Origin: Sterolibacterium sp.
GTDB taxonomy: Bacteria > Pseudomonadota > Gammaproteobacteria > Burkholderiales > Rhodocyclaceae
DNA: 64,000 nucleotides
Reading direction: 5' to 3'
Assembly (NCBI GenBank): GCA_019105045.1
Contig: JAHRWT010000091.1
Location: forward strand, 1 to 64,000
The notes beneath the pieces were generated by a model that saw only the letters and a program-made list of their open reading frames with translations, had not been told where the DNA came from and did not search any database. Positions 1 through 64,000 of the stretch are shown piece after piece. Each line of letters opens with the position of its first letter. Positions within the stretch are counted from its first letter, which is position 1. Position numbers and translations under genes: made by a program.

Positions 1-234
1 GGCGCAACCTGGACCCACAGTACCATCAATGCGGGCACGCATTTCCGGGGGCTGACCTATGGCCGCCGCTTCATTGCCGTGGGCCCCTTCGGCGCCATCT
101 ATACCAGTCTGGATGGCAGCAACTGGACTCGCCAGGAATCAGGCACCGTCGCCACGCTCAATGCTGTGGCTTACAGCGAAAGCGGCAACATCGCCATTGC
201 TGGCGACAATGGCAGCGTACTGACCGCACAATAA
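1..234 (+). CDS. C-terminal fragment of BNR/Asp-box (Ycf48-like/sialidase-like) repeat protein; 5' end outside window
   Basis: Open frame from base 1 to TAA at 232-234; translation ...FGAIYTSLDGSNWTRQESGTVATLNAVAYSESGNIAIAGDNGSVLTAQ has Asp-box-like repeat character. Confidence 0.6.
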   Translation, partial: GATWTHSTINAGTHFRGLTYGRRFIAVGPFGAIYTSLDGSNWTRQESGTVATLNAVAYSESGNIAIAGDNGSVLTAQ

Positions 235-288
235 CCGCACAGTCGCCGCACAACCAGCCGCAACACGCGCAATCAGCCACATCAAACA

Positions 289-328
289 AAATGGGTTACC
301 GGCCGCAACCGATAACCCATTGTTTTTA
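289..328 (+). terminator. Rho-independent terminator candidate
   Basis: Inverted repeat atgggtta (291-298) / taacccat (313-320) followed by tgtttttatt. Confidence 0.55.
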
Positions 329-329
329 T

Positions 330-405
330 TGGTGCCGGTGAAGAGAGTCGAACTCCCGACCTTCGCATTACGAATGCGCTGCTCTACCAACTGAGCTACA
401 CCGGC
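330..405 (-). tRNA. tRNA-Thr (anticodon CGT), CCA encoded
   Basis: Reverse complement GCCGGTGTAGCTCAGTTGGTAGAGCAGCGCATTCGTAATGCGAAGGTCGGGAGTTCGACTCTCTTCACCGGCACCA folds as a canonical cloverleaf; anticodon loop reads CGT. Confidence 0.95.
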
Positions 406-491
406 CTGCTGCAAAGGATGCGGATTATAACGACTTGCCGCGAGGCCGGCAATCATATCGAAGGCAACGCCGCCCGCACAAAGCAGGGCCG

Positions 492-1118
492 CTATTCAAA
501 CAGGCGATGCTCGACGGCATAGCGGATCAGCTCGACGTTGTTCGTTACCCCCAGTTTTTCCATCAGATTCGTCTTGTGCGTGGTGATGGTCTTGGGACTC
601 AGGTTGAGGCGCTCGGCGATCTGGTTGAGCTGGTAACCGGCAGCGATCAGGCGCAACACTTCCCACTCGCGCGGGCTCAGGCTCTCGTGCGCAGCAGCAG
701 CGGGCGTGACCGCATCAAAGACCAGGGACTCGGCCAGCGCCGGCGGAATGTAGCGTTCCCCGGCGGCAACCCGCGTCACGGCGGTCAGCAACATCTGCGG
801 GCTGACTTCCTTAGTCAAATAGCCCCGCGCGCCGGCTTGCAGGGCACGGCGCACCGTGGCCGGCTCATCGTGCATACTAAGAACCAGAATCGGCAACGCC
901 GGTCGGGCCTGCGCGACTTCTTCGATCAAACGCGTGCCCGTCACACCCGGCATGGTCAGATCAAGCACAGCCAGATCAACGGCGAGTGTTCCGATCTGCG
1001 CCATGGTTTCTGCGGCATTGGTCGCCTCGGCAACCACTTCAAAATCACCGAGCGACTCCAGCATCTGCCGCAGGCCAGCGCGAAACAGGGTGTGATCATC
1101 CGCCAAAAAAATACGCAT
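492..1118 (-). CDS. NarL/LuxR-family two-component response regulator
   Basis: MRIFLADDHTLFRAG... receiver domain plus C-terminal LuxR HTH (LSPREWEVLRLIAAGYQLNQIAERLNLSPKTITTHKTNLMEKLGV); start moved to the MRIF methionine. Confidence 0.9.
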   Translation of the reverse strand: MRIFLADDHTLFRAGLRQMLESLGDFEVVAEATNAAETMAQIGTLAVDLAVLDLTMPGVTGTRLIEEVAQARPALPILVLSMHDEPATVRRALQAGARGYLTKEVSPQMLLTAVTRVAAGERYIPPALAESLVFDAVTPAAAAHESLSPREWEVLRLIAAGYQLNQIAERLNLSPKTITTHKTNLMEKLGVTNNVELIRYAVEHRLFE

Positions 1119-1141
1119 CCTGCACCTCATGCAATCTCGTG

Positions 1142-2410
1142 TCACACGGGATTATCCGGCAACCACACGCTGATCCGCGTACCCGCACCGGGGGCGGCAT
1201 TGATGTCCAGCCGCCCGGCCAGCGCGGCCACCCGCTCGCGCATGCCCAGCAGGCCAAAATGCGCGTCATTCGCCGTATGAGCCTCCAGCTGCGCCAGATC
1301 AAAACCCTGGCCATCATCGGCGATCAGCACGCGCAAACCCGCGCCCTCTGCGTCATGCGCCTGGGTACGGGCCAGCACGATGCGCACGTTGCGAGCGGCC
1401 GCGTGGCGCACGATGTTGGTCAAGGCCTCCTGCAGAATGCGGAATGCCGCAAGCGCCAGCTCGCCTGGCAACTGATCCAAGGCACCATCCTGCGGAAAGA
1501 GCACATCACAGCGCACACCTGTCGGCAGCAACATGCGCTCAACCAGCCACTCAATAGCCGCCGGCAGCCCCAGATTCAAGGCCGGTGGACGCAGATCGGC
1601 GGCAATCGCCTTGATGCTGCGGTAAGCCTCGGCGAGAAGCTCATCAATGGCCTGCGTACTGGCTGCCAACTGCGCCTGGGTGAGTTGCAAAGGCTGGTCT
1701 GCTTGACCTGCTTGGCTTGGTTGAGCTGACGGCGACTGCCGGCCCAGCAACTGCAAGCGCATACGCGCCGTGGTCAGCAATTGCCCCAGTTCATCATGAA
1801 ATTCCCGCGCCAGCCGTTGATACTCACCTTCCATCTGTTGTTCGCGATGCGCCCCCAGCCGCCGCAATTCGGCGCGCGACTGCTCCAGCGCCTGCTGACT
1901 GGCCTTGAGCGGCGTGATGTCCTGCACCACCATGCCCAACCCCAGCGGATTGCGGCCAAACGGCGTGGGAACGGGAAACAAGGAAACCAGCCAGTTGCTG
2001 GCCGTCCTGGCCGACGGCGCCGTCTCATCCGCAGACAGACTGATTTCCAGCTGCTCCAGCGGCTGATTGCTCATCAGCACTTCCGTCATGTGTGGCAACA
2101 GACGACTGGCCAGCCCGGCCGGCAGCGTGCGCAAAACGACGCCATTTGCACTCAAAGTCTCGGCTGTCGGCAGTTGCAGCAAGCCCATCAAGGTCGAGTT
2201 GATGCGCGCCACATTCAGTTCGCGATCGAGAATCGCCATGCCTGCCGGCGCCGCGTTGAAAAAAGCGTCGAACAGCGCCTCGTTGCGCTCGACCTCGCGC
2301 GCCATGCGCTGCCTGCGGCGGTGCGCCCAGATCCAGGCAAACAGCACCAGCAACAAAAACCCCAGCCCCAGGGCCACCACCGTGATGAAATATTCCCGAC
2401 TGTCAATCAT
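1142..2410 (-). CDS. PAS-containing sensor histidine kinase (HisKA_3/NarX-DegS type)
   Basis: N-terminal TM, PAS region, EFHDELGQLLTTARMRLQLL dimerisation motif, C-terminal HATPase (LIADDGQGFD, GLLGMRERVAALAGRLDI); overlaps the regulator gene. Confidence 0.88.
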   Translation of the reverse strand: MIDSREYFITVVALGLGFLLLVLFAWIWAHRRRQRMAREVERNEALFDAFFNAAPAGMAILDRELNVARINSTLMGLLQLPTAETLSANGVVLRTLPAGLASRLLPHMTEVLMSNQPLEQLEISLSADETAPSARTASNWLVSLFPVPTPFGRNPLGLGMVVQDITPLKASQQALEQSRAELRRLGAHREQQMEGEYQRLAREFHDELGQLLTTARMRLQLLGRQSPSAQPSQAGQADQPLQLTQAQLAASTQAIDELLAEAYRSIKAIAADLRPPALNLGLPAAIEWLVERMLLPTGVRCDVLFPQDGALDQLPGELALAAFRILQEALTNIVRHAAARNVRIVLARTQAHDAEGAGLRVLIADDGQGFDLAQLEAHTANDAHFGLLGMRERVAALAGRLDINAAPGAGTRISVWLPDNPV

Positions 2411-2555
2411 GCAAAGTCCTGAATACCCTTCCCGCATCGATGCGGTATAAATTCACGGTCATGAGTAGCGACTGAGGTTTACCTGATGCAAAATCCGCCA
2501 ACACTGATTGTTTTCATCCTGCGATCCACTAGCATGAGCATCAAGGATCACCGCA

Positions 2556-2590
2556 TCAATCGTCAATCGTCAATCATCAATCGTCAATCA
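2556..2590. repeat. Tandem heptamer (tcaatcg/tcaatca) x5
   Basis: tcaatcg tcaatcg tcaatca tcaatcg tcaatca read directly. Confidence 0.9.
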
Positions 2591-2629
2591 ACCACCGATC
2601 CCGCCCTCACATTCCCGGCCAACAAGACC

Positions 2630-3154
2630 ATGACATCCAAGCACCCGCCTTCACTCCCCAGCACAGCGCAGCGCGGATTCTCGCTGATCGAGCTGATGGT
2701 GGCCATCGTCATCCTGGCCATCCTGGCCAGCATTGCCGTGCCCTCGATGCAAAGCATGATAGTGCAGAACCGGCTGGCCGCGCGCACCAACGAACTGATC
2801 GGCGCCCTGCAACTGGCGCGCACCGAAGCCATCAAACGCAACCAGTCGGTGCGGCTGTGCCGGGTAGCCAGCGCCACAGCGACAAGCTGCTCGGCAGGCA
2901 ACTGGCAGCACTGGGTCGTCCTCAATGCCGCCGGCAACCCGCTGCAGCGCGGCATGATCGATGGCAGCCTGACACTCAGCAGCAGTTTTGAGAACAACAC
3001 CATCACTTTCCTGCCTTCCGGCCTCAACAACATCACCGACAACAAGAACACCCTGACGCTCTGCTCCAGCATGGGCAGCGGCAACATCGCCCGCCGCATT
3101 GAAATCGGCCTTTCCGGCAGAACCACCATCACCAAACTGACGGCCTGTCCATAA
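2630..3154 (+). CDS. fimT: Type IV pilus minor pilin, GspH/FimT family
   Basis: Prepilin motif QRG|FSLIELMVAIVILAILASIAVPS; GspH-like body; first gene of the minor pilin cluster. Confidence 0.88.
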   Translation: MTSKHPPSLPSTAQRGFSLIELMVAIVILAILASIAVPSMQSMIVQNRLAARTNELIGALQLARTEAIKRNQSVRLCRVASATATSCSAGNWQHWVVLNAAGNPLQRGMIDGSLTLSSSFENNTITFLPSGLNNITDNKNTLTLCSSMGSGNIARRIEIGLSGRTTITKLTACP

Positions 3155-3603
3155 TGAAAACCCCCACCTCCCTGCGCAATCAACGCGGCGTCAGCCTGCT
3201 CGAAGTACTGATCGCCATGCTGATCCTCGCTTTCGGCCTGCTCGGCCTGATCGCCCTGCAAATGGCCACCCTGCGCAACAACCAGAGCGCATTCGACCGC
3301 AGCCGGGCCGTCATGGCTGCCTACAGCGTGGCCGATATCAAGCGTGCCGAATATCTCGCCACGGGCGCACTCAGCAGCCCCAACAGTTTTCCCGAAGACC
3401 TCCAGAACAACCTCAAGGAACACCTGGGCGAAAGCGCCGAAGGTGAGATCGAATGCGAAGAAACCACACTGACTCCAGCCATGGGCGACGGCATCTCACG
3501 CTATACCTGCACCATAACCATCACCTGGGATGACTCACTCGGCCTGCAGGACAAGGGCAACGAAGACAACGCTGGCCGCTTGACCACACAGGTGCAGCTA
3601 TGA
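3154..3603 (+). CDS. pilV: Type IV pilus modification/minor pilin PilV
   Basis: QRG|VSLLEVLIAMLILAFGLLGLIALQ prepilin motif; position between fimT and pilW. Confidence 0.88.
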   Translation: MKTPTSLRNQRGVSLLEVLIAMLILAFGLLGLIALQMATLRNNQSAFDRSRAVMAAYSVADIKRAEYLATGALSSPNSFPEDLQNNLKEHLGESAEGEIECEETTLTPAMGDGISRYTCTITITWDDSLGLQDKGNEDNAGRLTTQVQL

Positions 3604-4664
3604 ACACATCCATCACCGCCGTCGCACCATCCAGCCGGTCGCGCATGGCTGCGCAGCCTCATCCTGCACACATGCAGGGATTTTCTCTGGTTGAAGTCAT
3701 GGTGGCGCTGACCATCGGCCTGATCCTGACACTGGGCATGGTCGGCCTGATGGGCGGCAACGCGCAGAACCTGCGCCTGACCGAAAGCCTTTCCGAATCC
3801 CAGGAAAACGCCCGCATGGCTTTTGAGCTGATTGCCCGCGATGTACGCCAGGCGCGCGACACCAGTTGCGGCCCGCTGGACAGCAGCAGCGTGAGAAAAC
3901 TTGATCCTGCCGACGCCAATCCGGACTGGTGGGAAGAATGGTGGCCGCTGCGCGGTTTTGCCGGCGATGAGGACAGTAACGCCGCTGACTTCGGTACCGC
4001 CAGGGGCGAGCGGGTTGACGGCACCGAGGCCCTGCAACTCCAGGAAACCGAAGCAATTGCCCTGATCAGCAAATTCAACTCGGCCACCAGTGTGCTGCTG
4101 ACCAGCAACAGCCCCAGCTTCACGGCCAATGAAGCCGTCATCGTCTGCGATCTGGACAACGCCAGCCTGCACACCATCGCTGCCGTCGCCGGCAGCACAC
4201 TCACCCTTGCACCGGCGGTCTCCATCACCGATCCGGACAACCCGCAATTCCAGGTTGCCCGCTACCTGGCCACCACCTGGTACATCGGCAGCAATGGCCG
4301 TGCCGACGAAGGTGGCCGCTCGCTCTATCGCGCCCGGCTGGCACCGGACGGCACAATCGTGCGCGAAGAAATCCTTCCCGGCATCGTGGACATGCAGGTT
4401 CGCTACCACAACCGGAGCGACGCCATCGATAACTTCATGGACGTCGATGACGCCCGCCTGAACGATCCGGGCAACCTCACCAGAACCAAAAACAACTGGG
4501 ACCAGATCAATGCCATCGAACTGACCCTGGTGAGCGAAAGCACACAAAAGAACGTGGCCACCAGCGACGCTGCCGCCAACAACGACAAAGGTCTGGTCAG
4601 CCAGCAAGACCGTCGCCTGCGGCGCACGCTCACCCATATCATTGCCCTGAGAAACACCCACTGA
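3600..4664 (+). CDS. pilW: Type IV pilus assembly protein PilW
   Basis: MQG|FSLVEVMVALTIGLILTLGMVGL prepilin motif; PilW-like length and position. Confidence 0.88.
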   Translation: MNTSITAVAPSSRSRMAAQPHPAHMQGFSLVEVMVALTIGLILTLGMVGLMGGNAQNLRLTESLSESQENARMAFELIARDVRQARDTSCGPLDSSSVRKLDPADANPDWWEEWWPLRGFAGDEDSNAADFGTARGERVDGTEALQLQETEAIALISKFNSATSVLLTSNSPSFTANEAVIVCDLDNASLHTIAAVAGSTLTLAPAVSITDPDNPQFQVARYLATTWYIGSNGRADEGGRSLYRARLAPDGTIVREEILPGIVDMQVRYHNRSDAIDNFMDVDDARLNDPGNLTRTKNNWDQINAIELTLVSESTQKNVATSDAAANNDKGLVSQQDRRLRRTLTHIIALRNTH

Positions 4665-4665
4665 C

Positions 4666-5271
4666 ATGAAAACCACGAGCCTTCCCATTGCCATCGACGC
4701 AACCCGACAGCGCGGCGTCGCCCTGATCATGGCGCTCATCATGCTGATCGTGGTCACCCTGGTTGCGCTGTCGGGCATGCGCAACACCTCACTACAGGAA
4801 AAACTCGCCGGCAACCTCTACGACCGCGCCATTGCCCTGCAAACCGCCGACGCCGCCCTGGCCGCCGCAGAAACCTGGATACTCGAAAACGAACGCAGCA
4901 CCCTGCTCAGCAGCGGCAAGATCGAGGACTGCACCCTTTCTTCGGCCAATTGCCTGACCATCCCGGCCAATACCTTCCAGGCCAACGGCAATGGCTGGAC
5001 CAGCGTAACACTGGAGAACTTCAATGATGGCGTCAAAGCCGACTCCAGCCCCCAGTACTACATCCAGTTTCTCGGCCTGAAAAACAGTGAAGCCAACACC
5101 AGCACCAAGAGCAGCAGCCTGAGCCTGCAGTACGGCGCCACAGGCGGTGGCAGCGACATCGGCAACAACCCGCAGAACGCCACCTATCGGGTCATTGCCC
5201 GCAGCAGCCAACCCACCACCAACAACGACCGCGCCGTTGCCGTGGTCAGCAGTCTGGTCAAAGGCAGTTGA
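4666..5271 (+). CDS. pilX: Type IV pilus assembly protein PilX
   Basis: QRGVALIMALIMLIVVTLVALSGMRNTSLQEKLAGN typical PilX N terminus; position before pilY1. Confidence 0.88.
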   Translation: MKTTSLPIAIDATRQRGVALIMALIMLIVVTLVALSGMRNTSLQEKLAGNLYDRAIALQTADAALAAAETWILENERSTLLSSGKIEDCTLSSANCLTIPANTFQANGNGWTSVTLENFNDGVKADSSPQYYIQFLGLKNSEANTSTKSSSLSLQYGATGGGSDIGNNPQNATYRVIARSSQPTTNNDRAVAVVSSLVKGS

Positions 5272-5314
5272 TTGCCATCCGTCCTCACCCACTCATGCTT
5301 GACAGGTGACCGCC

Positions 5315-8300
5315 ATGAAAAACCTCTTTCACCGTACTCGCTCCCAGCACCTGCTTTTTGCCGGTCTGCTGGCCCTGTTGACCGGCACCCCGGCAGGCGC
5401 CGGTGTCGAACTCGCCCAGCAACCGCTGACGGTCGCCACGGCGGTCGAGCCCAACATCATGTTCATCCTCGACGACTCGGGCTCCATGGGCTGGGAACAC
5501 ATGCCCGGCACCACTGCCTACTGGTACAACGCTCCCGTAGGCGGTCTGCCGCAAACCGTGAGCGTGAACGACATCCGCCTGCGCGCCTCCAACATCAATA
5601 CCATGTGGTACAACCCGCTCATCAGCTACGATCCCTGGCTCAAGCACGACGGCAGCTCCTACGGCAACGTTGATTACAACAGCGCGATGAGTGTAGATCC
5701 CTCTGGCAGTGCAGCCAGTGGCAGCATCAACTTCAAAACCAAGTTCACCAGTTGGCCTTCGATAGCAACGGGATCTGGCACCTCCGGGATCGACAATACA
5801 GAAGCTATTGCATCAAGTACCAGCGACACCTCAAGTGGCAGAACAACGGGTTTGGTCAGAAGCAATTATCAATGGCGCTACAGCGGTTTCTATTACCTCA
5901 CCGGCGCCAGCGCAAGCAACGTTCAACACTACACGCGTTATGACTTCATCTACGGTTGTTCTACGGGTACTACCTGCAACGCCAGCCAGAAACAATGGCG
6001 TGCCCGCCAGTTCAAGATCACCAGTAACAACGGCGTGAATGGCACGGCAACCGAAATCACCCAGTTTGACTGGACAGGTTACGGCGGCGTCAAACGCAGC
6101 GTCGAAGAGGAACTGCAGAACTACGCCAACTGGTTTGTCTACTATCGCTTGCGCATCAACATGGCCAAGGCAGCCGCCAGCCGCGCTTTTGCCAAGCTGG
6201 GCAGTGGCTTTCGTGTGGGCTTTGATACCCTGCAATACAACAGCCAATCAAAAACCCCCATTTTCTCCATTCCGGTCGATACCAATGACGGACGTTTTGC
6301 CGGTAACAACAAGAAAACCTGGTTTGACAAGTTGCTTGCCGCCAACGCCTATAACGGTACCTCGCTGCGCGAAGCCTTGAGTCGCTCTGGTGAATATTAT
6401 TCGGACACGGTCACCAACCTGACCGGCAAGAATGGCCCCTATGGCCCGGAGACCGGCGCCAATCAGCTCTCCTGTCGGTCCAACTTCGCCATTCTGACCA
6501 CAGACGGCTATTGGAACGGCAATGCCGCCTTGAGCAGTGACACAAGACAAGACAATGACAGCATGGCAGGCGTCAAAATTACCGGACCCAATGGCAAGGA
6601 ATATCAATACCTGCCTACCCCGCCCTATGCGGACAATCAGACCACCACCGCCACCACCACTCGCAGCTATAGGAGTGGCGATGTCGCTGGCACGGTAATA
6701 AATGGGAATGTCACAACCATAACCACAATAACAGGCTCTAGTTTTAATAGAAAAACCACTATAGAAACAATTACAACAGGCGTGGGCATTTCAAATACAT
6801 TGGCCGATGTCGCCATGTATTACTGGAAAACCGACCTGATGCCAAGCAGCAACATGAAGAACGACGTCCCCACCACGGCGAAGAATCCGGCCTTCTGGCA
6901 GCACATGCGCACCTATGGTATTTCCATCGGTGAAAAAGGCACGTTGGATCCAAAAACCGACTTGCCCGCGCTGACCAACGGCAGCAAATCCTGGCCAGAG
7001 CCTGGCGATAACAAACAGGAAAACATCGACGACCTCTGGCACGCTGCTGTCAACTCGCGCGGCGACTTCATCGTCGCTGCCGATCCGGAAGAGTTCACCC
7101 GGGCGCTGACCAACACCCTGAACGAGATCGGCAATGAAACCAAACATGCGGCCAGCGGTGGCGCCAGCTCGGCCAAGCTGGAAGCGGGCAGCCGGGTGTA
7201 TTTCAGCCAATACACTTCCGGCTCGTGGAATGGCCGGGTGTATTCACAGGAACTGGATGAAACGACTGGCCTGCCCAAAACCAATGGCAGTAACTGGGAT
7301 TCGGAAACCATGCTGCCCGCGTGGGGCCAGCGCAAGATGCTGGTCAATGCGGGCGGTACGCTGAAGTCATTTGAATTCGACAATCTGACGGCAACCCAGA
7401 AAGCCTTCCTGACCTCGGCCGACATGGTCAATTACCTGCGCGGCGATACCAGCAAGGAAAAGCCGGCAGGCCCCTTCCGCGAGCGCGACGGCCTGCTGCC
7501 GGCCTTCATCAACGCACAACTGGTCTATGTCGGCCCACCAACACATGCCGACTACTACACCATGCAAAGCTTTGCCGGTGCCAGCGCTTATGCGGGCTAT
7601 GCCAGCGGCAGCGCAAAAACCCGCACGCCGGTGCTGTATCTCTCTGGCAGCGATGGCATGTTGCACGGCTTCAATGGCCAGACCGGCGTGGAAACCCTGG
7701 CTTTTCTGCCCAGTTCTTCCATCAACACCAAGCTGAAAAACTATACCGACCCGAAATATGGCGTCAATGATGTCAGCGATCCCGATTGGGAAAACTTCCG
7801 TCATCACTACATTCTGGATGGCGAACTGACAGTCGCCGATGCCTATGTCGGCAGCAGCTGGAAAACCATTCTGGTCGGTACCCAGGGCCGTGGCGGGACG
7901 GGCGTATTCGCGCTGGATGTCACCAAACCGGACGACATCAAACTGCTTTGGGAAAAATCAGCCACGGACAACGCTGCGCTGGGCAACAGCCTGAGCAAGC
8001 CGATCATTGCCCAGGTGGCGAACGGCGACTGGCGCGTGCTGTTCAGCAACGGGCCCAACAGCAGCAATGACCGCGCGCAGCTGATCATGATTTCGCTGGG
8101 CAACGGCACCATCACTGCGGTGAATACCCATGCCGGAAACAACAATGGCCTGTCCGGCGTGAATGTCATCGACAGCGATGGCGACGGTTTTTTCGATACC
8201 GCCTATGCGGGTGACCTCAAAGGCAACGTCTGGCGCTTCACCGATTTGGGCGGCAACCCCAGCGCCAGCAAACTGTTCACCACGGCCAACAACCGTCCGA

Positions 8301-8962
8301 TCACCAGTACGCCGCTGGTGGTCCGCAACGAAAAGAACCGGCAAAGCTGGGTATTTGTTGGTACCGGCCAGTTTCTCAACGAAGCCGACATGAGCAATAC
8401 AGACCAGCAAACCTGGTACGGGCTGATTGATGACGGCACGGAAATCGACTCGCGCGCCAGGCTGAAGGAAAGAAAAATCCTGACCACCGGCAGCGTCAGC
8501 GGCACGCCGGTCAGAACCTTGGAATCCGGCACTGCCGCCGAAATCATCAGCGCGGGCCTGCGTGGCTGGTATATCGACTTCAACTACTCGGGAGAACGAA
8601 TGATTTCTCCCAACACACTGCTCTCGGGCGCCTTGTTTGGCATCACCTACATCCCGGACGGCACCAACCGCTGCCAGCCGGACGGCAAGAGTTCGGTCTG
8701 GGCGATCAACCCTTTCTCCGGCGCCCGCCTGAGCCAGGGGATTTTTGACCTTACCGGCGATCGCAAGGTAGACGCCAACGACAAACTGGGCGGCATCTTC
8801 CCTTCCTCCCTGGGTGGTCTGGAAGCCATCATGAGCGGTCAGCCACCGATCATCCGCAAGGACAACACCGCCACCATGCACCTGCCCGGCAAAACCGTCT
8901 TTCTGCAACTGCCCACCGGCCAGGTCGGCCGCCAGGCCTGGCGTGAAATCATCGCCAGATAA
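5315..8962 (+). CDS. pilY1: Type IV pilus tip adhesin/biogenesis protein PilY1/PilC
   Basis: About 1215 aa; N-terminal VWA-like EPNIMFILDDSGSMGW; C-terminal beta-propeller region with Ca-binding-like NVIDSDGDGFFDTAYAGDLKGNVWRF; inside pil cluster. Confidence 0.92.
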   Translation: MKNLFHRTRSQHLLFAGLLALLTGTPAGAGVELAQQPLTVATAVEPNIMFILDDSGSMGWEHMPGTTAYWYNAPVGGLPQTVSVNDIRLRASNINTMWYNPLISYDPWLKHDGSSYGNVDYNSAMSVDPSGSAASGSINFKTKFTSWPSIATGSGTSGIDNTEAIASSTSDTSSGRTTGLVRSNYQWRYSGFYYLTGASASNVQHYTRYDFIYGCSTGTTCNASQKQWRARQFKITSNNGVNGTATEITQFDWTGYGGVKRSVEEELQNYANWFVYYRLRINMAKAAASRAFAKLGSGFRVGFDTLQYNSQSKTPIFSIPVDTNDGRFAGNNKKTWFDKLLAANAYNGTSLREALSRSGEYYSDTVTNLTGKNGPYGPETGANQLSCRSNFAILTTDGYWNGNAALSSDTRQDNDSMAGVKITGPNGKEYQYLPTPPYADNQTTTATTTRSYRSGDVAGTVINGNVTTITTITGSSFNRKTTIETITTGVGISNTLADVAMYYWKTDLMPSSNMKNDVPTTAKNPAFWQHMRTYGISIGEKGTLDPKTDLPALTNGSKSWPEPGDNKQENIDDLWHAAVNSRGDFIVAADPEEFTRALTNTLNEIGNETKHAASGGASSAKLEAGSRVYFSQYTSGSWNGRVYSQELDETTGLPKTNGSNWDSETMLPAWGQRKMLVNAGGTLKSFEFDNLTATQKAFLTSADMVNYLRGDTSKEKPAGPFRERDGLLPAFINAQLVYVGPPTHADYYTMQSFAGASAYAGYASGSAKTRTPVLYLSGSDGMLHGFNGQTGVETLAFLPSSSINTKLKNYTDPKYGVNDVSDPDWENFRHHYILDGELTVADAYVGSSWKTILVGTQGRGGTGVFALDVTKPDDIKLLWEKSATDNAALGNSLSKPIIAQVANGDWRVLFSNGPNSSNDRAQLIMISLGNGTITAVNTHAGNNNGLSGVNVIDSDGDGFFDTAYAGDLKGNVWRFTDLGGNPSASKLFTTANNRPITSTPLVVRNEKNRQSWVFVGTGQFLNEADMSNTDQQTWYGLIDDGTEIDSRARLKERKILTTGSVSGTPVRTLESGTAAEIISAGLRGWYIDFNYSGERMISPNTLLSGALFGITYIPDGTNRCQPDGKSSVWAINPFSGARLSQGIFDLTGDRKVDANDKLGGIFPSSLGGLEAIMSGQPPIIRKDNTATMHLPGKTVFLQLPTGQVGRQAWREIIAR

Positions 8963-8983
8963 CTTTCAGACAGGATCACACTC

Positions 8984-9481
8984 ATGAATACCGCACTTTG
9001 CAATCTGCCCGCCGCCACACCCATGACACCGTGGAGGCCCGCCGGCGCGGGGATGGCGGATGCCGGCAAGCAGCGACCGCATCAGACAAAATCGGGGGGT
9101 TTTACCCTGATCGAACTGATGATCGTCGTCGCCGTCATCGGTATCCTCGCCAGTATCGCCCTGCCTTCCTATCAGGAGTACGTTCGCCGCAGCGCGCGCA
9201 CGCAGGCGCAATCCTGCATGACGCAAATCGCTCACGCCCTGGAGCGCCGCCGCGCCACCAATCTCAGCTATGCAGGCAATGCCCCGAATCTGGGCTGCAC
9301 CACGGAATCAAACCTCGACAAGCGCTATACCTTCAACACCGACGTGGCTGACACCACCTACACCATCACCGCCACCCCGAAAGCGATCCAGACAAAAGAA
9401 AAATGCGGCACCCTGACGATCAATCAGATCGGCGAGAAAACCGCGAAAAAAGGCGGTAGCGCCGTCACTGGCTGCTGGTAA
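8984..9481 (+). CDS. pilE: Type IV pilin PilE-like (minor) protein
   Basis: [33 protein letters not shown]; paired cysteines in the C-terminal part; follows pilY1. Confidence 0.88.
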
Positions 9482-9486
9482 GCATT

Positions 9487-9509
9487 CCGGGGCAGCTTTC
9501 CTGCCCCGG
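9487..9509. terminator. Strong hairpin between convergent pilE and htpG
   Basis: ccggggcag-ctttc-ctgccccgg perfect 9-bp stem; no clear U-tract. Confidence 0.5.
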
Positions 9510-9618
9510 GCCAGCCGGCAGACACAGCGCAGGATCCCGCTCAGCGCGGCGAGCAGCGCAAGGCCACGCAACGTAACGCTATCCGCGCGCCTTGCCATAA
9601 CTTGCCATGAGGATTGTG

Positions 9619-11550
9619 TCAGCCCTGCAGCTCCAGCATCAGCTGGTTGATGCGGCGCACGAAGCCGGCCGGGTCATCGAGCTGGCCGCCTTCGGCGAGC
9701 AAGGCCTGATCAAACAGCACCGACGCCCAGTCATCGAAACGGGCCTCTTCATTTTTCAGTTTCAAGACCACGGCGTGCTGCGGGTTGAGCTCCAGAATGG
9801 GCTTGGTCTCCGGCGCCTGCTGGCCGGCGGCTTTGAGCATCCGCGCCAGATTGCCGCCGATATCGTGAGCATCGGCCACCAGGCAGGCCGGACTGTCGGT
9901 CAGGCGATGGCTGATACGCACTTCCTTGACGCGGCCCTCCAGTGACTTGGCAAGCTTTTCGGTGAATTCCTTGAACTCATCGGCTTGCTGCTCCTGGGCT
10001 TTCTTTTCTGCCTCGTCTTCCATCGCGCCCAGATCGAGGCCGCCACGGGCCACCGAGACCAGTTGCTTGCCGTCAAACTCGGGCAGATTGCCGACCACCC
10101 ATTCGTCAACTCGTTCGGAGAGCAGCAGCACCTCGATGCCTTTCTTGCGGAAAACTTCCAGATGCGGGCTGTTTTTTGCGGCATTGAACGTCTCGGCGGT
10201 GACGTAGTAGATCTTGTCCTGACCATCCTTCATGCGACCGATGTAGCCCTTGAGGCTGACCACTTCTTCGGCCGTATCCGCCTGGGTGCTGGCAAAGCGC
10301 AGCAGACCGGCGATGCGTTCCCTGTTGGCGAAATCCTCGCCGACGCCTTCTTTCAGCACACGGCCGAATTCGCGCCAGAATGTGGTGAATTTTTCCGGAT
10401 GATTCTCAGCCAGGTCTTCGAGCATCGCCAAGATCCGCTTGGTGCTGCCCGAACGGATCGCCTCGATATCCTTGCTCTCTTGCAGGATTTCACGCGAGAC
10501 ATTGAGCGGCAGATCGTTGCTGTCGATGATGCCGCGCACGAAACGCAGATAGACCGGCAGCAACTGCTCGGCGTCATCCATGATGAAGACGCGCTTCACG
10601 TAGAGCTTCACGCCGTGGCGTGAGTTGCGGTCGAACAGATCAAACGGCGCGTGCGTGGGAATGTAGAGCAGCTGGGTGTATTCGGAACGTCCCTCGACCC
10701 GCGCATGGCCCCAGGTCAGCGGTTCAGCGTAATCATGACTGACATGCTTGTAGAACTCGATGTATTCCGATTCGGTGATCGAGCTTTTGGAACGCGCCCA
10801 CAGCGCGCTGGCCTGATTCACCGTTTCCCACTCGTCGCTGATTTTCTGCGTCTTGGCTTCTTCGTCCCAGATTTCTTTCTGCATCTGGATGGGCTGCAGG
10901 ATGTGGTCGGAATACTTGCGGATCAGCTCGCGCAGCCTGTAACCAGAGAGCAGATTGTCCGGTCCTTCAAGCGTATCAGCGCGCAGATGCAGGGTGATTT
11001 CGGTACCGCGCGTGGCTTTATCCACTCCAGCCACGGTAAATTGGCCACTGGCCTCATCTTGCATGTCGCAGGTCCACAGCACGCCCTGATCGGCTTTTTC
11101 ACCAGCGCGGCGGCTATACACCGTAACCTTGTCGGCAACGATGAAGGATGAATAGAAACCCACGCCAAACTGGCCGATCAGATTGGCATCCTGCTGCTGG
11201 TCGCCCGAAAGCCTGGAGAAAAACTCGCGTGTGCCGGATTTGGCGATGGTGCCCAGATTCTGGATCGCATCGTCGCGATTCATGCCGATGCCGTTGTCGG
11301 CGATGGTCAGCGTCTTTGCTTCGGCATCGAAGGAAATGCGGATTTTCAGCTCGCTGTCATCTTCAAACAGCGCCGCATTGTGGAGCGACTCAAAACGCAG
11401 TTTGTCGCAGGCATCCGAAGCATTCGAAATCAGCTCGCGCAAGAAGATTTCGCGATTGCTGTACAGCGAATGAATCATCAATTGCAGCAGTTGTTTGACT
11501 TCGGTCTGGAAACCCAGTGTTTCGCTGTTGTTTGCGGCTTGAGCGGGCAT
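9619..11550 (-). CDS. htpG: Molecular chaperone HtpG (Hsp90)
   Basis: [45 protein letters not shown]...; 643 aa full-length Hsp90 family. Confidence 0.97.
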
Positions 11551-11581
11551 ACGTTCCTCCTGAAAAAAATGATAGCGAGGG

Positions 11582-11609
11582 AAATGGGGATAACCGGAAA
11601 AATTTCAAG
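11582..11609 (-). promoter_or_regulatory. Sigma-32 (RpoH) heat-shock promoter for htpG
   Basis: On minus strand CTTGAAA-(13 nt)-CCCCATTT, matching the sigma-32 consensus CTTGAAA/CCCCATNT, about 30-60 bp upstream of the htpG start. Confidence 0.87.
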
Positions 11610-11676
11610 AGCCGCACGAGCGATGGTTTTCCATCGTCCCCAAGCCGGCCGCCGGTGAGCCGCTGGCCAGCGCCTT

Positions 11677-12237
11677 TCACTCGTAGCGAATCGCGACCAC
11701 TTCCAGTTCGCGCAGGCCGGCCGGGCTTTGAAAGCGTATGACATCCGCTTCCCTGGCTTTCATCAGCGCCCGCGCCAGGGGCGAAAGCCAGCTGATCCGT
11801 CCGGCACTGGCGTCGGCCTCATCGACGCCGACAATTTGATAGCATTCTTCCGTCCCGGCAACGTCTTGCAAATCGACAAAACTGACGGTGGCGCCAAAAA
11901 ATACCTGCGTCAGATTTTCCTGCTCGGCCGGATCGACCACCACGGCATTTTCCAACCGCTTGCCCAGATAGCGGATGCGCCGATCGATTTCGCGCAGCCG
12001 CTTCTTGCCGTAGATGTAATCGCCATTTTCCGAGCGATCACCATTGCCGGCCGCCCAGGAAACCACCTGCACCAGGGCCGGACGTTCAACTTTCACCAGT
12101 TGCTCGAATTCCTCACGCAACTGGTGCTGGCCACGCAATGTCATGTAATTGGGGGTGCCCACCGGCAGGCTGGGCTGGCCAGGCAGCGCGTCGTCCTCAT
12201 CGGCTGCATCGTTTTCCCTGACAAAAGCCTTGTTCAT
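11677..12237 (-). CDS. greB: Transcription elongation factor GreB
   Basis: MTLRGQHQLREEFEQLVKVERPALVQVVSWAAGNGDRSENGDYIYGKKRLREIDRRIRYLGKRLENA...; Gre coiled coil and C-terminal domain. Confidence 0.9.
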   Translation of the reverse strand: MNKAFVRENDAADEDDALPGQPSLPVGTPNYMTLRGQHQLREEFEQLVKVERPALVQVVSWAAGNGDRSENGDYIYGKKRLREIDRRIRYLGKRLENAVVVDPAEQENLTQVFFGATVSFVDLQDVAGTEECYQIVGVDEADASAGRISWLSPLARALMKAREADVIRFQSPAGLRELEVVAIRYE

Positions 12238-12546
12238 TGACACACCTGCCTTCCTTCTTTCCTTCTCCCGGCGCCAGATCGCGGCACGCCATGGACTTGA
12301 CGCAACTTGCTGACCGCCTGCCCCCGGCCTGGTTCGCAAAAAACATCAAACCAAGCATTTTTTGCACCATGACGCGGCTTTGGCAGCGGCATGAAAAACA
12401 AAATGACCCCACACGGCAGCTCGTGGAAAATCCATCCTGCTGTTTTTTGTATTTTGTATTATGCTCAATCAGCTCGAAACATGTTGATCCGTGCAAACCA
12501 CACCCCATTTCGCCAACTGCCATCGCCGACATCGCCGCCATCCACC

Positions 12547-15171
12547 ATGGTAGATCACTTGCCGACCCGGACCGCCACCACGTCGCCAGCTGGCAATACG
12601 ACTGATGACAACACCCGTCGACTCAAGCTGCTCATTGCCACGGCTTCTGCCGAAGCGACCCGGCAATTGCTGATCCATCTGCAGCAAAACGGTTTTGTTC
12701 CCGAAACCACACACCTGCACACGCTGGAAGACCTGAAGAATCATCTCCCCAGCCAGCGCTGGGATCTGATGCTGCTTGACCCGCAACTGGCCAAACTGGA
12801 TCTTTTGGCCGCCCTGACGATACGCCAGGCGCAGGCTTCCGACCTTCCCTGCCTGATCATTGCCGAGCAGATCGAAGAAACGCTGGCGCTGGCAGCCATG
12901 CAGGCCGGCGCCAGCGACTTCATCGAAACCCGCCACGATCTGAAACGCCTCATTCCCGCCATCCAGCGTGAACTGCAAGCTGCCGAAGCGCGCCAGCAGC
13001 GCCAGCAGGCCCGGGACGCGGCCCGTCAGGCAATGGAAGCCCAGCTCGTTGCCGTCTCCCGCTTCCGCCGCCTGACCGAAGCCATCCCTGAATGCGTCTG
13101 GATTTTCGATCTCGACACCCGCCGCATGAGTTTCGTCAGTTCGGCTTACGAGCGCATCTGGGGACGTCACATCCAGGATTTACTGGATGATCGCAAGGAT
13201 TGGCTGCGTCACATTCATCCCGATGACCAATTGCGTCTGAAACAAGCACGCAATGCGGCCAAGCTGGGCGGCCTTGATGAGGAATTCCGCGTCATTCGTC
13301 CCAATGGCGAAATCCGCTGGCTGCGGCTGATCACTTTTCCGATCCGCGACCTCATTGACCGGGTACAAAGCATAGGCGGCGTAGCCACCGACATCACCAA
13401 TTTCATCAAGCAACGCGACCAGCTGAGTGTCGCCCTGGCCGAGCAGCATCACCGGGCTGAAATACAGAAGCTGATTCTTGATGCGCTGCCAGCAGACATC
13501 GCCCTGCTCGACAGCAACGGCTACATCATCGAAACCAACGCCTCCTGGGAACAATCCACCGTCCAGAAAGGCATGTTGCAATACGCGACGGGCGCCAATT
13601 ATCTACAGGTCTGCGAAGAACTGGCGCGGCAGCAGAAAGAGGATCTCCGTCGCAGTTTCGAAGACATGCTTGCCGCCGTGCGCGGTATTCTGGCGGGCGG
13701 TTATGAAACGGCCAGCCGCATCTATCCGAGCACGATCGACGATCAGAAACGCTGGTTCCGCAATACCGTCGCCCCCCTGCACACCCAGGAAAAACGCGGG
13801 GCCGTGGTCATGCATGTCGAAATCACCGAAAGTATGCTGGCCGAGCAGCGGCTGCTGGAACTTTCCCATTACGACAGCCTGACCATGCTGCCCAACCGCC
13901 TGCTCTTCCGCGACCGTCTGACCACTGCCTTGACCATGGCCCGGCGCAATCGCAGCAATCTGGCGGTCTGTTTCATCGACCTCGACCGTTTCAAGAGCAT
14001 CAACGAATCCCTGGGCCACACGATCGGCGATCTGCTGCTGCTCGAAGTTGCCCGCCGCCTCCAGGACTGCGTGCGTGACAGCGACACCGTCTGCCGCCTG
14101 GGTGGCGACGAATTTGCCCTGCTGCTGCCTGAAATGGCCGACCAGCAGGACAGCATCATCGTCGCCGAACGGATCATCGAATCGCTGGGAGCTCCCTGCC
14201 TGATCGAAGGCCACGAACTGTTCGTGACCGCCAGCATCGGCATCACGCTTTATCCAAATGACGCCGACGACCCCGATGTGCTGCTGCGCAATGCCGATGC
14301 GGCGATGTATCGCGCCAAGGAAGAAGGCCGCAACAATTACCAGTTCTTCACCATCGAAATGAACGCCAATGCGGTGGAAAAGATGAAGCTGGAACGCGAT
14401 CTGCGTTACGCCCTCGATAACGAGGAATTCGTGCTGCACTACCAGCCCAAGGTCAGTTGCCAGACCGGGCGCATCGTTGGCTTTGAAGCCTTGCTGCGCT
14501 GGCAGCATCCACAACGCGGCATGGTATCGCCTTTCGAATTCATCCCCTTGCTCGAAGAAACCGGGCTGATCGTCGCAGTCGGCGCCTGGGTGCTGCAAAC
14601 AGCCTGTCATCAGGCGCAGACCTGGCGCCAGGCCGGCCTGGGAGCGCTGAACATGGCGGTCAATGTTTCCGGCAAACAGGTCAATCCGTTGCTACATGAC
14701 ACCGTGCTCGAAGCATTGACCGCCAGCGCCCTGCCCGCCGACCAGCTGGAACTGGAACTGACCGAAAGCCAGCTGATGAAGGATGCCGAAGGCATCATCA
14801 CCACCTTGCAGCAACTCAAGGACACCGGGTTGCATATTTCGGTTGATGATTTCGGCACGGGCTATTCCAGCCTGGCCTATCTCAAGCGTTTCCCGATCGA
14901 CACCCTGAAGATCGACCGCGCCTTCGTCCGCGACCTGGCCGACGATGCCAATGATGTCTCGATTGCCAAGGCGATCATCACCCTGGCCCACAGCTTCAAT
15001 CTCAAAGTGGTTGCCGAAGGTGTGGAAACCGAAGACCAGCTGGCCTTGCTGGCCGCCAACCACTGCGACATTATCCAGGGGTTTTATTTCAGTCGCCCGC
15101 TGCCGGCCAGTGAGGCCACGGCCATGTTGCAACAGAACCGTTGTCTGCCCGGGCATCTGCTCGGCCACTGA
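12547..15171 (+). CDS. PAS-GGDEF-EAL protein with N-terminal receiver-like region
   Basis: RDSDTVCRLGGDEF (GGDEF plus upstream RxxD I-site), GFEALLRWQHP, VDDFGTGYSSLAYLKRFPIDTLKID; start chosen at MVDHLPTR. Confidence 0.92.
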   Translation: MVDHLPTRTATTSPAGNTTDDNTRRLKLLIATASAEATRQLLIHLQQNGFVPETTHLHTLEDLKNHLPSQRWDLMLLDPQLAKLDLLAALTIRQAQASDLPCLIIAEQIEETLALAAMQAGASDFIETRHDLKRLIPAIQRELQAAEARQQRQQARDAARQAMEAQLVAVSRFRRLTEAIPECVWIFDLDTRRMSFVSSAYERIWGRHIQDLLDDRKDWLRHIHPDDQLRLKQARNAAKLGGLDEEFRVIRPNGEIRWLRLITFPIRDLIDRVQSIGGVATDITNFIKQRDQLSVALAEQHHRAEIQKLILDALPADIALLDSNGYIIETNASWEQSTVQKGMLQYATGANYLQVCEELARQQKEDLRRSFEDMLAAVRGILAGGYETASRIYPSTIDDQKRWFRNTVAPLHTQEKRGAVVMHVEITESMLAEQRLLELSHYDSLTMLPNRLLFRDRLTTALTMARRNRSNLAVCFIDLDRFKSINESLGHTIGDLLLLEVARRLQDCVRDSDTVCRLGGDEFALLLPEMADQQDSIIVAERIIESLGAPCLIEGHELFVTASIGITLYPNDADDPDVLLRNADAAMYRAKEEGRNNYQFFTIEMNANAVEKMKLERDLRYALDNEEFVLHYQPKVSCQTGRIVGFEALLRWQHPQRGMVSPFEFIPLLEETGLIVAVGAWVLQTACHQAQTWRQAGLGALNMAVNVSGKQVNPLLHDTVLEALTASALPADQLELELTESQLMKDAEGIITTLQQLKDTGLHISVDDFGTGYSSLAYLKRFPIDTLKIDRAFVRDLADDANDVSIAKAIITLAHSFNLKVVAEGVETEDQLALLAANHCDIIQGFYFSRPLPASEATAMLQQNRCLPGHLLGH

Positions 15172-15180
15172 ATCCACCAC

Positions 15181-15208
15181 CGTTCGCCGTTCGCCGTTCA
15201 CCGTTCAC
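15181..15208. repeat. Tandem heptamer (cgttcgc/cgttcac) x4
   Basis: cgttcgc cgttcgc cgttcac cgttcac. Confidence 0.85.
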
Positions 15209-15231
15209 CCTCCGCCCTCGCCATTTCCGCC

Positions 15232-15441
15232 ATGCTGACCCATCAGGATCCCGAATACCTGCGCACCCGCCTGCAAGTGCTGATCGTCGAACATCGTGAT
15301 CTTGACGACGCCATCAACCGGCTGGCAGAAAATTCGCTCAAGGACGACATGCTCATGCAGCGCATGAAAAAACGCAAACTGCAGCTCAAGGATCGCATCG
15401 CTTTGCTTGAACGCCTGCTCGAACCCAACGAGCCGGCCTGA
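15232..15441 (+). CDS. DUF465 (YdcH-like) small protein
   Basis: MLTHQDPEYLRTRLQVLIVEHRDLDDAINRLAEN...LQLKDRIALLERLLE resembles the DUF465/YdcH pattern. Confidence 0.75.
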   Translation: MLTHQDPEYLRTRLQVLIVEHRDLDDAINRLAENSLKDDMLMQRMKKRKLQLKDRIALLERLLEPNEPA

Positions 15442-15474
15442 TGCAACCCTTCCGTTCGTTGTTGCCGACTCGCC

Positions 15475-17613
15475 ATGCCGCACAATCTTTTTCTTGTTCC
15501 GGCGCCGCTTGACTGGCGGGCCTATCTCTCTGCGGTACTGCTGCCCTGTCTGATCATCACGCTGGCCATGATCGGACTGGGCGTTTATGGCTATGGTCTG
15601 ACGTATCAGACACTCAAAAACAACTTGGCCAGCGAGTTGCGCGCCATTGCCCAGCTCAAGGTCAGCCAGATCGAACACTGGCAGGCCGACCAAAAAGAGC
15701 TCGCCCGTATCCTGGCCAGCCCGGATTTCTTGCAGGACCTGCAAATCTGGCTGGCCAGCGAACAGCAAGATGCCCACCGTGCGCAAAAACTGCTCGGCCG
15801 CCTGCGCATCAGCGCAGAACTCAACGCGACACACCACTTCAGCCTGCGTGATACCCAGGGCCGCCGACTGCTTGCGCCCAATGGCAGCACAGGCCAGCAA
15901 CAGCCAACAGGAGGCACTGAAAAAACCAGCACGGAAAACGCCGTCGAACAACTGGCGCGCCAGGCTGTTCAGACTGGCCAGACAGTCTTCGGGCCACTGC
16001 ATTTCACCGCCAACCCACCGCGCAGCGCAGCCAATCAGACCACACGCGGCAAGGAAATCCGCTATTTCTTCCCGCTGCGTGCCGGCAGTCAGGCGTCACC
16101 GCTCGCCGTGCTCGATGTGCAGACCAGCCCGGAACACTCACTTTATCCGCTCTTGAAAATCTGGCCAGGCAACAGCCCTTCCGCTGAAACCATGCTGTTT
16201 CAACGCATGAACGACCAGATTCTCTACCTCAACGATCTGCGTCACCTGCCCGACTCGGCCCTGCTGGAGCGCCGCACGCTGGCAGACCATCAACTGATCG
16301 GCAGCCAGGCGCTGACACAGGGCAAAGGTTTTATCGAAGGCACGGATTATCGCGGCATCGCCAGCCTGGCTTATGCGCTGCCGGTGGCCAACACGCCCTG
16401 GGTGCTGGCGGCAAAAATCGATCGCGACGAGGTTTTTCACAGTCTGCGCCTGATGGTTGCCGGCATGACCACGCTGTGCAGCCTGCTGCTGGTGGCCCTG
16501 GCTTACTGGCTATATCGCCGCAAGCAGCGTGAATACACACTGAACCGCCTGCTGGCCGAATACGACGATCTTTATCAATACGCCCCTTGCGGCTACCACT
16601 CGCTGGACAGGGATGGCGTCATCCAGCGCATCAACCAGACCGAACTGGACATGCTCGGCTACCGACGCGAAGAAGTCGTCGGCAAGATCAACGTGCGCCA
16701 ATTGCTGACACCCGACGGCCTGCGCATCTTTCAGAAAAACTTCGCCAAACAACTGACCGGCGCAGACGTCCTCAATGTTGAATTCGAAATGATCCGCAAG
16801 GACGGCAGCACGCTGCCGGTACTGGTCAAATCGACCTCGCTGCGCGATCACAAGGACAACTACCTGTTGAGCCGCACGGTCATCGTCGATCTGACCGAGC
16901 AAAAGCGCGCCGAAACCCTGCTGCGCGAATCACGCGAGCAATTGCGCGAACTGACGCGGCACAATGACAGCATCCGGGAAATCGAACGCAAGCATCTGGC
17001 ACGCGAACTGCATGATGAATTCGGCCAGATGCTGACCCTGCTGAAAATGCACATCTCGCTGTTGCAGACACAATTCGACACCCTGCCCGAGCTGGTGGAC
17101 AAAACCGAAGAAATGCGCATTCTGGTCGAGCGCATCATCGGCATGATCCGCAACATCGCCAGCGCGCTGCGGCCAGCCTCACTCGATCTGGGCCTCTCCG
17201 GCGCCCTCGAATGGCTGGCTGCCGACTTCGCCCGCAACACCGGGCTGACCTGCAATTACAGCGGCCCCGAGCAAGAACCCCAGCTCGACGAAACCACGGC
17301 CACGGCGATTTTCCGCATCGTTCAGGAATCACTGACCAATGTCGCCCGCCACGCCGAAGCCAGCCGGGTCAATATCCGGCTCTATCAAGACCGTGACACC
17401 TTGCATCTGCATATCAGCGACAATGGCCGAGGTTTCGATGTCGGCCAGGTCACTGCCGAGCGCAAGAACTTTGGCCTGATCGGTATGCTGGGCCTGCTCG
17501 GCATGCAGGAACGCATCAACATGCTGCAAGGCCACTTCCAGGTGAGCAGCACGCCCGGTCACGGCACCCACATCCATATTGAACTTCCCCTGAAGCCCGT
17601 GGTACACCCATGA
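15475..17613 (+). CDS. PAS sensor histidine kinase (HisKA_3/NarX-DegS type), two TM segments
   Basis: Periplasmic sensor between TMs, PAS (YQYAPCGYHSLDRDGVIQRINQTELDMLGY), ARELHDEFGQMLTLLKMHISLLQ, HATPase (NGRGFD, GLLGMQERINML). Confidence 0.9.
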   Translation: MPHNLFLVPAPLDWRAYLSAVLLPCLIITLAMIGLGVYGYGLTYQTLKNNLASELRAIAQLKVSQIEHWQADQKELARILASPDFLQDLQIWLASEQQDAHRAQKLLGRLRISAELNATHHFSLRDTQGRRLLAPNGSTGQQQPTGGTEKTSTENAVEQLARQAVQTGQTVFGPLHFTANPPRSAANQTTRGKEIRYFFPLRAGSQASPLAVLDVQTSPEHSLYPLLKIWPGNSPSAETMLFQRMNDQILYLNDLRHLPDSALLERRTLADHQLIGSQALTQGKGFIEGTDYRGIASLAYALPVANTPWVLAAKIDRDEVFHSLRLMVAGMTTLCSLLLVALAYWLYRRKQREYTLNRLLAEYDDLYQYAPCGYHSLDRDGVIQRINQTELDMLGYRREEVVGKINVRQLLTPDGLRIFQKNFAKQLTGADVLNVEFEMIRKDGSTLPVLVKSTSLRDHKDNYLLSRTVIVDLTEQKRAETLLRESREQLRELTRHNDSIREIERKHLARELHDEFGQMLTLLKMHISLLQTQFDTLPELVDKTEEMRILVERIIGMIRNIASALRPASLDLGLSGALEWLAADFARNTGLTCNYSGPEQEPQLDETTATAIFRIVQESLTNVARHAEASRVNIRLYQDRDTLHLHISDNGRGFDVGQVTAERKNFGLIGMLGLLGMQERINMLQGHFQVSSTPGHGTHIHIELPLKPVVHP

Positions 17614-18299
17614 CGATACGCATCCTGATTGCCGACGATCATGCCCTCCTGCGTGGCGGCATCAAACAGATCATCGCCGCCACCCGTGATCTGACGGTCG
17701 TTGCCGAAGCCGCCAGCGGCACCCAGGTGCTCGCCTTGTGCAACGCGCAAGGCAGCAAGGCCCCGCCCGACATCGACCTGCTGCTGCTCGATCTGACCAT
17801 GCCCGGCATGAACGGTATCGAATTGCTGCAACGCCTGCGCCATGACCATCCTGACCTGCCCGTCCTGATCCTTTCGATGAGCAATGAAAAACAGATCGTC
17901 CGCCAGGCGATTCGGGCAGGTGCTGCGGGTTATCTCACCAAGGACGTGCATCCCGACGTGCTGCTGACCGCTATCCGCAAGGTCGCCAGCGGTGGTCGCT
18001 TCGTTGATCCAGCCCTGGTTGAAGTGATGATGTTTCCGGCAGCTGAACACATCGAAGTGCCGCCTCACGAACTACTTTCGGAACGCGAATTCCAGATATT
18101 CAAGATGCTGATCGCCGGCCACAAGATCAACAGCATCGCCACTGAACTGAACCTCAGCCCGAAAACAGTCAGCACCTACAAGGTGCGGCTGATGGAAAAA
18201 CTGGACATAGACAACAATGCCGACCTGATTCGTTACGCCGTACAGAAAAACATCCTGCCCGACACCCGGGAACAGGGGAGTTTCGATCCAGGGCTCTAG
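17610..18299 (+). CDS. NarL/LuxR-family response regulator
   Basis: IRILIADDHALLRGGIKQII... and LSEREFQIFKMLIAGHKINSIATELNLSPKTVSTYKVRLMEKLDI; overlaps kinase gene by 4 nt. Confidence 0.92.
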   Translation: MTIRILIADDHALLRGGIKQIIAATRDLTVVAEAASGTQVLALCNAQGSKAPPDIDLLLLDLTMPGMNGIELLQRLRHDHPDLPVLILSMSNEKQIVRQAIRAGAAGYLTKDVHPDVLLTAIRKVASGGRFVDPALVEVMMFPAAEHIEVPPHELLSEREFQIFKMLIAGHKINSIATELNLSPKTVSTYKVRLMEKLDIDNNADLIRYAVQKNILPDTREQGSFDPGL

Positions 18300-18476
18300 G
18301 GAAGCGCTGCACGCAGCCCCCTCACCCTGGATGCCGATCGGCCCTGCGGGCTGCGTGACAGCCTGCCAGCGCACCTACCAGCGCAAAACTGTACAGCCCC
18401 GCTGAATTTCGCTAGACTTTCTTCAAGCTTCAAATAATTCATCGCAGGACAATGCATTGCCGTAGGGACTTCCCTA

Positions 18477-18489
18477 CCCCCCCCCCCCC
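18477..18489. repeat. Poly-C homopolymer (C13)
   Basis: 13 consecutive C residues, 96 bp upstream of the start at 18586. Confidence 0.9.
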
Positions 18490-18585
18490 ACCCTGACACC
18501 ACTTTCAGTACTCGCCGACTGACAGCGCCGCTTCTTTGGATAATCATTGGTCATCCCTTGACTTGGCTGTCACGCAATTCCGGCA

Positions 18586-21486
18586 ATGTCAATCCGAAAC
18601 AATGCAGCCCTTTTTGGCACAGGATCCGCAGTGTATTCCTTGAGCAAACCCGCCCCCGGCTGGCTGATTCAACTGGTCGAAAGACTGCCCCATCACAAGA
18701 CCACGCCATCGGCGCTGATGTGGCGCTACGGCTTTGCCTTGTTCACCATCAGCCTGGCCTGGCTCAGCCGCGAGATCATCGGCGCACCCGATACGGGCCT
18801 GCCATTGCTGACCTTCTTCAGCGCCGCCGCCTTGACCCTGATCCTCACCGGCATCGGTCCGGGCATAGTGGCTGCCGTACTGGGCATGTTTCTGGGCGCC
18901 TGGCTGTACATGCCGCCGTATGGCATGTTCAGTTTCGAATTCCAGCACAGCAATGTCCTGTCGAATCTGGCTTTCGCCTTCAACTTCACCCTGCTGGCCC
19001 TGATCGTCAAAGCCGGACAGGTCTACCTCGACAAATACCTGGCCAATCGCCGGCTGCTCGCGGCCATCGTCGAAGGCAGCAAGGACGCCATCTATGTCAA
19101 GGATCTGCAGGGCTGCTACCGTTTCATGAACACGGCCGGCACACGCCATCTGGGCCAGTCCTTCGATATCGACAACATTCTTGGCCAGCAGGATCAGCAA
19201 CTGTTCTCGGCCTCGTTCCTCGACATGATCCGCGCCCAGGACCAACAGGTTCTGTCACAAAAACGCATCATCGAGTTTGAAACGCCGCTGGAAACTGCAC
19301 CGGGTGAAATTCACCACTTCCACAGTACCAAGGGACCGCTGCTCGATCACACAGGGCGCACCATCGGTCTGTTCGGTATTGAACACGACATCACCCACAT
19401 CAAGTCGATCGAAGCCGCTCTGCAGGAAAAACTCAGCATCCAGGAACAATTCTTCAACCTGGCCACCCTGGTGCCCGGTGTCATCTGCACCTATCGACGC
19501 AATGACAATGGCCAGCCCTGTTTCCCCTATGCCAGCGCCGGCCTGAAGGAAATCTTCGGCCTGAATCCTGAAGACGTGCGCGAGGACGGCAGCGCGGCCT
19601 TTGCCTTGATACACCCCGAAGATCAGCCACAGGTACTGGACACCACCAAACAGGCCATGCGCTATGGCAGCATGTGGAATACGGCCTTCCGGGTCAGCCA
19701 TCCGCGCAAGGGCGAGATCTGGGTCGAAGGCTTTCTGCGCCCCATCCTGCAAGCCGACGGCAGCACGCTATGGCATGGCTATCTGCAGGACATCACCGCC
19801 AGACGCCACGCTGAAGAACAGATGCGGCTGTCCGCCAGCGTCTTCGACACCATCGCCGAAGGCATCGTGGTCACCAGCCCGGACAACCGCATCCTGACCG
19901 TCAATGAAGCCTTCATTGAAATGACCGGCTACAGCCGTGCAGAGCTGCAAAACAAAGCGCCTCGCCTGATGCACGCCGAACGGCATGACGAGGCCTTTTT
20001 CAAGAACATGTACCAGGAATTGCTGGCCAATGACCGCTGGGAAGGCGAAGTCTGGAATCGCCGCAAGAACGGCGAGCTGTACCTGAAATGGCTGTCCGTG
20101 CGGGTCATCCGCGACAATGCAGAAAATGTCATCAGCTATATCAGCATTTTCCGTGACATCAGCCTGGTCAAGAACTCCGAGGACCGGGTGGAGTTCCTCG
20201 GCACCCACGACGAACTGACCCAACTGCCCAACCGTACCCTGCTCAACGACCGTCTGCAGCAAGCCGTCAGCCGGGCCGAACGCAGCAATCATCATCTGGC
20301 GCTGATGTTCGTCGATATCGACAACTTCAAGCTGGTCAACGAAACCTACGGCCATACCCTGGGCGACAATCTGCTGCTGCAAACAGCCGATCGCCTCAAG
20401 GACTGCGTGCGTGCTGAAGACACCGTGGCACGCATGGGCGGTGACGAATTCGTCATGATCCTCGAAGACTGCGACCGCGATGCCGTCATGCACACCGCCG
20501 AACGCATCCTGGCGCGACTCTCCGAAACCTACCGGGTAGGCGATCAGGAATGCTATACCGCAGCCAGCATCGGCATCAGCTTCTATCCTGACGATGCCAC
20601 TGAGCCCAGTGATTTGCTGCGCTACGCCGACAACGCCATGTATCGCGCCAAGGAAAAAGGCAAGAACAACATCCAGTTGTTCAGCGAAGACATGGCCGAA
20701 CGCTCACGCAAGCGCCTCAACATCGAACGCGACCTGCGCAACGCCTTCCAGAAGAATGAGTTCTTCCTCGAATATCAGCCCCAGGTCGACCTGTCCTCAC
20801 ACAGCCTGATTGGCGTCGAAGCGCTGATCCGCTGGCGGCATGGCGGCAAGACCGTGCCGCCGCTGGACTTCATCCCGATAGCCGAAGAATCCCGCCTGAT
20901 CATACTCATCGGCGAATGGGTGGTGCAGGAAGCCTGCCGCCAGATCAAGCAATGGGACCGCATCGGTCTGCCGCCGTTCACCGTCAGCGTCAATATCTCC
21001 GCCCGCCATTTTCTTGACCCGAACATGGTCCTGCGCCTGCACAGCATCGTTGAGCAGGCTGAGGTCGCCCCGCAGCGGCTGTGCCTGGAAGTCACCGAAG
21101 GCGCCATGGCCGACATCAACAACACCATGACCATGCTGCGCGAACTGGAAGAACTCGGTTATCGCACCAGCATCGATGATTTCGGTACCGGCTTCTCCTC
21201 ACTGTCGCATTTGAAGCGCTTCCCCCTGCACGAACTGAAAATCGACCGCAGCTTTGTGGACGGCATCATCGACGATCAGGACGACCGCGCCATCACCTCA
21301 ACCATCATTTCCATGGCCGGCAACCTGGAACTGAGCGTGGTTGCCGAAGGCATCGAAACCAGCGAGCAGCTCTCCGAACTGCATGAGATGGGCTGCCAGA
21401 TCGGCCAGGGTTATTACTTTTCCAAGCCGCTCACGGCAGACCGTTTCAACGAATGGCTGCGCAACAAGACCGCCGCAAATTCTTGA
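18586..21486 (+). CDS. Membrane PAS-GGDEF-EAL protein with DUF4118-like TM region
   Basis: N-terminal TMs (LILTGIGPGIVAAVLGMFLGAWLYMPPYGMFSFE), PAS repeats, RAEDTVARMGGDEF, GVEALIRWRH, IDDFGTGFSSLSHLKRFPLHELKID. Confidence 0.93.
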   Translation: MSIRNNAALFGTGSAVYSLSKPAPGWLIQLVERLPHHKTTPSALMWRYGFALFTISLAWLSREIIGAPDTGLPLLTFFSAAALTLILTGIGPGIVAAVLGMFLGAWLYMPPYGMFSFEFQHSNVLSNLAFAFNFTLLALIVKAGQVYLDKYLANRRLLAAIVEGSKDAIYVKDLQGCYRFMNTAGTRHLGQSFDIDNILGQQDQQLFSASFLDMIRAQDQQVLSQKRIIEFETPLETAPGEIHHFHSTKGPLLDHTGRTIGLFGIEHDITHIKSIEAALQEKLSIQEQFFNLATLVPGVICTYRRNDNGQPCFPYASAGLKEIFGLNPEDVREDGSAAFALIHPEDQPQVLDTTKQAMRYGSMWNTAFRVSHPRKGEIWVEGFLRPILQADGSTLWHGYLQDITARRHAEEQMRLSASVFDTIAEGIVVTSPDNRILTVNEAFIEMTGYSRAELQNKAPRLMHAERHDEAFFKNMYQELLANDRWEGEVWNRRKNGELYLKWLSVRVIRDNAENVISYISIFRDISLVKNSEDRVEFLGTHDELTQLPNRTLLNDRLQQAVSRAERSNHHLALMFVDIDNFKLVNETYGHTLGDNLLLQTADRLKDCVRAEDTVARMGGDEFVMILEDCDRDAVMHTAERILARLSETYRVGDQECYTAASIGISFYPDDATEPSDLLRYADNAMYRAKEKGKNNIQLFSEDMAERSRKRLNIERDLRNAFQKNEFFLEYQPQVDLSSHSLIGVEALIRWRHGGKTVPPLDFIPIAEESRLIILIGEWVVQEACRQIKQWDRIGLPPFTVSVNISARHFLDPNMVLRLHSIVEQAEVAPQRLCLEVTEGAMADINNTMTMLRELEELGYRTSIDDFGTGFSSLSHLKRFPLHELKIDRSFVDGIIDDQDDRAITSTIISMAGNLELSVVAEGIETSEQLSELHEMGCQIGQGYYFSKPLTADRFNEWLRNKTAANS

Positions 21487-21591
21487 TTCAGCTTCACGCC
21501 ACCTGACATATATACGGCGGATCGTGATCACCATTGCACCATCGAACACACACAATTCGCCATTTCCTCCCCCCGTTCCAAGGAGCCTGCA

Positions 21592-21957
21592 GTGAAAACC
21601 ATATTGCTGGTAGATGATTCAGCCACCATTCTCATGTCGATCTCCAGCATACTCGGCAAGGCAGGCTATGCCGTGGAAAAAGCCGGCAATGCCGCCGATG
21701 GCCTGAAAGTATTCGCTGCTGGCAAGAAAATCGACCTGCTCATCACCGACCTCAACATGCCCGGCATGAACGGCATCGACTTCATCAAGGAAGTGCGCAA
21801 GCTGCCGAATTACAAATTCATGCCCATACTTTTTCTCACCACCGAATCCCAGCAGGACAAGCGCATGGAGGCCAAGGCCGCCGGCGCCTCGGGCTGGCTG
21901 GTCAAGCCCGCCACCGCAGACGAACTGCTCAACACCATCAAACTGGTCATCCGCTGA
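21592..21957 (+). CDS. cheY: CheY-like single-domain response regulator
   Basis: KTILLVDDSATILMSISSILGKAGYAVEKA...LLITDLNMPGMNGIDFIKEVR...PILFLTTES...GASGWLVKPA. Confidence 0.9.
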   Translation: MKTILLVDDSATILMSISSILGKAGYAVEKAGNAADGLKVFAAGKKIDLLITDLNMPGMNGIDFIKEVRKLPNYKFMPILFLTTESQQDKRMEAKAAGASGWLVKPATADELLNTIKLVIR

Positions 21958-22040
21958 AGTGACAGGCCCGCAACCCGCCGGTTGCGGCAACCCACCCACA
22001 CACGTTGTTCCCGGCGTGCGATGCGCCCGCCACCGCCTCA

Positions 22041-22103
22041 TCCACCGCCTCCACCGCCTCCACCGCCTTCACCGCCTTCACCGCCTCCACCGCCTCCACC
22101 GCC
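22041..22103. repeat. Tandem nonamer (tccaccgcc/ttcaccgcc) x7
   Basis: Seven contiguous 9-bp units read directly in the spacer between cheY and the first mcp. Confidence 0.9.
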
Positions 22104-22190
22104 TGCCAGTCTCGTGAATCTCCCTCACCAGGAAAATGACGAGATGCGCAATCTACGTGCAATTGCTTCTCGATCTTTCGTCAAATACCT

Positions 22191-23474
22191 ATGTCGAACA
22201 GAACACTGATCCGTAATCTGTTTGCGGTCTATCTGACCGTTGCCACGGGCTGCGCCATCGTCGTGTATTTTTTCAATGACTGGTTTCACAACGACCTTAC
22301 CGCGTTCTTCGGGATTTCCTCACCGCTGGCTGACGTGATCGGCAGCGTGCTGATGATTACCATGGCCTTTGCCGCCCAGCGCCTGATTGCCCATCTGTAT
22401 TACGGCGACCAGATGTTCGGCATGCAGCGCCAAATGGAAGACTGCAGGCTGCGCGAAAACAGCCGGACAGCCGCCATCAGCAAGATCAGCGGCGAACTGC
22501 GCCAGATCGGCGATTTCAACCAGGTCTTGCGCAGTCAGCTGGAACTGGTCGTCGGCGAAACCGAAAAAGCCGCCTATGACATTGCCGACCGCCTGCAAAG
22601 CATCGATGGCGTGGTCAACAACCTGAATACTTTTGTTTCGACCACGGCCAATGTCTCGCTCAGCCTGCAGGAAAATTCCGAAGTCTGCGTGGACAGCAAC
22701 AAGGACATGCTGGCCACCATCGACAACTACATCAAACAGCGGCTGGAAAGCACGGAATCCGAACGGCAGCGCATACAGCAGGTAGTTGAGGAAATCCAGT
22801 CTCTCGACAGCCTGGTACAACTGGTGCGCAACATCTCCGGCCAGACCAACCTGCTGGCGCTCAACGCGGCCATCGAAGCGGCCCGCGCCGGTGAAGTCGG
22901 CCGTGGCTTTGCCGTCGTGGCCGACGAAGTGCGCAAGCTATCCACCGCCACCGACGACGCGGTGTCGAAAATCAGCCTGGGCATCGACAGCGTCAAACAC
23001 TCCACTTACGCCCATTTCAAGGACAAGCTGTCCAACGAACAGCTGGATGCCGAAAGAAACACCTTGCTGGGCTTTGTCAGCCAGCTCGATCAGCTGGGCA
23101 CCAATTACCAGGAATTGAGAGATCACAGCGGCAACGCCATGGCGCAGATTTCCGCCAGCAGCCACCAGCTGACCGACATGTTCATGCAGGCGCTGGCCAG
23201 TGTGCAGTTTCAGGATACGGTGCGTCAGCAGATCGAGCAGATCATCACTGCCCTGAAACAATTCGATACGCACGCCGCCATGCTGGCCGAGCAGCTGGAA
23301 AGCAACCGCGACACCCCCGCTGATTTCAAACCGCTGACCGAGCAGCTGGAACAGATTTTCAGCCGCTACGTCATGAATTCCCAACGAAAATCACACCAGG
23401 CCGCGCTGGGTATGGATGACCAGGGCCATGCCCAGGAAAACGCCAACGAGCCGCCCAAGATCGAATTGTTCTGA
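22191..23474 (+). CDS. Membrane-anchored chemoreceptor-like protein with C-terminal CheZ-like FQDxxxQ extension
   Basis: Two N-terminal TM segments; MCP hairpin tip [35 protein letters not shown]-terminal [15 protein letters not shown] and terminal KIELF. Confidence 0.85.
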
Positions 23475-23642
23475 ATTTCATCCTGCCGGCCGAAGCAAGG
23501 CAGGCGGCTGATCCCCCTCCCTGATCCGCCCCTGTGAAACCCAGGGTTTGACGAGGTTGCATGAAGTGACATGACGCGGACGACTCGCCTGGCACCACAC
23601 ACCAGGAGCCAGTTATCCGCTCAAATGAAAGGAGGTTGCGAC

Positions 23643-23966
23643 ATGAACACAGCGACAGGCAGCAACGGCGCTGAACGCATCTGCATCAACGAAGACATGA
23701 CGATCTACCATGCCGAAACGCTCAAGAAAGTGCTGATGCAGGCCATTCAGCGCAGCCAGCGGCTGGAACTGGACCTCTCCCAGGTCGCCGAGATCGACAC
23801 CTCGGGCATCCAGCTGCTGATGCTGGCCAAGCGTGAAAGCCAGACACGCGGCCAATCGCTCGACATCATTGCCCACAGCCCGGCGGTGCATGAACTGATC
23901 GACTTCTTCAACATTGCCGGCTACCTGGGTGACCCGCTGGTCATCCCGGCCCGTCCGGCCAACTGA
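23643..23966 (+). CDS. STAS-domain protein (anti-sigma factor antagonist-like)
   Basis: LELDLSQVAEIDTSGIQLLMLAKRES STAS signature; SD aaaggagg directly upstream. Confidence 0.88.
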   Translation: MNTATGSNGAERICINEDMTIYHAETLKKVLMQAIQRSQRLELDLSQVAEIDTSGIQLLMLAKRESQTRGQSLDIIAHSPAVHELIDFFNIAGYLGDPLVIPARPAN

Positions 23967-23982
23967 ACGAGGCAGCGTGGCC

Positions 23983-26244
23983 ATGGAAGAAATTCTCAGC
24001 GTCTTCATCCAGGAATCCCGCGAGCAGATTGCCGCCATGGAAGCCGAACTGCTCGGTCTGGAGCAAGGCAGCAATGCCAACGATGCGGAAGTGCTCAACG
24101 CCATTTTTCGTGCCGCCCACACCATCAAGGGAGGGGCTGGCGTGGTCGAGCTGGGCATGGTGGAAAGTTTCACCCACGTGCTTGAAAACACGCTCGACAA
24201 ACTGCGCAACAACGAAATCCAGGTCAATGATTCCTTGATCAGCATCCTGCTCAACTGCTGTGATCACATCGGCGCCCTGCTCGATCACGTCGAATCCAGC
24301 GCAAGTGATGAAGATGCCGCATTGCAACAGGATGGCGCGGCCATTGCCGAAAAACTGCGTGCCTGCGTCGCTGCACAGGGCGTCTGCGAAACCGGCGGCA
24401 GCGGGCTGGCAACCACGTCCCAGGCCGCCAGCCCCAGCGAGCACAACAGCGAACTGGAAAGCGAAGGCAGCGGCAAATCCATCAATGATTGCTGGCACAT
24501 CTCGGTGCGCTTCGGCGAAAACGTGCTGCGCAACGGCATGGACCCGGCCGCCATCCTGCGCTATCTGCTGACATTGGGCGAAATCGTGCATATCGCCACG
24601 CTGGTCGATGGCATGCCGGCGGCCGAAGACATGGATCCGGAATCCTGCTGGCTGGGCTGCGAAATCAGTTTCCGCAGTACGGCCGACAAGGCCGCCATCG
24701 AACGCGCCTTCAGTTTCGTCCAGGACGACTGCGAATTGCGCATCCTGCCGCCCGACAGCAAGGTGGCCGACTACCTGCAACTGATCAGTGAATTACCTGA
24801 AGAACCGATGCGTCTGGGCGAAATCCTGGTCAAGAGTGGCGCCCTGACCCACTCCGAGTTGATGAGCGGTCTGGCGCAGCAGCAGGCCCAGGCGACCAGC
24901 GAGGCATGCCGCGCAGAAACGCCCTCGCCACTTGGCGACATATTGATCGAGCAAAAAGTGGTGCAGCCGGAAATCGTCGAAGCGGCCGCCACCCGGCAAA
25001 AACAGGTCAACGACAAGAAAGCCGAGGAATCCCGCCTGATTCGCGTCCATGCCGGCAAGCTCGATCATCTCATCGATCTGGTTGGCGAACTGGTGATCGC
25101 CGGCGCCAGCGCCAATCTGCTGGCACAGAACAGCCACCTGCCGCAACTGGTCGAAGCCACCTCCCTGCTCAGTCGGCTGGTCGAGGACATCCGCGATTCC
25201 GCCCTGCAGCTGCGCATGGTGCAGATTGGTGAAACCTTCAACCGTTTCCACCGTGTGGTCCGTGATACCGCCAAGGAACTGGGCAAGGAAATCGAGCTGG
25301 TGATTCACGGCGCGGACACCGAGCTGGACAAGTCCGTGGTGGAAAAAATCGGTGACCCGCTGATGCACCTGGTGCGCAACGCCATGGATCACGGTCTGGA
25401 AACGCCCGAGGTGCGCATCGCCCGGGGCAAGCCGCCATGCGGCCGTCTGGAACTGAACGCCCATCATGACTCGGGCAATATCGTCATCGAGATCACCGAC
25501 GATGGTGCGGGCCTCAACCGTGCCAAGATCCTCGCCAAAGCCATCGAGCGCGGTCTGGTCAATCAAGGGCAGACGCTGAGCGATGAGGAAATCTACAACC
25601 TGATTTTTGAAGCGGGCTTTTCCACTGCCGACAAGGTAACCAATCTTTCCGGACGCGGCGTGGGCACGGATGTGGTCAAACGCAATATCCAGGCCCTGCG
25701 CGGCAGTGTCGAGGTCAGCTCCAGCGAAGGGGCCGGCTCGCGCTTCACCATTCGTCTGCCGCTGACCCTGGCCATCATCGACGGTTTCCTGGTGGAAGTC
25801 GGCAAGTCCTCCTTCGTCGTGCCGCTCGACATGGTGCTGGAGTGCCTGGAACTGTCCGAAGCCGACAAGCAGGCCAGCGCCACGCGCAGCTATCTCAACC
25901 TGCGCGGCGAAGCCTTGCCGTTCATCCGTCTGCGCGACCTGCTGGCGATCGAGGGCCAGCCACCACGGCGCGAAAACGTCGTCGTCGTGGCTTTTGGCAG
26001 CCAGAAAGCCGGACTGGTGGTCGATCAACTCCTGGGTGAATTCCAGACGGTGATCAAACCGTTGGGAGAGATTTTCCGCCACCTGCACGGCATCTCGGGA
26101 TCAACCATCCTGGGCGGCGGCGAAGTGGCCTTGATTCTTGACATACCGGCACTCGTACAGCAGGCGGCGAGCCGGGAAAACGAACAAACCGCCAGCGTCA
26201 CGCACTCAACCCGGCCGGGAATGGCCACAACGGAAATTCTGTGA
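23983..26244 (+). CDS. cheA: Chemotaxis histidine kinase CheA with internal MshEN-like double motif
   Basis: Hpt AAHTIKGGAG; kinase HLVRNAMDHGLETPE, ITDDGAGLN, GRGVGTDVVKRNI; C-terminal CheW-like domain. Confidence 0.95.
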   Translation: MEEILSVFIQESREQIAAMEAELLGLEQGSNANDAEVLNAIFRAAHTIKGGAGVVELGMVESFTHVLENTLDKLRNNEIQVNDSLISILLNCCDHIGALLDHVESSASDEDAALQQDGAAIAEKLRACVAAQGVCETGGSGLATTSQAASPSEHNSELESEGSGKSINDCWHISVRFGENVLRNGMDPAAILRYLLTLGEIVHIATLVDGMPAAEDMDPESCWLGCEISFRSTADKAAIERAFSFVQDDCELRILPPDSKVADYLQLISELPEEPMRLGEILVKSGALTHSELMSGLAQQQAQATSEACRAETPSPLGDILIEQKVVQPEIVEAAATRQKQVNDKKAEESRLIRVHAGKLDHLIDLVGELVIAGASANLLAQNSHLPQLVEATSLLSRLVEDIRDSALQLRMVQIGETFNRFHRVVRDTAKELGKEIELVIHGADTELDKSVVEKIGDPLMHLVRNAMDHGLETPEVRIARGKPPCGRLELNAHHDSGNIVIEITDDGAGLNRAKILAKAIERGLVNQGQTLSDEEIYNLIFEAGFSTADKVTNLSGRGVGTDVVKRNIQALRGSVEVSSSEGAGSRFTIRLPLTLAIIDGFLVEVGKSSFVVPLDMVLECLELSEADKQASATRSYLNLRGEALPFIRLRDLLAIEGQPPRRENVVVVAFGSQKAGLVVDQLLGEFQTVIKPLGEIFRHLHGISGSTILGGGEVALILDIPALVQQAASRENEQTASVTHSTRPGMATTEIL

Positions 26245-26256
26245 GGAGATAACAAT

Positions 26257-27882
26257 ATGTTCAAAAACCTGAGGATCGGTACGCGTCTAGGGATCGCCTT
26301 TGCCTTCGTGCTCGTCATGATGTCGATCATCGCCGCCCTTGGCATCGTGCGCATGAGCAGCCTCAATGACGACATCCACCTGATCGTCAACGACCGCGCG
26401 GTGAAGGTGAAGCAGGCCAACGACGTGATCGACGCGCTCAACATCATTGCCCGACGCATGCGCAACAGCCTGCTGGAGAAGGAAGCCGACAACATCCGAC
26501 GCGAGCTCGACGACATCCCCGCGCAGCGCAAGATCGTCGGCGACATTCTGGAGGTGCTGCACACTTCGATCACGCTCGACAAGGGCAAGGAAATCCTCAA
26601 GCAGATCGACGACAATCGGGCCATCTATATACCGCTGCAGAACAAGTTCATCGACCTGGTCAACGCCGGCAAGCGGGAGGAAGCGACCGAATTCATGCTA
26701 GGCACGATCAACCAGACGCAGGGCGCCTACCTGAAGAGCGTCAACGACCTTATCATCTTCCAGACCGAGCTGATGCAAGAGGCCGGCAGGAATGCCACCA
26801 ATGCCTATGAGCAGGGGCGCATGGTGATGTTCACCGTTTCGTTGATCGCGCTGATTGTCTCGATCCTGTTCGGTTTCTGGATCACGCGCAGCATCACCCG
26901 GCCGGTGGCCCAGGCCGCCCATGCCGCCAATGAGCTGGCCGAGGGCAACCTGATGGTCCGCGTGGAGTCCAGCAGCCGCGATGAAATCGGCCAGATGATG
27001 GCTTCCATCCAGAGCATGATCACCAAGCTGACGAGCATCATCAGTGAAGTCAATGTGTCTGCCGATACGCTCAACACGGCGGCTGGTCAGGTTTCCGTCA
27101 CCGCCCAGACATTGAGCGAAGGCGCCTCCGAGCAGGCCGCTTCAGTGGAAGAAACCACGGCTTCGGTTGAACAGATGACGGCCTCGATCACGCAGAACAC
27201 CGAAAATGCCACGGTCACCGACAGCATGGCGACCTCTGCCGCGAAGCAGGCTGAAGAAGGCGGTATTGCCGTCAAGGAAACGGTTGAAGCCATGAAGCAG
27301 ATCGCCGGCCGGATCGGCATCATCGACGACATTGCCTACCAGACCAATCTGCTGGCCCTGAATGCGGCCATCGAAGCGGCGCGGGCGGGTGAGCACGGCA
27401 AGGGCTTTGCCGTGGTCGCCGCTGAAGTGCGCAAGCTGGCCGAGCGTTCTCAAGTCGCCGCCCAGGAAATCGGCGAGCTGGCCGGTTCCTCGGTCACCAT
27501 GGCAGAAAAAGCCGGCAAACTGCTTGACGAAATGGTGCCCTCGATTCGCAAGACCTCCGATCTGGTGCAGGAAATCGCCGCAGCCTCGCAGGAGCAATCG
27601 TCCAGCGTCGGCCAGATCAACATGGCCATGGGGCAGCTCAATCAGGCCACCCAGCAAAATGCTTCCGCTTCGGAAGAACTGGCCGCCACCGCCGAAGAAA
27701 TGGGTGGCCAGGCCGGTCAACTACAGCAACTGATGGCCTTTTTCCGGCTGGAGGACACTGCCCAGACGGCCAAGCAGCGTCCGCACGCCGCCGCAGCGAC
27801 CGACAAAGCCGGCCAGCGGACACAGGCCAAAACCAAAGCCGCTGCCGCAACCAACAGCGAGCATGGTTTTGAACGCTTCTGA
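26257..27882 (+). CDS. Methyl-accepting chemotaxis protein (4HB-like sensor, HAMP)
   Basis: [32 protein letters not shown]2/HAMP ([26 protein letters not shown]), [41 protein letters not shown]. Confidence 0.95.
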
Positions 27883-27893
27883 ACGGGGGTGTC

Positions 27894-28460
27894 ATGGTAA
27901 CCACAACCCACAATCCAGGCGCCGGCCTGCCTGCGACGAATCAGGCGGCCAAACTGCTGGCCTCGGCCGGTGAAGCCAATCAATACCTGACTTTCAATCT
28001 GGGCGGCGAGATGTACGCCCTGGGCATACTCAACATCAAGGAGATCATTGAATTCGGCCAGCTCACCGAAGTTCCGATGATGCCCAGCTTCATGCGCGGC
28101 GTCATCAACCTGCGTGGCGCCGTGGTGCCGGTGATCGACCTGGCCGCCCGCTTCAGCAACACGCCTTCGACCATACAGCGGCGCACCTGCATCGTCATCG
28201 TCGAGATCCCGCAGGATGACGGCCATCAGGACATCGGCATCCTGGTTGACGCGGTTTCCGAAGTACTGGAAATTCCCGCCAGCGAGATCGAACCGGCCCC
28301 CACCTTCGGGGCCAGGATACGCAGCGACTTCATCGCCGGCATGGGCAAGATCGATGGCCGTTTCGTCATCATCCTCGAAATTCGCCGCGTACTCTCCATC
28401 GACGATCTGGCTTCGCTGGCCGACATTGGCCAGACCCGGGCCAGCGAGCACAACGACTGA
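27894..28460 (+). CDS. cheW: Chemotaxis coupling protein CheW
   Basis: YLTFNLGGEMYALGILNIKEIIEF...MRGVINLRGAVVPVIDLAARF...DIGILVDAVSEVLEIPASEIEPAP. Confidence 0.95.
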   Translation: MVTTTHNPGAGLPATNQAAKLLASAGEANQYLTFNLGGEMYALGILNIKEIIEFGQLTEVPMMPSFMRGVINLRGAVVPVIDLAARFSNTPSTIQRRTCIVIVEIPQDDGHQDIGILVDAVSEVLEIPASEIEPAPTFGARIRSDFIAGMGKIDGRFVIILEIRRVLSIDDLASLADIGQTRASEHND

Positions 28461-28501
28461 CTGCCGTTGCCGGATCCTGCCGCGCATTTGCAGCCCATCC
28501 C

Positions 28502-28545
28502 CAACCCCGGACGCACAGCACTCTCCTGTGCGCCCGGGGTTGTTT
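28502..28545 (+). terminator. Hairpin downstream of cheW
   Basis: caaccccggacgcacag / ctgtgcgcccggggttg 17-bp arms with one mismatch, followed by tttgctt. Confidence 0.55.
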
Positions 28546-28671
28546 GCTTACCCTCGCGGTGATCCGTCAAGTATCATTCCGTAAACCTTCCGGCAGCGTT
28601 CTTCTTTGCTTGCACACCCTGCCTTGTCGGGTGCCACGCCGTCCTCCTGATGGACCCGAAACACCAAGATC

Positions 28672-29484
28672 ATGATGACTCCAACCAAAATCACGCCAGC
28701 CGAGTTTGCGCAGTTTCAGGCGCTGATCTACAAGATTGCCGGCATCAACCTTTCAGAAGCCAAACAGGTGCTGCTGGTGGGCCGCCTCGGCCGCCGACTG
28801 AAACATCATGGCCTGACGAGCTACGGTGAATATTACAAGCTGGTGAATTCGCCACAGCACGCCGATGAGCTGCAGCTGATGGTGGATCTGCTGACCACCA
28901 ACGAAACCTATTTCTTCCGCGAACCCAAGCATTTCGAATATTTCAGCCAGCACATCCTGCCCAAGCGGGCGGTCGGGCGCTCATTCGATGTCTGGAGCGC
29001 AGCCAGTTCGACCGGTGAGGAAATCTACACCATCGCCATGGTGCTGGCCGACACCCTGGGAATCAAGGGACAATGGACGGTCACCGGCTCGGACATCAGC
29101 CAGTCCGTGCTGGCCACCGCCCGCCGTGGCCAGTATCAACTGGATCGAACCCGTGGCCTGCCGCCCGAGTATCTGCGCAAATACTGTCTCAAAGGCGTGG
29201 GCGAAAACGAAGGCAGTTTTCTCATCATGCCTGAACTGCGCCAGCACACGCGCTTTCTGCAAGTCAATCTGAACAAGCCTTTTCCCAACCTGGGCAAGTT
29301 CCATGTGATCTTCCTGCGCAATGTCATGATCTACTTTGACAACAACACCAAGCGTCAGGTGGTCGAGCGACTGGTTCAGCAGTTGCATCCCGGCGGCCAT
29401 CTGATCATCGGCCATTCGGAAAGCCTCAACGGCATCACCGACTGCGTCAAGGCCATCAAGCCCACCATTTATCAGGCGACCTGA
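28672..29484 (+). CDS. cheR: Chemotaxis methyltransferase CheR
   Basis: LTTNETYFFREPKHFEYF...VWSAASSTGEEIYTIAMVL...VIFLRNVMIYFD...GGHLIIGHSESL. Confidence 0.96.
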   Translation: MMTPTKITPAEFAQFQALIYKIAGINLSEAKQVLLVGRLGRRLKHHGLTSYGEYYKLVNSPQHADELQLMVDLLTTNETYFFREPKHFEYFSQHILPKRAVGRSFDVWSAASSTGEEIYTIAMVLADTLGIKGQWTVTGSDISQSVLATARRGQYQLDRTRGLPPEYLRKYCLKGVGENEGSFLIMPELRQHTRFLQVNLNKPFPNLGKFHVIFLRNVMIYFDNNTKRQVVERLVQQLHPGGHLIIGHSESLNGITDCVKAIKPTIYQAT

Positions 29485-29505
29485 ACCTGCACGGATGACG
29501 GACTC

Positions 29506-30039
29506 ATGACAACTCATCGGGTTGCCACAGCTGCGCCACACATCGTACTTGCGCCAGGCGAATTCCACTTCGCTGCCGCACCCGGACTGATCAGCACGCT
29601 GCTGGGCTCCTGTGTCGCGATCACGCTCTGGCATCCATTGCGCCGCCTGGGCGGCATGTGCCATATCCTGCTGCCCGGCCGGCTGCCTCACGCTGGCGCA
29701 GCAGCCGCCTCGCCATCACAACCGATGACTCTGGCCGGGCGCTATGCTGAAGAAGCGTTCATGCTGTTCGATACGGCCATCGCCCGATATGGCTGCCAGG
29801 CCCATGAGTATCAGGCCAGGCTGTTCGGCGGTGGCAACATGTTTCCCGGCATGAAAACCTTCAACCCGATCGGCGAGCAGAATATCGAAGCCGCCCACCG
29901 CTTCATCACCCAGCGCGGTATGCCCCTGCTCGAAGAGCACACCGGCGGCACGGGCCGTCGCAAACTGTTGTTTGATCTGGAAAGCGGCGCGGTCAGGCTG
30001 CAATATATTGATCCCCATGCCGTACAGGAGCAGAAATGA
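29506..30039 (+). CDS. cheD: Chemoreceptor glutamine deamidase CheD (copy 1)
   Basis: [32 protein letters not shown]...[12 protein letters not shown]. Confidence 0.93.
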
Positions 30040-31112
30040 GCAAGATCCGTGTGATGATTGTCGATGACTCCGCCGTGGTGCGACAGACCATCCGCGAAAA
30101 TCTCGAACGCGAGCCGGATATCGAAGTCATCGGCGCGGCAGCGGATCCGCTGTTTGCACTCGACAAGATGAAGAACGACTGGCCGGATGTCATTACGCTG
30201 GACATCGAAATGCCGCGCATGGATGGCCTGACCTTTCTGCGCAAGATCATGGCCGAACATCCAACGCCGGTCATCATCTGCTCCTCGCTGGCTGAAAAAG
30301 GCGCGGAAACCACCATGGAGGCATTGGCCGCCGGCGCCGTCAGCGTCATCACCAAACCCAAGATCGGCGTCAAACAGTTTCTTCACGATGCCTCGAACGA
30401 TCTGGTCAGCGCCGTGCGCGCCGCTGCGCACAGCAACAAGCGAGCGCTGGGGCGCGCTCTGCACAGTGCAATGACGCCGCCGCCCAAGCTCACCGCCGAT
30501 GCCATGCTCGCTGCACAGGCGGCCTCATCGACAGCCATGGCCAAGACCACCGAGGGCATCGTCGCCATCGGCACCTCGACGGGTGGCACGCAGGCACTGG
30601 AGGTCGTTCTGAAAGCGCTGCCCGCCGTCTGCCCGGGCATCGTCATCGTCCAACACATGCCGGAAAAATTCACCGGCATGTTCGCCGCCCGCCTCGATTC
30701 GATCTGCCAGCTGGAAGTGCGCGAAGCCCAGAACGGTGACCGGGTGATCCCCGGCCGCGCGCTGATCGCTCCCGGCGGCCGCCACATGATGCTGCGCCGC
30801 AGCGGCGCCCAGTACATCGTTGAAGTGGCCGACGGACCACTGGTCAATCGCCACAAGCCCTCCGTCGATGTGCTGTTTCGCTCGGTGGCGCAAACGGCGG
30901 GACGCAATGCGCTGGGCATCATCATGACCGGCATGGGCGATGATGGCGCGCGCGGCCTCAACGAAATGCACCAGGCCGGCGCACGTACCGTTGCCCAGGA
31001 TGAAGCCAGCTGCGTGGTTTATGGTATGCCCAAGGAAGCCGTGCGGCTGGGCGGCGTCGACAAGAGCGTGCCACTCGACCTGATCGCCCGCGAGATCATG
31101 GCTTTCAAATAA
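30036..31112 (+). CDS. cheB: Protein-glutamate methylesterase CheB
   Basis: Receiver ([15 protein letters not shown]...[19 protein letters not shown]) plus CheB catalytic domain ([53 protein letters not shown]). Confidence 0.97.
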
Positions 31113-31130
31113 ATCACTTCAGGCAGCACC

Positions 31131-31715
31131 ATGAATACCCGCAAGGAACCCACCAGTCAGGAACTTGAACGTACCGCACAAACGATCCATCCGGGTGAAT
31201 GGCGGGTCGATCAACTGCGGCCAATCGCCACCCTGCTGGGTTCCTGCATCGCTGTCTGTCTGTACGATCCCAAGCTGAAGTTTGGCGGCATGAACCACTT
31301 CCTGCTGCCCAACAGCGACCCGAACAAGGCACAGGATGACCTGTTGCGCGGCGACTATTCCATGGAAGTCCTGGTCAATGCCATGATGGCCAAGGGCGCA
31401 CAGAAAAAACGATTGCGGGCCAAGGTATTTGGCGGCGGCAATCCGGTATCGGCCATCAGCCTGTCGATTGGCGAGCGCAATGCGCAATTCGCCAGCGAAT
31501 GGCTGGCCCGCGAAGGCATCGCAGTGGATGCCAGCGATGTCGGCGGCCCCTGGTCGCGCAAGCTGCTGTTCGATCCCCACAGCGGTATCGCCTGGTGCAA
31601 ACGCATCCTCGGCCACCTGGCCATTTCAGGCGATGTGGCGCGCAAGGAAGCCGAATACGCCCGCAGTCTGAACAAGCCGGCACCAAGCGCAGAAAAGAAG
31701 ATCGAACTGTTCTGA
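31131..31715 (+). CDS. cheD: Chemoreceptor glutamine deamidase CheD (copy 2) with KIELF C terminus
   Basis: ATLLGSCIAVCLYDPKLKFGGMNHFLLPNSD...AKVFGGGNPVSAISLSIGERNAQFASEWLAREGI; ends EKKIELF. Confidence 0.92.
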   Translation: MNTRKEPTSQELERTAQTIHPGEWRVDQLRPIATLLGSCIAVCLYDPKLKFGGMNHFLLPNSDPNKAQDDLLRGDYSMEVLVNAMMAKGAQKKRLRAKVFGGGNPVSAISLSIGERNAQFASEWLAREGIAVDASDVGGPWSRKLLFDPHSGIAWCKRILGHLAISGDVARKEAEYARSLNKPAPSAEKKIELF

Positions 31716-31716
31716 G

Positions 31717-31760
31717 TTCAGAAAGTCATTCAGAAAGTCATTCAGAAAATTATTCTGAAA
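31717..31760. repeat. 12-bp tandem repeat (ttcagaaagtca, about 3 copies) ending in a hairpin
   Basis: ttcagaaagtca ttcagaaagtca ttcagaaaatta ttctgaaa; last part forms ttcagaa-aatta-ttctgaa. Confidence 0.8.
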
Positions 31761-31827
31761 GGTGCCGACGCATCAGAACACGGCTCGCAAGCCGGCAGAC
31801 GGCGCGACCAATGCCGGCAGCGACGGT

Positions 31828-34029
31828 TCAATATTCGAAAATCGCATCCACCCCGATGCTGCGCGGCGCACCGTACATGGCCGTCATCCCCCCCAAATTG
31901 GTATTGGTCAGGCGGTATTCGCGATCCGTCAGGTTCTTTCCCCAGATGGCCACGCGCAACTGGCCTTGCGGCAAGCGAATCTGGCTCAACTGCGCCCGGA
32001 CGTTCCAGAGACCATAGCCATTGGTGCGGGTTTCCGGATTGGGATTGGAATAGAACGTGCTTTGCCAGTTGTAAGCGATGTTCAGTTCCGGCTTGCCGAA
32101 GCGACCACGCTCGCCACCATACAGCAGACTGAGTCCGCCTTGCCGCTCGGGGGCATTGGGCATGTGCTTGGTCGCAGCCAGATCGACACCATTATCAACG
32201 TAGGCGCCATAACGAGCCTTCATCCAGGTGTGGTAAAAATTGGCACTCCAGCCGCCACCCAGCAGCGCCCGCGCTTCGACTTCCAGGCCATCCACCTGTG
32301 CCGCGCCGGCATTCAGCGTATCGGTAAAGAACGCGGGCACACGCACCTGATCGACCTGCAGATCAGTATATTTGCTGTTGAACAGTGCCAGATTGAGGCG
32401 GAGGCGCCGCACCAGCCATTGACTTTTCAGACCGATTTCACTGGAGCGCACATTTTCCTGGTTGAAGCCATCACCAAAACTTGCATGAGGCGTGCGCGCA
32501 TTGAAGCCACCAGCGCGATAGCCATACGCCAGGCGGGCATAGCCACTCAGCTGATCGTTGAAGGTGTAATCCACCGTCCAGCTGGGTGTCAGCTTGTGGA
32601 AGCGCTTGTGACCATCCACAACCACGCCATCCGAAGACGGAGCGAAATCACTGCGCATGAAAAACTTGCGTGCCGAACGGTGGTCATGGGTATCCCGCAA
32701 GCCAACAGTGAGCCGCAAACGATCATCCAGCACCGGCGGCCGCCAGCTCAACTGGCCATACACGGCGGTTGATTGCGACTCAGCCGAAATCCGCCAGGTA
32801 TCCTCTTTTGACGGCACCGACGGCAGCAAGGTCGTCAGTTGCTCCTCGCCATTTTCTCTGGAATAAAACAGACCCAGCACATATTCGATCCGCTTGTCCA
32901 GCGCCGAGCCCACCAGCTGGAATTCCTGTGTCAGCTGATCCTGCTGCTGGTCGCCTGACTGGGTAAAGACATCGGCATAGTTTTGCCACATCCGGTTTTC
33001 CATGCGCCGCCAGGCGGTGATCGACTTCAACACGGCCTCATCCAGCTGCCAGCTCAGGGTAAGCTGATGCCCGGCCACGACAAGCCGGCTAGGACGCAAG
33101 CCCAGGACGGGATTGGCCGAGGTCTGCCGACCCGGCACAGCCGTGGGGCCGGCAACACGCTGGAAGAACACATTGCCATAGACCATCTTCGAGTGATCCA
33201 GGCTCAGATCCGCCGTCAGTCGATCATTGACCAGGAGCCGGGTAGTCCAGCGCACGGCTTCCTTGTCGTCCTCGTTGAAATTGATCTGGTCCGGCTGTGG
33301 ATGACTGTTTTTTACCCAGCCATCCGTTTTGGCGCGGGTATAGGCGAGACGGGTATACAGGTTTTCGGTCAATGGCAGATTCAGCCGCGTCTTACTGCTC
33401 CAGAGGCCATCATTTGCCAGCGTCAGCCCTTGTGAGAAGGACAGTGCCTTGTCCGGCCTGACAGTGATGAAGTTGATTGCACCACCTGTGGTATTGCGGC
33501 CATACAGCGTGCCCTGCGGCCCGCGCAGCAACTCGATCCGTTCCAGATCACAGATGTCCGCCGCCAGCCCGACCATGCGACCGACCGGCACACCATCGAT
33601 GTAGATGCCATTGGCGCCATCCTTGGTGATCTGTGAATCGATATTGCCCATGCCGCGTATGGTCATGTTGGGCGCGGCGCGATTGCCGGTAAACGGCACC
33701 ATCACCAGCGAAGGCAGGACATTGCCAAGATTCATCAGGTGGTCGATACGCTGCACTTCCAGATCGCGTTCAGTCAGCGCGCTCACCGCCAGCGGCGCCT
33801 GCTGCAACGACTCCTGACGCTTCTGTGCAGTGATGATGACTTCTTCCAGCTGCTTGTTCTGCTTGCTTGCCGTGGCCGCAGGCTGATCTGCCTGCCTGTC
33901 GATTGCGGAATCAACTTCGCTGGCGGCCCGGGCGACAGGCAGGGTTCCCAGGCACGCCAGCACGGCCACCGCCAGCAGGCTTTGCCGGCAGCCGGGCGAA
34001 GGCACGGCAAGACGCAGACTGTCCGTCAT
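31828..34029 (-). CDS. TonB-dependent outer-membrane receptor
   Basis: Signal peptide; TonB-box/plug EEVIITAQKRQESLQQAPLAVSAL...RIELLRGPQGTLYGRNTTGGAINFI; C-terminal beta strand ending IGVDAIFEY. Confidence 0.95.
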   Translation of the reverse strand: MTDSLRLAVPSPGCRQSLLAVAVLACLGTLPVARAASEVDSAIDRQADQPAATASKQNKQLEEVIITAQKRQESLQQAPLAVSALTERDLEVQRIDHLMNLGNVLPSLVMVPFTGNRAAPNMTIRGMGNIDSQITKDGANGIYIDGVPVGRMVGLAADICDLERIELLRGPQGTLYGRNTTGGAINFITVRPDKALSFSQGLTLANDGLWSSKTRLNLPLTENLYTRLAYTRAKTDGWVKNSHPQPDQINFNEDDKEAVRWTTRLLVNDRLTADLSLDHSKMVYGNVFFQRVAGPTAVPGRQTSANPVLGLRPSRLVVAGHQLTLSWQLDEAVLKSITAWRRMENRMWQNYADVFTQSGDQQQDQLTQEFQLVGSALDKRIEYVLGLFYSRENGEEQLTTLLPSVPSKEDTWRISAESQSTAVYGQLSWRPPVLDDRLRLTVGLRDTHDHRSARKFFMRSDFAPSSDGVVVDGHKRFHKLTPSWTVDYTFNDQLSGYARLAYGYRAGGFNARTPHASFGDGFNQENVRSSEIGLKSQWLVRRLRLNLALFNSKYTDLQVDQVRVPAFFTDTLNAGAAQVDGLEVEARALLGGGWSANFYHTWMKARYGAYVDNGVDLAATKHMPNAPERQGGLSLLYGGERGRFGKPELNIAYNWQSTFYSNPNPETRTNGYGLWNVRAQLSQIRLPQGQLRVAIWGKNLTDREYRLTNTNLGGMTAMYGAPRSIGVDAIFEY

Positions 34030-34252
34030 GGCTTCCGCCTGCAGACAGCAAGCTCTATCGCCCTACCCATGCAAGACTGACTGAATCGCATGACCCTGTT
34101 GATCCGTTCCCACGCGCAATGCGTGCACCATGTCCCCAGTCCGGGCCCGACAGACTCATCCGCTGATCGCATCGCCGACCAGCATCACTAACGCACACTG
34201 TCTGTCAGTACGGTCATCCCGCCCGCGCCCAAACTCTTACTCAAGGGCTATA

Positions 34253-34271
34253 TCCTAGTACATAGGATAGA
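34253..34271. promoter_or_regulatory. Perfect inverted repeat tatccta-gtaca-taggata, candidate operator
   Basis: 7-bp arms, 5-bp loop, about 224 bp upstream of the TonB receptor start. Confidence 0.5.
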
Positions 34272-34364
34272 CAAACAAAAGTCGGCTTTTCCTTACAGAT
34301 GACATACTGACAGCAGTCGCCTCGCCTCGCACGTCTCATCTGGTTATATGCGCTGCTTTCGCTT

Positions 34365-35912
34365 TCAATGCGGATGATGGTGATGGCGAGAACTCACGTG
34401 GTGGGTCTGGCTGGCCGCATGGTGCCGCAGTTCGTGCAACGGACGGCCCGGCACCTTGTGACCGATTTTCTGCGGCAGCAGCGAACCCAGCACCATGCCC
34501 AGCGCCGAGACGCAGACGCCGATCAGTTGCGGCGGCACGGCGTCATCACCGATCAGGGCATAGGCATAGATGCCGGCGCTGGCACCGCTGCCGTCGGCAA
34601 TCAGCAACTCGATCATCAGCCAGGACAGCAGCCCACCGATGATGGCGGCCAGCGCTCCCTGCGTGGTGGCGCGCTTCCAGAGAATGCCGGCGATCAAGGG
34701 CACGAAGGCGCCGGCCAGCGTCACCTTGTAAGCACTTTCCACCATGTGAAAAATCGACGCATTGGTATTCAGCGCAAACACCAGCACCAGCAGGGTGAAG
34801 CCGACCACGGTCAGGCGCATCACCCAAAGGAATTCCCGGTCCTTCATGCCGGGCCTGAAACCACGGATCACGTTTTCGGCAAAAGTCACCGAAGGTGCCA
34901 GCAGGGTGGCCGAAGAACAGCTCATGATGGCCGAAAGCACCGCACCGAAGAACAATACCTGCGCCACCAGCGGCGTGTATTGCAGCACCAGGGTGGGCAG
35001 CATCAACTGGCTGTCGGCATCCAGCAGCGGATTGAAGACCGCCGGGTCGATGAGAATGGCCGAATAGGCGATAAACATCGGCACGAAAGTAAAGCAGAAA
35101 TAGATCGAGGCGCCGAAGATGGAACCGGACAGCGCGACTTTTTCACTCTTGGCCGAGGTGATGCGCTGGAAGACGTCCTGTTGCGGAATGGAGCCGAGCA
35201 TCATGGTCATTCCCGTGCCGATGAAAGCCACCCACTTCAGCAGGTCCGGTTCGGGAAAGAAATCCAGTTTGCCGGCCAGGCGGGCGTGATCGATGATGGC
35301 CGGCGCACCGCCATCCACCTTGCCGCTGACCGTCCAGGCGATGAACAGCAGACCGCCCATGGACACGGCCATTTGCACGAAGTCGAGAAAAGCCACCGAA
35401 AACATGCCGCCGAAAGTGGTGTAGGTGAGCACGATCAGCGAACCGAGGATCATGCCCATCTGCTGGCTGATTGCACCGTCGGTGAGCACGAAGAAGATCA
35501 GCCCCAGCGCCTTGATCTGCGCGGCCACCCAGCCCAGATAGGAAGCCACGATGCAGATCGTCGTCAGCAGTTCGACGCTGCGGCTGTAGCGCATACGATA
35601 GAAATCGCCCAGGGTGATGATGTTGAGCTTGTAGAGATAGCGCGAGAACAGGATGCCGGCAAAGACCAGGCACAGCGACGAGCCAAAAGGATCGGCGACC
35701 ACGCCGGTCAGGCCCTCGGTGACAAACGTCGAGGACACGCCGAACACCGCCTCGGCGCCGAACCAGGTGGCAAACACGGTGGCGGTGACGACCGGCAGGG
35801 GCAGACTGCGGCCAGCGACAGCAAAATCCTTTGCGCTGTGCACACGGGTCGCCGCCAGCAAGCCGATGCCAACCGAAATCATCAGGTAGAGGATGACGAA
35901 CCACAGCAACAT
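34365..35912 (-). CDS. Sodium:solute symporter (SSF) family transporter
   Basis: MLLWFVILYLMISVGIGLLAATRVHSAKDFAVAGRSLPLPVVTATVFATWFGAEAVFG; about 13 TM; start at MLLWF. Confidence 0.9.
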   Translation of the reverse strand: MLLWFVILYLMISVGIGLLAATRVHSAKDFAVAGRSLPLPVVTATVFATWFGAEAVFGVSSTFVTEGLTGVVADPFGSSLCLVFAGILFSRYLYKLNIITLGDFYRMRYSRSVELLTTICIVASYLGWVAAQIKALGLIFFVLTDGAISQQMGMILGSLIVLTYTTFGGMFSVAFLDFVQMAVSMGGLLFIAWTVSGKVDGGAPAIIDHARLAGKLDFFPEPDLLKWVAFIGTGMTMMLGSIPQQDVFQRITSAKSEKVALSGSIFGASIYFCFTFVPMFIAYSAILIDPAVFNPLLDADSQLMLPTLVLQYTPLVAQVLFFGAVLSAIMSCSSATLLAPSVTFAENVIRGFRPGMKDREFLWVMRLTVVGFTLLVLVFALNTNASIFHMVESAYKVTLAGAFVPLIAGILWKRATTQGALAAIIGGLLSWLMIELLIADGSGASAGIYAYALIGDDAVPPQLIGVCVSALGMVLGSLLPQKIGHKVPGRPLHELRHHAASQTHHVSSRHHHHPH

Positions 35913-36008
35913 AGGCGTATGAAGTAAGAAGGTGGAAAGTGAGAACTGGAAAACCAGCGGGATGAGGCAAGGCGAAAGGCGGGAGCGCAGGCGGCGGGCC
36001 GACCGCAT

Positions 36009-37556
36009 TCACAGCAGCAGGAAGAGAACCATCACCAGCACGCTGAGTGCAGCAGTGACCCAGGCCCAGCGCCTGCTGCGGCGGACCGCCGCCAATGAGC
36101 GTTGCAGGGCAAGCAGTTCATCCATCCGTTGCTCGCGCTTCTCGACGGCGACCAGCGTCTGTTGCAGCAGACGCGGCAGGGCGGGCAGCAGTTTGGCCCA
36201 CTGCGGCGCCTCTTGTCTGAGATTGGCGGCCAGCCCGCGCCAGCCCATCTGCTCGCTCATCCAGCGTTCGAGAAACGGCTTGGCCGTGGTCCACAGATCG
36301 AGTTCGGGATCGAGCTGGCGGCCCAGTCCCTCGATGTTGAGCAGGGTTTTCTGCAGCAGCACCAGTTGCGGCTGCACTTCGATGTTGAAGCGCCGCGAAG
36401 TCTGGAACAGGCGCAACAGTACGCGGCCAAAGGAAATCTCGCTCAGTGGCCGGTCGAAGAAAGGCTCGCAGACCGCGCGCACAGCGGCCGCCAGCTCATC
36501 GACCCGGGTGCCCGGCGGCGCCCAGCCAGATTCGATATGCGCTTCGGCCACGCGCTTGTAATCGCGCTGAAAGAAAGCCAGCAGATTCTGCGCCAGATAA
36601 TTCTTGTCGATATCCGACAGCGTGCCGACGATGCCGAAATCCAGCGCCACATATTTGCCCCCCGGCGCAACGAAAATATTGCCCGGATGCATGTCAGCAT
36701 GAAAGAAACCATCGCGGAAGACCTGGGTGAAGAAAATCTCCACGCCATTCTTCGAGAGCTGCTTGAGATCAATGCCCTGCTCGCGCAGACTGTCGATCTG
36801 ACTGATCGGTGTGCCCTGCATACGCTGCATGACCATCACCGTTTCATGGCAGAAATCCCAATACACCTCGGGCACCTGCAGAATCCGCGAATCCTTGAAA
36901 TTGCGCCGCAACAAGGAGCAATTGGCGGCTTCGCGCATCAGATCGAGTTCGTCGTAGAGATATTTCTCGAATTCGGCCACCACTTCGCGCGGCTTCAGAC
37001 GGCGGCCATCGGCCCAGACCTTTTCCAGCAGCAGGGCACCGGCCTGCAGCAATTCGATGTCATGCCGGATGGTGGCGCGGATGTCTGGCCGCAGAATCTT
37101 GACGGCCACCTGATGACCGCCGTCTGCTTCGTGCAAGGTGGCGAAATGCACCTGGGCCACCGAGGCCGAAGCCACCGGCACGCGCTCGAAATGCGCAAAG
37201 ACCTCATCCACTGGCCGGCCATAGGCTTTTTCCAGCACGGCCACAGCCTCGTCCGTCGGAAAAGGGGGCACCTGATCCTGCAATCTGGCCAGTTCCTCGG
37301 CGATGTCCGGCGCCAACAGATCGCGCCGCGTCGACAGAATCTGGCCAAACTTGACGAAAATCGGCCCCAGCGCCTCCAGTGCCAGACGCAGGCGCACGGC
37401 ACGCGGCAAGGCCAGCTGGGCACTGCCACGCCGCCAGAACTGACCAGCATTGGCCAGCTTGAGCAGGCGTCCGTTGGGCGCGTGTTCGAGCAGCATCTGG
37501 TCAAGACCATGACGACTGGCGATGCGAACGATTTTCAGCAGACGCAACAAAGGCAT
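36009..37556 (-). CDS. ubiB: Ubiquinone biosynthesis regulatory protein UbiB (ABC1/ADCK-like kinase)
   Basis: [41 protein letters not shown] (KxGQ motif), [28 protein letters not shown]. Confidence 0.95.
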
Positions 37557-37849
37557 GGCAGGTGGTGGCGATGAAAATCGCGCATTTTCCCACAGCCCCC
37601 AAAAAGCGGGAAGCACCCCGCCGGCTGGCGCGGCAAAGCGTGCGCGGCGCACCGCCCGCAGAAAGCCAGAGAAACACCATCGGCCGGGGTCGGCAGACGG
37701 CTCAATCAAGGAAGCCCAGCACGAAGATTTTTCTCGCCCTTGTCTGGACGCCAGACAGATAAAATGGCCGGCCCATTCGAATTTATGCCATCACCCGTAT
37801 TTTCTGCCTGGCGCTTGCAAGAACGTCACGCCGGTCGGGTGAGCCTGCC

Positions 37850-39979
37850 ATGAAACGCCTATTCAATTTTTTCCGCCGCCTGCTGTCCCGGCCGCCCAAG
37901 GGTACCGATCCACTGCACGATGCACTGGAAAGTTTCCGCCAACCCGAAGCCAACACGCTGGAGTTGCTGCGTCGTCTGGTGGGTGTGCTGCGCCCCGGAA
38001 ATCGCCGCGACGACTTCATCCTGCGTTACCGGCGGATGCTCGACCGGCTGGATGCCGATCCCGAGTTGCGCGCTGCCTTCCGCCGCCATGTCATCCACTT
38101 CGTCGCCGAACGGCGGCTGATCACTTTCTTCACCGACAGCGGCATCCTGCCGGGCACGGGTTTCTTTTCCGAATGGGGACGCATACTCGGCAGCCGGCTG
38201 TTGCCGGAAGTCAGCGATGAGCGCCGCCTGAAGGACTGCCTGCAACTGATTTACGACCGGCCCAATGACTGGCTATGGCTGGAACAGATTCCTGAAGATT
38301 GCTCGCAGCGTTTCTGGCGTCTGATCACCACGGCCAGCGAACTGCACGATGTTGGCTGGCGTCCAATACAGGAACAGATGCTCGATGCCGTGCTGCTGCT
38401 GGCCCACCGCATCAGCGGTCTGGGTGTGGATAGTGAATTGATGCGGGCCTCCACCAATTTCGACGACAATCTGCCGCGCTTCGTGGCGCTCTCGGCCGAA
38501 GCGCTGGATTTCGTCAATGCCTATCGCAAGTCGCTGGATGATGCCAGCGTCTCGGCGGATGATGGCAAGCAATTGATGGTCATCACCGATCAGTGCATGG
38601 AAACCCTGCAGCGCATCCGCAAGCGCGCCCGCAGCATCGGTACCAGCCTGCATCTGTCCTATCTGCTGGTGCGCAGCCAGCAAAGCCTGGAACGTCTGCA
38701 AGAACTGGTGACCATCCTCACCGCCAGCCAGCAGGCCGCCTTCGGCCCCGAAGCGCTGAATGCCTGGGGAGAGTTCGCCCGCACGGCCTTTCTGGCGCAG
38801 ACCCGGCGCAACAGTCTGGGCTTCTATCTAAGCCAGCTCTCCAGCCTGCTGGCCGTGCGCGTCACCGAAAACGCCGCCAGCTCGGGCGAGCATTACATCT
38901 GCGAAACCGCCAGCGATTACCGCCACATGTGGTGGTCCGCCGGTGGTGCGGGGGTTTTCATCGCCATCATGGCCTTGCTGAAAATCATGGCCGGCCCGCT
39001 CGATCTGTCGCTGTTCAATCGCGCCTTCATCTACAGCATGATCTATGGCCTGGGTTTCGTCATCATCTACCTGCTGGGCATGACCGTGGCGACCAAGCAG
39101 CCGGCCATGACGGCGCAGACGCTGGCCGGCCTGCTCGGCGACCTGAAGCTCAACCGCAATGCGGACATGGAACGTCTGGTCGATGTGATTGCCGCAGTCT
39201 GCCGCAGCCAGATGGCCGCCATTGCCGGCAACGTCATGGTTGCCGTGCCGGTGGCCATTGCCTTGAGCTACGGCCTGGGCAACTGGCTGGGCAGCCCGTT
39301 GATCAGCCGCGACCAGGGCGCGCATTTGTTGAACGACCTGGATATTTTTTCCTGGGCGGTACCCCATGCGGCCATCGCTGGCTTCTATCTGTACCTGTCC
39401 GGCCTGATCAGCGGTTATTTCGACAACCGCGCGGCCTACGCCAACATCGGCTTGCGCGTGGCCCGCCTGCGCTGGCTGAAAAAACTGCTGGGCAGCAACC
39501 CGGCGCACGCGCAAAAAGTCGGCACCTATCTGGAAAACCACCTCGGCGGCATCATGGGAAATTTTCTTTTCGGCTGCATGTTGGGCTCGACCGGCGTAAT
39601 CGGCATCATCCTCGGTCTGCCGATCGACATTCGCCATATCGCGTTTTCCTCGGCCAACTTCGGCTACACCCTGGTCGGTTATGGCTTTGATCTGTCGCCC
39701 GCGCTGATTGCCTGGGGCATCCTCGGTTTTCTGACTTTCGGCTGCACCAACCTGCTGGTGAGTTTCACCCTGGCCCTGCGCACCGCCATGCGCGCCCGCG
39801 ACATCCATTTCGACCACAGCGGCCCGCTGGCCGATGCCCTCTGGCAACGCCTGCGCAAAAATCCGCGCTGCTTCGTGCTGCCACCACGCGCACAGACTGC
39901 CGCCGAGCCGCCTGCACCAACACCATCGGCGCCGGCCACGCCGTCCGCCGCCTCGCCGACACCGCCGGCCAGCAGCTAG
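37850..39979 (+). CDS. Gcr-type 'site-specific recombinase' family protein (predicted integral membrane protein)
   Basis: N-terminal RRLITFFTDSGILPGTGFFSEWGRILGSRLLPE and C-terminal multi-TM regions, resembling the Neisseria Gcr / SpecificRecomb family. Confidence 0.8.
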   Translation: MKRLFNFFRRLLSRPPKGTDPLHDALESFRQPEANTLELLRRLVGVLRPGNRRDDFILRYRRMLDRLDADPELRAAFRRHVIHFVAERRLITFFTDSGILPGTGFFSEWGRILGSRLLPEVSDERRLKDCLQLIYDRPNDWLWLEQIPEDCSQRFWRLITTASELHDVGWRPIQEQMLDAVLLLAHRISGLGVDSELMRASTNFDDNLPRFVALSAEALDFVNAYRKSLDDASVSADDGKQLMVITDQCMETLQRIRKRARSIGTSLHLSYLLVRSQQSLERLQELVTILTASQQAAFGPEALNAWGEFARTAFLAQTRRNSLGFYLSQLSSLLAVRVTENAASSGEHYICETASDYRHMWWSAGGAGVFIAIMALLKIMAGPLDLSLFNRAFIYSMIYGLGFVIIYLLGMTVATKQPAMTAQTLAGLLGDLKLNRNADMERLVDVIAAVCRSQMAAIAGNVMVAVPVAIALSYGLGNWLGSPLISRDQGAHLLNDLDIFSWAVPHAAIAGFYLYLSGLISGYFDNRAAYANIGLRVARLRWLKKLLGSNPAHAQKVGTYLENHLGGIMGNFLFGCMLGSTGVIGIILGLPIDIRHIAFSSANFGYTLVGYGFDLSPALIAWGILGFLTFGCTNLLVSFTLALRTAMRARDIHFDHSGPLADALWQRLRKNPRCFVLPPRAQTAAEPPAPTPSAPATPSAASPTPPASS

Positions 39980-40000
39980 TGACCGAAAAGTGCGGCCATC

Positions 40001-41836
40001 ATGCGCATCGGCTCGTCTTCATTCCAATGGACCCTGCGGACACTCCGGCGCGGACTGCCCTGGCTGATCGTACTGCTGGCCCTGCCCGCCCCCGCGCTGG
40101 CCAGAATCGAACTGGATGCCGCACCGGAAATCGTCCAGCTGATTGCGCCGCATCTACCCGAAGAAACCATGAGCACGCGCCGGCTGCGCAACCTGGTTGA
40201 AGAAATTCTCGCCACCGAAGGCTATTTCAATGCCCAGTTGAATTTCACCCGACCGGCTGACGACGAACGCGGCGGGCCGCCCCTGCGACTGACCATCGAG
40301 ACGGGGCCGCGCACCCGGATCAGCCATGTCGCTATCCGCATCGACGGCCCGCTTGCCGCCGTCCGCCGCGAAAAACTGCTGGCCGACTGGCGCCTGCCGG
40401 TGGGCCAGCCTTTCCGCCAGGCGACCTGGAACGATGCCAAGCAAGCCCTGCTGGCGCAACTGCTGGCGGAGGACCATCCCGCAGGCCGTCTGCTCGACAG
40501 CCAGGCGCAGATTGATGCCGACACACAAACCGCGACACTGACCCTGCATTACGACAGCGGGCCGCGCTATCTCTACGCGCAGTCACCACTCGTCATCAGC
40601 GGTCTGACCCGTTACCCGCCTTCGCTGATCGCGCACTACAACCGCAACATCCAGCCAGGCGCGCGCTATCGCGCTGCCGATCTTGACCAATTGCAGGCCG
40701 CCCTGCAGGCCAGCCCCTACTTCAGCCGCGCCGAAGTCAGGCTGCAACGCGACCACACGCCGGCAGACGATGCTGGCGATGCGGCATCTGCCGACGCATC
40801 CGTGGATACGGTGAGGGCTGCCGTGGCCGATGCCGCAACGGGCAGCGCGCCGGAGCCGGATAGCCTGCCCGCCATCGTCAGCGTGAGCCTGCATGAAAAA
40901 CCAGCGCATCGCATCAGTCTGGGCGCTGGCGCAAGTTCCAACACCGGTCTGCGCGGCGAGTTCGCCTATGCCACACCAAATTTCGCCAACCAGGCCTGGG
41001 ATCTGCAAAGCGGTCTGCGTCTGGAGCAAAAACGCCAGCTGCTCTACGCCGACATCTTCCTGCCCCCCGATGCCCACAACCGCCGCCTCAGCCTGGGCGT
41101 GCTGCATGAAATCAGCGATATTCAGGGATTGCGCACCGTGCGCCAGGCCATCGGCGCGCAGGCACAGCAGCGGCGCGGCAGCATCGAACAACTGTTCTCG
41201 CTCAACTGGCAACAGGAACGCCGCGCCCCGGAAGGTGCTGCCGCGCGCACCAACCATGCCCTCATCCCCAACCTGATGTGGACCTGGCGCCGACTCGACA
41301 GCCTCATCGAACCGCGCGCGGGCACCGTGATCCAGGCCCAGGCCGGCGGCGCCTTGCGTGGTCTGCTCTCTGATACCAATTTCCTGCGTCTTGCCGCCCG
41401 CATCCAGCACTATCTGCCCATCGGACAGCGCGACCAGCTGCTGCTGCGCGGCGAACTCGGCCACACCCGGGCGGGCGCCAGCCAGCGCATACCGCAGGAC
41501 TACCTGTTCCGCACCGGCGGTGCGGGCACGCTGCGCGGTTATGCCTATCAAAGTCTGGGCATCAAAGAAGGCTCGGCCACCGTGGGCGGCCGTTATCTGG
41601 GTCTGCTCAGTGTCGAATACACTCACTGGCTGGCCGATGAATGGCGCGACTGGGGCATTGCCGGTTTCGTCGATGCCGGCAATGTCAGCAATTCATGGAG
41701 CGATTTTCGTTATGCAGTGGGCTATGGTCTGGGTGCGCGCTGGCGCAGTCCGGCCGGGCCGATCGGCGCCGATCTTGCCTATGGTCAGCGCAACCATAGT
41801 CTGCAGCTGCACTTTTCCCTGGCCATCCCTTTCTGA
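40001..41836 (+). CDS. tamA: Translocation and assembly module TamA (Omp85 family)
   Basis: POTRA-like N terminus; C-terminal Omp85 barrel (RTGGAGTLRGYAYQSLG, GIAGFVDAGNVSNSWSDFRYAVGYGLGARWRSPAGPIGADLAYG); upstream of tamB. Confidence 0.93.
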   Translation: MRIGSSSFQWTLRTLRRGLPWLIVLLALPAPALARIELDAAPEIVQLIAPHLPEETMSTRRLRNLVEEILATEGYFNAQLNFTRPADDERGGPPLRLTIETGPRTRISHVAIRIDGPLAAVRREKLLADWRLPVGQPFRQATWNDAKQALLAQLLAEDHPAGRLLDSQAQIDADTQTATLTLHYDSGPRYLYAQSPLVISGLTRYPPSLIAHYNRNIQPGARYRAADLDQLQAALQASPYFSRAEVRLQRDHTPADDAGDAASADASVDTVRAAVADAATGSAPEPDSLPAIVSVSLHEKPAHRISLGAGASSNTGLRGEFAYATPNFANQAWDLQSGLRLEQKRQLLYADIFLPPDAHNRRLSLGVLHEISDIQGLRTVRQAIGAQAQQRRGSIEQLFSLNWQQERRAPEGAAARTNHALIPNLMWTWRRLDSLIEPRAGTVIQAQAGGALRGLLSDTNFLRLAARIQHYLPIGQRDQLLLRGELGHTRAGASQRIPQDYLFRTGGAGTLRGYAYQSLGIKEGSATVGGRYLGLLSVEYTHWLADEWRDWGIAGFVDAGNVSNSWSDFRYAVGYGLGARWRSPAGPIGADLAYGQRNHSLQLHFSLAIPF

Positions 41837-44800
41837 TGCCCGCCCTCATGCGCCGCCTTGCCGGTCTTGTGCTCATCCTCGCGCTGCTGACCAGCGCTCT
41901 GGCCGCCTGGCTGCTGGCCAGCGAAGCCGGTCTGCAGACCGCACTCCGCGTGGCGCAGCAGTTTGTGCCAAGCTTGCAGGCCACCGGCGCACGCGGCAGG
42001 CTGCTTGGGCCGATCCATATCGAACACCTGCGCTGGCAAGCCGCAGATAACGGCTGGCAACTGGCCATCGACGAGCTCCAGCTGGACTGGTCGCCCGGCG
42101 CCCTGCTGCGCGCCACGCCCCGCCTGGCCATCCGCAAACTGCTGGCGTCACGACTCACAGTCCATCTGGCGAATGACGACACGCCGGCCAGCCTGCCCGA
42201 AGATTTGCGGCCGCCCCTGCCCATACAGATCGAACAACTCAAACTGGCCGCGCTGTATCTGGATGAGCATCTGCTGGCGAGGACAATCGAGATGCGCCTG
42301 CACAGCGATGCCGCGCAGCACCGTATCGATCGGCTGTCATTCAGCCATGACACACTGGCGGTCAGCCTCGACAAAGCCTTGCAACTGGCCAGCCGGCCAC
42401 CTTTTGCCCTCCGTGGTGCAATCCTGCTCCAGGGACAGCTGGAGGCCCACCCGCTGACATTGGCCATCGCCGCCAGCGGCACGCTCGAACGCATCGACCT
42501 CAAACTGCTGGCCGATGCCAGCGCCCAATCCGGCACGGCGACCGGCCACCCGCCCGCCCAGCCACTGCACGGTCAAGGACAACTGCTGCTGACACCGTTT
42601 GCCGCGCAACCATTTGCCCGCGCGCAACTGCATTTCACGCAGCTCAATCCCGCCGCCTGGCAGGTCGACGCCCCGCAGGCGCTGCTCGCGCTGCAGCTCG
42701 AACTGGCCCCGCAAGACGCGGCCATTGCCGGCAGTTTCAGACTCGACAATAGCCAGCCCGGCCCGCTCGATAGCCAGCATATTCCCCTGCACAGCCTCAG
42801 CGGCCAACTGCACTGGCAAGCCGAACGGCTCCACTTCAGCGAGCTGCTGGCCAGGCTGCCGGACAGTGGCGAACTGACAGGACAGGCCGACTGGCAGACA
42901 GACAGGCAACAATTGCAACTTGACCTGCGCGCCCGCCAGCTGAATGCCCAGAAAATTCTCGGTATGCTGCAGCCCAGCCGGCTGAACGGCATCCTCCAGG
43001 CCACACTCGCCCGCCAGCAGCAAAGCCTGCATCTCGATCTGCGCGATGCGCACATGCAACTGCTGGCCGACGCCCGACGCGACGAACAGCAACTCGACAT
43101 CCGCCAGCTGCACCTGCAGGCCGGCCGCGCCGCACTGCAATTGCACGGTGCGCTGGGGCTGGCCACACCACGCCGATTTTCGCTGGCTGGCGAACTTCGA
43201 CAATTCGATCCGGCCGCTTTCGTCACACTTGCCGGCTGGCCGGCCATTCACCTCAATGCCCGACTGCAGGCCAGCGGCCAACTGCAACCCCAACCCCGGA
43301 TCAACGCGCAACTTGCCTTGCACGACAGCCAGTTCGCCAATCAAGCCCTGGCAGGTCAGGCCCGTCTCGATCTGGCCTGGCCAATCATTGCCGATGCAGC
43401 GATCGACCTGAGCGCCGGCAGCAACCGACTGCGCGTACGCGGCAACTACGGCACGGCCGACAGTCATCTGCAACTATCGTTGCAGGCACCGCAACTGGCC
43501 GCTTACGGCATCGAAGGTGGTCTGCACGGACAGGCCGAGGTGCGCGGCAGCCCGCAGCAGGCGACGCTGAACCTGCAATTGCACAGCGAACGTCTGGGCT
43601 GGCCGGAAAAATTCCAGCTGGCCGGACTGGCGCTGCAATTGCAGGCGGGACGACAGAGCGATGCGCCGCTGGCGCTCGAATTCACCCTGGACCGGCTCGA
43701 CCTGCCCGAGCGGGCCGCCTTGTTGCGGCAACTGCAACTACACGCCAGCGGCAATCCTGGCGCGCATCAACTGCGGATCAGCGGCAACCTGGCCGACGGC
43801 AACCATCTGCAACTGCGCGCCCATGGCGGTTGGTCGGCCAGACAGCAGACCTGGCAGGGCGAACTGCAGGAAGCCCGCCTGCAGGGCAAGGAGCGCAGCC
43901 GCAATTTTCGTCTGCTGCAGGCCGCACCGCTGCAGCTGGCCTTGCAAAAAAACAGCTGGCAACTGGGCCCACTGCAACTGGCAGGTGAAACCCTCGACTG
44001 GCAAGCCAGCCTGCACGCCGAGAACACCGGTCGCCAGCTTCACGCCACGCTGCAAGCCACAGGCAGCCGCCTGGGACAGCTCGACGGCCAGCTGCAGGCC
44101 CGTATGCAGGATCTCTGGCATATCGCCGGCAAGGAACCCTGGCAGGCCCGGCTGCGCAGCGACATCAGCGATCTGAGCTGGCTGGCGGAACTGATCGGCG
44201 AAGGCTGGCAGAGCGCAGGCCGCCTGCACGGCGAACTGCAGCTGGGCGGCACCCCACAGCAGCCCAGCGGCAGCGGACAGATTCGTGGCGAACAACTGGC
44301 CTTGCAACTGCCCGAGCAAGGTCTGCAACTCGCACGCGGCGAGTTGCTGGCCGAACTGCAGGACAATTTGCTGCGCATCCGCCGCTTCGCTTTCGACAGC
44401 CCCTTGCAACCGGCTCCACGCACTCTGCTGCGTGGCAGCAGCAAGGCTGCCATCGAAGCACTGACCAGCCGCCCCGGCCGGCTGGAAATCAGCGGCGAAA
44501 TACCACTGGCTTCACTGGCCCCCGCACCCGCATCACCCCGCCTGGCGGCAGCCCAGCAAAAGAGCTGGCTGGATGTCCGACTCGAACGACTGGGAGCCTG
44601 GCAGCGCAGCGACCAGTGGCTATTGCTTTCCGGCAATGGCCGCCTGTCATGGCAGGCCGGCACACTGGGCGCACGGGGACAACTGCGGGCCGATGCCGGC
44701 TACTGGCAGCTGGCAGGCGCCGGCACGCCGCGTCTGTCGGACGATGTCACGATCACGCGCCCCGGCGACCCTGCAGCCACGCCGCCTTTCCGGCCACGCC

Positions 44801-45588
44801 TGGATGTCGATATCCAGGCCGATCTGGGCCCGCATTTCCTGTTCAACGGGGCCGGTTTGAGCAGTCACCTGGCCGGCACGCTGCGCCTCAGTGCCACAGG
44901 CCGCGACATGCCCCGCGCCAGCGGCAGCATCCATACCCGGGAAGGCCGTTTTACGGCCTACGGTCAAACGCTGGCGCTCGACCGAGGCATTCTTCGCTTT
45001 GATGGCCTGCTCGACAATCCCGGCCTCGACATACGCGCCACGCGCAAGGAGCTGAGCGTGGATGCCGGCGTACAGGTCAGCGGCACGGCGCAAAAACCAC
45101 TGGTTCGCCTGATTTCCGACCCCGAGCTGCCAGAAACCGAAAAACTCGCCTGGCTGGTACTTGGCCACGGCTCGGAACAAATGAGCATGAGCGATGCCAC
45201 CACCTTGCTGGCCGCCGCCGGTGATCTGCTGGGCAATGATGCCGGCAATCTCATGCAGCAGATACGCCACCGCTTTGGCGTGGATGAACTCGGCATCCGC
45301 CAGGGCAGCCTCGATGGGCAGCGCCAGGCCACCAGCCGCCTCACCGGCAATGGCAACACGCCAGCCGCAACCGATCAGCAGATTTTCACTGTCGGCAAAC
45401 GCCTGTCCTCGCATGTCCTGCTGTCTTATGAACAGGTTCTCGGCAAGGCCGAAAGCATCGTCAAGCTGACCGTCAGCCTCGGCCGCCACCTCGCTCTCAT
45501 CGGCCGGGCCGGCAGCGACAACGCGCTCGACATTTTCTATACCCTGAGCTTTGGCCAACCGGCCAGGCCCGCAGACGACAACCGCTAG
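41836..45588 (+). CDS. tamB: Translocation and assembly module TamB (DUF490/AsmA-like)
   Basis: 1250 aa with N-terminal signal anchor; C-terminal LTVSLGRHLALIGRAGSDNALDIFYTLSFGQ; overlaps tamA stop. Confidence 0.93.
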   Translation: MPALMRRLAGLVLILALLTSALAAWLLASEAGLQTALRVAQQFVPSLQATGARGRLLGPIHIEHLRWQAADNGWQLAIDELQLDWSPGALLRATPRLAIRKLLASRLTVHLANDDTPASLPEDLRPPLPIQIEQLKLAALYLDEHLLARTIEMRLHSDAAQHRIDRLSFSHDTLAVSLDKALQLASRPPFALRGAILLQGQLEAHPLTLAIAASGTLERIDLKLLADASAQSGTATGHPPAQPLHGQGQLLLTPFAAQPFARAQLHFTQLNPAAWQVDAPQALLALQLELAPQDAAIAGSFRLDNSQPGPLDSQHIPLHSLSGQLHWQAERLHFSELLARLPDSGELTGQADWQTDRQQLQLDLRARQLNAQKILGMLQPSRLNGILQATLARQQQSLHLDLRDAHMQLLADARRDEQQLDIRQLHLQAGRAALQLHGALGLATPRRFSLAGELRQFDPAAFVTLAGWPAIHLNARLQASGQLQPQPRINAQLALHDSQFANQALAGQARLDLAWPIIADAAIDLSAGSNRLRVRGNYGTADSHLQLSLQAPQLAAYGIEGGLHGQAEVRGSPQQATLNLQLHSERLGWPEKFQLAGLALQLQAGRQSDAPLALEFTLDRLDLPERAALLRQLQLHASGNPGAHQLRISGNLADGNHLQLRAHGGWSARQQTWQGELQEARLQGKERSRNFRLLQAAPLQLALQKNSWQLGPLQLAGETLDWQASLHAENTGRQLHATLQATGSRLGQLDGQLQARMQDLWHIAGKEPWQARLRSDISDLSWLAELIGEGWQSAGRLHGELQLGGTPQQPSGSGQIRGEQLALQLPEQGLQLARGELLAELQDNLLRIRRFAFDSPLQPAPRTLLRGSSKAAIEALTSRPGRLEISGEIPLASLAPAPASPRLAAAQQKSWLDVRLERLGAWQRSDQWLLLSGNGRLSWQAGTLGARGQLRADAGYWQLAGAGTPRLSDDVTITRPGDPAATPPFRPRLDVDIQADLGPHFLFNGAGLSSHLAGTLRLSATGRDMPRASGSIHTREGRFTAYGQTLALDRGILRFDGLLDNPGLDIRATRKELSVDAGVQVSGTAQKPLVRLISDPELPETEKLAWLVLGHGSEQMSMSDATTLLAAAGDLLGNDAGNLMQQIRHRFGVDELGIRQGSLDGQRQATSRLTGNGNTPAATDQQIFTVGKRLSSHVLLSYEQVLGKAESIVKLTVSLGRHLALIGRAGSDNALDIFYTLSFGQPARPADDNR

Positions 45589-45785
45589 CGGCCACTCGGG
45601 CAGCACAGCGGGACCTGCCGTTCAGGCGATCAATTGATCGCCTGGACACCGTGCGGCAAATCGTCCGCTGCCTTTTACCCCCGGAAACTTCACGCATACC
45701 GTCTTGCCCCTCATCATTTGACGCATTCCGGTGGCTTCGCTAAGATTCGCCGCTTTCCTGACTGGCTGACGCTGCCCTCTGGGCC

Positions 45786-47378
45786 ATGACTTTTCCGCCC
45801 ATCAAGCGCCTGACTCCCCGCTCGCTGTTTCGCTGCCTGGTTTTCTGCCTGCTGTCCGGCGCACTGTGCGCACAGGCCGAAACCCCGCTGCCCAATGCGC
45901 AGCCGGCAAGCAACAAGGCCCCCATCACAACGGCCAGGCGACTGCCGGTTCAACCGCTTGCCCCCGAACTGCAACTGGATAACGAACTGGAACTGTCGGC
46001 GCCGGCCACGCCGTCCTTCCTGACGCCCGCCCCACCCCACAGCCTGAATCTTCCGCTGCAGCAACCGGCCGTACAGCCGGCAACCAATCTGCGGGCCATC
46101 AACAATCCACCGCTGGAAATGCACAATGCCCTGCCGCATCTGGAAACCATCGACCTGACTGCGCATCAGGCCGATCTCTGGCAGCGCGTGCGCAACGGTT
46201 TTTCCATGGCGGACCTGGACAGCCCGCTGGTTGCCGAACGCCAGGCCTGGTATCTGAACCGCCCGGAAATGCTCAAGGAACTCCTGCGACGCAGCCGGCC
46301 TTATCTCTACTTCATCGTCGGCGAACTGGAAAAACGCGGTATGCCGACCGAACTGGCCCTGCTGCCCATGGTGGAAAGCGCCTACAACCCGATGGCCTAT
46401 TCATCCGCCCGGGCCGCCGGGCTGTGGCAGTTCATTCCATCGACCGGCAAGAATTACAGCCTGCGCCAGGACTGGTGGCATGACCAGCGCCGCGACATCA
46501 TTGCCTCCACCGGTGCTGCGCTCGATTATCTGCAGAACATTTACGAAATGCACGGCGACTGGCATCTGGCCCTGGCTTCCTACAACTGGGGTGAATTTGC
46601 CGTGGCGCGTGCCATCAGCCGCAATCTGGCCCAGGGACTGCCAGCTGATTACGCCAGTCTGCGAATGCCCGATGAAACACGCTATTACGTGCCCAAACTA
46701 CAGGCGCTGAAAAACATCATCGCCGATCCAACCCTGTTCGGCATGACAATCGAGCCGATTCCCAACCAGCCCTACTTCGACACGGTGGACAAGCCGGCCA
46801 GCATGGACATCAGCCTGGCCGCCAAGCTGGCAGAAATGCCACTCAGCGAATTCATTGCCCTGAATCCGGCCTACAACCGGCCAGTCATGCCGGAAAACAC
46901 CGACACGCCCATCGTCCTGCCCACCGAAAAAGTCGCCACATTCCTGCTCAATCTCGAACGTCACGAAGCCAGCGAAAAACCATTGAGCAACTGGACCACC
47001 CATGTGCTGAAAAAAGGTGAATCGCTCGACCGCATCGCTGCGCGCTTTCACATCAGCACCGCGCGGCTTCGCCAGATCAACGGCATTGGCGGGCGTACCC
47101 GCGTGCATCCGGGCACCCGGCTGCTGGTGCCCGGCGCAGGCGCCCAGCTGACCCAGGAAGTGCTGAATGACTTCAAGGCACCGGCCGAACCCACCCGCGC
47201 GGCGCGCGGCAAATCAACTGCCACCGGCAAGGCCAAGGCCAAGGCCAGAAGCAAGCAGGCACGAACCAGACAACCCAAGGCAAACAAATCCGCCAAGTCA
47301 GGCAACAAATCAGTCAGCAAGGCGAGAAGCAAAAAATCTCCCAAACGTGCGGCCAGCAAAACGCGCAAAAAACGCTGA
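45786..47378 (+). CDS. mltD: Membrane-bound lytic murein transglycosylase D (SLT plus LysM) with Lys/Ala/Arg-rich tail
   Basis: GMPTELALLPMVESAYNPMAYSSARAAGLWQFIPSTGKNYSL SLT domain; LysM THVLKKGESLDRIAARFHISTARLRQIN; K/A/R-rich C terminus. Confidence 0.93.
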   Translation: MTFPPIKRLTPRSLFRCLVFCLLSGALCAQAETPLPNAQPASNKAPITTARRLPVQPLAPELQLDNELELSAPATPSFLTPAPPHSLNLPLQQPAVQPATNLRAINNPPLEMHNALPHLETIDLTAHQADLWQRVRNGFSMADLDSPLVAERQAWYLNRPEMLKELLRRSRPYLYFIVGELEKRGMPTELALLPMVESAYNPMAYSSARAAGLWQFIPSTGKNYSLRQDWWHDQRRDIIASTGAALDYLQNIYEMHGDWHLALASYNWGEFAVARAISRNLAQGLPADYASLRMPDETRYYVPKLQALKNIIADPTLFGMTIEPIPNQPYFDTVDKPASMDISLAAKLAEMPLSEFIALNPAYNRPVMPENTDTPIVLPTEKVATFLLNLERHEASEKPLSNWTTHVLKKGESLDRIAARFHISTARLRQINGIGGRTRVHPGTRLLVPGAGAQLTQEVLNDFKAPAEPTRAARGKSTATGKAKAKARSKQARTRQPKANKSAKSGNKSVSKARSKKSPKRAASKTRKKR

Positions 47379-47442
47379 ACCCTTACGGCTTCGGCTGCCA
47401 CGTCCAGGCAGTTTCAACAGCACTCATGACGAGGAGCACGCG

Positions 47443-49317
47443 GTGAGTCATTCCACTTTCTGCCGGCAACCTGCCTGTCTGCCGAACGCGACGCTGACTT
47501 TGCGGGCATGGTGCGGCCTGCATGGCATACGCAAGACCCTTTTGACGCTGGTGATGGCCTTGCTGACAGGCGCGCTCTGCGGCATATCGACAACCGCGCT
47601 TGCTGTCGGCGCCGACCCCGCCAAGGTGCTGCGCCTGTATTTTCCGGCGGCAGAAGACGGTTTCGATCCGGCCGCCTTTGCCAGCCTGTATTCCAACATC
47701 GTCAGCGAAGCGATTTTCGAGCGGCTGCTGACTTACGATTACCTCGCCCGTCCGGCCAGACTGGCCCCCATGGCAGCGCAGGAATTGCCGACAATCAGCG
47801 CCGATGGCCTGACTTACACTTTTCAGCTGCGGCGCGGCATATATTTCACGCCCGACCCGGCTTTTCGCGGCCAGCCGCGCGAACTGGTAGCCGAAGATTT
47901 CATCTACAGCTTCAAGCGTTTCATGGACCCGGCGCTGCGCTCGCCCTGGCAGTTCATACTCGAAGACAAGATTGTCGGACTGGACGAGCTGGCTGCCGCA
48001 GCCCGGCAAAGCGGGCGCTTCGACTACGACCGGCCCATTGCCGGCCTGAGCGCGCCGGATCGCTACACGCTGCGCATCCAGCTCAAGACGGCCGACCCCA
48101 ATTTCAGCTACATCATGGCGCACACGCCGTTTGGCGCCCTGGCGCGGGAAGTGGTCGAAACCTATGGCAAGGAAATCATTGCGCATCCGGTCGGCACCGG
48201 CGCCTATCAGCTCAAGGAATGGAAGCGCCGCAACCGCATCGTGCTCACCGCCAATCCCGGCTATCGCGGCTTCATCTGGCAATTTCAGCCGTCTGCCGAT
48301 GAATACGCCAAGGATCAGGCACTCATCCAGCACATGCAGGGCAAGTCCATGCCGCAAATCGGCCGCGTCGAAATCAGCATCATCGAAGAGCCGCAATCCG
48401 TCTGGCTGGCCTTCAAGAGCGGCCAGCTCGATGTGGTCAATGTGCCCCAGCAATTCATCGGCGAAGCGCTGCAGAACAACCAGCTCAGTCCGGCCTTCCG
48501 CCAGCAGGGCGTGCAGCTGCAACGCGCCACCGACCCGGAAATCACCTATACCTTCTTCAACATGCAAGACCCGGTGGTGGGTGGTTTCAGCAAGGAAAAA
48601 ATCGCCCTGCGCCGCGCCATTGCCATGGCTTATGACCTCAACGAAGAAATCCGCGTGATCCGCCAGGGCCAGGCCGTGCGCGCGCAAATGCCTATTCCGG
48701 CCGGCGTGGTGGGCCACGATCCCACCTATCGTTCCAGCCTGCCCTTCGATCCGGCGCTGGCCAATGCCCTGCTCGACCGCTATGGCTACAGACGGGGCGC
48801 GGATGGCTGGCGCAGCCTGCCCGATGGCAGCGCGCTCAGCCTGCACCTCCAGGGCGTTGCCAGCGGTGCGGCCCGGCCTTTTGACGAGCTGTGGAAAAAA
48901 TCCCTGGACCGCATCGGCATCCGCGCCGAGTTTCCCAAGAGCAATTTCGCCGACAATCTGAAAGCCGCCAAATCCTGCAAGATACAGATGATGGGCTCGG
49001 CCTGGACAGCCGATTATCCAGATGGCGACAACTTCATGCAGAATTTCTACGGCCCCAACCTCGGCCAGAGCAACAACGGCTGTTATCAATCGCCGGCATT
49101 CGATGCACTCTATCAAGCCGCGCAAAAACTTCCCGATGGCGAGCCGCGCAACGAGCTTTTCCGGCATATGAGCCGCCAACTGGAAGCCGACACGGCCATC
49201 ATTCTCCACCTCACCCGCCAGCGTACCCAGCTGATCCGCCCCTGGCTGCTTGGCTATAAAAAACACCCCATCCTGCACGCGGAATGGATGTATCTGGATA
49301 TTGAGGCCCAGCCTTGA
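47443..49317 (+). CDS. Peptide ABC transporter substrate-binding protein (SBP family 5), copy 1
   Basis: DPAKVLRLYFPAAEDGFDPAAFASLYSNIVSEAIFERLLTYDYL...; GTG start with SD gaggag at 47431; signal peptide after MALLTGALCG. Confidence 0.87.
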   Translation: MSHSTFCRQPACLPNATLTLRAWCGLHGIRKTLLTLVMALLTGALCGISTTALAVGADPAKVLRLYFPAAEDGFDPAAFASLYSNIVSEAIFERLLTYDYLARPARLAPMAAQELPTISADGLTYTFQLRRGIYFTPDPAFRGQPRELVAEDFIYSFKRFMDPALRSPWQFILEDKIVGLDELAAAARQSGRFDYDRPIAGLSAPDRYTLRIQLKTADPNFSYIMAHTPFGALAREVVETYGKEIIAHPVGTGAYQLKEWKRRNRIVLTANPGYRGFIWQFQPSADEYAKDQALIQHMQGKSMPQIGRVEISIIEEPQSVWLAFKSGQLDVVNVPQQFIGEALQNNQLSPAFRQQGVQLQRATDPEITYTFFNMQDPVVGGFSKEKIALRRAIAMAYDLNEEIRVIRQGQAVRAQMPIPAGVVGHDPTYRSSLPFDPALANALLDRYGYRRGADGWRSLPDGSALSLHLQGVASGAARPFDELWKKSLDRIGIRAEFPKSNFADNLKAAKSCKIQMMGSAWTADYPDGDNFMQNFYGPNLGQSNNGCYQSPAFDALYQAAQKLPDGEPRNELFRHMSRQLEADTAIILHLTRQRTQLIRPWLLGYKKHPILHAEWMYLDIEAQP

Positions 49318-49318
49318 G

Positions 49319-51145
49319 ATGAAACCTCTGGTTCGCTCTTTCCGCCTGCTGTTCTGCCTGCTGTTCTGCCTGCTGGCCGGCCTTGGCACCTCGGCCAACG
49401 CCAAGGAAAAGCAGCAGGCACCGGCCCAGGAAACGCCGAAGACCTTGCGCTGGATGTTTTCGGCGGCGGCAACGGGCTTCGATCCGGCCGGGGTGCATGA
49501 TTACTACTCGGGCACGATACTCGAAGCGGTCTTTGAAACCCTGCTCACCTATGACTATCTGGCCAATCCGCCACGACTGGTGCCGCAAATCGCGGCGGCC
49601 ATGCCCCAGGTCAGCGCGGACGGTCTGACTTACACCATCGCCATCAAGCCAGGCATCCATTTCGCGCCCGATCCGGTATTTGCCGGAGCCAAGCGCGAAT
49701 TGACGGCGGCCGATGTGGTCTATTCCTGGCAGCGTTTGCTCGACCCCAAAGTACGCTCGCCTTACAGTTTTCTGGTGGAAAACCGTTTTGTCGGACTGGA
49801 TGCGCTGGCACTTGAGGCCCAGCGCACAGGGCATTTCGATTACGACCGCACGGTGCCCGGCCTGCGTGCGCTGGATCGCTATACCCTGCAGCTGCAGCTG
49901 TTGCAGCCCGATCCCAATCTGCTGCATGTGCTGGCGTTTTCGCGGATGAGCGTGCTGGCACGTGAAGTGGTCGAACGCTACGGGGATCTCAGTCAGCGGG
50001 TGATGGATCATCCGGTCGGCAGCGGGCCATTTCGTCTCAAGCAATGGCAGCGCGGCGCCAAAATCGTGCTGGAGCGCAATCCCAACTACCACGGCCTGAC
50101 CTGGGATTTTGCCGCCAGCGCGGCAGCCGATGATGCCGCAGCCCAGCGCATCGTGCGCCAGATGCAGGGCAAGGCGCTACCCGCCATCGAGCGCATCGTC
50201 ATCAGCATCATGGAAGAAGACCAGGCCCGCTGGCTGGCTTTTCAGAATGATGAACTGGACGTGATGAACATGGACGGCCCACTGGCGCCGCGCGCGCTCG
50301 ACGGCAGCCAGCTCAAGCCGGCCCTGGCTGCCCGTGGCATCCAGCTTTCACGGGTGCCGGACATGGAAGTCATGTATCACTACTGGCAATGGAATGACCC
50401 GGTGGTGGGTGGTATGGGCAAACCGCAGATCGCCTTGCGACGGGCGCTGGCCATGGCTTATGACGTGGCCGAAGAAATCCGCGTGGTGCGCAACGGCCAG
50501 GCCATTGCCCTGGATTACCCGATTCCGCCCGGCGTGGCCGGCCATGCTGCGGACTGGCACAGCAGCGTGACACACGATGTCGCCACCGCCAATGCCCTGC
50601 TCGACCGCTACGGCTATGCCAAGGGCGCGGATGGCTGGCGTCGTCAGCCCAATGGTCAGCCGCTGTCCATCCGCTATGCCAGCCGGCCGGATTCCATGGG
50701 TCGGCAGCAGGAAGAAATGTGGCAAAAAGCCTTTCATGCGCTGTCCATCCGCATGGAATCGCAGAAAATGCCTTTTCCCGAACTGATCAAACTGGAAAAA
50801 CAATGCCGGCTGCAGATGCGCAGTGCGGGCTGGATCGGCGATTATCCGGATGGTGATAACTTCATGCAGCTGCTCTACGGCCCGCGCAGCGGCCAGAGCA
50901 ATGCGGGCTGCATCAAGATACCGGAATATGATCGCCTGTATGCCGCCAGCCAGCGCCTGCCCGACGGCCCCGAGCGCAATCAGCTCTATCACCAGATGGC
51001 GCGCCTGATCGAATACTATGCCCCCTGGCGACTGGGCCTGGCGCGGGTGCGCAACATGCTCTTGCAGCCGCGCGTCATCGGCTATCGCAAACATCCCATA
51101 CTGCACGCCGAATGGCTGTACATGGATCTGGACGAGACGAAATGA
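49319..51145 (+). CDS. Peptide ABC transporter substrate-binding protein (SBP family 5), copy 2
   Basis: TLRWMFSAAATGFDPAGVHDYYSGTILEAVFETLLTYDYL...; colinear with copy 1; ATG overlapping the upstream stop. Confidence 0.9.
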   Translation: MKPLVRSFRLLFCLLFCLLAGLGTSANAKEKQQAPAQETPKTLRWMFSAAATGFDPAGVHDYYSGTILEAVFETLLTYDYLANPPRLVPQIAAAMPQVSADGLTYTIAIKPGIHFAPDPVFAGAKRELTAADVVYSWQRLLDPKVRSPYSFLVENRFVGLDALALEAQRTGHFDYDRTVPGLRALDRYTLQLQLLQPDPNLLHVLAFSRMSVLAREVVERYGDLSQRVMDHPVGSGPFRLKQWQRGAKIVLERNPNYHGLTWDFAASAAADDAAAQRIVRQMQGKALPAIERIVISIMEEDQARWLAFQNDELDVMNMDGPLAPRALDGSQLKPALAARGIQLSRVPDMEVMYHYWQWNDPVVGGMGKPQIALRRALAMAYDVAEEIRVVRNGQAIALDYPIPPGVAGHAADWHSSVTHDVATANALLDRYGYAKGADGWRRQPNGQPLSIRYASRPDSMGRQQEEMWQKAFHALSIRMESQKMPFPELIKLEKQCRLQMRSAGWIGDYPDGDNFMQLLYGPRSGQSNAGCIKIPEYDRLYAASQRLPDGPERNQLYHQMARLIEYYAPWRLGLARVRNMLLQPRVIGYRKHPILHAEWLYMDLDETK

Positions 51146-53298
51146 AACAAGCAAGGCCACGGATATTCACACTGGCATCGGACACAGCGCTCCGGCACGC
51201 GCTGGCTCGCCTGGGCGCAGCCGCCCTGTTCTGCCTCCTGCCGCTCACGGCCGGGGCGACTGAAGTCACGGCAACCACGGCAGCTGAAGCCAAGCTCGCA
51301 GCCGCAGCCAAAATCGGCATCGCCCCCCGTCCCAACCTGCCCATCTGGGATGCCGCCACGCTGCCCCACGTCTGCCAGCAAGGTTTGCAGCAGTTGCAAC
51401 AGCAAGTCGCCGCGCTGGAAAAATTGCCGCTGGAAAATGCTGCTGCAACCACGGCTACAGCCACCGCCTCAGCCGCCTTCCTCGCCGCCTGGAACACGCT
51501 GCAGATATCCCAGGAAGACATCGAAAGCCCGGTCTATCTGCTCAACAATGTGGCGCCTGACTCCGCAGTGCGTGCGGCAGCGGATGACTGCCTGTTGGAA
51601 TACAACAAATTCGGCAGCGCCTTGCTGCAGAACAGCGCCATCTACCAGCGCCTGCGTGCCGTGCAGCCGGCGGATGCCGTGGATGCCCGGCTGCAAAAAG
51701 AGCTGCGGGAAGCCTTTGAGGATACCGGCGTGGCCCTGCCGGCAGAGAAAAAACAACGCATGACGCAAATCCTCGAACGACTGGAAGTGCTGCGCCAGGA
51801 ATTCGACCGCAATATCCGCGACAACCCGACGCGTCTGCGTTTCAGCGCTGCCGAAGTGCGCGGTTTGCCGGCAGGCTATCTGCAGCGCGCCCAGCGCGAT
51901 GAGGCCGGCAACTATCTGCTCGGTTTCGACTATCCCGACTACGTGCCCTTCATGGAAAACGCCGAAGATGCCGCCGCCCGTCAGCGTTATCAGTTTGCTT
52001 TCGTCAATCGCGGTGGTGAGCGCAATCTCGCAGTGCTGAATGAAATCATCGCGCTGCGCCAGGAAATGGCAGCACTGTTCGGCCTGCCCAGCTACGCCGA
52101 TTTCGTGTTGCGCCGACGCATGGCCGGCACAGCGGCTGCCGTGCATCGGTTTCTGGACGATGTCGCCAGCCAGGTGCGCGCCGTCGAACTGCGCGACCTG
52201 GAGGAATTGCGTCAGACCAAGGCCGAGCATCTGGGCCTGCCGCTGGCGCAAACCACGCTGCAGCGCTGGGATGTGAGCTATTACCAGGAACGCCTCAAGC
52301 GACAGCGCTACGCCATCGATCAGGAAGCCTTGCGCCAATACTTTCCCACAGCAGCCGCCCTGGCCTGGGCGCTGGATACGGCCAGCCAGCTTTACGGCAT
52401 CCGCTTCCAGGAAGCCACTGAGGAAGTCAGCCGCTGGCATCCCGAAGTGCGTTATTTCGACGTCAGCGATACTCAAAGCGGTGAGTTTCTCGGTGGAATC
52501 TATCTCGATCTTTACCCACGCGAAGGCAAATACAGCCATGCCGCCGCCTTTGCCGTGCGCGGCGCCAGCCGGCTGCAGAGCCAGCCTGCGCATCAACCAC
52601 GCACGCCGATTTCCGTGCTGGTCAGCAATTTCGATCGCCAGGGCCTGAACTTCAACGAGCTGGAAACCCTGATGCACGAGCTGGGCCACATCCTGCACGG
52701 AGTGCTCTCGCGCACCCGCTATCTCGACCACGCTGGCACCCGGGTCGAGCGTGATTTCGTCGAAGCGCCTTCGCAGATGTTTGAAGCCTGGGCGCAGCGG
52801 CTGGAAACCGTCAGCCGTCTGGCCGACTTCTGCCAACCGGCCTGCCCGCGCGTCGATGCCGAGATGATGCAACGCCTTGATGCCGCGCGCCGGTTTGGCC
52901 GGGGCATCCACTATGCCCGCCAACATCTCTACGCCAGCTACGACATGACGGTGTATGGCCCCCAGGCCGGCAATGCACTCGCCATCTGGCAAGAAATGGA
53001 AAGCGCCACGCCGCTGGGTCATACTCCCGGCACAGCATTCCCGGGGCAATTCAGCCACATCATTCGCGGCTATGGCGCCGGTTATTACGGCTACATGTGG
53101 TCGGAAGTGCTGGCGCTGGACATGCTCTCGCAGTTCGGTGAGCAGCTGCTGAATCCGGCCGTCGGCCAGCGCTTTCGCCATGAGATTCTGGAACGCGGTG
53201 GCGAGCGCAGCGGCGCCGAGATGGTGCGCGCCTTCCTGCAACGTGGTCCTTCCACGCGCGCCTTCTTCGCGGAAATCAGCGGCCAGCAGGCACCTTGA
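51142..53298 (+). CDS. M3-family zinc metallopeptidase with apparent signal peptide
   Basis: LETLMHELGHILHGVLS (HExxH); thimet-oligopeptidase-like body; N-terminal LARLGAAALFCLLPLTAGATE resembles a Sec signal. Confidence 0.9.
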   Translation: MKQARPRIFTLASDTALRHALARLGAAALFCLLPLTAGATEVTATTAAEAKLAAAAKIGIAPRPNLPIWDAATLPHVCQQGLQQLQQQVAALEKLPLENAAATTATATASAAFLAAWNTLQISQEDIESPVYLLNNVAPDSAVRAAADDCLLEYNKFGSALLQNSAIYQRLRAVQPADAVDARLQKELREAFEDTGVALPAEKKQRMTQILERLEVLRQEFDRNIRDNPTRLRFSAAEVRGLPAGYLQRAQRDEAGNYLLGFDYPDYVPFMENAEDAAARQRYQFAFVNRGGERNLAVLNEIIALRQEMAALFGLPSYADFVLRRRMAGTAAAVHRFLDDVASQVRAVELRDLEELRQTKAEHLGLPLAQTTLQRWDVSYYQERLKRQRYAIDQEALRQYFPTAAALAWALDTASQLYGIRFQEATEEVSRWHPEVRYFDVSDTQSGEFLGGIYLDLYPREGKYSHAAAFAVRGASRLQSQPAHQPRTPISVLVSNFDRQGLNFNELETLMHELGHILHGVLSRTRYLDHAGTRVERDFVEAPSQMFEAWAQRLETVSRLADFCQPACPRVDAEMMQRLDAARRFGRGIHYARQHLYASYDMTVYGPQAGNALAIWQEMESATPLGHTPGTAFPGQFSHIIRGYGAGYYGYMWSEVLALDMLSQFGEQLLNPAVGQRFRHEILERGGERSGAEMVRAFLQRGPSTRAFFAEISGQQAP

Positions 53299-53319
53299 AA
53301 CCTTGAAGCAGACGTTGAC

Positions 53320-54258
53320 ATGACCGCCTTCATCCTCCGCCGCCTGTGGCAAATGCTGCCGACCCTGCTGGGCGTGGTGCTGCTGGTATTCTTTCTCTTC
53401 AACTGGGTCGGTGGCGACCCGGCCTATGTGCTGGCCGGCAAGATCACCAGCCCGGAACAGATTGCCAATATCCGCAAACAGCTGGGTATTGATGAACCCA
53501 TCTGGGTGCAGTTAGGGATCTTCATCCAACAAATTCTCACGGCTGATTTCGGTGTCAGCTGGAGCACGGGTGAATCTGTCGGCAGCATCCTCAGCAGCCG
53601 CATGGGGCCATCACTGACGGTGCTGATTCCGCTGCAGATACTTGAGGTGCTGATTTCGGTGGCGCTGGCCCTGGCGGTGGCCTATGTACGCGGCACACTG
53701 ACGGATCGACTGGTGATGATCAGCTGCACGGTCGGCATGTCGATCAGCATCCTGGTCTATATCATCGTCTTTCAATATTTCTTTGCCTATCAACTGGGCT
53801 GGTTTCCGGTGCAAGGCTGGGGCGAGCACTGGTTGCAGAACCTGGCCACTTACGCCGCCCTGCCCATCCTGATTGCCCTGACCGTCAGCATCGCGCCCAA
53901 CCTGCGCCTGTATCGCACCTTCATGCTCGATGAAATCTCCCAGGACTATGTGCGCACCGCGCGCGCCAAGGGCCTGAGCGAACACCGCATACTCTGGCTG
54001 CACGTGCTGCGCAATGCGGCCATCCCCATCATCACCCACGTCATGGCCAACCTGCCGGCCATGCTGATCGGCGCCTTTCTGATCGAGCGTTTTTTCTCGA
54101 TTCCCGGCATCGGCCGCGAAGTCATCATGGCCGTTGAACGTGCTGATTTCCCGGTCATCAAGGCCATCACGGTGTATGTCGCCTGCGCCACCATGGCCTT
54201 CAACCTGCTGGCCGACATCATGTACCGGCTGGTTGACCCACGGGTGCAACTGCAATGA
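53320..54258 (+). CDS. Peptide ABC transporter permease (DppB/OppB/YejB type)
   Basis: MTAFILRRLWQMLPTLLGVVLLVFFLFNWVGGDPA...YVRTARAKGLSEHRILWLHVLRNAAIPIITH. Confidence 0.95.
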   Translation: MTAFILRRLWQMLPTLLGVVLLVFFLFNWVGGDPAYVLAGKITSPEQIANIRKQLGIDEPIWVQLGIFIQQILTADFGVSWSTGESVGSILSSRMGPSLTVLIPLQILEVLISVALALAVAYVRGTLTDRLVMISCTVGMSISILVYIIVFQYFFAYQLGWFPVQGWGEHWLQNLATYAALPILIALTVSIAPNLRLYRTFMLDEISQDYVRTARAKGLSEHRILWLHVLRNAAIPIITHVMANLPAMLIGAFLIERFFSIPGIGREVIMAVERADFPVIKAITVYVACATMAFNLLADIMYRLVDPRVQLQ

Positions 54259-55439
54259 CGCACGCCAGCCTTCATGCATCCGCCGGCCTTTGGATGCTGG
54301 CCTGGCGCCGTCTGCGCGCCGACCGGCTGGCCATGATCTGCCTGGGCATCGTCCTCGCTTTCCTGCTGCTGATGCTGGCTTCGGCCAGCGGATTGATTGC
54401 CGCTGACTGGTCGCGCGAAGTCGGCGTGAATTACGCGCCCCCCGGCTTCCTGCACGCGGAAACCACGGCGGTGACTATGGATGACACCAGCCAGACCACC
54501 CCGGCGGATGACAACGCCCCGATCGACAACCCGCGCGATCCATTGGCAGCCGATATCGCCGAACTGCGGCAACAATTGCAGCAACAGCAGCAATCACGCC
54601 ACGCACAACCCGCCACCATGACGCAGACCATTGACAGCTACGGCATCATGGATCCCTTGGCGGAGGATTTGCAAGCCATTCGCGCAGCCATGCAAGATTC
54701 GCCAGCGACGACAGACCCAATCACCAAAGGCAGCTCGCTGCCAGCCGAGGAACGCCGCCTCACCCTGCCTCTGGGTGCCGACAAATGGGGGCGGGATGTG
54801 CTGCAAAAAACCATCAAAGGTTCGGAAACCTCGATTCTCGTCGGCCTGATGGCGGCCCTGCTGGCCACCACGCTGGGTACGCTGCTGGGCGCCGTGGCCG
54901 GTTATTTCGGACGCTGGGTGGATGACCTGCTGAACTGGTTCTACAACATCTTCACCTCGATTCCCTATCTGCTGCTGATACTCGCCGTGGCCGCCGTGGT
55001 GCCGCGTGGCGTGGGCCTGATGAGCATCGTGCTGATCCTCGGCCTGACCGGCTGGACCGGCGTTTTCCGCCTGGTGCGGGCCGAATACATGAAGCACAAG
55101 ATCCGCGAATATGTGCAGGCCGCCGACGCCATGGGCGCATCCAATCTGCGCCGCATGTTCGTGCATATCTTTCCCAACATCAGCCATGTCGCGCTGGTGC
55201 AGCTATCAATCCTGGTGGTCGGCTTCATCAAGTCGGAAGTGATTCTTTCCTTCCTCGGCTTTGGTGTGCCGGTGGATGCCGTCTCCTGGGGCAGTATGCT
55301 CAACGAAGCGCAGAACGAACTGATCCTCGGCAAATGGTGGCAGCTGGCGGCGGCCACCAGCGCCATGGCCGTGCTGGTCACGGCGTTTTCCCTGCTGACC
55401 GATGCACTGCGCGATGCGCTTGATCCCAAGCTGAAATGA
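54255..55439 (+). CDS. Peptide ABC transporter permease (DppC/OppC/YejE type) with enlarged extracytoplasmic insert
   Basis: LPLGADKWGRDVLQKTIKGSETSILVGLMAALLATTLGTLLGAVAGYFG...YVQAADAMGASNLRRMFVHIFPN. Confidence 0.93.
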   Translation: MTHASLHASAGLWMLAWRRLRADRLAMICLGIVLAFLLLMLASASGLIAADWSREVGVNYAPPGFLHAETTAVTMDDTSQTTPADDNAPIDNPRDPLAADIAELRQQLQQQQQSRHAQPATMTQTIDSYGIMDPLAEDLQAIRAAMQDSPATTDPITKGSSLPAEERRLTLPLGADKWGRDVLQKTIKGSETSILVGLMAALLATTLGTLLGAVAGYFGRWVDDLLNWFYNIFTSIPYLLLILAVAAVVPRGVGLMSIVLILGLTGWTGVFRLVRAEYMKHKIREYVQAADAMGASNLRRMFVHIFPNISHVALVQLSILVVGFIKSEVILSFLGFGVPVDAVSWGSMLNEAQNELILGKWWQLAAATSAMAVLVTAFSLLTDALRDALDPKLK

Positions 55440-55447
55440 CATGAAAC

Positions 55448-57304
<1,857 letters not shown>

Positions 57305-57350
57305 CAACACAGTGGGCGATGACAGCCGCTGGCGGCAGGTTGTTCTGCCG

Positions 57351-57390
57351 CATTGCCGCATTGCCACATTGCCACATTGCCACATTGCCA
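57351..57390. repeat. Tandem octamer (cattgcca) x5
   Basis: cattgccg followed by four cattgcca units, between convergent genes. Confidence 0.9.
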
Positions 57391-57454
57391 CGCTCCCGCG
57401 CGCGGATGCGCAGTTCATCGATGCATTCGATCCGATCCAGGCAATCCGCACGAC

Positions 57455-58279
57455 TCATGCAGTTCGCAATCCAGCATCGCAATCCAGCAACGTCTTTTTC
57501 AAACAGGCCAGCACTTGCTGGCGGGCTTTCTGGATGAAGAAGTGGCCGCCATCGAACCAATGTTCCTGGTAGCGGCCGTGGGTTGTTCGTTGCCACTCAC
57601 GCAGTCGTTCGACCGTGACATGCGGATCACTGCGGCCGGCCAGTACGCTCAATGGCATCGGCAAGGTGGGCCGCCGGACGTCATATCGACGTTGATAATC
57701 GGCCCCCAGAGCAAAATCGGCGCGGATGGTAGGCAGCAGCAGGGCCATCAACTCACGGTTGCCCAGTATTTCCTCAGGCGTGCCCTCATAGCTGCGCAGG
57801 CGCTGGATCAGTTCGTCATCCGGCAACTGGTGCAGGCAGGGCATCGGCGTTGGCAAAGGCGGCGGATTGCAGCCAGACAGCAGCAGTTGCCCGGGCAGGG
57901 GCAAACCGTGGGCGTGATGGTGACAGGCCAGCTCGAAAGCCATCAACGCCCCCAGGCTGTGACCATAGAAAGCAAACGGCAGCGGGGATTGCGCCTGGCA
58001 TTGCTGCACGACAGCGGTCAACGCAGCAATCAAATCATTGAACGCGGTGTACACCGGTTCGGCATAACGCGCGCCACGTCCTGGCAGCTGCACGGCGCAC
58101 AGTTCAATGGCGGGCGCCAGTTCGCGCTGCCAGGGCACGAAAGCCACGGCATTGCCGCCGGAATAGGGAAAGCAATACAGACGCAGGCGCGGCGGCGGAT
58201 GTGTGCCGCTCACCGCCGACGAGCGAATCAGCCATGCCTCAGCGCTCACCCCGGTTGCCGCACCAGCCCTCACGTCCAT
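57455..58279 (-). CDS. Type II thioesterase (GrsT/alpha-beta hydrolase)
   Basis: RLYCFPYSGGNAVAFVPWQREL...AVQLPGRGARYAEP...FAFYGHSLGALMAFELA...GGHFFI. Confidence 0.88.
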   Translation of the reverse strand: MDVRAGAATGVSAEAWLIRSSAVSGTHPPPRLRLYCFPYSGGNAVAFVPWQRELAPAIELCAVQLPGRGARYAEPVYTAFNDLIAALTAVVQQCQAQSPLPFAFYGHSLGALMAFELACHHHAHGLPLPGQLLLSGCNPPPLPTPMPCLHQLPDDELIQRLRSYEGTPEEILGNRELMALLLPTIRADFALGADYQRRYDVRRPTLPMPLSVLAGRSDPHVTVERLREWQRTTHGRYQEHWFDGGHFFIQKARQQVLACLKKTLLDCDAGLRTA

Positions 58280-58339
58280 TCAGTTCCGCAGACCTTCACG
58301 CGCTTCCGCGCGCTTCTGCACACCGCCACGCAGTGCCGC

Positions 58340-58831
58340 TCATTTACGATATGCCGGGTTCGATGGCCTGCCGGTTTCGTAATATTGCTTGAGGCCCACA
58401 CCGACTTTCTTCATGTTGCTGCGAATGATGACATTGAGCAACAGCTTGTCGAGCAAGGCCCCCAGCGCACCCCATTTGATGGTGTAGGTCATGGTTGGCC
58501 GGAACAGGGTCTTGCCTTCACCGGCATCTTCCAGGATGTAATGAAAGCGGGCGGCGGCAAAGATCGGCGGTGGCGGTTTGCTACCGTCATGCAGCTTGAT
58601 GACAAAGCCCTGGCCCTCGTTCCACTCAACCACGGTTTCATCCATTTCCATGCCCGACGTGGTATAGACGCGGCGACTGGCCCCCACGCCCTCGCGTTGT
58701 TCGGTGGTCATCAGACAATCGCGCAGGCCGGGCACGTATTTGTGCGGGATGGTCAGATCACGCAAGCGTTGCCAGACCTCAGCACGTGGCAGATTGACGA
58801 TGACTTCGGCCGCTGCCGTACTTTTTTCCAT
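58340..58831 (-). CDS. SRPBCC-family (START-like/polyketide cyclase) protein
   Basis: AAAEVIVNLPRAEVWQRLRDLTIPHKYVPGLRDCLMTTEQREGVGASRRVYT... Confidence 0.75.
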   Translation of the reverse strand: MEKSTAAAEVIVNLPRAEVWQRLRDLTIPHKYVPGLRDCLMTTEQREGVGASRRVYTTSGMEMDETVVEWNEGQGFVIKLHDGSKPPPPIFAAARFHYILEDAGEGKTLFRPTMTYTIKWGALGALLDKLLLNVIIRSNMKKVGVGLKQYYETGRPSNPAYRK

Positions 58832-58853
58832 GTTTCGTTTCCTTTCCGTTTCA

Positions 58854-58885
58854 ATTCATTCGATTCATTCGATTCATTCGATTCG
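58854..58885. repeat. Tandem nonamer (attcattcg) about 3.5 copies
   Basis: attcattcg attcattcg attcattcg attcg immediately upstream of the SRPBCC gene. Confidence 0.9.
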
Positions 58886-58899
58886 GCAGGGCTTATCGA

Positions 58900-61203
58900 T
58901 CAGCCACGGCGGGCATCGATAACTCCCGGCACGTCATGCACCAGATTCAGCAGGCGCTGCAATTCCGCCGTGCCATGCAGCTCGATGGTGAATGACATGC
59001 GCGCCTGGGCATTGCGCGTCGATGTCTTGACCGCATTGACATTGACCCGTTCTCGCGAGAAGACTTCGGAGATGTCACGCAACAGCCCCTGACGATCGAG
59101 CGCATCAACCACGATCAGCACGCTGTAGAGGTTCTGCCCGCACACACTGTGCTGTCCCCAGGCGGTTTCGATGACACGTTCGGGATTGCGCCCGGCCAGA
59201 TGTTCAAAAGTCCGGCAATCCCGGCGATGAATGGATACGCCCTTGCCACGCGTGACGAAGCCGGCAATCTCATCCGGCGGCACCGGCCGGCAGCAGCGCG
59301 CAAGCTGGGTCAGCAGATTATCCACGCCCACCACCAGCACGCCGCTGGCTTGCTGTCGCCGGCTGTGGCGCAGTTGTATGGCCGGCGCCGCCTCTGCTTC
59401 ATGCGCCAGCTCATCGGCCTCGCCATGCAGGGCCCGATGCAGGTTGCGCAAGCCCAGTTCGCCCCGCCCGGCGGCACGATACAGTTCTTCTGTCGACTTG
59501 AAACGCAGACGGCTGGCCAAGGTATCGAGATTGAACTGACTCTGTCCTTCGCGCTGCAATTCGCGCGCAATCAGCGCCCGCCCCTGGCTTTGCAGGGCCT
59601 CATCCTCCTGCGCGGCAAACCATTGCCGCACTTTCTGCCGGGCACGCGATGTGGCGAGATAAGCCTGGGCCGGATTCAGCCAGTCGCGCGAGGGCGCCCC
59701 CTGCCTGGCCGTGATAATCTCGACCTGCTGGCCATTGTTGAGCGGCGTATTGAGCGCGACCAGCTGACCATCGACACGCGCGCCTCGGCAGCGGTGTCCC
59801 AGATCGGTATGCAGGCGATAGGCAAAATCCAGAGGCGTGGCGCCACGGGCCAGATCGAAGACACGACCCTGCGGTGTCAGCACATAAATCGTATCGTTGA
59901 GCTCCGCCTGCTTGAAATGCGCGATCCATTCACTGCTGTCGGCAATTTCATCGCGCCACGACAACAGCTGGCGCAGCCAGGAAATCTTGTCGTTGTAGGC
60001 ATGATCCGCCGCACTGGATTCTTCGGAATGACCACTTTCCTTGTAACGCCAGTGCGCCGCCACGCCCAGCTCGGAGTGGTAGTGCATTTCATACGTGCGG
60101 ATCTGCACTTCAAAAGGCCGGCCATCTTCGGCAATCACCGCCGTGTGCAGCGAACGATAGTTGTTGCCCTTGGGCTGGGCGATGTAATCGTCGAACTCTC
60201 CGGGCACGGGCTGCCAGCGCTGATGCACCACGCTCAAAGCGGTATAACAATCCTTGATTTCCGGCACCAGGATGCGCAGGGCGCGCACGTCATAGACTTC
60301 ATCGAACTCCAGCCGCTTGCTGCGCATCTTGTTCCAGATGCTGTAGATGTGCTTGGGCCGCCCCTGAACTTCTGCCTGGATACCCGCCACCGCCATTTCG
60401 GCCTTGAGGCGCACCATGGTGGTTTCGATGAACTGCTCGCGCTCGGTGCGGCGCTCATCCAGCATTTTGGCAATGCGCTTGTAGATATCCGGTTCAAGAA
60501 AGCGGAAGGAAAGGTCTTCGATTTCCCATTTCAACTGCCAGACACCCAGGCGATTGGCCAGCGGCGCGTAGATTTCCATGCTTTCGTGCGCCAACTGTTC
60601 GCGCACCGGACCGGGATGCCCGGTCATGAAACGCAGGGTCTGATTGCGGCTGGCCAGGCGCAGCAGCACGACACGGATATCCTCCACCATGGCCAGCAGC
60701 ATCTTGCGCAGGGTTTCGGCCTGCAGCCTGGCTTCGGGCGACGTACCACGCTGGTTGTGGGCCAGCGGCCGCAAGATGTTCAGGCGTTTCAGGCCATCGA
60801 TCAACTGCGCCACCGGTGCCCCGAAGCGGGTGATGATGTCTTCCTGCCAATCCTTTTTCGTCTGCAACTCGGCTTCGGCCAGACTGGCCACGCCAAACAG
60901 CAAGGCAGCCAGTCGCGCATCACGATCCAGATTCAGCACGGCGCAGGCACGCGCCATGCCCACGGCGTGGTCCAGATACAACTCGCCCGTGCCCAGTGTT
61001 GCCCCGGCATAGCATTCGCTGGCGAACTGCAAGGCGGTTTCGATCTCGGCCCGGCTGCCTTCCGGCAGACCGGCTGCCAGACTATCCACCAGCGCCAGCG
61101 TCAGCGCCTCTGCGCTCATGCCGGCATCGACAGGCACGGTTGCCGCAGCGGCATCGGCCGTCAGCATGGGCAGGGGCAAGGGTAAAGAATGCGCAACAGT
61201 CAT
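58900..61203 (-). CDS. relA: (p)ppGpp synthetase RelA (degenerate HD hydrolase domain)
   Basis: Synthetase region GEFDDYIAQPKGNNYRSLHTAVIAEDGRPFEVQIRTYEMHYHSELGVAAHWRYKE (EFDD type), TGS and ACT domains; hydrolase region lacks the HD dyad. Confidence 0.94.
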   Translation of the reverse strand: MTVAHSLPLPLPMLTADAAAATVPVDAGMSAEALTLALVDSLAAGLPEGSRAEIETALQFASECYAGATLGTGELYLDHAVGMARACAVLNLDRDARLAALLFGVASLAEAELQTKKDWQEDIITRFGAPVAQLIDGLKRLNILRPLAHNQRGTSPEARLQAETLRKMLLAMVEDIRVVLLRLASRNQTLRFMTGHPGPVREQLAHESMEIYAPLANRLGVWQLKWEIEDLSFRFLEPDIYKRIAKMLDERRTEREQFIETTMVRLKAEMAVAGIQAEVQGRPKHIYSIWNKMRSKRLEFDEVYDVRALRILVPEIKDCYTALSVVHQRWQPVPGEFDDYIAQPKGNNYRSLHTAVIAEDGRPFEVQIRTYEMHYHSELGVAAHWRYKESGHSEESSAADHAYNDKISWLRQLLSWRDEIADSSEWIAHFKQAELNDTIYVLTPQGRVFDLARGATPLDFAYRLHTDLGHRCRGARVDGQLVALNTPLNNGQQVEIITARQGAPSRDWLNPAQAYLATSRARQKVRQWFAAQEDEALQSQGRALIARELQREGQSQFNLDTLASRLRFKSTEELYRAAGRGELGLRNLHRALHGEADELAHEAEAAPAIQLRHSRRQQASGVLVVGVDNLLTQLARCCRPVPPDEIAGFVTRGKGVSIHRRDCRTFEHLAGRNPERVIETAWGQHSVCGQNLYSVLIVVDALDRQGLLRDISEVFSRERVNVNAVKTSTRNAQARMSFTIELHGTAELQRLLNLVHDVPGVIDARRG

Positions 61204-61290
61204 TCGCGAATTATCCCAGATTGGCAGCCTGCCTGATGTGCCTCGGTTTCCTCGACAACGGGCAGACCAGGCAAAATTGGTCTGTGCAGT

Positions 61291-61321
61291 TTGTTTCATC
61301 CTGGATTTTCATCGCTATAAT
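61291..61321 (+). promoter_or_regulatory. Sigma-70-type promoter candidate for fabI
   Basis: TTGTTT (61291) - 19 nt - TATAAT (61316-61321) about 30 bp upstream of the fabI start; long spacer. Confidence 0.5.
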
Positions 61322-61350
61322 TCCCGGGTTGAATTACTTGGGAACGCATC

Positions 61351-62148
61351 ATGGGTTTTCTCTCCGGCAAACGCATACTCATTACCGGCCTGCTTTCCAA
61401 CCGCTCGATTGCCTACGGCATTGCCCAGGCCATGCACCGTGAAGGCGCCGAACTGGCTTTCACCTATCAGAATGAACGCGTGCAGGATCGCGTTGCCAAA
61501 CTGGCGGCAGACTTCGGCAATGCCCCCTTGTTTGCCTGCGATGTCGCCGAAGACGCGCAGATCACCCAGCTTTTCGACAGCATCCGGGCGCAGTGGGGTT
61601 ATCTCGATGGCCTGGTGCATTCCATTGCCTTCGCGCCCAACGAAGCCCTGGAGGGTGATTTCCTGGACGGCCTCTCGCGCGAGGCCTTCCGCATTTCGCA
61701 AGAAGTTTCCTCCTACAGCTTCCCCGCACTGGCCAAAGGCGCGCGACCGTTGATGCAGGGCCGCAACGGCGCCTTGCTGACGCTCAGCTATCTGGGCGCA
61801 GTACGCACCATGCCCAACTACAACATCATGGGTCTGGCCAAGGCCAGCCTGGAAGCCTCGGTGCGTTACATGGCCGCCAGCCTCGGCCCGCAAGGCACAC
61901 GAGTGAACGCCATTTCCGCCGGCCCGATCAAGACACTGGCTGCATCGGGTATCGGCAGCTTCGGCAAGCTGCTGGCCTACAACTCGCATCATGCGCCCCT
62001 GCGTCGCAACGTCACCATCGAAGAAGTCGGCAATGCCGCCGCTTTCCTCTGTTCCGACCTGGCCAGCGGCATCACCGGCGAAATCATGTATGTGGACGGT
62101 GGCTTCAACACCACTGCCCTGGGTAACGCCGATCCCATGAGCAGCTAA
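61351..62148 (+). CDS. fabI: Enoyl-ACP reductase FabI
   Basis: [40 protein letters not shown]...; [23 protein letters not shown]; full-length. Confidence 0.97.
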
Positions 62149-62184
62149 GAACGCTGACTGGCCGCCATCGAGGCTGAGCGCATA

Positions 62185-62226
62185 ACAAAAGGCCCGGTTC
62201 GCGATGCGTTCCGGGCCTTTTGTTTT
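62185..62226 (+). terminator. Rho-independent terminator after fabI (possibly bidirectional)
   Basis: acaaaaggcccgg - 13 nt loop - ccgggccttttgt, perfect 13-bp arms followed by tttg. Confidence 0.85.
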
Positions 62227-62294
62227 GTCTGTGTCGATGCGTCCGGCTTTCCGCAGCCAAGCACAACCGCCGCATCAACAGTATCAAGCCTGCA

Positions 62295-64000
62295 TCACTG
62301 CGTATCCTTGCGCTCCAGAACCGCTTTTTTGATCTCTACCGGATACTTCTGCCGCAGGCTTGCCAGCCAGGCCGAAAATTCTTCTTCGGCAACGATGCGC
62401 GCATATTCGCCTTGCAGATTTTTTGTCTGTGTCTCATCGGCATCTGCCCTGGGCAGCACCTGCCCAATACGATACAAAGCGTAGTCCCCCTCTCCCAGGG
62501 CAACCCCCGTATATACCGGCAGTTTCTGCGAGCCCCCCACGTTCAGCTTGAAAATGGCACGCAGGGCCGCTGCCGGTGGCAGGCCTTCGCCGCCCTTGCG
62601 TGAAACCTGCCGGGGCTCACCCCAGGCCAGCGTCACCCCCTCTCCCTTGTTCAGCCGGGACAGTTCGGCCTCACCCTGCTTCTGCGCCAGTTTGGCCGCT
62701 TCATCATGGATCAGGCGCTGTTCGATATCCGCCTTGACCTCATCGAATGGCAGCCGGGCAGCTGGCTTGTGTTCGATGATGCGGGCGGCCAGCAGCGTAT
62801 TTGGCGCGACTTCGATCGCTTCGGTATTGTGTTTTTCCTTGACGACATCATCACTGAACAAGGCAGCAAGCAGGCGAGGGTTGTTGAGCAGACCCGCCGC
62901 CTGGTCACGCGCCAGCCAATCACTTTGCTGCACGGTCAGCTTGAACTTTTCCGCTGTCGGCTGGAGAGTGTCGGCCTGTTCATAGACCATGTTGCCGAAT
63001 GCCTCGGCCTGCTCGGCGTACTGTTGGGCACCTGTCTTGTGCTTGATGGCTTCGACGATTTCATCGCGCACTTCGGCCAGCGGACGCTGCTGTTCACTTT
63101 TGACGTCCTGCAGCTTGATGATGTGAAAGCCAAAATCGGTCTGCACCAGATCACTGATTTCACCGGGCTTGAGTGCAAACACCGCCTCCTCGAAAGGCTT
63201 GACCATGGCACCCCGGGCAAACCAGCCCAGCTCGCCCCCTTGCTGGGCAGAGCCCGGATCCTGCGAATTCTCACGGGCAAGCCTTGCGAAATCCTCCGGC
63301 TTCTGCCGCAGCTCAGCCAGGATTTTCTCGGCCCGGGCCTGTGCGGCCTTGAGGGTGGCGGCATCGGCATCCCGACCGGCAGCCATCAGGATATGACTGG
63401 CATGACGTTCTTCCGGCTGCCTGTATTGATCGGCATGTGTCTGATACCAGCTGGCGACCTCCTGCTCGCTGAACGTCGCCTGTGCTATCAGCGCATCCTG
63501 GCTCAGTACCAGATATTCGGCACGCAGTTGCTCGGGCACTTCAAACAGTTTGCCATTCGCATCGTAGTACTTCCTGGCAGCATCCGCCGCCAGGTTGATC
63601 TCTGCAAAAAACTGGGCCGGCTTGAAACGGACTTCCTCGACACTGCGCACCTCCTGCATGGCCGCCGTCCAGCGCTGTGCCGCAGCCGGGATCGGCGCCG
63701 CGCTTTCCCGCACCGCCCCCAGCAACTGCTGTTGCTGTATTTCCTGACGCAAACGCTGCTCAAACGCTTCCGGACTCATGCCCTGCCCGGCCAGCAGACT
63801 GTCATAGCGCTGGCGGGAAAAGCCCTGTTCATCGTGAAAGGCCGGCACTTCCTGGATGGCCGCGCTCAACTGTGTATCACCGACCAGCAGACGCGACTGG
63901 GCAATCTCCTGCACCAGTATCCGTTGGGTAATCAGGTTATCAAGCACGGCGCGACGCATCTCCGGCGAATCCAGCATTTCTTGCGGCAACTCGCGGCCAA
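62295..64000 (-). CDS. ppiD: Peptidyl-prolyl cis-trans isomerase PpiD-like (SurA_N plus parvulin); N terminus outside window
   Basis: Parvulin core [100 protein letters not shown]; frame open to the window edge. Confidence 0.88.

Follow-up and report, generated by a model that had tools for sequence, protein, structure and literature searches.

The CheA kinase encoded by a Sterolibacterium genome carries, between its P2-like region and P3, a pair of motifs that sequence comparison confirms as a real, conserved MshEN-type ligand module. Input of c-di-GMP to this kinase, as the original prediction had proposed, is the leading reading of the module, with about an even chance of being correct; binding of c-di-GMP and gating of CheA by it are plausible from the motif sequences. 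The gene lies in a stretch of 64,000 nucleotides (the window) of contig JAHRWT010000091.1, belonging to a draft genome of 2.36 Mb in 121 contigs that is 85% complete. The pairing of the two modules is already known: Wang et al. (2016; PMC5013675), who defined the MshEN motif, name CheA in one clause of their main text, where it is merely listed among the MshEN fusion partners. No experimental test of an MshEN-CheA fusion was found in the literature searched.

The assignment of the gene to CheA is based on the presence of Hpt, P3 dimerisation, HATPase and CheW-like domains and on its location in a chemotaxis cluster (Table 1). The P2-like region is not recognised by Pfam. The ATG start codon at 23983 is shared with the orthologs, and the nearest named relatives of the protein are found in the Rhodocyclales (Sterolibacterium, Sulfuritalea, Azospira, Azoarcus, Thauera, and Accumulibacter).

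Table 1. Features of the cheA locus, with positions in the window.
Feature	Position	Strand	Evidence
PAS-GGDEF-EAL gene, 105 bp before cheY; may be a local c-di-GMP enzyme	18586..21486	+	Pfam; linkage not conserved by synteny
Chemotaxis cluster: CheY-like, MCP, STAS, CheA, MCP, CheW, CheR, CheD, CheB, second CheD	21592..31715	+	Pfam; CheY-MCP-STAS-CheA order also present in contigs of named Rhodocyclales
cheA: Hpt (P1), P2-like region, MshEN-type motif pair, P3, P4, P5	23983..26244	+	Pfam Hpt, H-kinase_dim, HATPase_c, CheW
MshEN-type motif I, CheA residues 277-300 (R277-Q300)	24811..24882	+	Translation, NF053729, conserved in 119 distinct orthologous segments
Variable 15-residue linker joining the motifs (6-28 residues in relatives)	24883..24927	+	Alignment of relatives
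MshEN-type motif II, CheA residues 316-339 (P316-Q339), partly diverged (P1, K10, A21)	24928..24999	+	Translation, conservation
Linker KQVNDKKAEESRLIR, charged and mostly helical, joining motif II to the P3 dimerisation domain	25000..25044	+	Conserved in alignments; predicted helix 329-350 extends into the linker

Translation of positions 24811-24999 gives RLGEILVKSGALTHSELMSGLAQQ, the linker, and PLGDILIEQKVVQPEIVEAAATRQ, in exact agreement with the two MshEN-like motifs originally reported. Motif I is complete, as had been claimed, and fits the consensus RLGxxhhxxGhhxxxxLxxxLxxQ, with Ala at the first of the two hydrophobic positions after Gly10. Motif II is incomplete, retaining L2, G3, and Q24 and deviating at four positions (P1, K10, V17, and A21). 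The loss of the leading Arg, replaced by Pro, and the Ala at one hydrophobic site (position 21) had been recognised earlier; the replacement of Gly10 by Lys had been missed. Since Lys stands in place of Gly10, motif II fails the relaxed search pattern of the 2016 paper at this position. The spacer between the motifs is three times the length of the 5-residue spacer of MshE.

The homology of this segment to MshEN domains is supported by several lines of evidence. NF053729, the MshE-related NCBIfam model named c-di-GMP_motif (53 aa, two motifs, curated cut-off of 38 bits), matches the whole CheA with 33.4 bits (E=2.9e-8), which is under the cut-off, and the isolated segment with 40.7 bits (E 1.5e-10), which is over it; all 41 orthologous segments of a set of 41 are matched at E<=1. 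A profile built from these 41 segments and compared with all PDB sequences gave PilF (6e-17), PilB (about 1e-6), and MshE (PDB 5HTL; 1e-4) as the top matches. The Ala/Pro/Glu-rich composition and variability of the inter-motif linker could indicate that amphipathic helices of a low-complexity linker resemble the motifs by chance. This explanation was rejected and is left with a negligible probability, given the HMM and PDB profile matches, the conservation in 119 distinct segments, and the outcome of shuffling the CheA protein 100,000 times, which never produced a relaxed motif pair at a spacing of 24-60 aa. A weak Pfam match of CheA to DUF4388 (E 0.02-0.12, under the cut-off), which may reflect similar helices, was also set aside.

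The Pfam search for MshEN, proposed earlier as a check, gave no match of PF05157 to CheA, for a trivial reason. The genome has an MshEN gene of its own on contig 1, and in its product the PF05157 match directly follows that of NF053729; PF05157 thus models the C-terminal part of the domain, which begins after the ligand motifs, and is the wrong model for testing the CheA motifs. From the extent of the two models, CheA therefore appears to hold only the four-helix ligand-binding half of MshEN, without the C-terminal subdomain. The Pfam family named MshEN omits the c-di-GMP motifs, and annotation relying on Pfam alone will therefore miss fusions limited to the N-terminal part of MshEN, like that of CheA.

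Conservation was analysed in 119 distinct Rhodocyclales-type CheA segments, comprising orthologs from relatives and named genomes; judging from this alignment, the motif pair is not private to the Sterolibacterium genome. In motif I, G3, L6, and E16 are invariant, and R1 (111 of 119), L2 (111), G10 (118), L17 (112), L21 (118), and Q24 (118) are nearly so. Entropy at the motif I ligand positions is below that of random motif positions (permutation p=0.005). The same permutation revealed no unusual conservation of the motif II ligand positions (p=0.16). Invariant positions of motif II are G3, A20, and Q24, followed by V17 (115 segments). Its residue 1 is most often Pro (69), followed by Gln (26) and Arg (7), with His also occurring; Gly is present at residue 10 in only 11 of 119 segments, and residue 21 is Ala in 46, Val in 43, Leu in 22, and Ile in 7. 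Since motif I is near-fixed and motif II is variable outside Gly and Gln, the alignment points to one pristine half-site and one that has drifted while retaining its Gly and Gln.

These patterns bear on the main alternative, which we rate as possible but on the unlikely side, namely that the MshEN-derived pair no longer binds c-di-GMP and serves as a structural helical element, spacing P1/P2 from P3 or contacting CheW, the receptor, the STAS protein, or CheY. The absence of G10 and, often, of L21 from motif II is consistent with such a role, as is the complete loss of the pair in some orthologs, which are scattered on the tree. Relatives of MshEN without binding are also known, including GspE/XpsE (PMC5013675) and PilF GSPII-A (PMC12002112). 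However, GSPII-A has lost both Gln residues and the motif-II Arg1, whereas in CheA Gln24 of both motifs and Arg1 of motif I are found in 93-100% of the 119 segments; these are polar ligand-contact residues for which a structural requirement is not evident. In several genomes (G006, G020, and G033), this type of CheA is present as 2-4 paralogs, among which the motif pair has decayed to different degrees. An example of decay from another genome, L042, carries the changes Q24L and G10T in motif I.

The best argument for a purely structural element comes from a distant CheA lineage. When the segment profile, which extends into the beginning of P3, was run against 399 genomes of the phylum, further CheAs with the motif pair were found, some with normal spacing and others compact (L150, L155, L157-L162, L164, and L165). 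In the compact proteins the end of motif I, including its Gln, and the linker are missing, and Leu21 is almost directly followed by motif II (L21-x-PLG). In a tree of the P3-P5 region, a quick tree with long branches, the compact form occupies a separate deep part, apart from the large group with the pair to which the CheA of the window belongs, and the CheAs without the pair are scattered. Since the compact CheAs keep the pair without the motif-I Gln, a ligand-free structural role is a real rival to c-di-GMP binding. If the preferred reading, binding of c-di-GMP, is correct, no binding is predicted for this distant lineage, in which the motif-I Gln is missing.

Full-length CheA was modelled with AlphaFold2 from a 41-row alignment, with a mean pLDDT of 82.5 and values of about 80-93 over the motif segment. 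Helices are predicted at residues 278-284 and 290-307 in the motif I half and at 317-323 and 329-350 in the motif II half, with boundaries that coincide in motif position between the two halves, which fits the published alpha1-alpha2/alpha3-alpha4 layout of MshEN (PMC5013675). The model of the 113-residue segment in isolation was poor (pLDDT 64), and Foldseek found no PDB fold match for it; with the full-length model, solely CheA and kinase structures were among the matches listed. The structure prediction suggested earlier as a possible refutation thus gave a divided answer: the secondary structure agrees with an MshEN pair, and a fold-level match for the isolated segment is missing.

Among characterized proteins, MshE of Vibrio cholerae (PDB 5HTL; Wang et al., 2016) shares with CheA the tandem RLGxx(L/V/I)(L/V/I)xxG...LxxxLxxQ motifs and a four-helix layout consistent with the predicted CheA helices. 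It differs from CheA in having the C-terminal subdomain, the short spacer, and none of the four substitutions of motif II. The closest solved relative of the segment by profile is the c-di-GMP-binding GSPII-C domain of PilF from Thermus thermophilus, whose motif II begins PLGEILVE and, in the alignment, carries the same Val at position 17 as CheA, and whose motif linker is likewise longer than 5 residues. Unlike the chemotaxis kinase, PilF is a pilus ATPase, and motif II of its GSPII-C retains Gly10 and Leu21. The residue at the first position of that motif is Pro335, yet the domain binds c-di-GMP (PMC11731258), and Pro1 of the CheA motif II is, by this analogy, tolerated for binding. In the non-binding GSPII-A domain of PilF, binding was restored by introducing both Gln residues and the motif-II Arg, with Gly3 required for high affinity; changing Ile to Leu at positions 17 and 21 was not needed (PMC12002112). 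The minimal set for measurable binding derived from PilF comprises both Gln24 and a suitable residue 1, with Gly3 adding high affinity. CheA, with both Gln24, both Gly3, and R1/P1, has this set if Pro is accepted at residue 1 of motif II; with R, K, L, or P allowed at this residue, 76 of the 119 segments pass.

Since both Gln and both Gly3 residues are kept and the PilF precedents tolerate Pro1 and Val17, binding of c-di-GMP by CheA would be expected. Judged against these precedents, three features of the CheA of the window pose novel risks to binding, namely A21 and K10 of motif II and the length of the linker. Because of the Ala and the Lys, the affinity for c-di-GMP is probably modest, weaker than the 0.5 uM of MshE.

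We therefore consider the segment as a candidate minimal MshEN ligand module in the P2-P3 linker of a CheA that occurs widely in the Rhodocyclales, and its role in binding c-di-GMP and tuning the kinase as a proposition about evenly balanced between right and wrong. One c-di-GMP molecule would most likely be bound between the two half-sites, by Arg277 of motif I, the Leu-Gly turn of each motif, and the two Gln residues at position 24 (300 and 339). Because the last predicted helix of motif II continues in the direction of P3, ligand binding may rigidify the P2-P3 linker; this would alter the reach of P1/P2 to the kinase domain and thereby tune autophosphorylation or transfer to CheY. A more speculative and very improbable arrangement is trans pairing across the CheA dimer, in which the long variable linker would allow motif I of one protomer to join motif II of the other, so that c-di-GMP, as a clasp, would hold the P1/P2 arms fixed over P3 and would switch the chemoreceptor array.

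Bound c-di-GMP could instead steer the assembly of CheA, through array recruitment, polar localisation, or partner choice, rather than its kinase activity; we regard this as unlikely. In the histidine kinase SgmT of Myxococcus, c-di-GMP reportedly has a role in localisation. SgmT is described as a c-di-GMP receptor (PMC3509222), and the MshEN domains of pilus ATPases influence how a complex functions; both are in line with control of assembly. The CheA module, however, adjoins the P3 dimerisation domain through a predicted helical connection, a place suited to control of the kinase.

Direct input of c-di-GMP to histidine kinases, as proposed here for CheA, has precedents in Caulobacter, where ShkA is reported to be under direct c-di-GMP control (PMC7010744) and CckA is named as a c-di-GMP receptor (PMC7288161). 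Unlike CheA, these are not chemotaxis kinases, and the ligand is bound at the catalytic domain of CckA and at the pseudo-receiver domain of ShkA rather than at an MshEN module. Pseudomonas MapZ-CheR and PilZ chemoreceptors such as Azorhizobium Cbp1 likewise bring c-di-GMP into chemotaxis signalling; the PilZ proteins in these systems, however, target CheR or the receptors rather than CheA itself. If c-di-GMP binds the CheA segment, the chemotaxis kinase itself would read the second messenger of the sessile/motile switch without a PilZ adaptor. Such an input would extend to a large environmental group comprising Azoarcus, Thauera, Azospira, Sulfuritalea, Accumulibacter, and their relatives, and would turn the single clause of 2016 into a testable mechanism, with R277, Q300, and Q339 as residues for point mutants.

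The original prediction had also drawn on two GGDEF-EAL genes described as immediately upstream of cheA. One of them, the PAS-GGDEF-EAL gene, does lie near the chemotaxis genes, 2.5 kb before cheA, and its domain matches are intact; between the other (12391-15171) and the chemotaxis genes lie those for a histidine kinase and a response regulator. Because the genome contains about 22 GGDEF genes and the linkage is rarely kept, a GGDEF-EAL gene upstream of cheY being absent from most relatives with enough upstream sequence, this adjacency is weak evidence for c-di-GMP input and was rejected as a strong argument. Conserved in most named loci is the order of CheY-like, MCP, STAS, and CheA genes, followed by MCP and CheW. 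The STAS-domain gene (23643-23966) is located directly before cheA and occupies the same place in most named relatives, in which it is also preceded by a short MCP-like gene and cheY. At the other end of the cluster, cheB is flanked by two different CheD genes (29506-30039 and 31131-31715), both of which match Pfam CheD.
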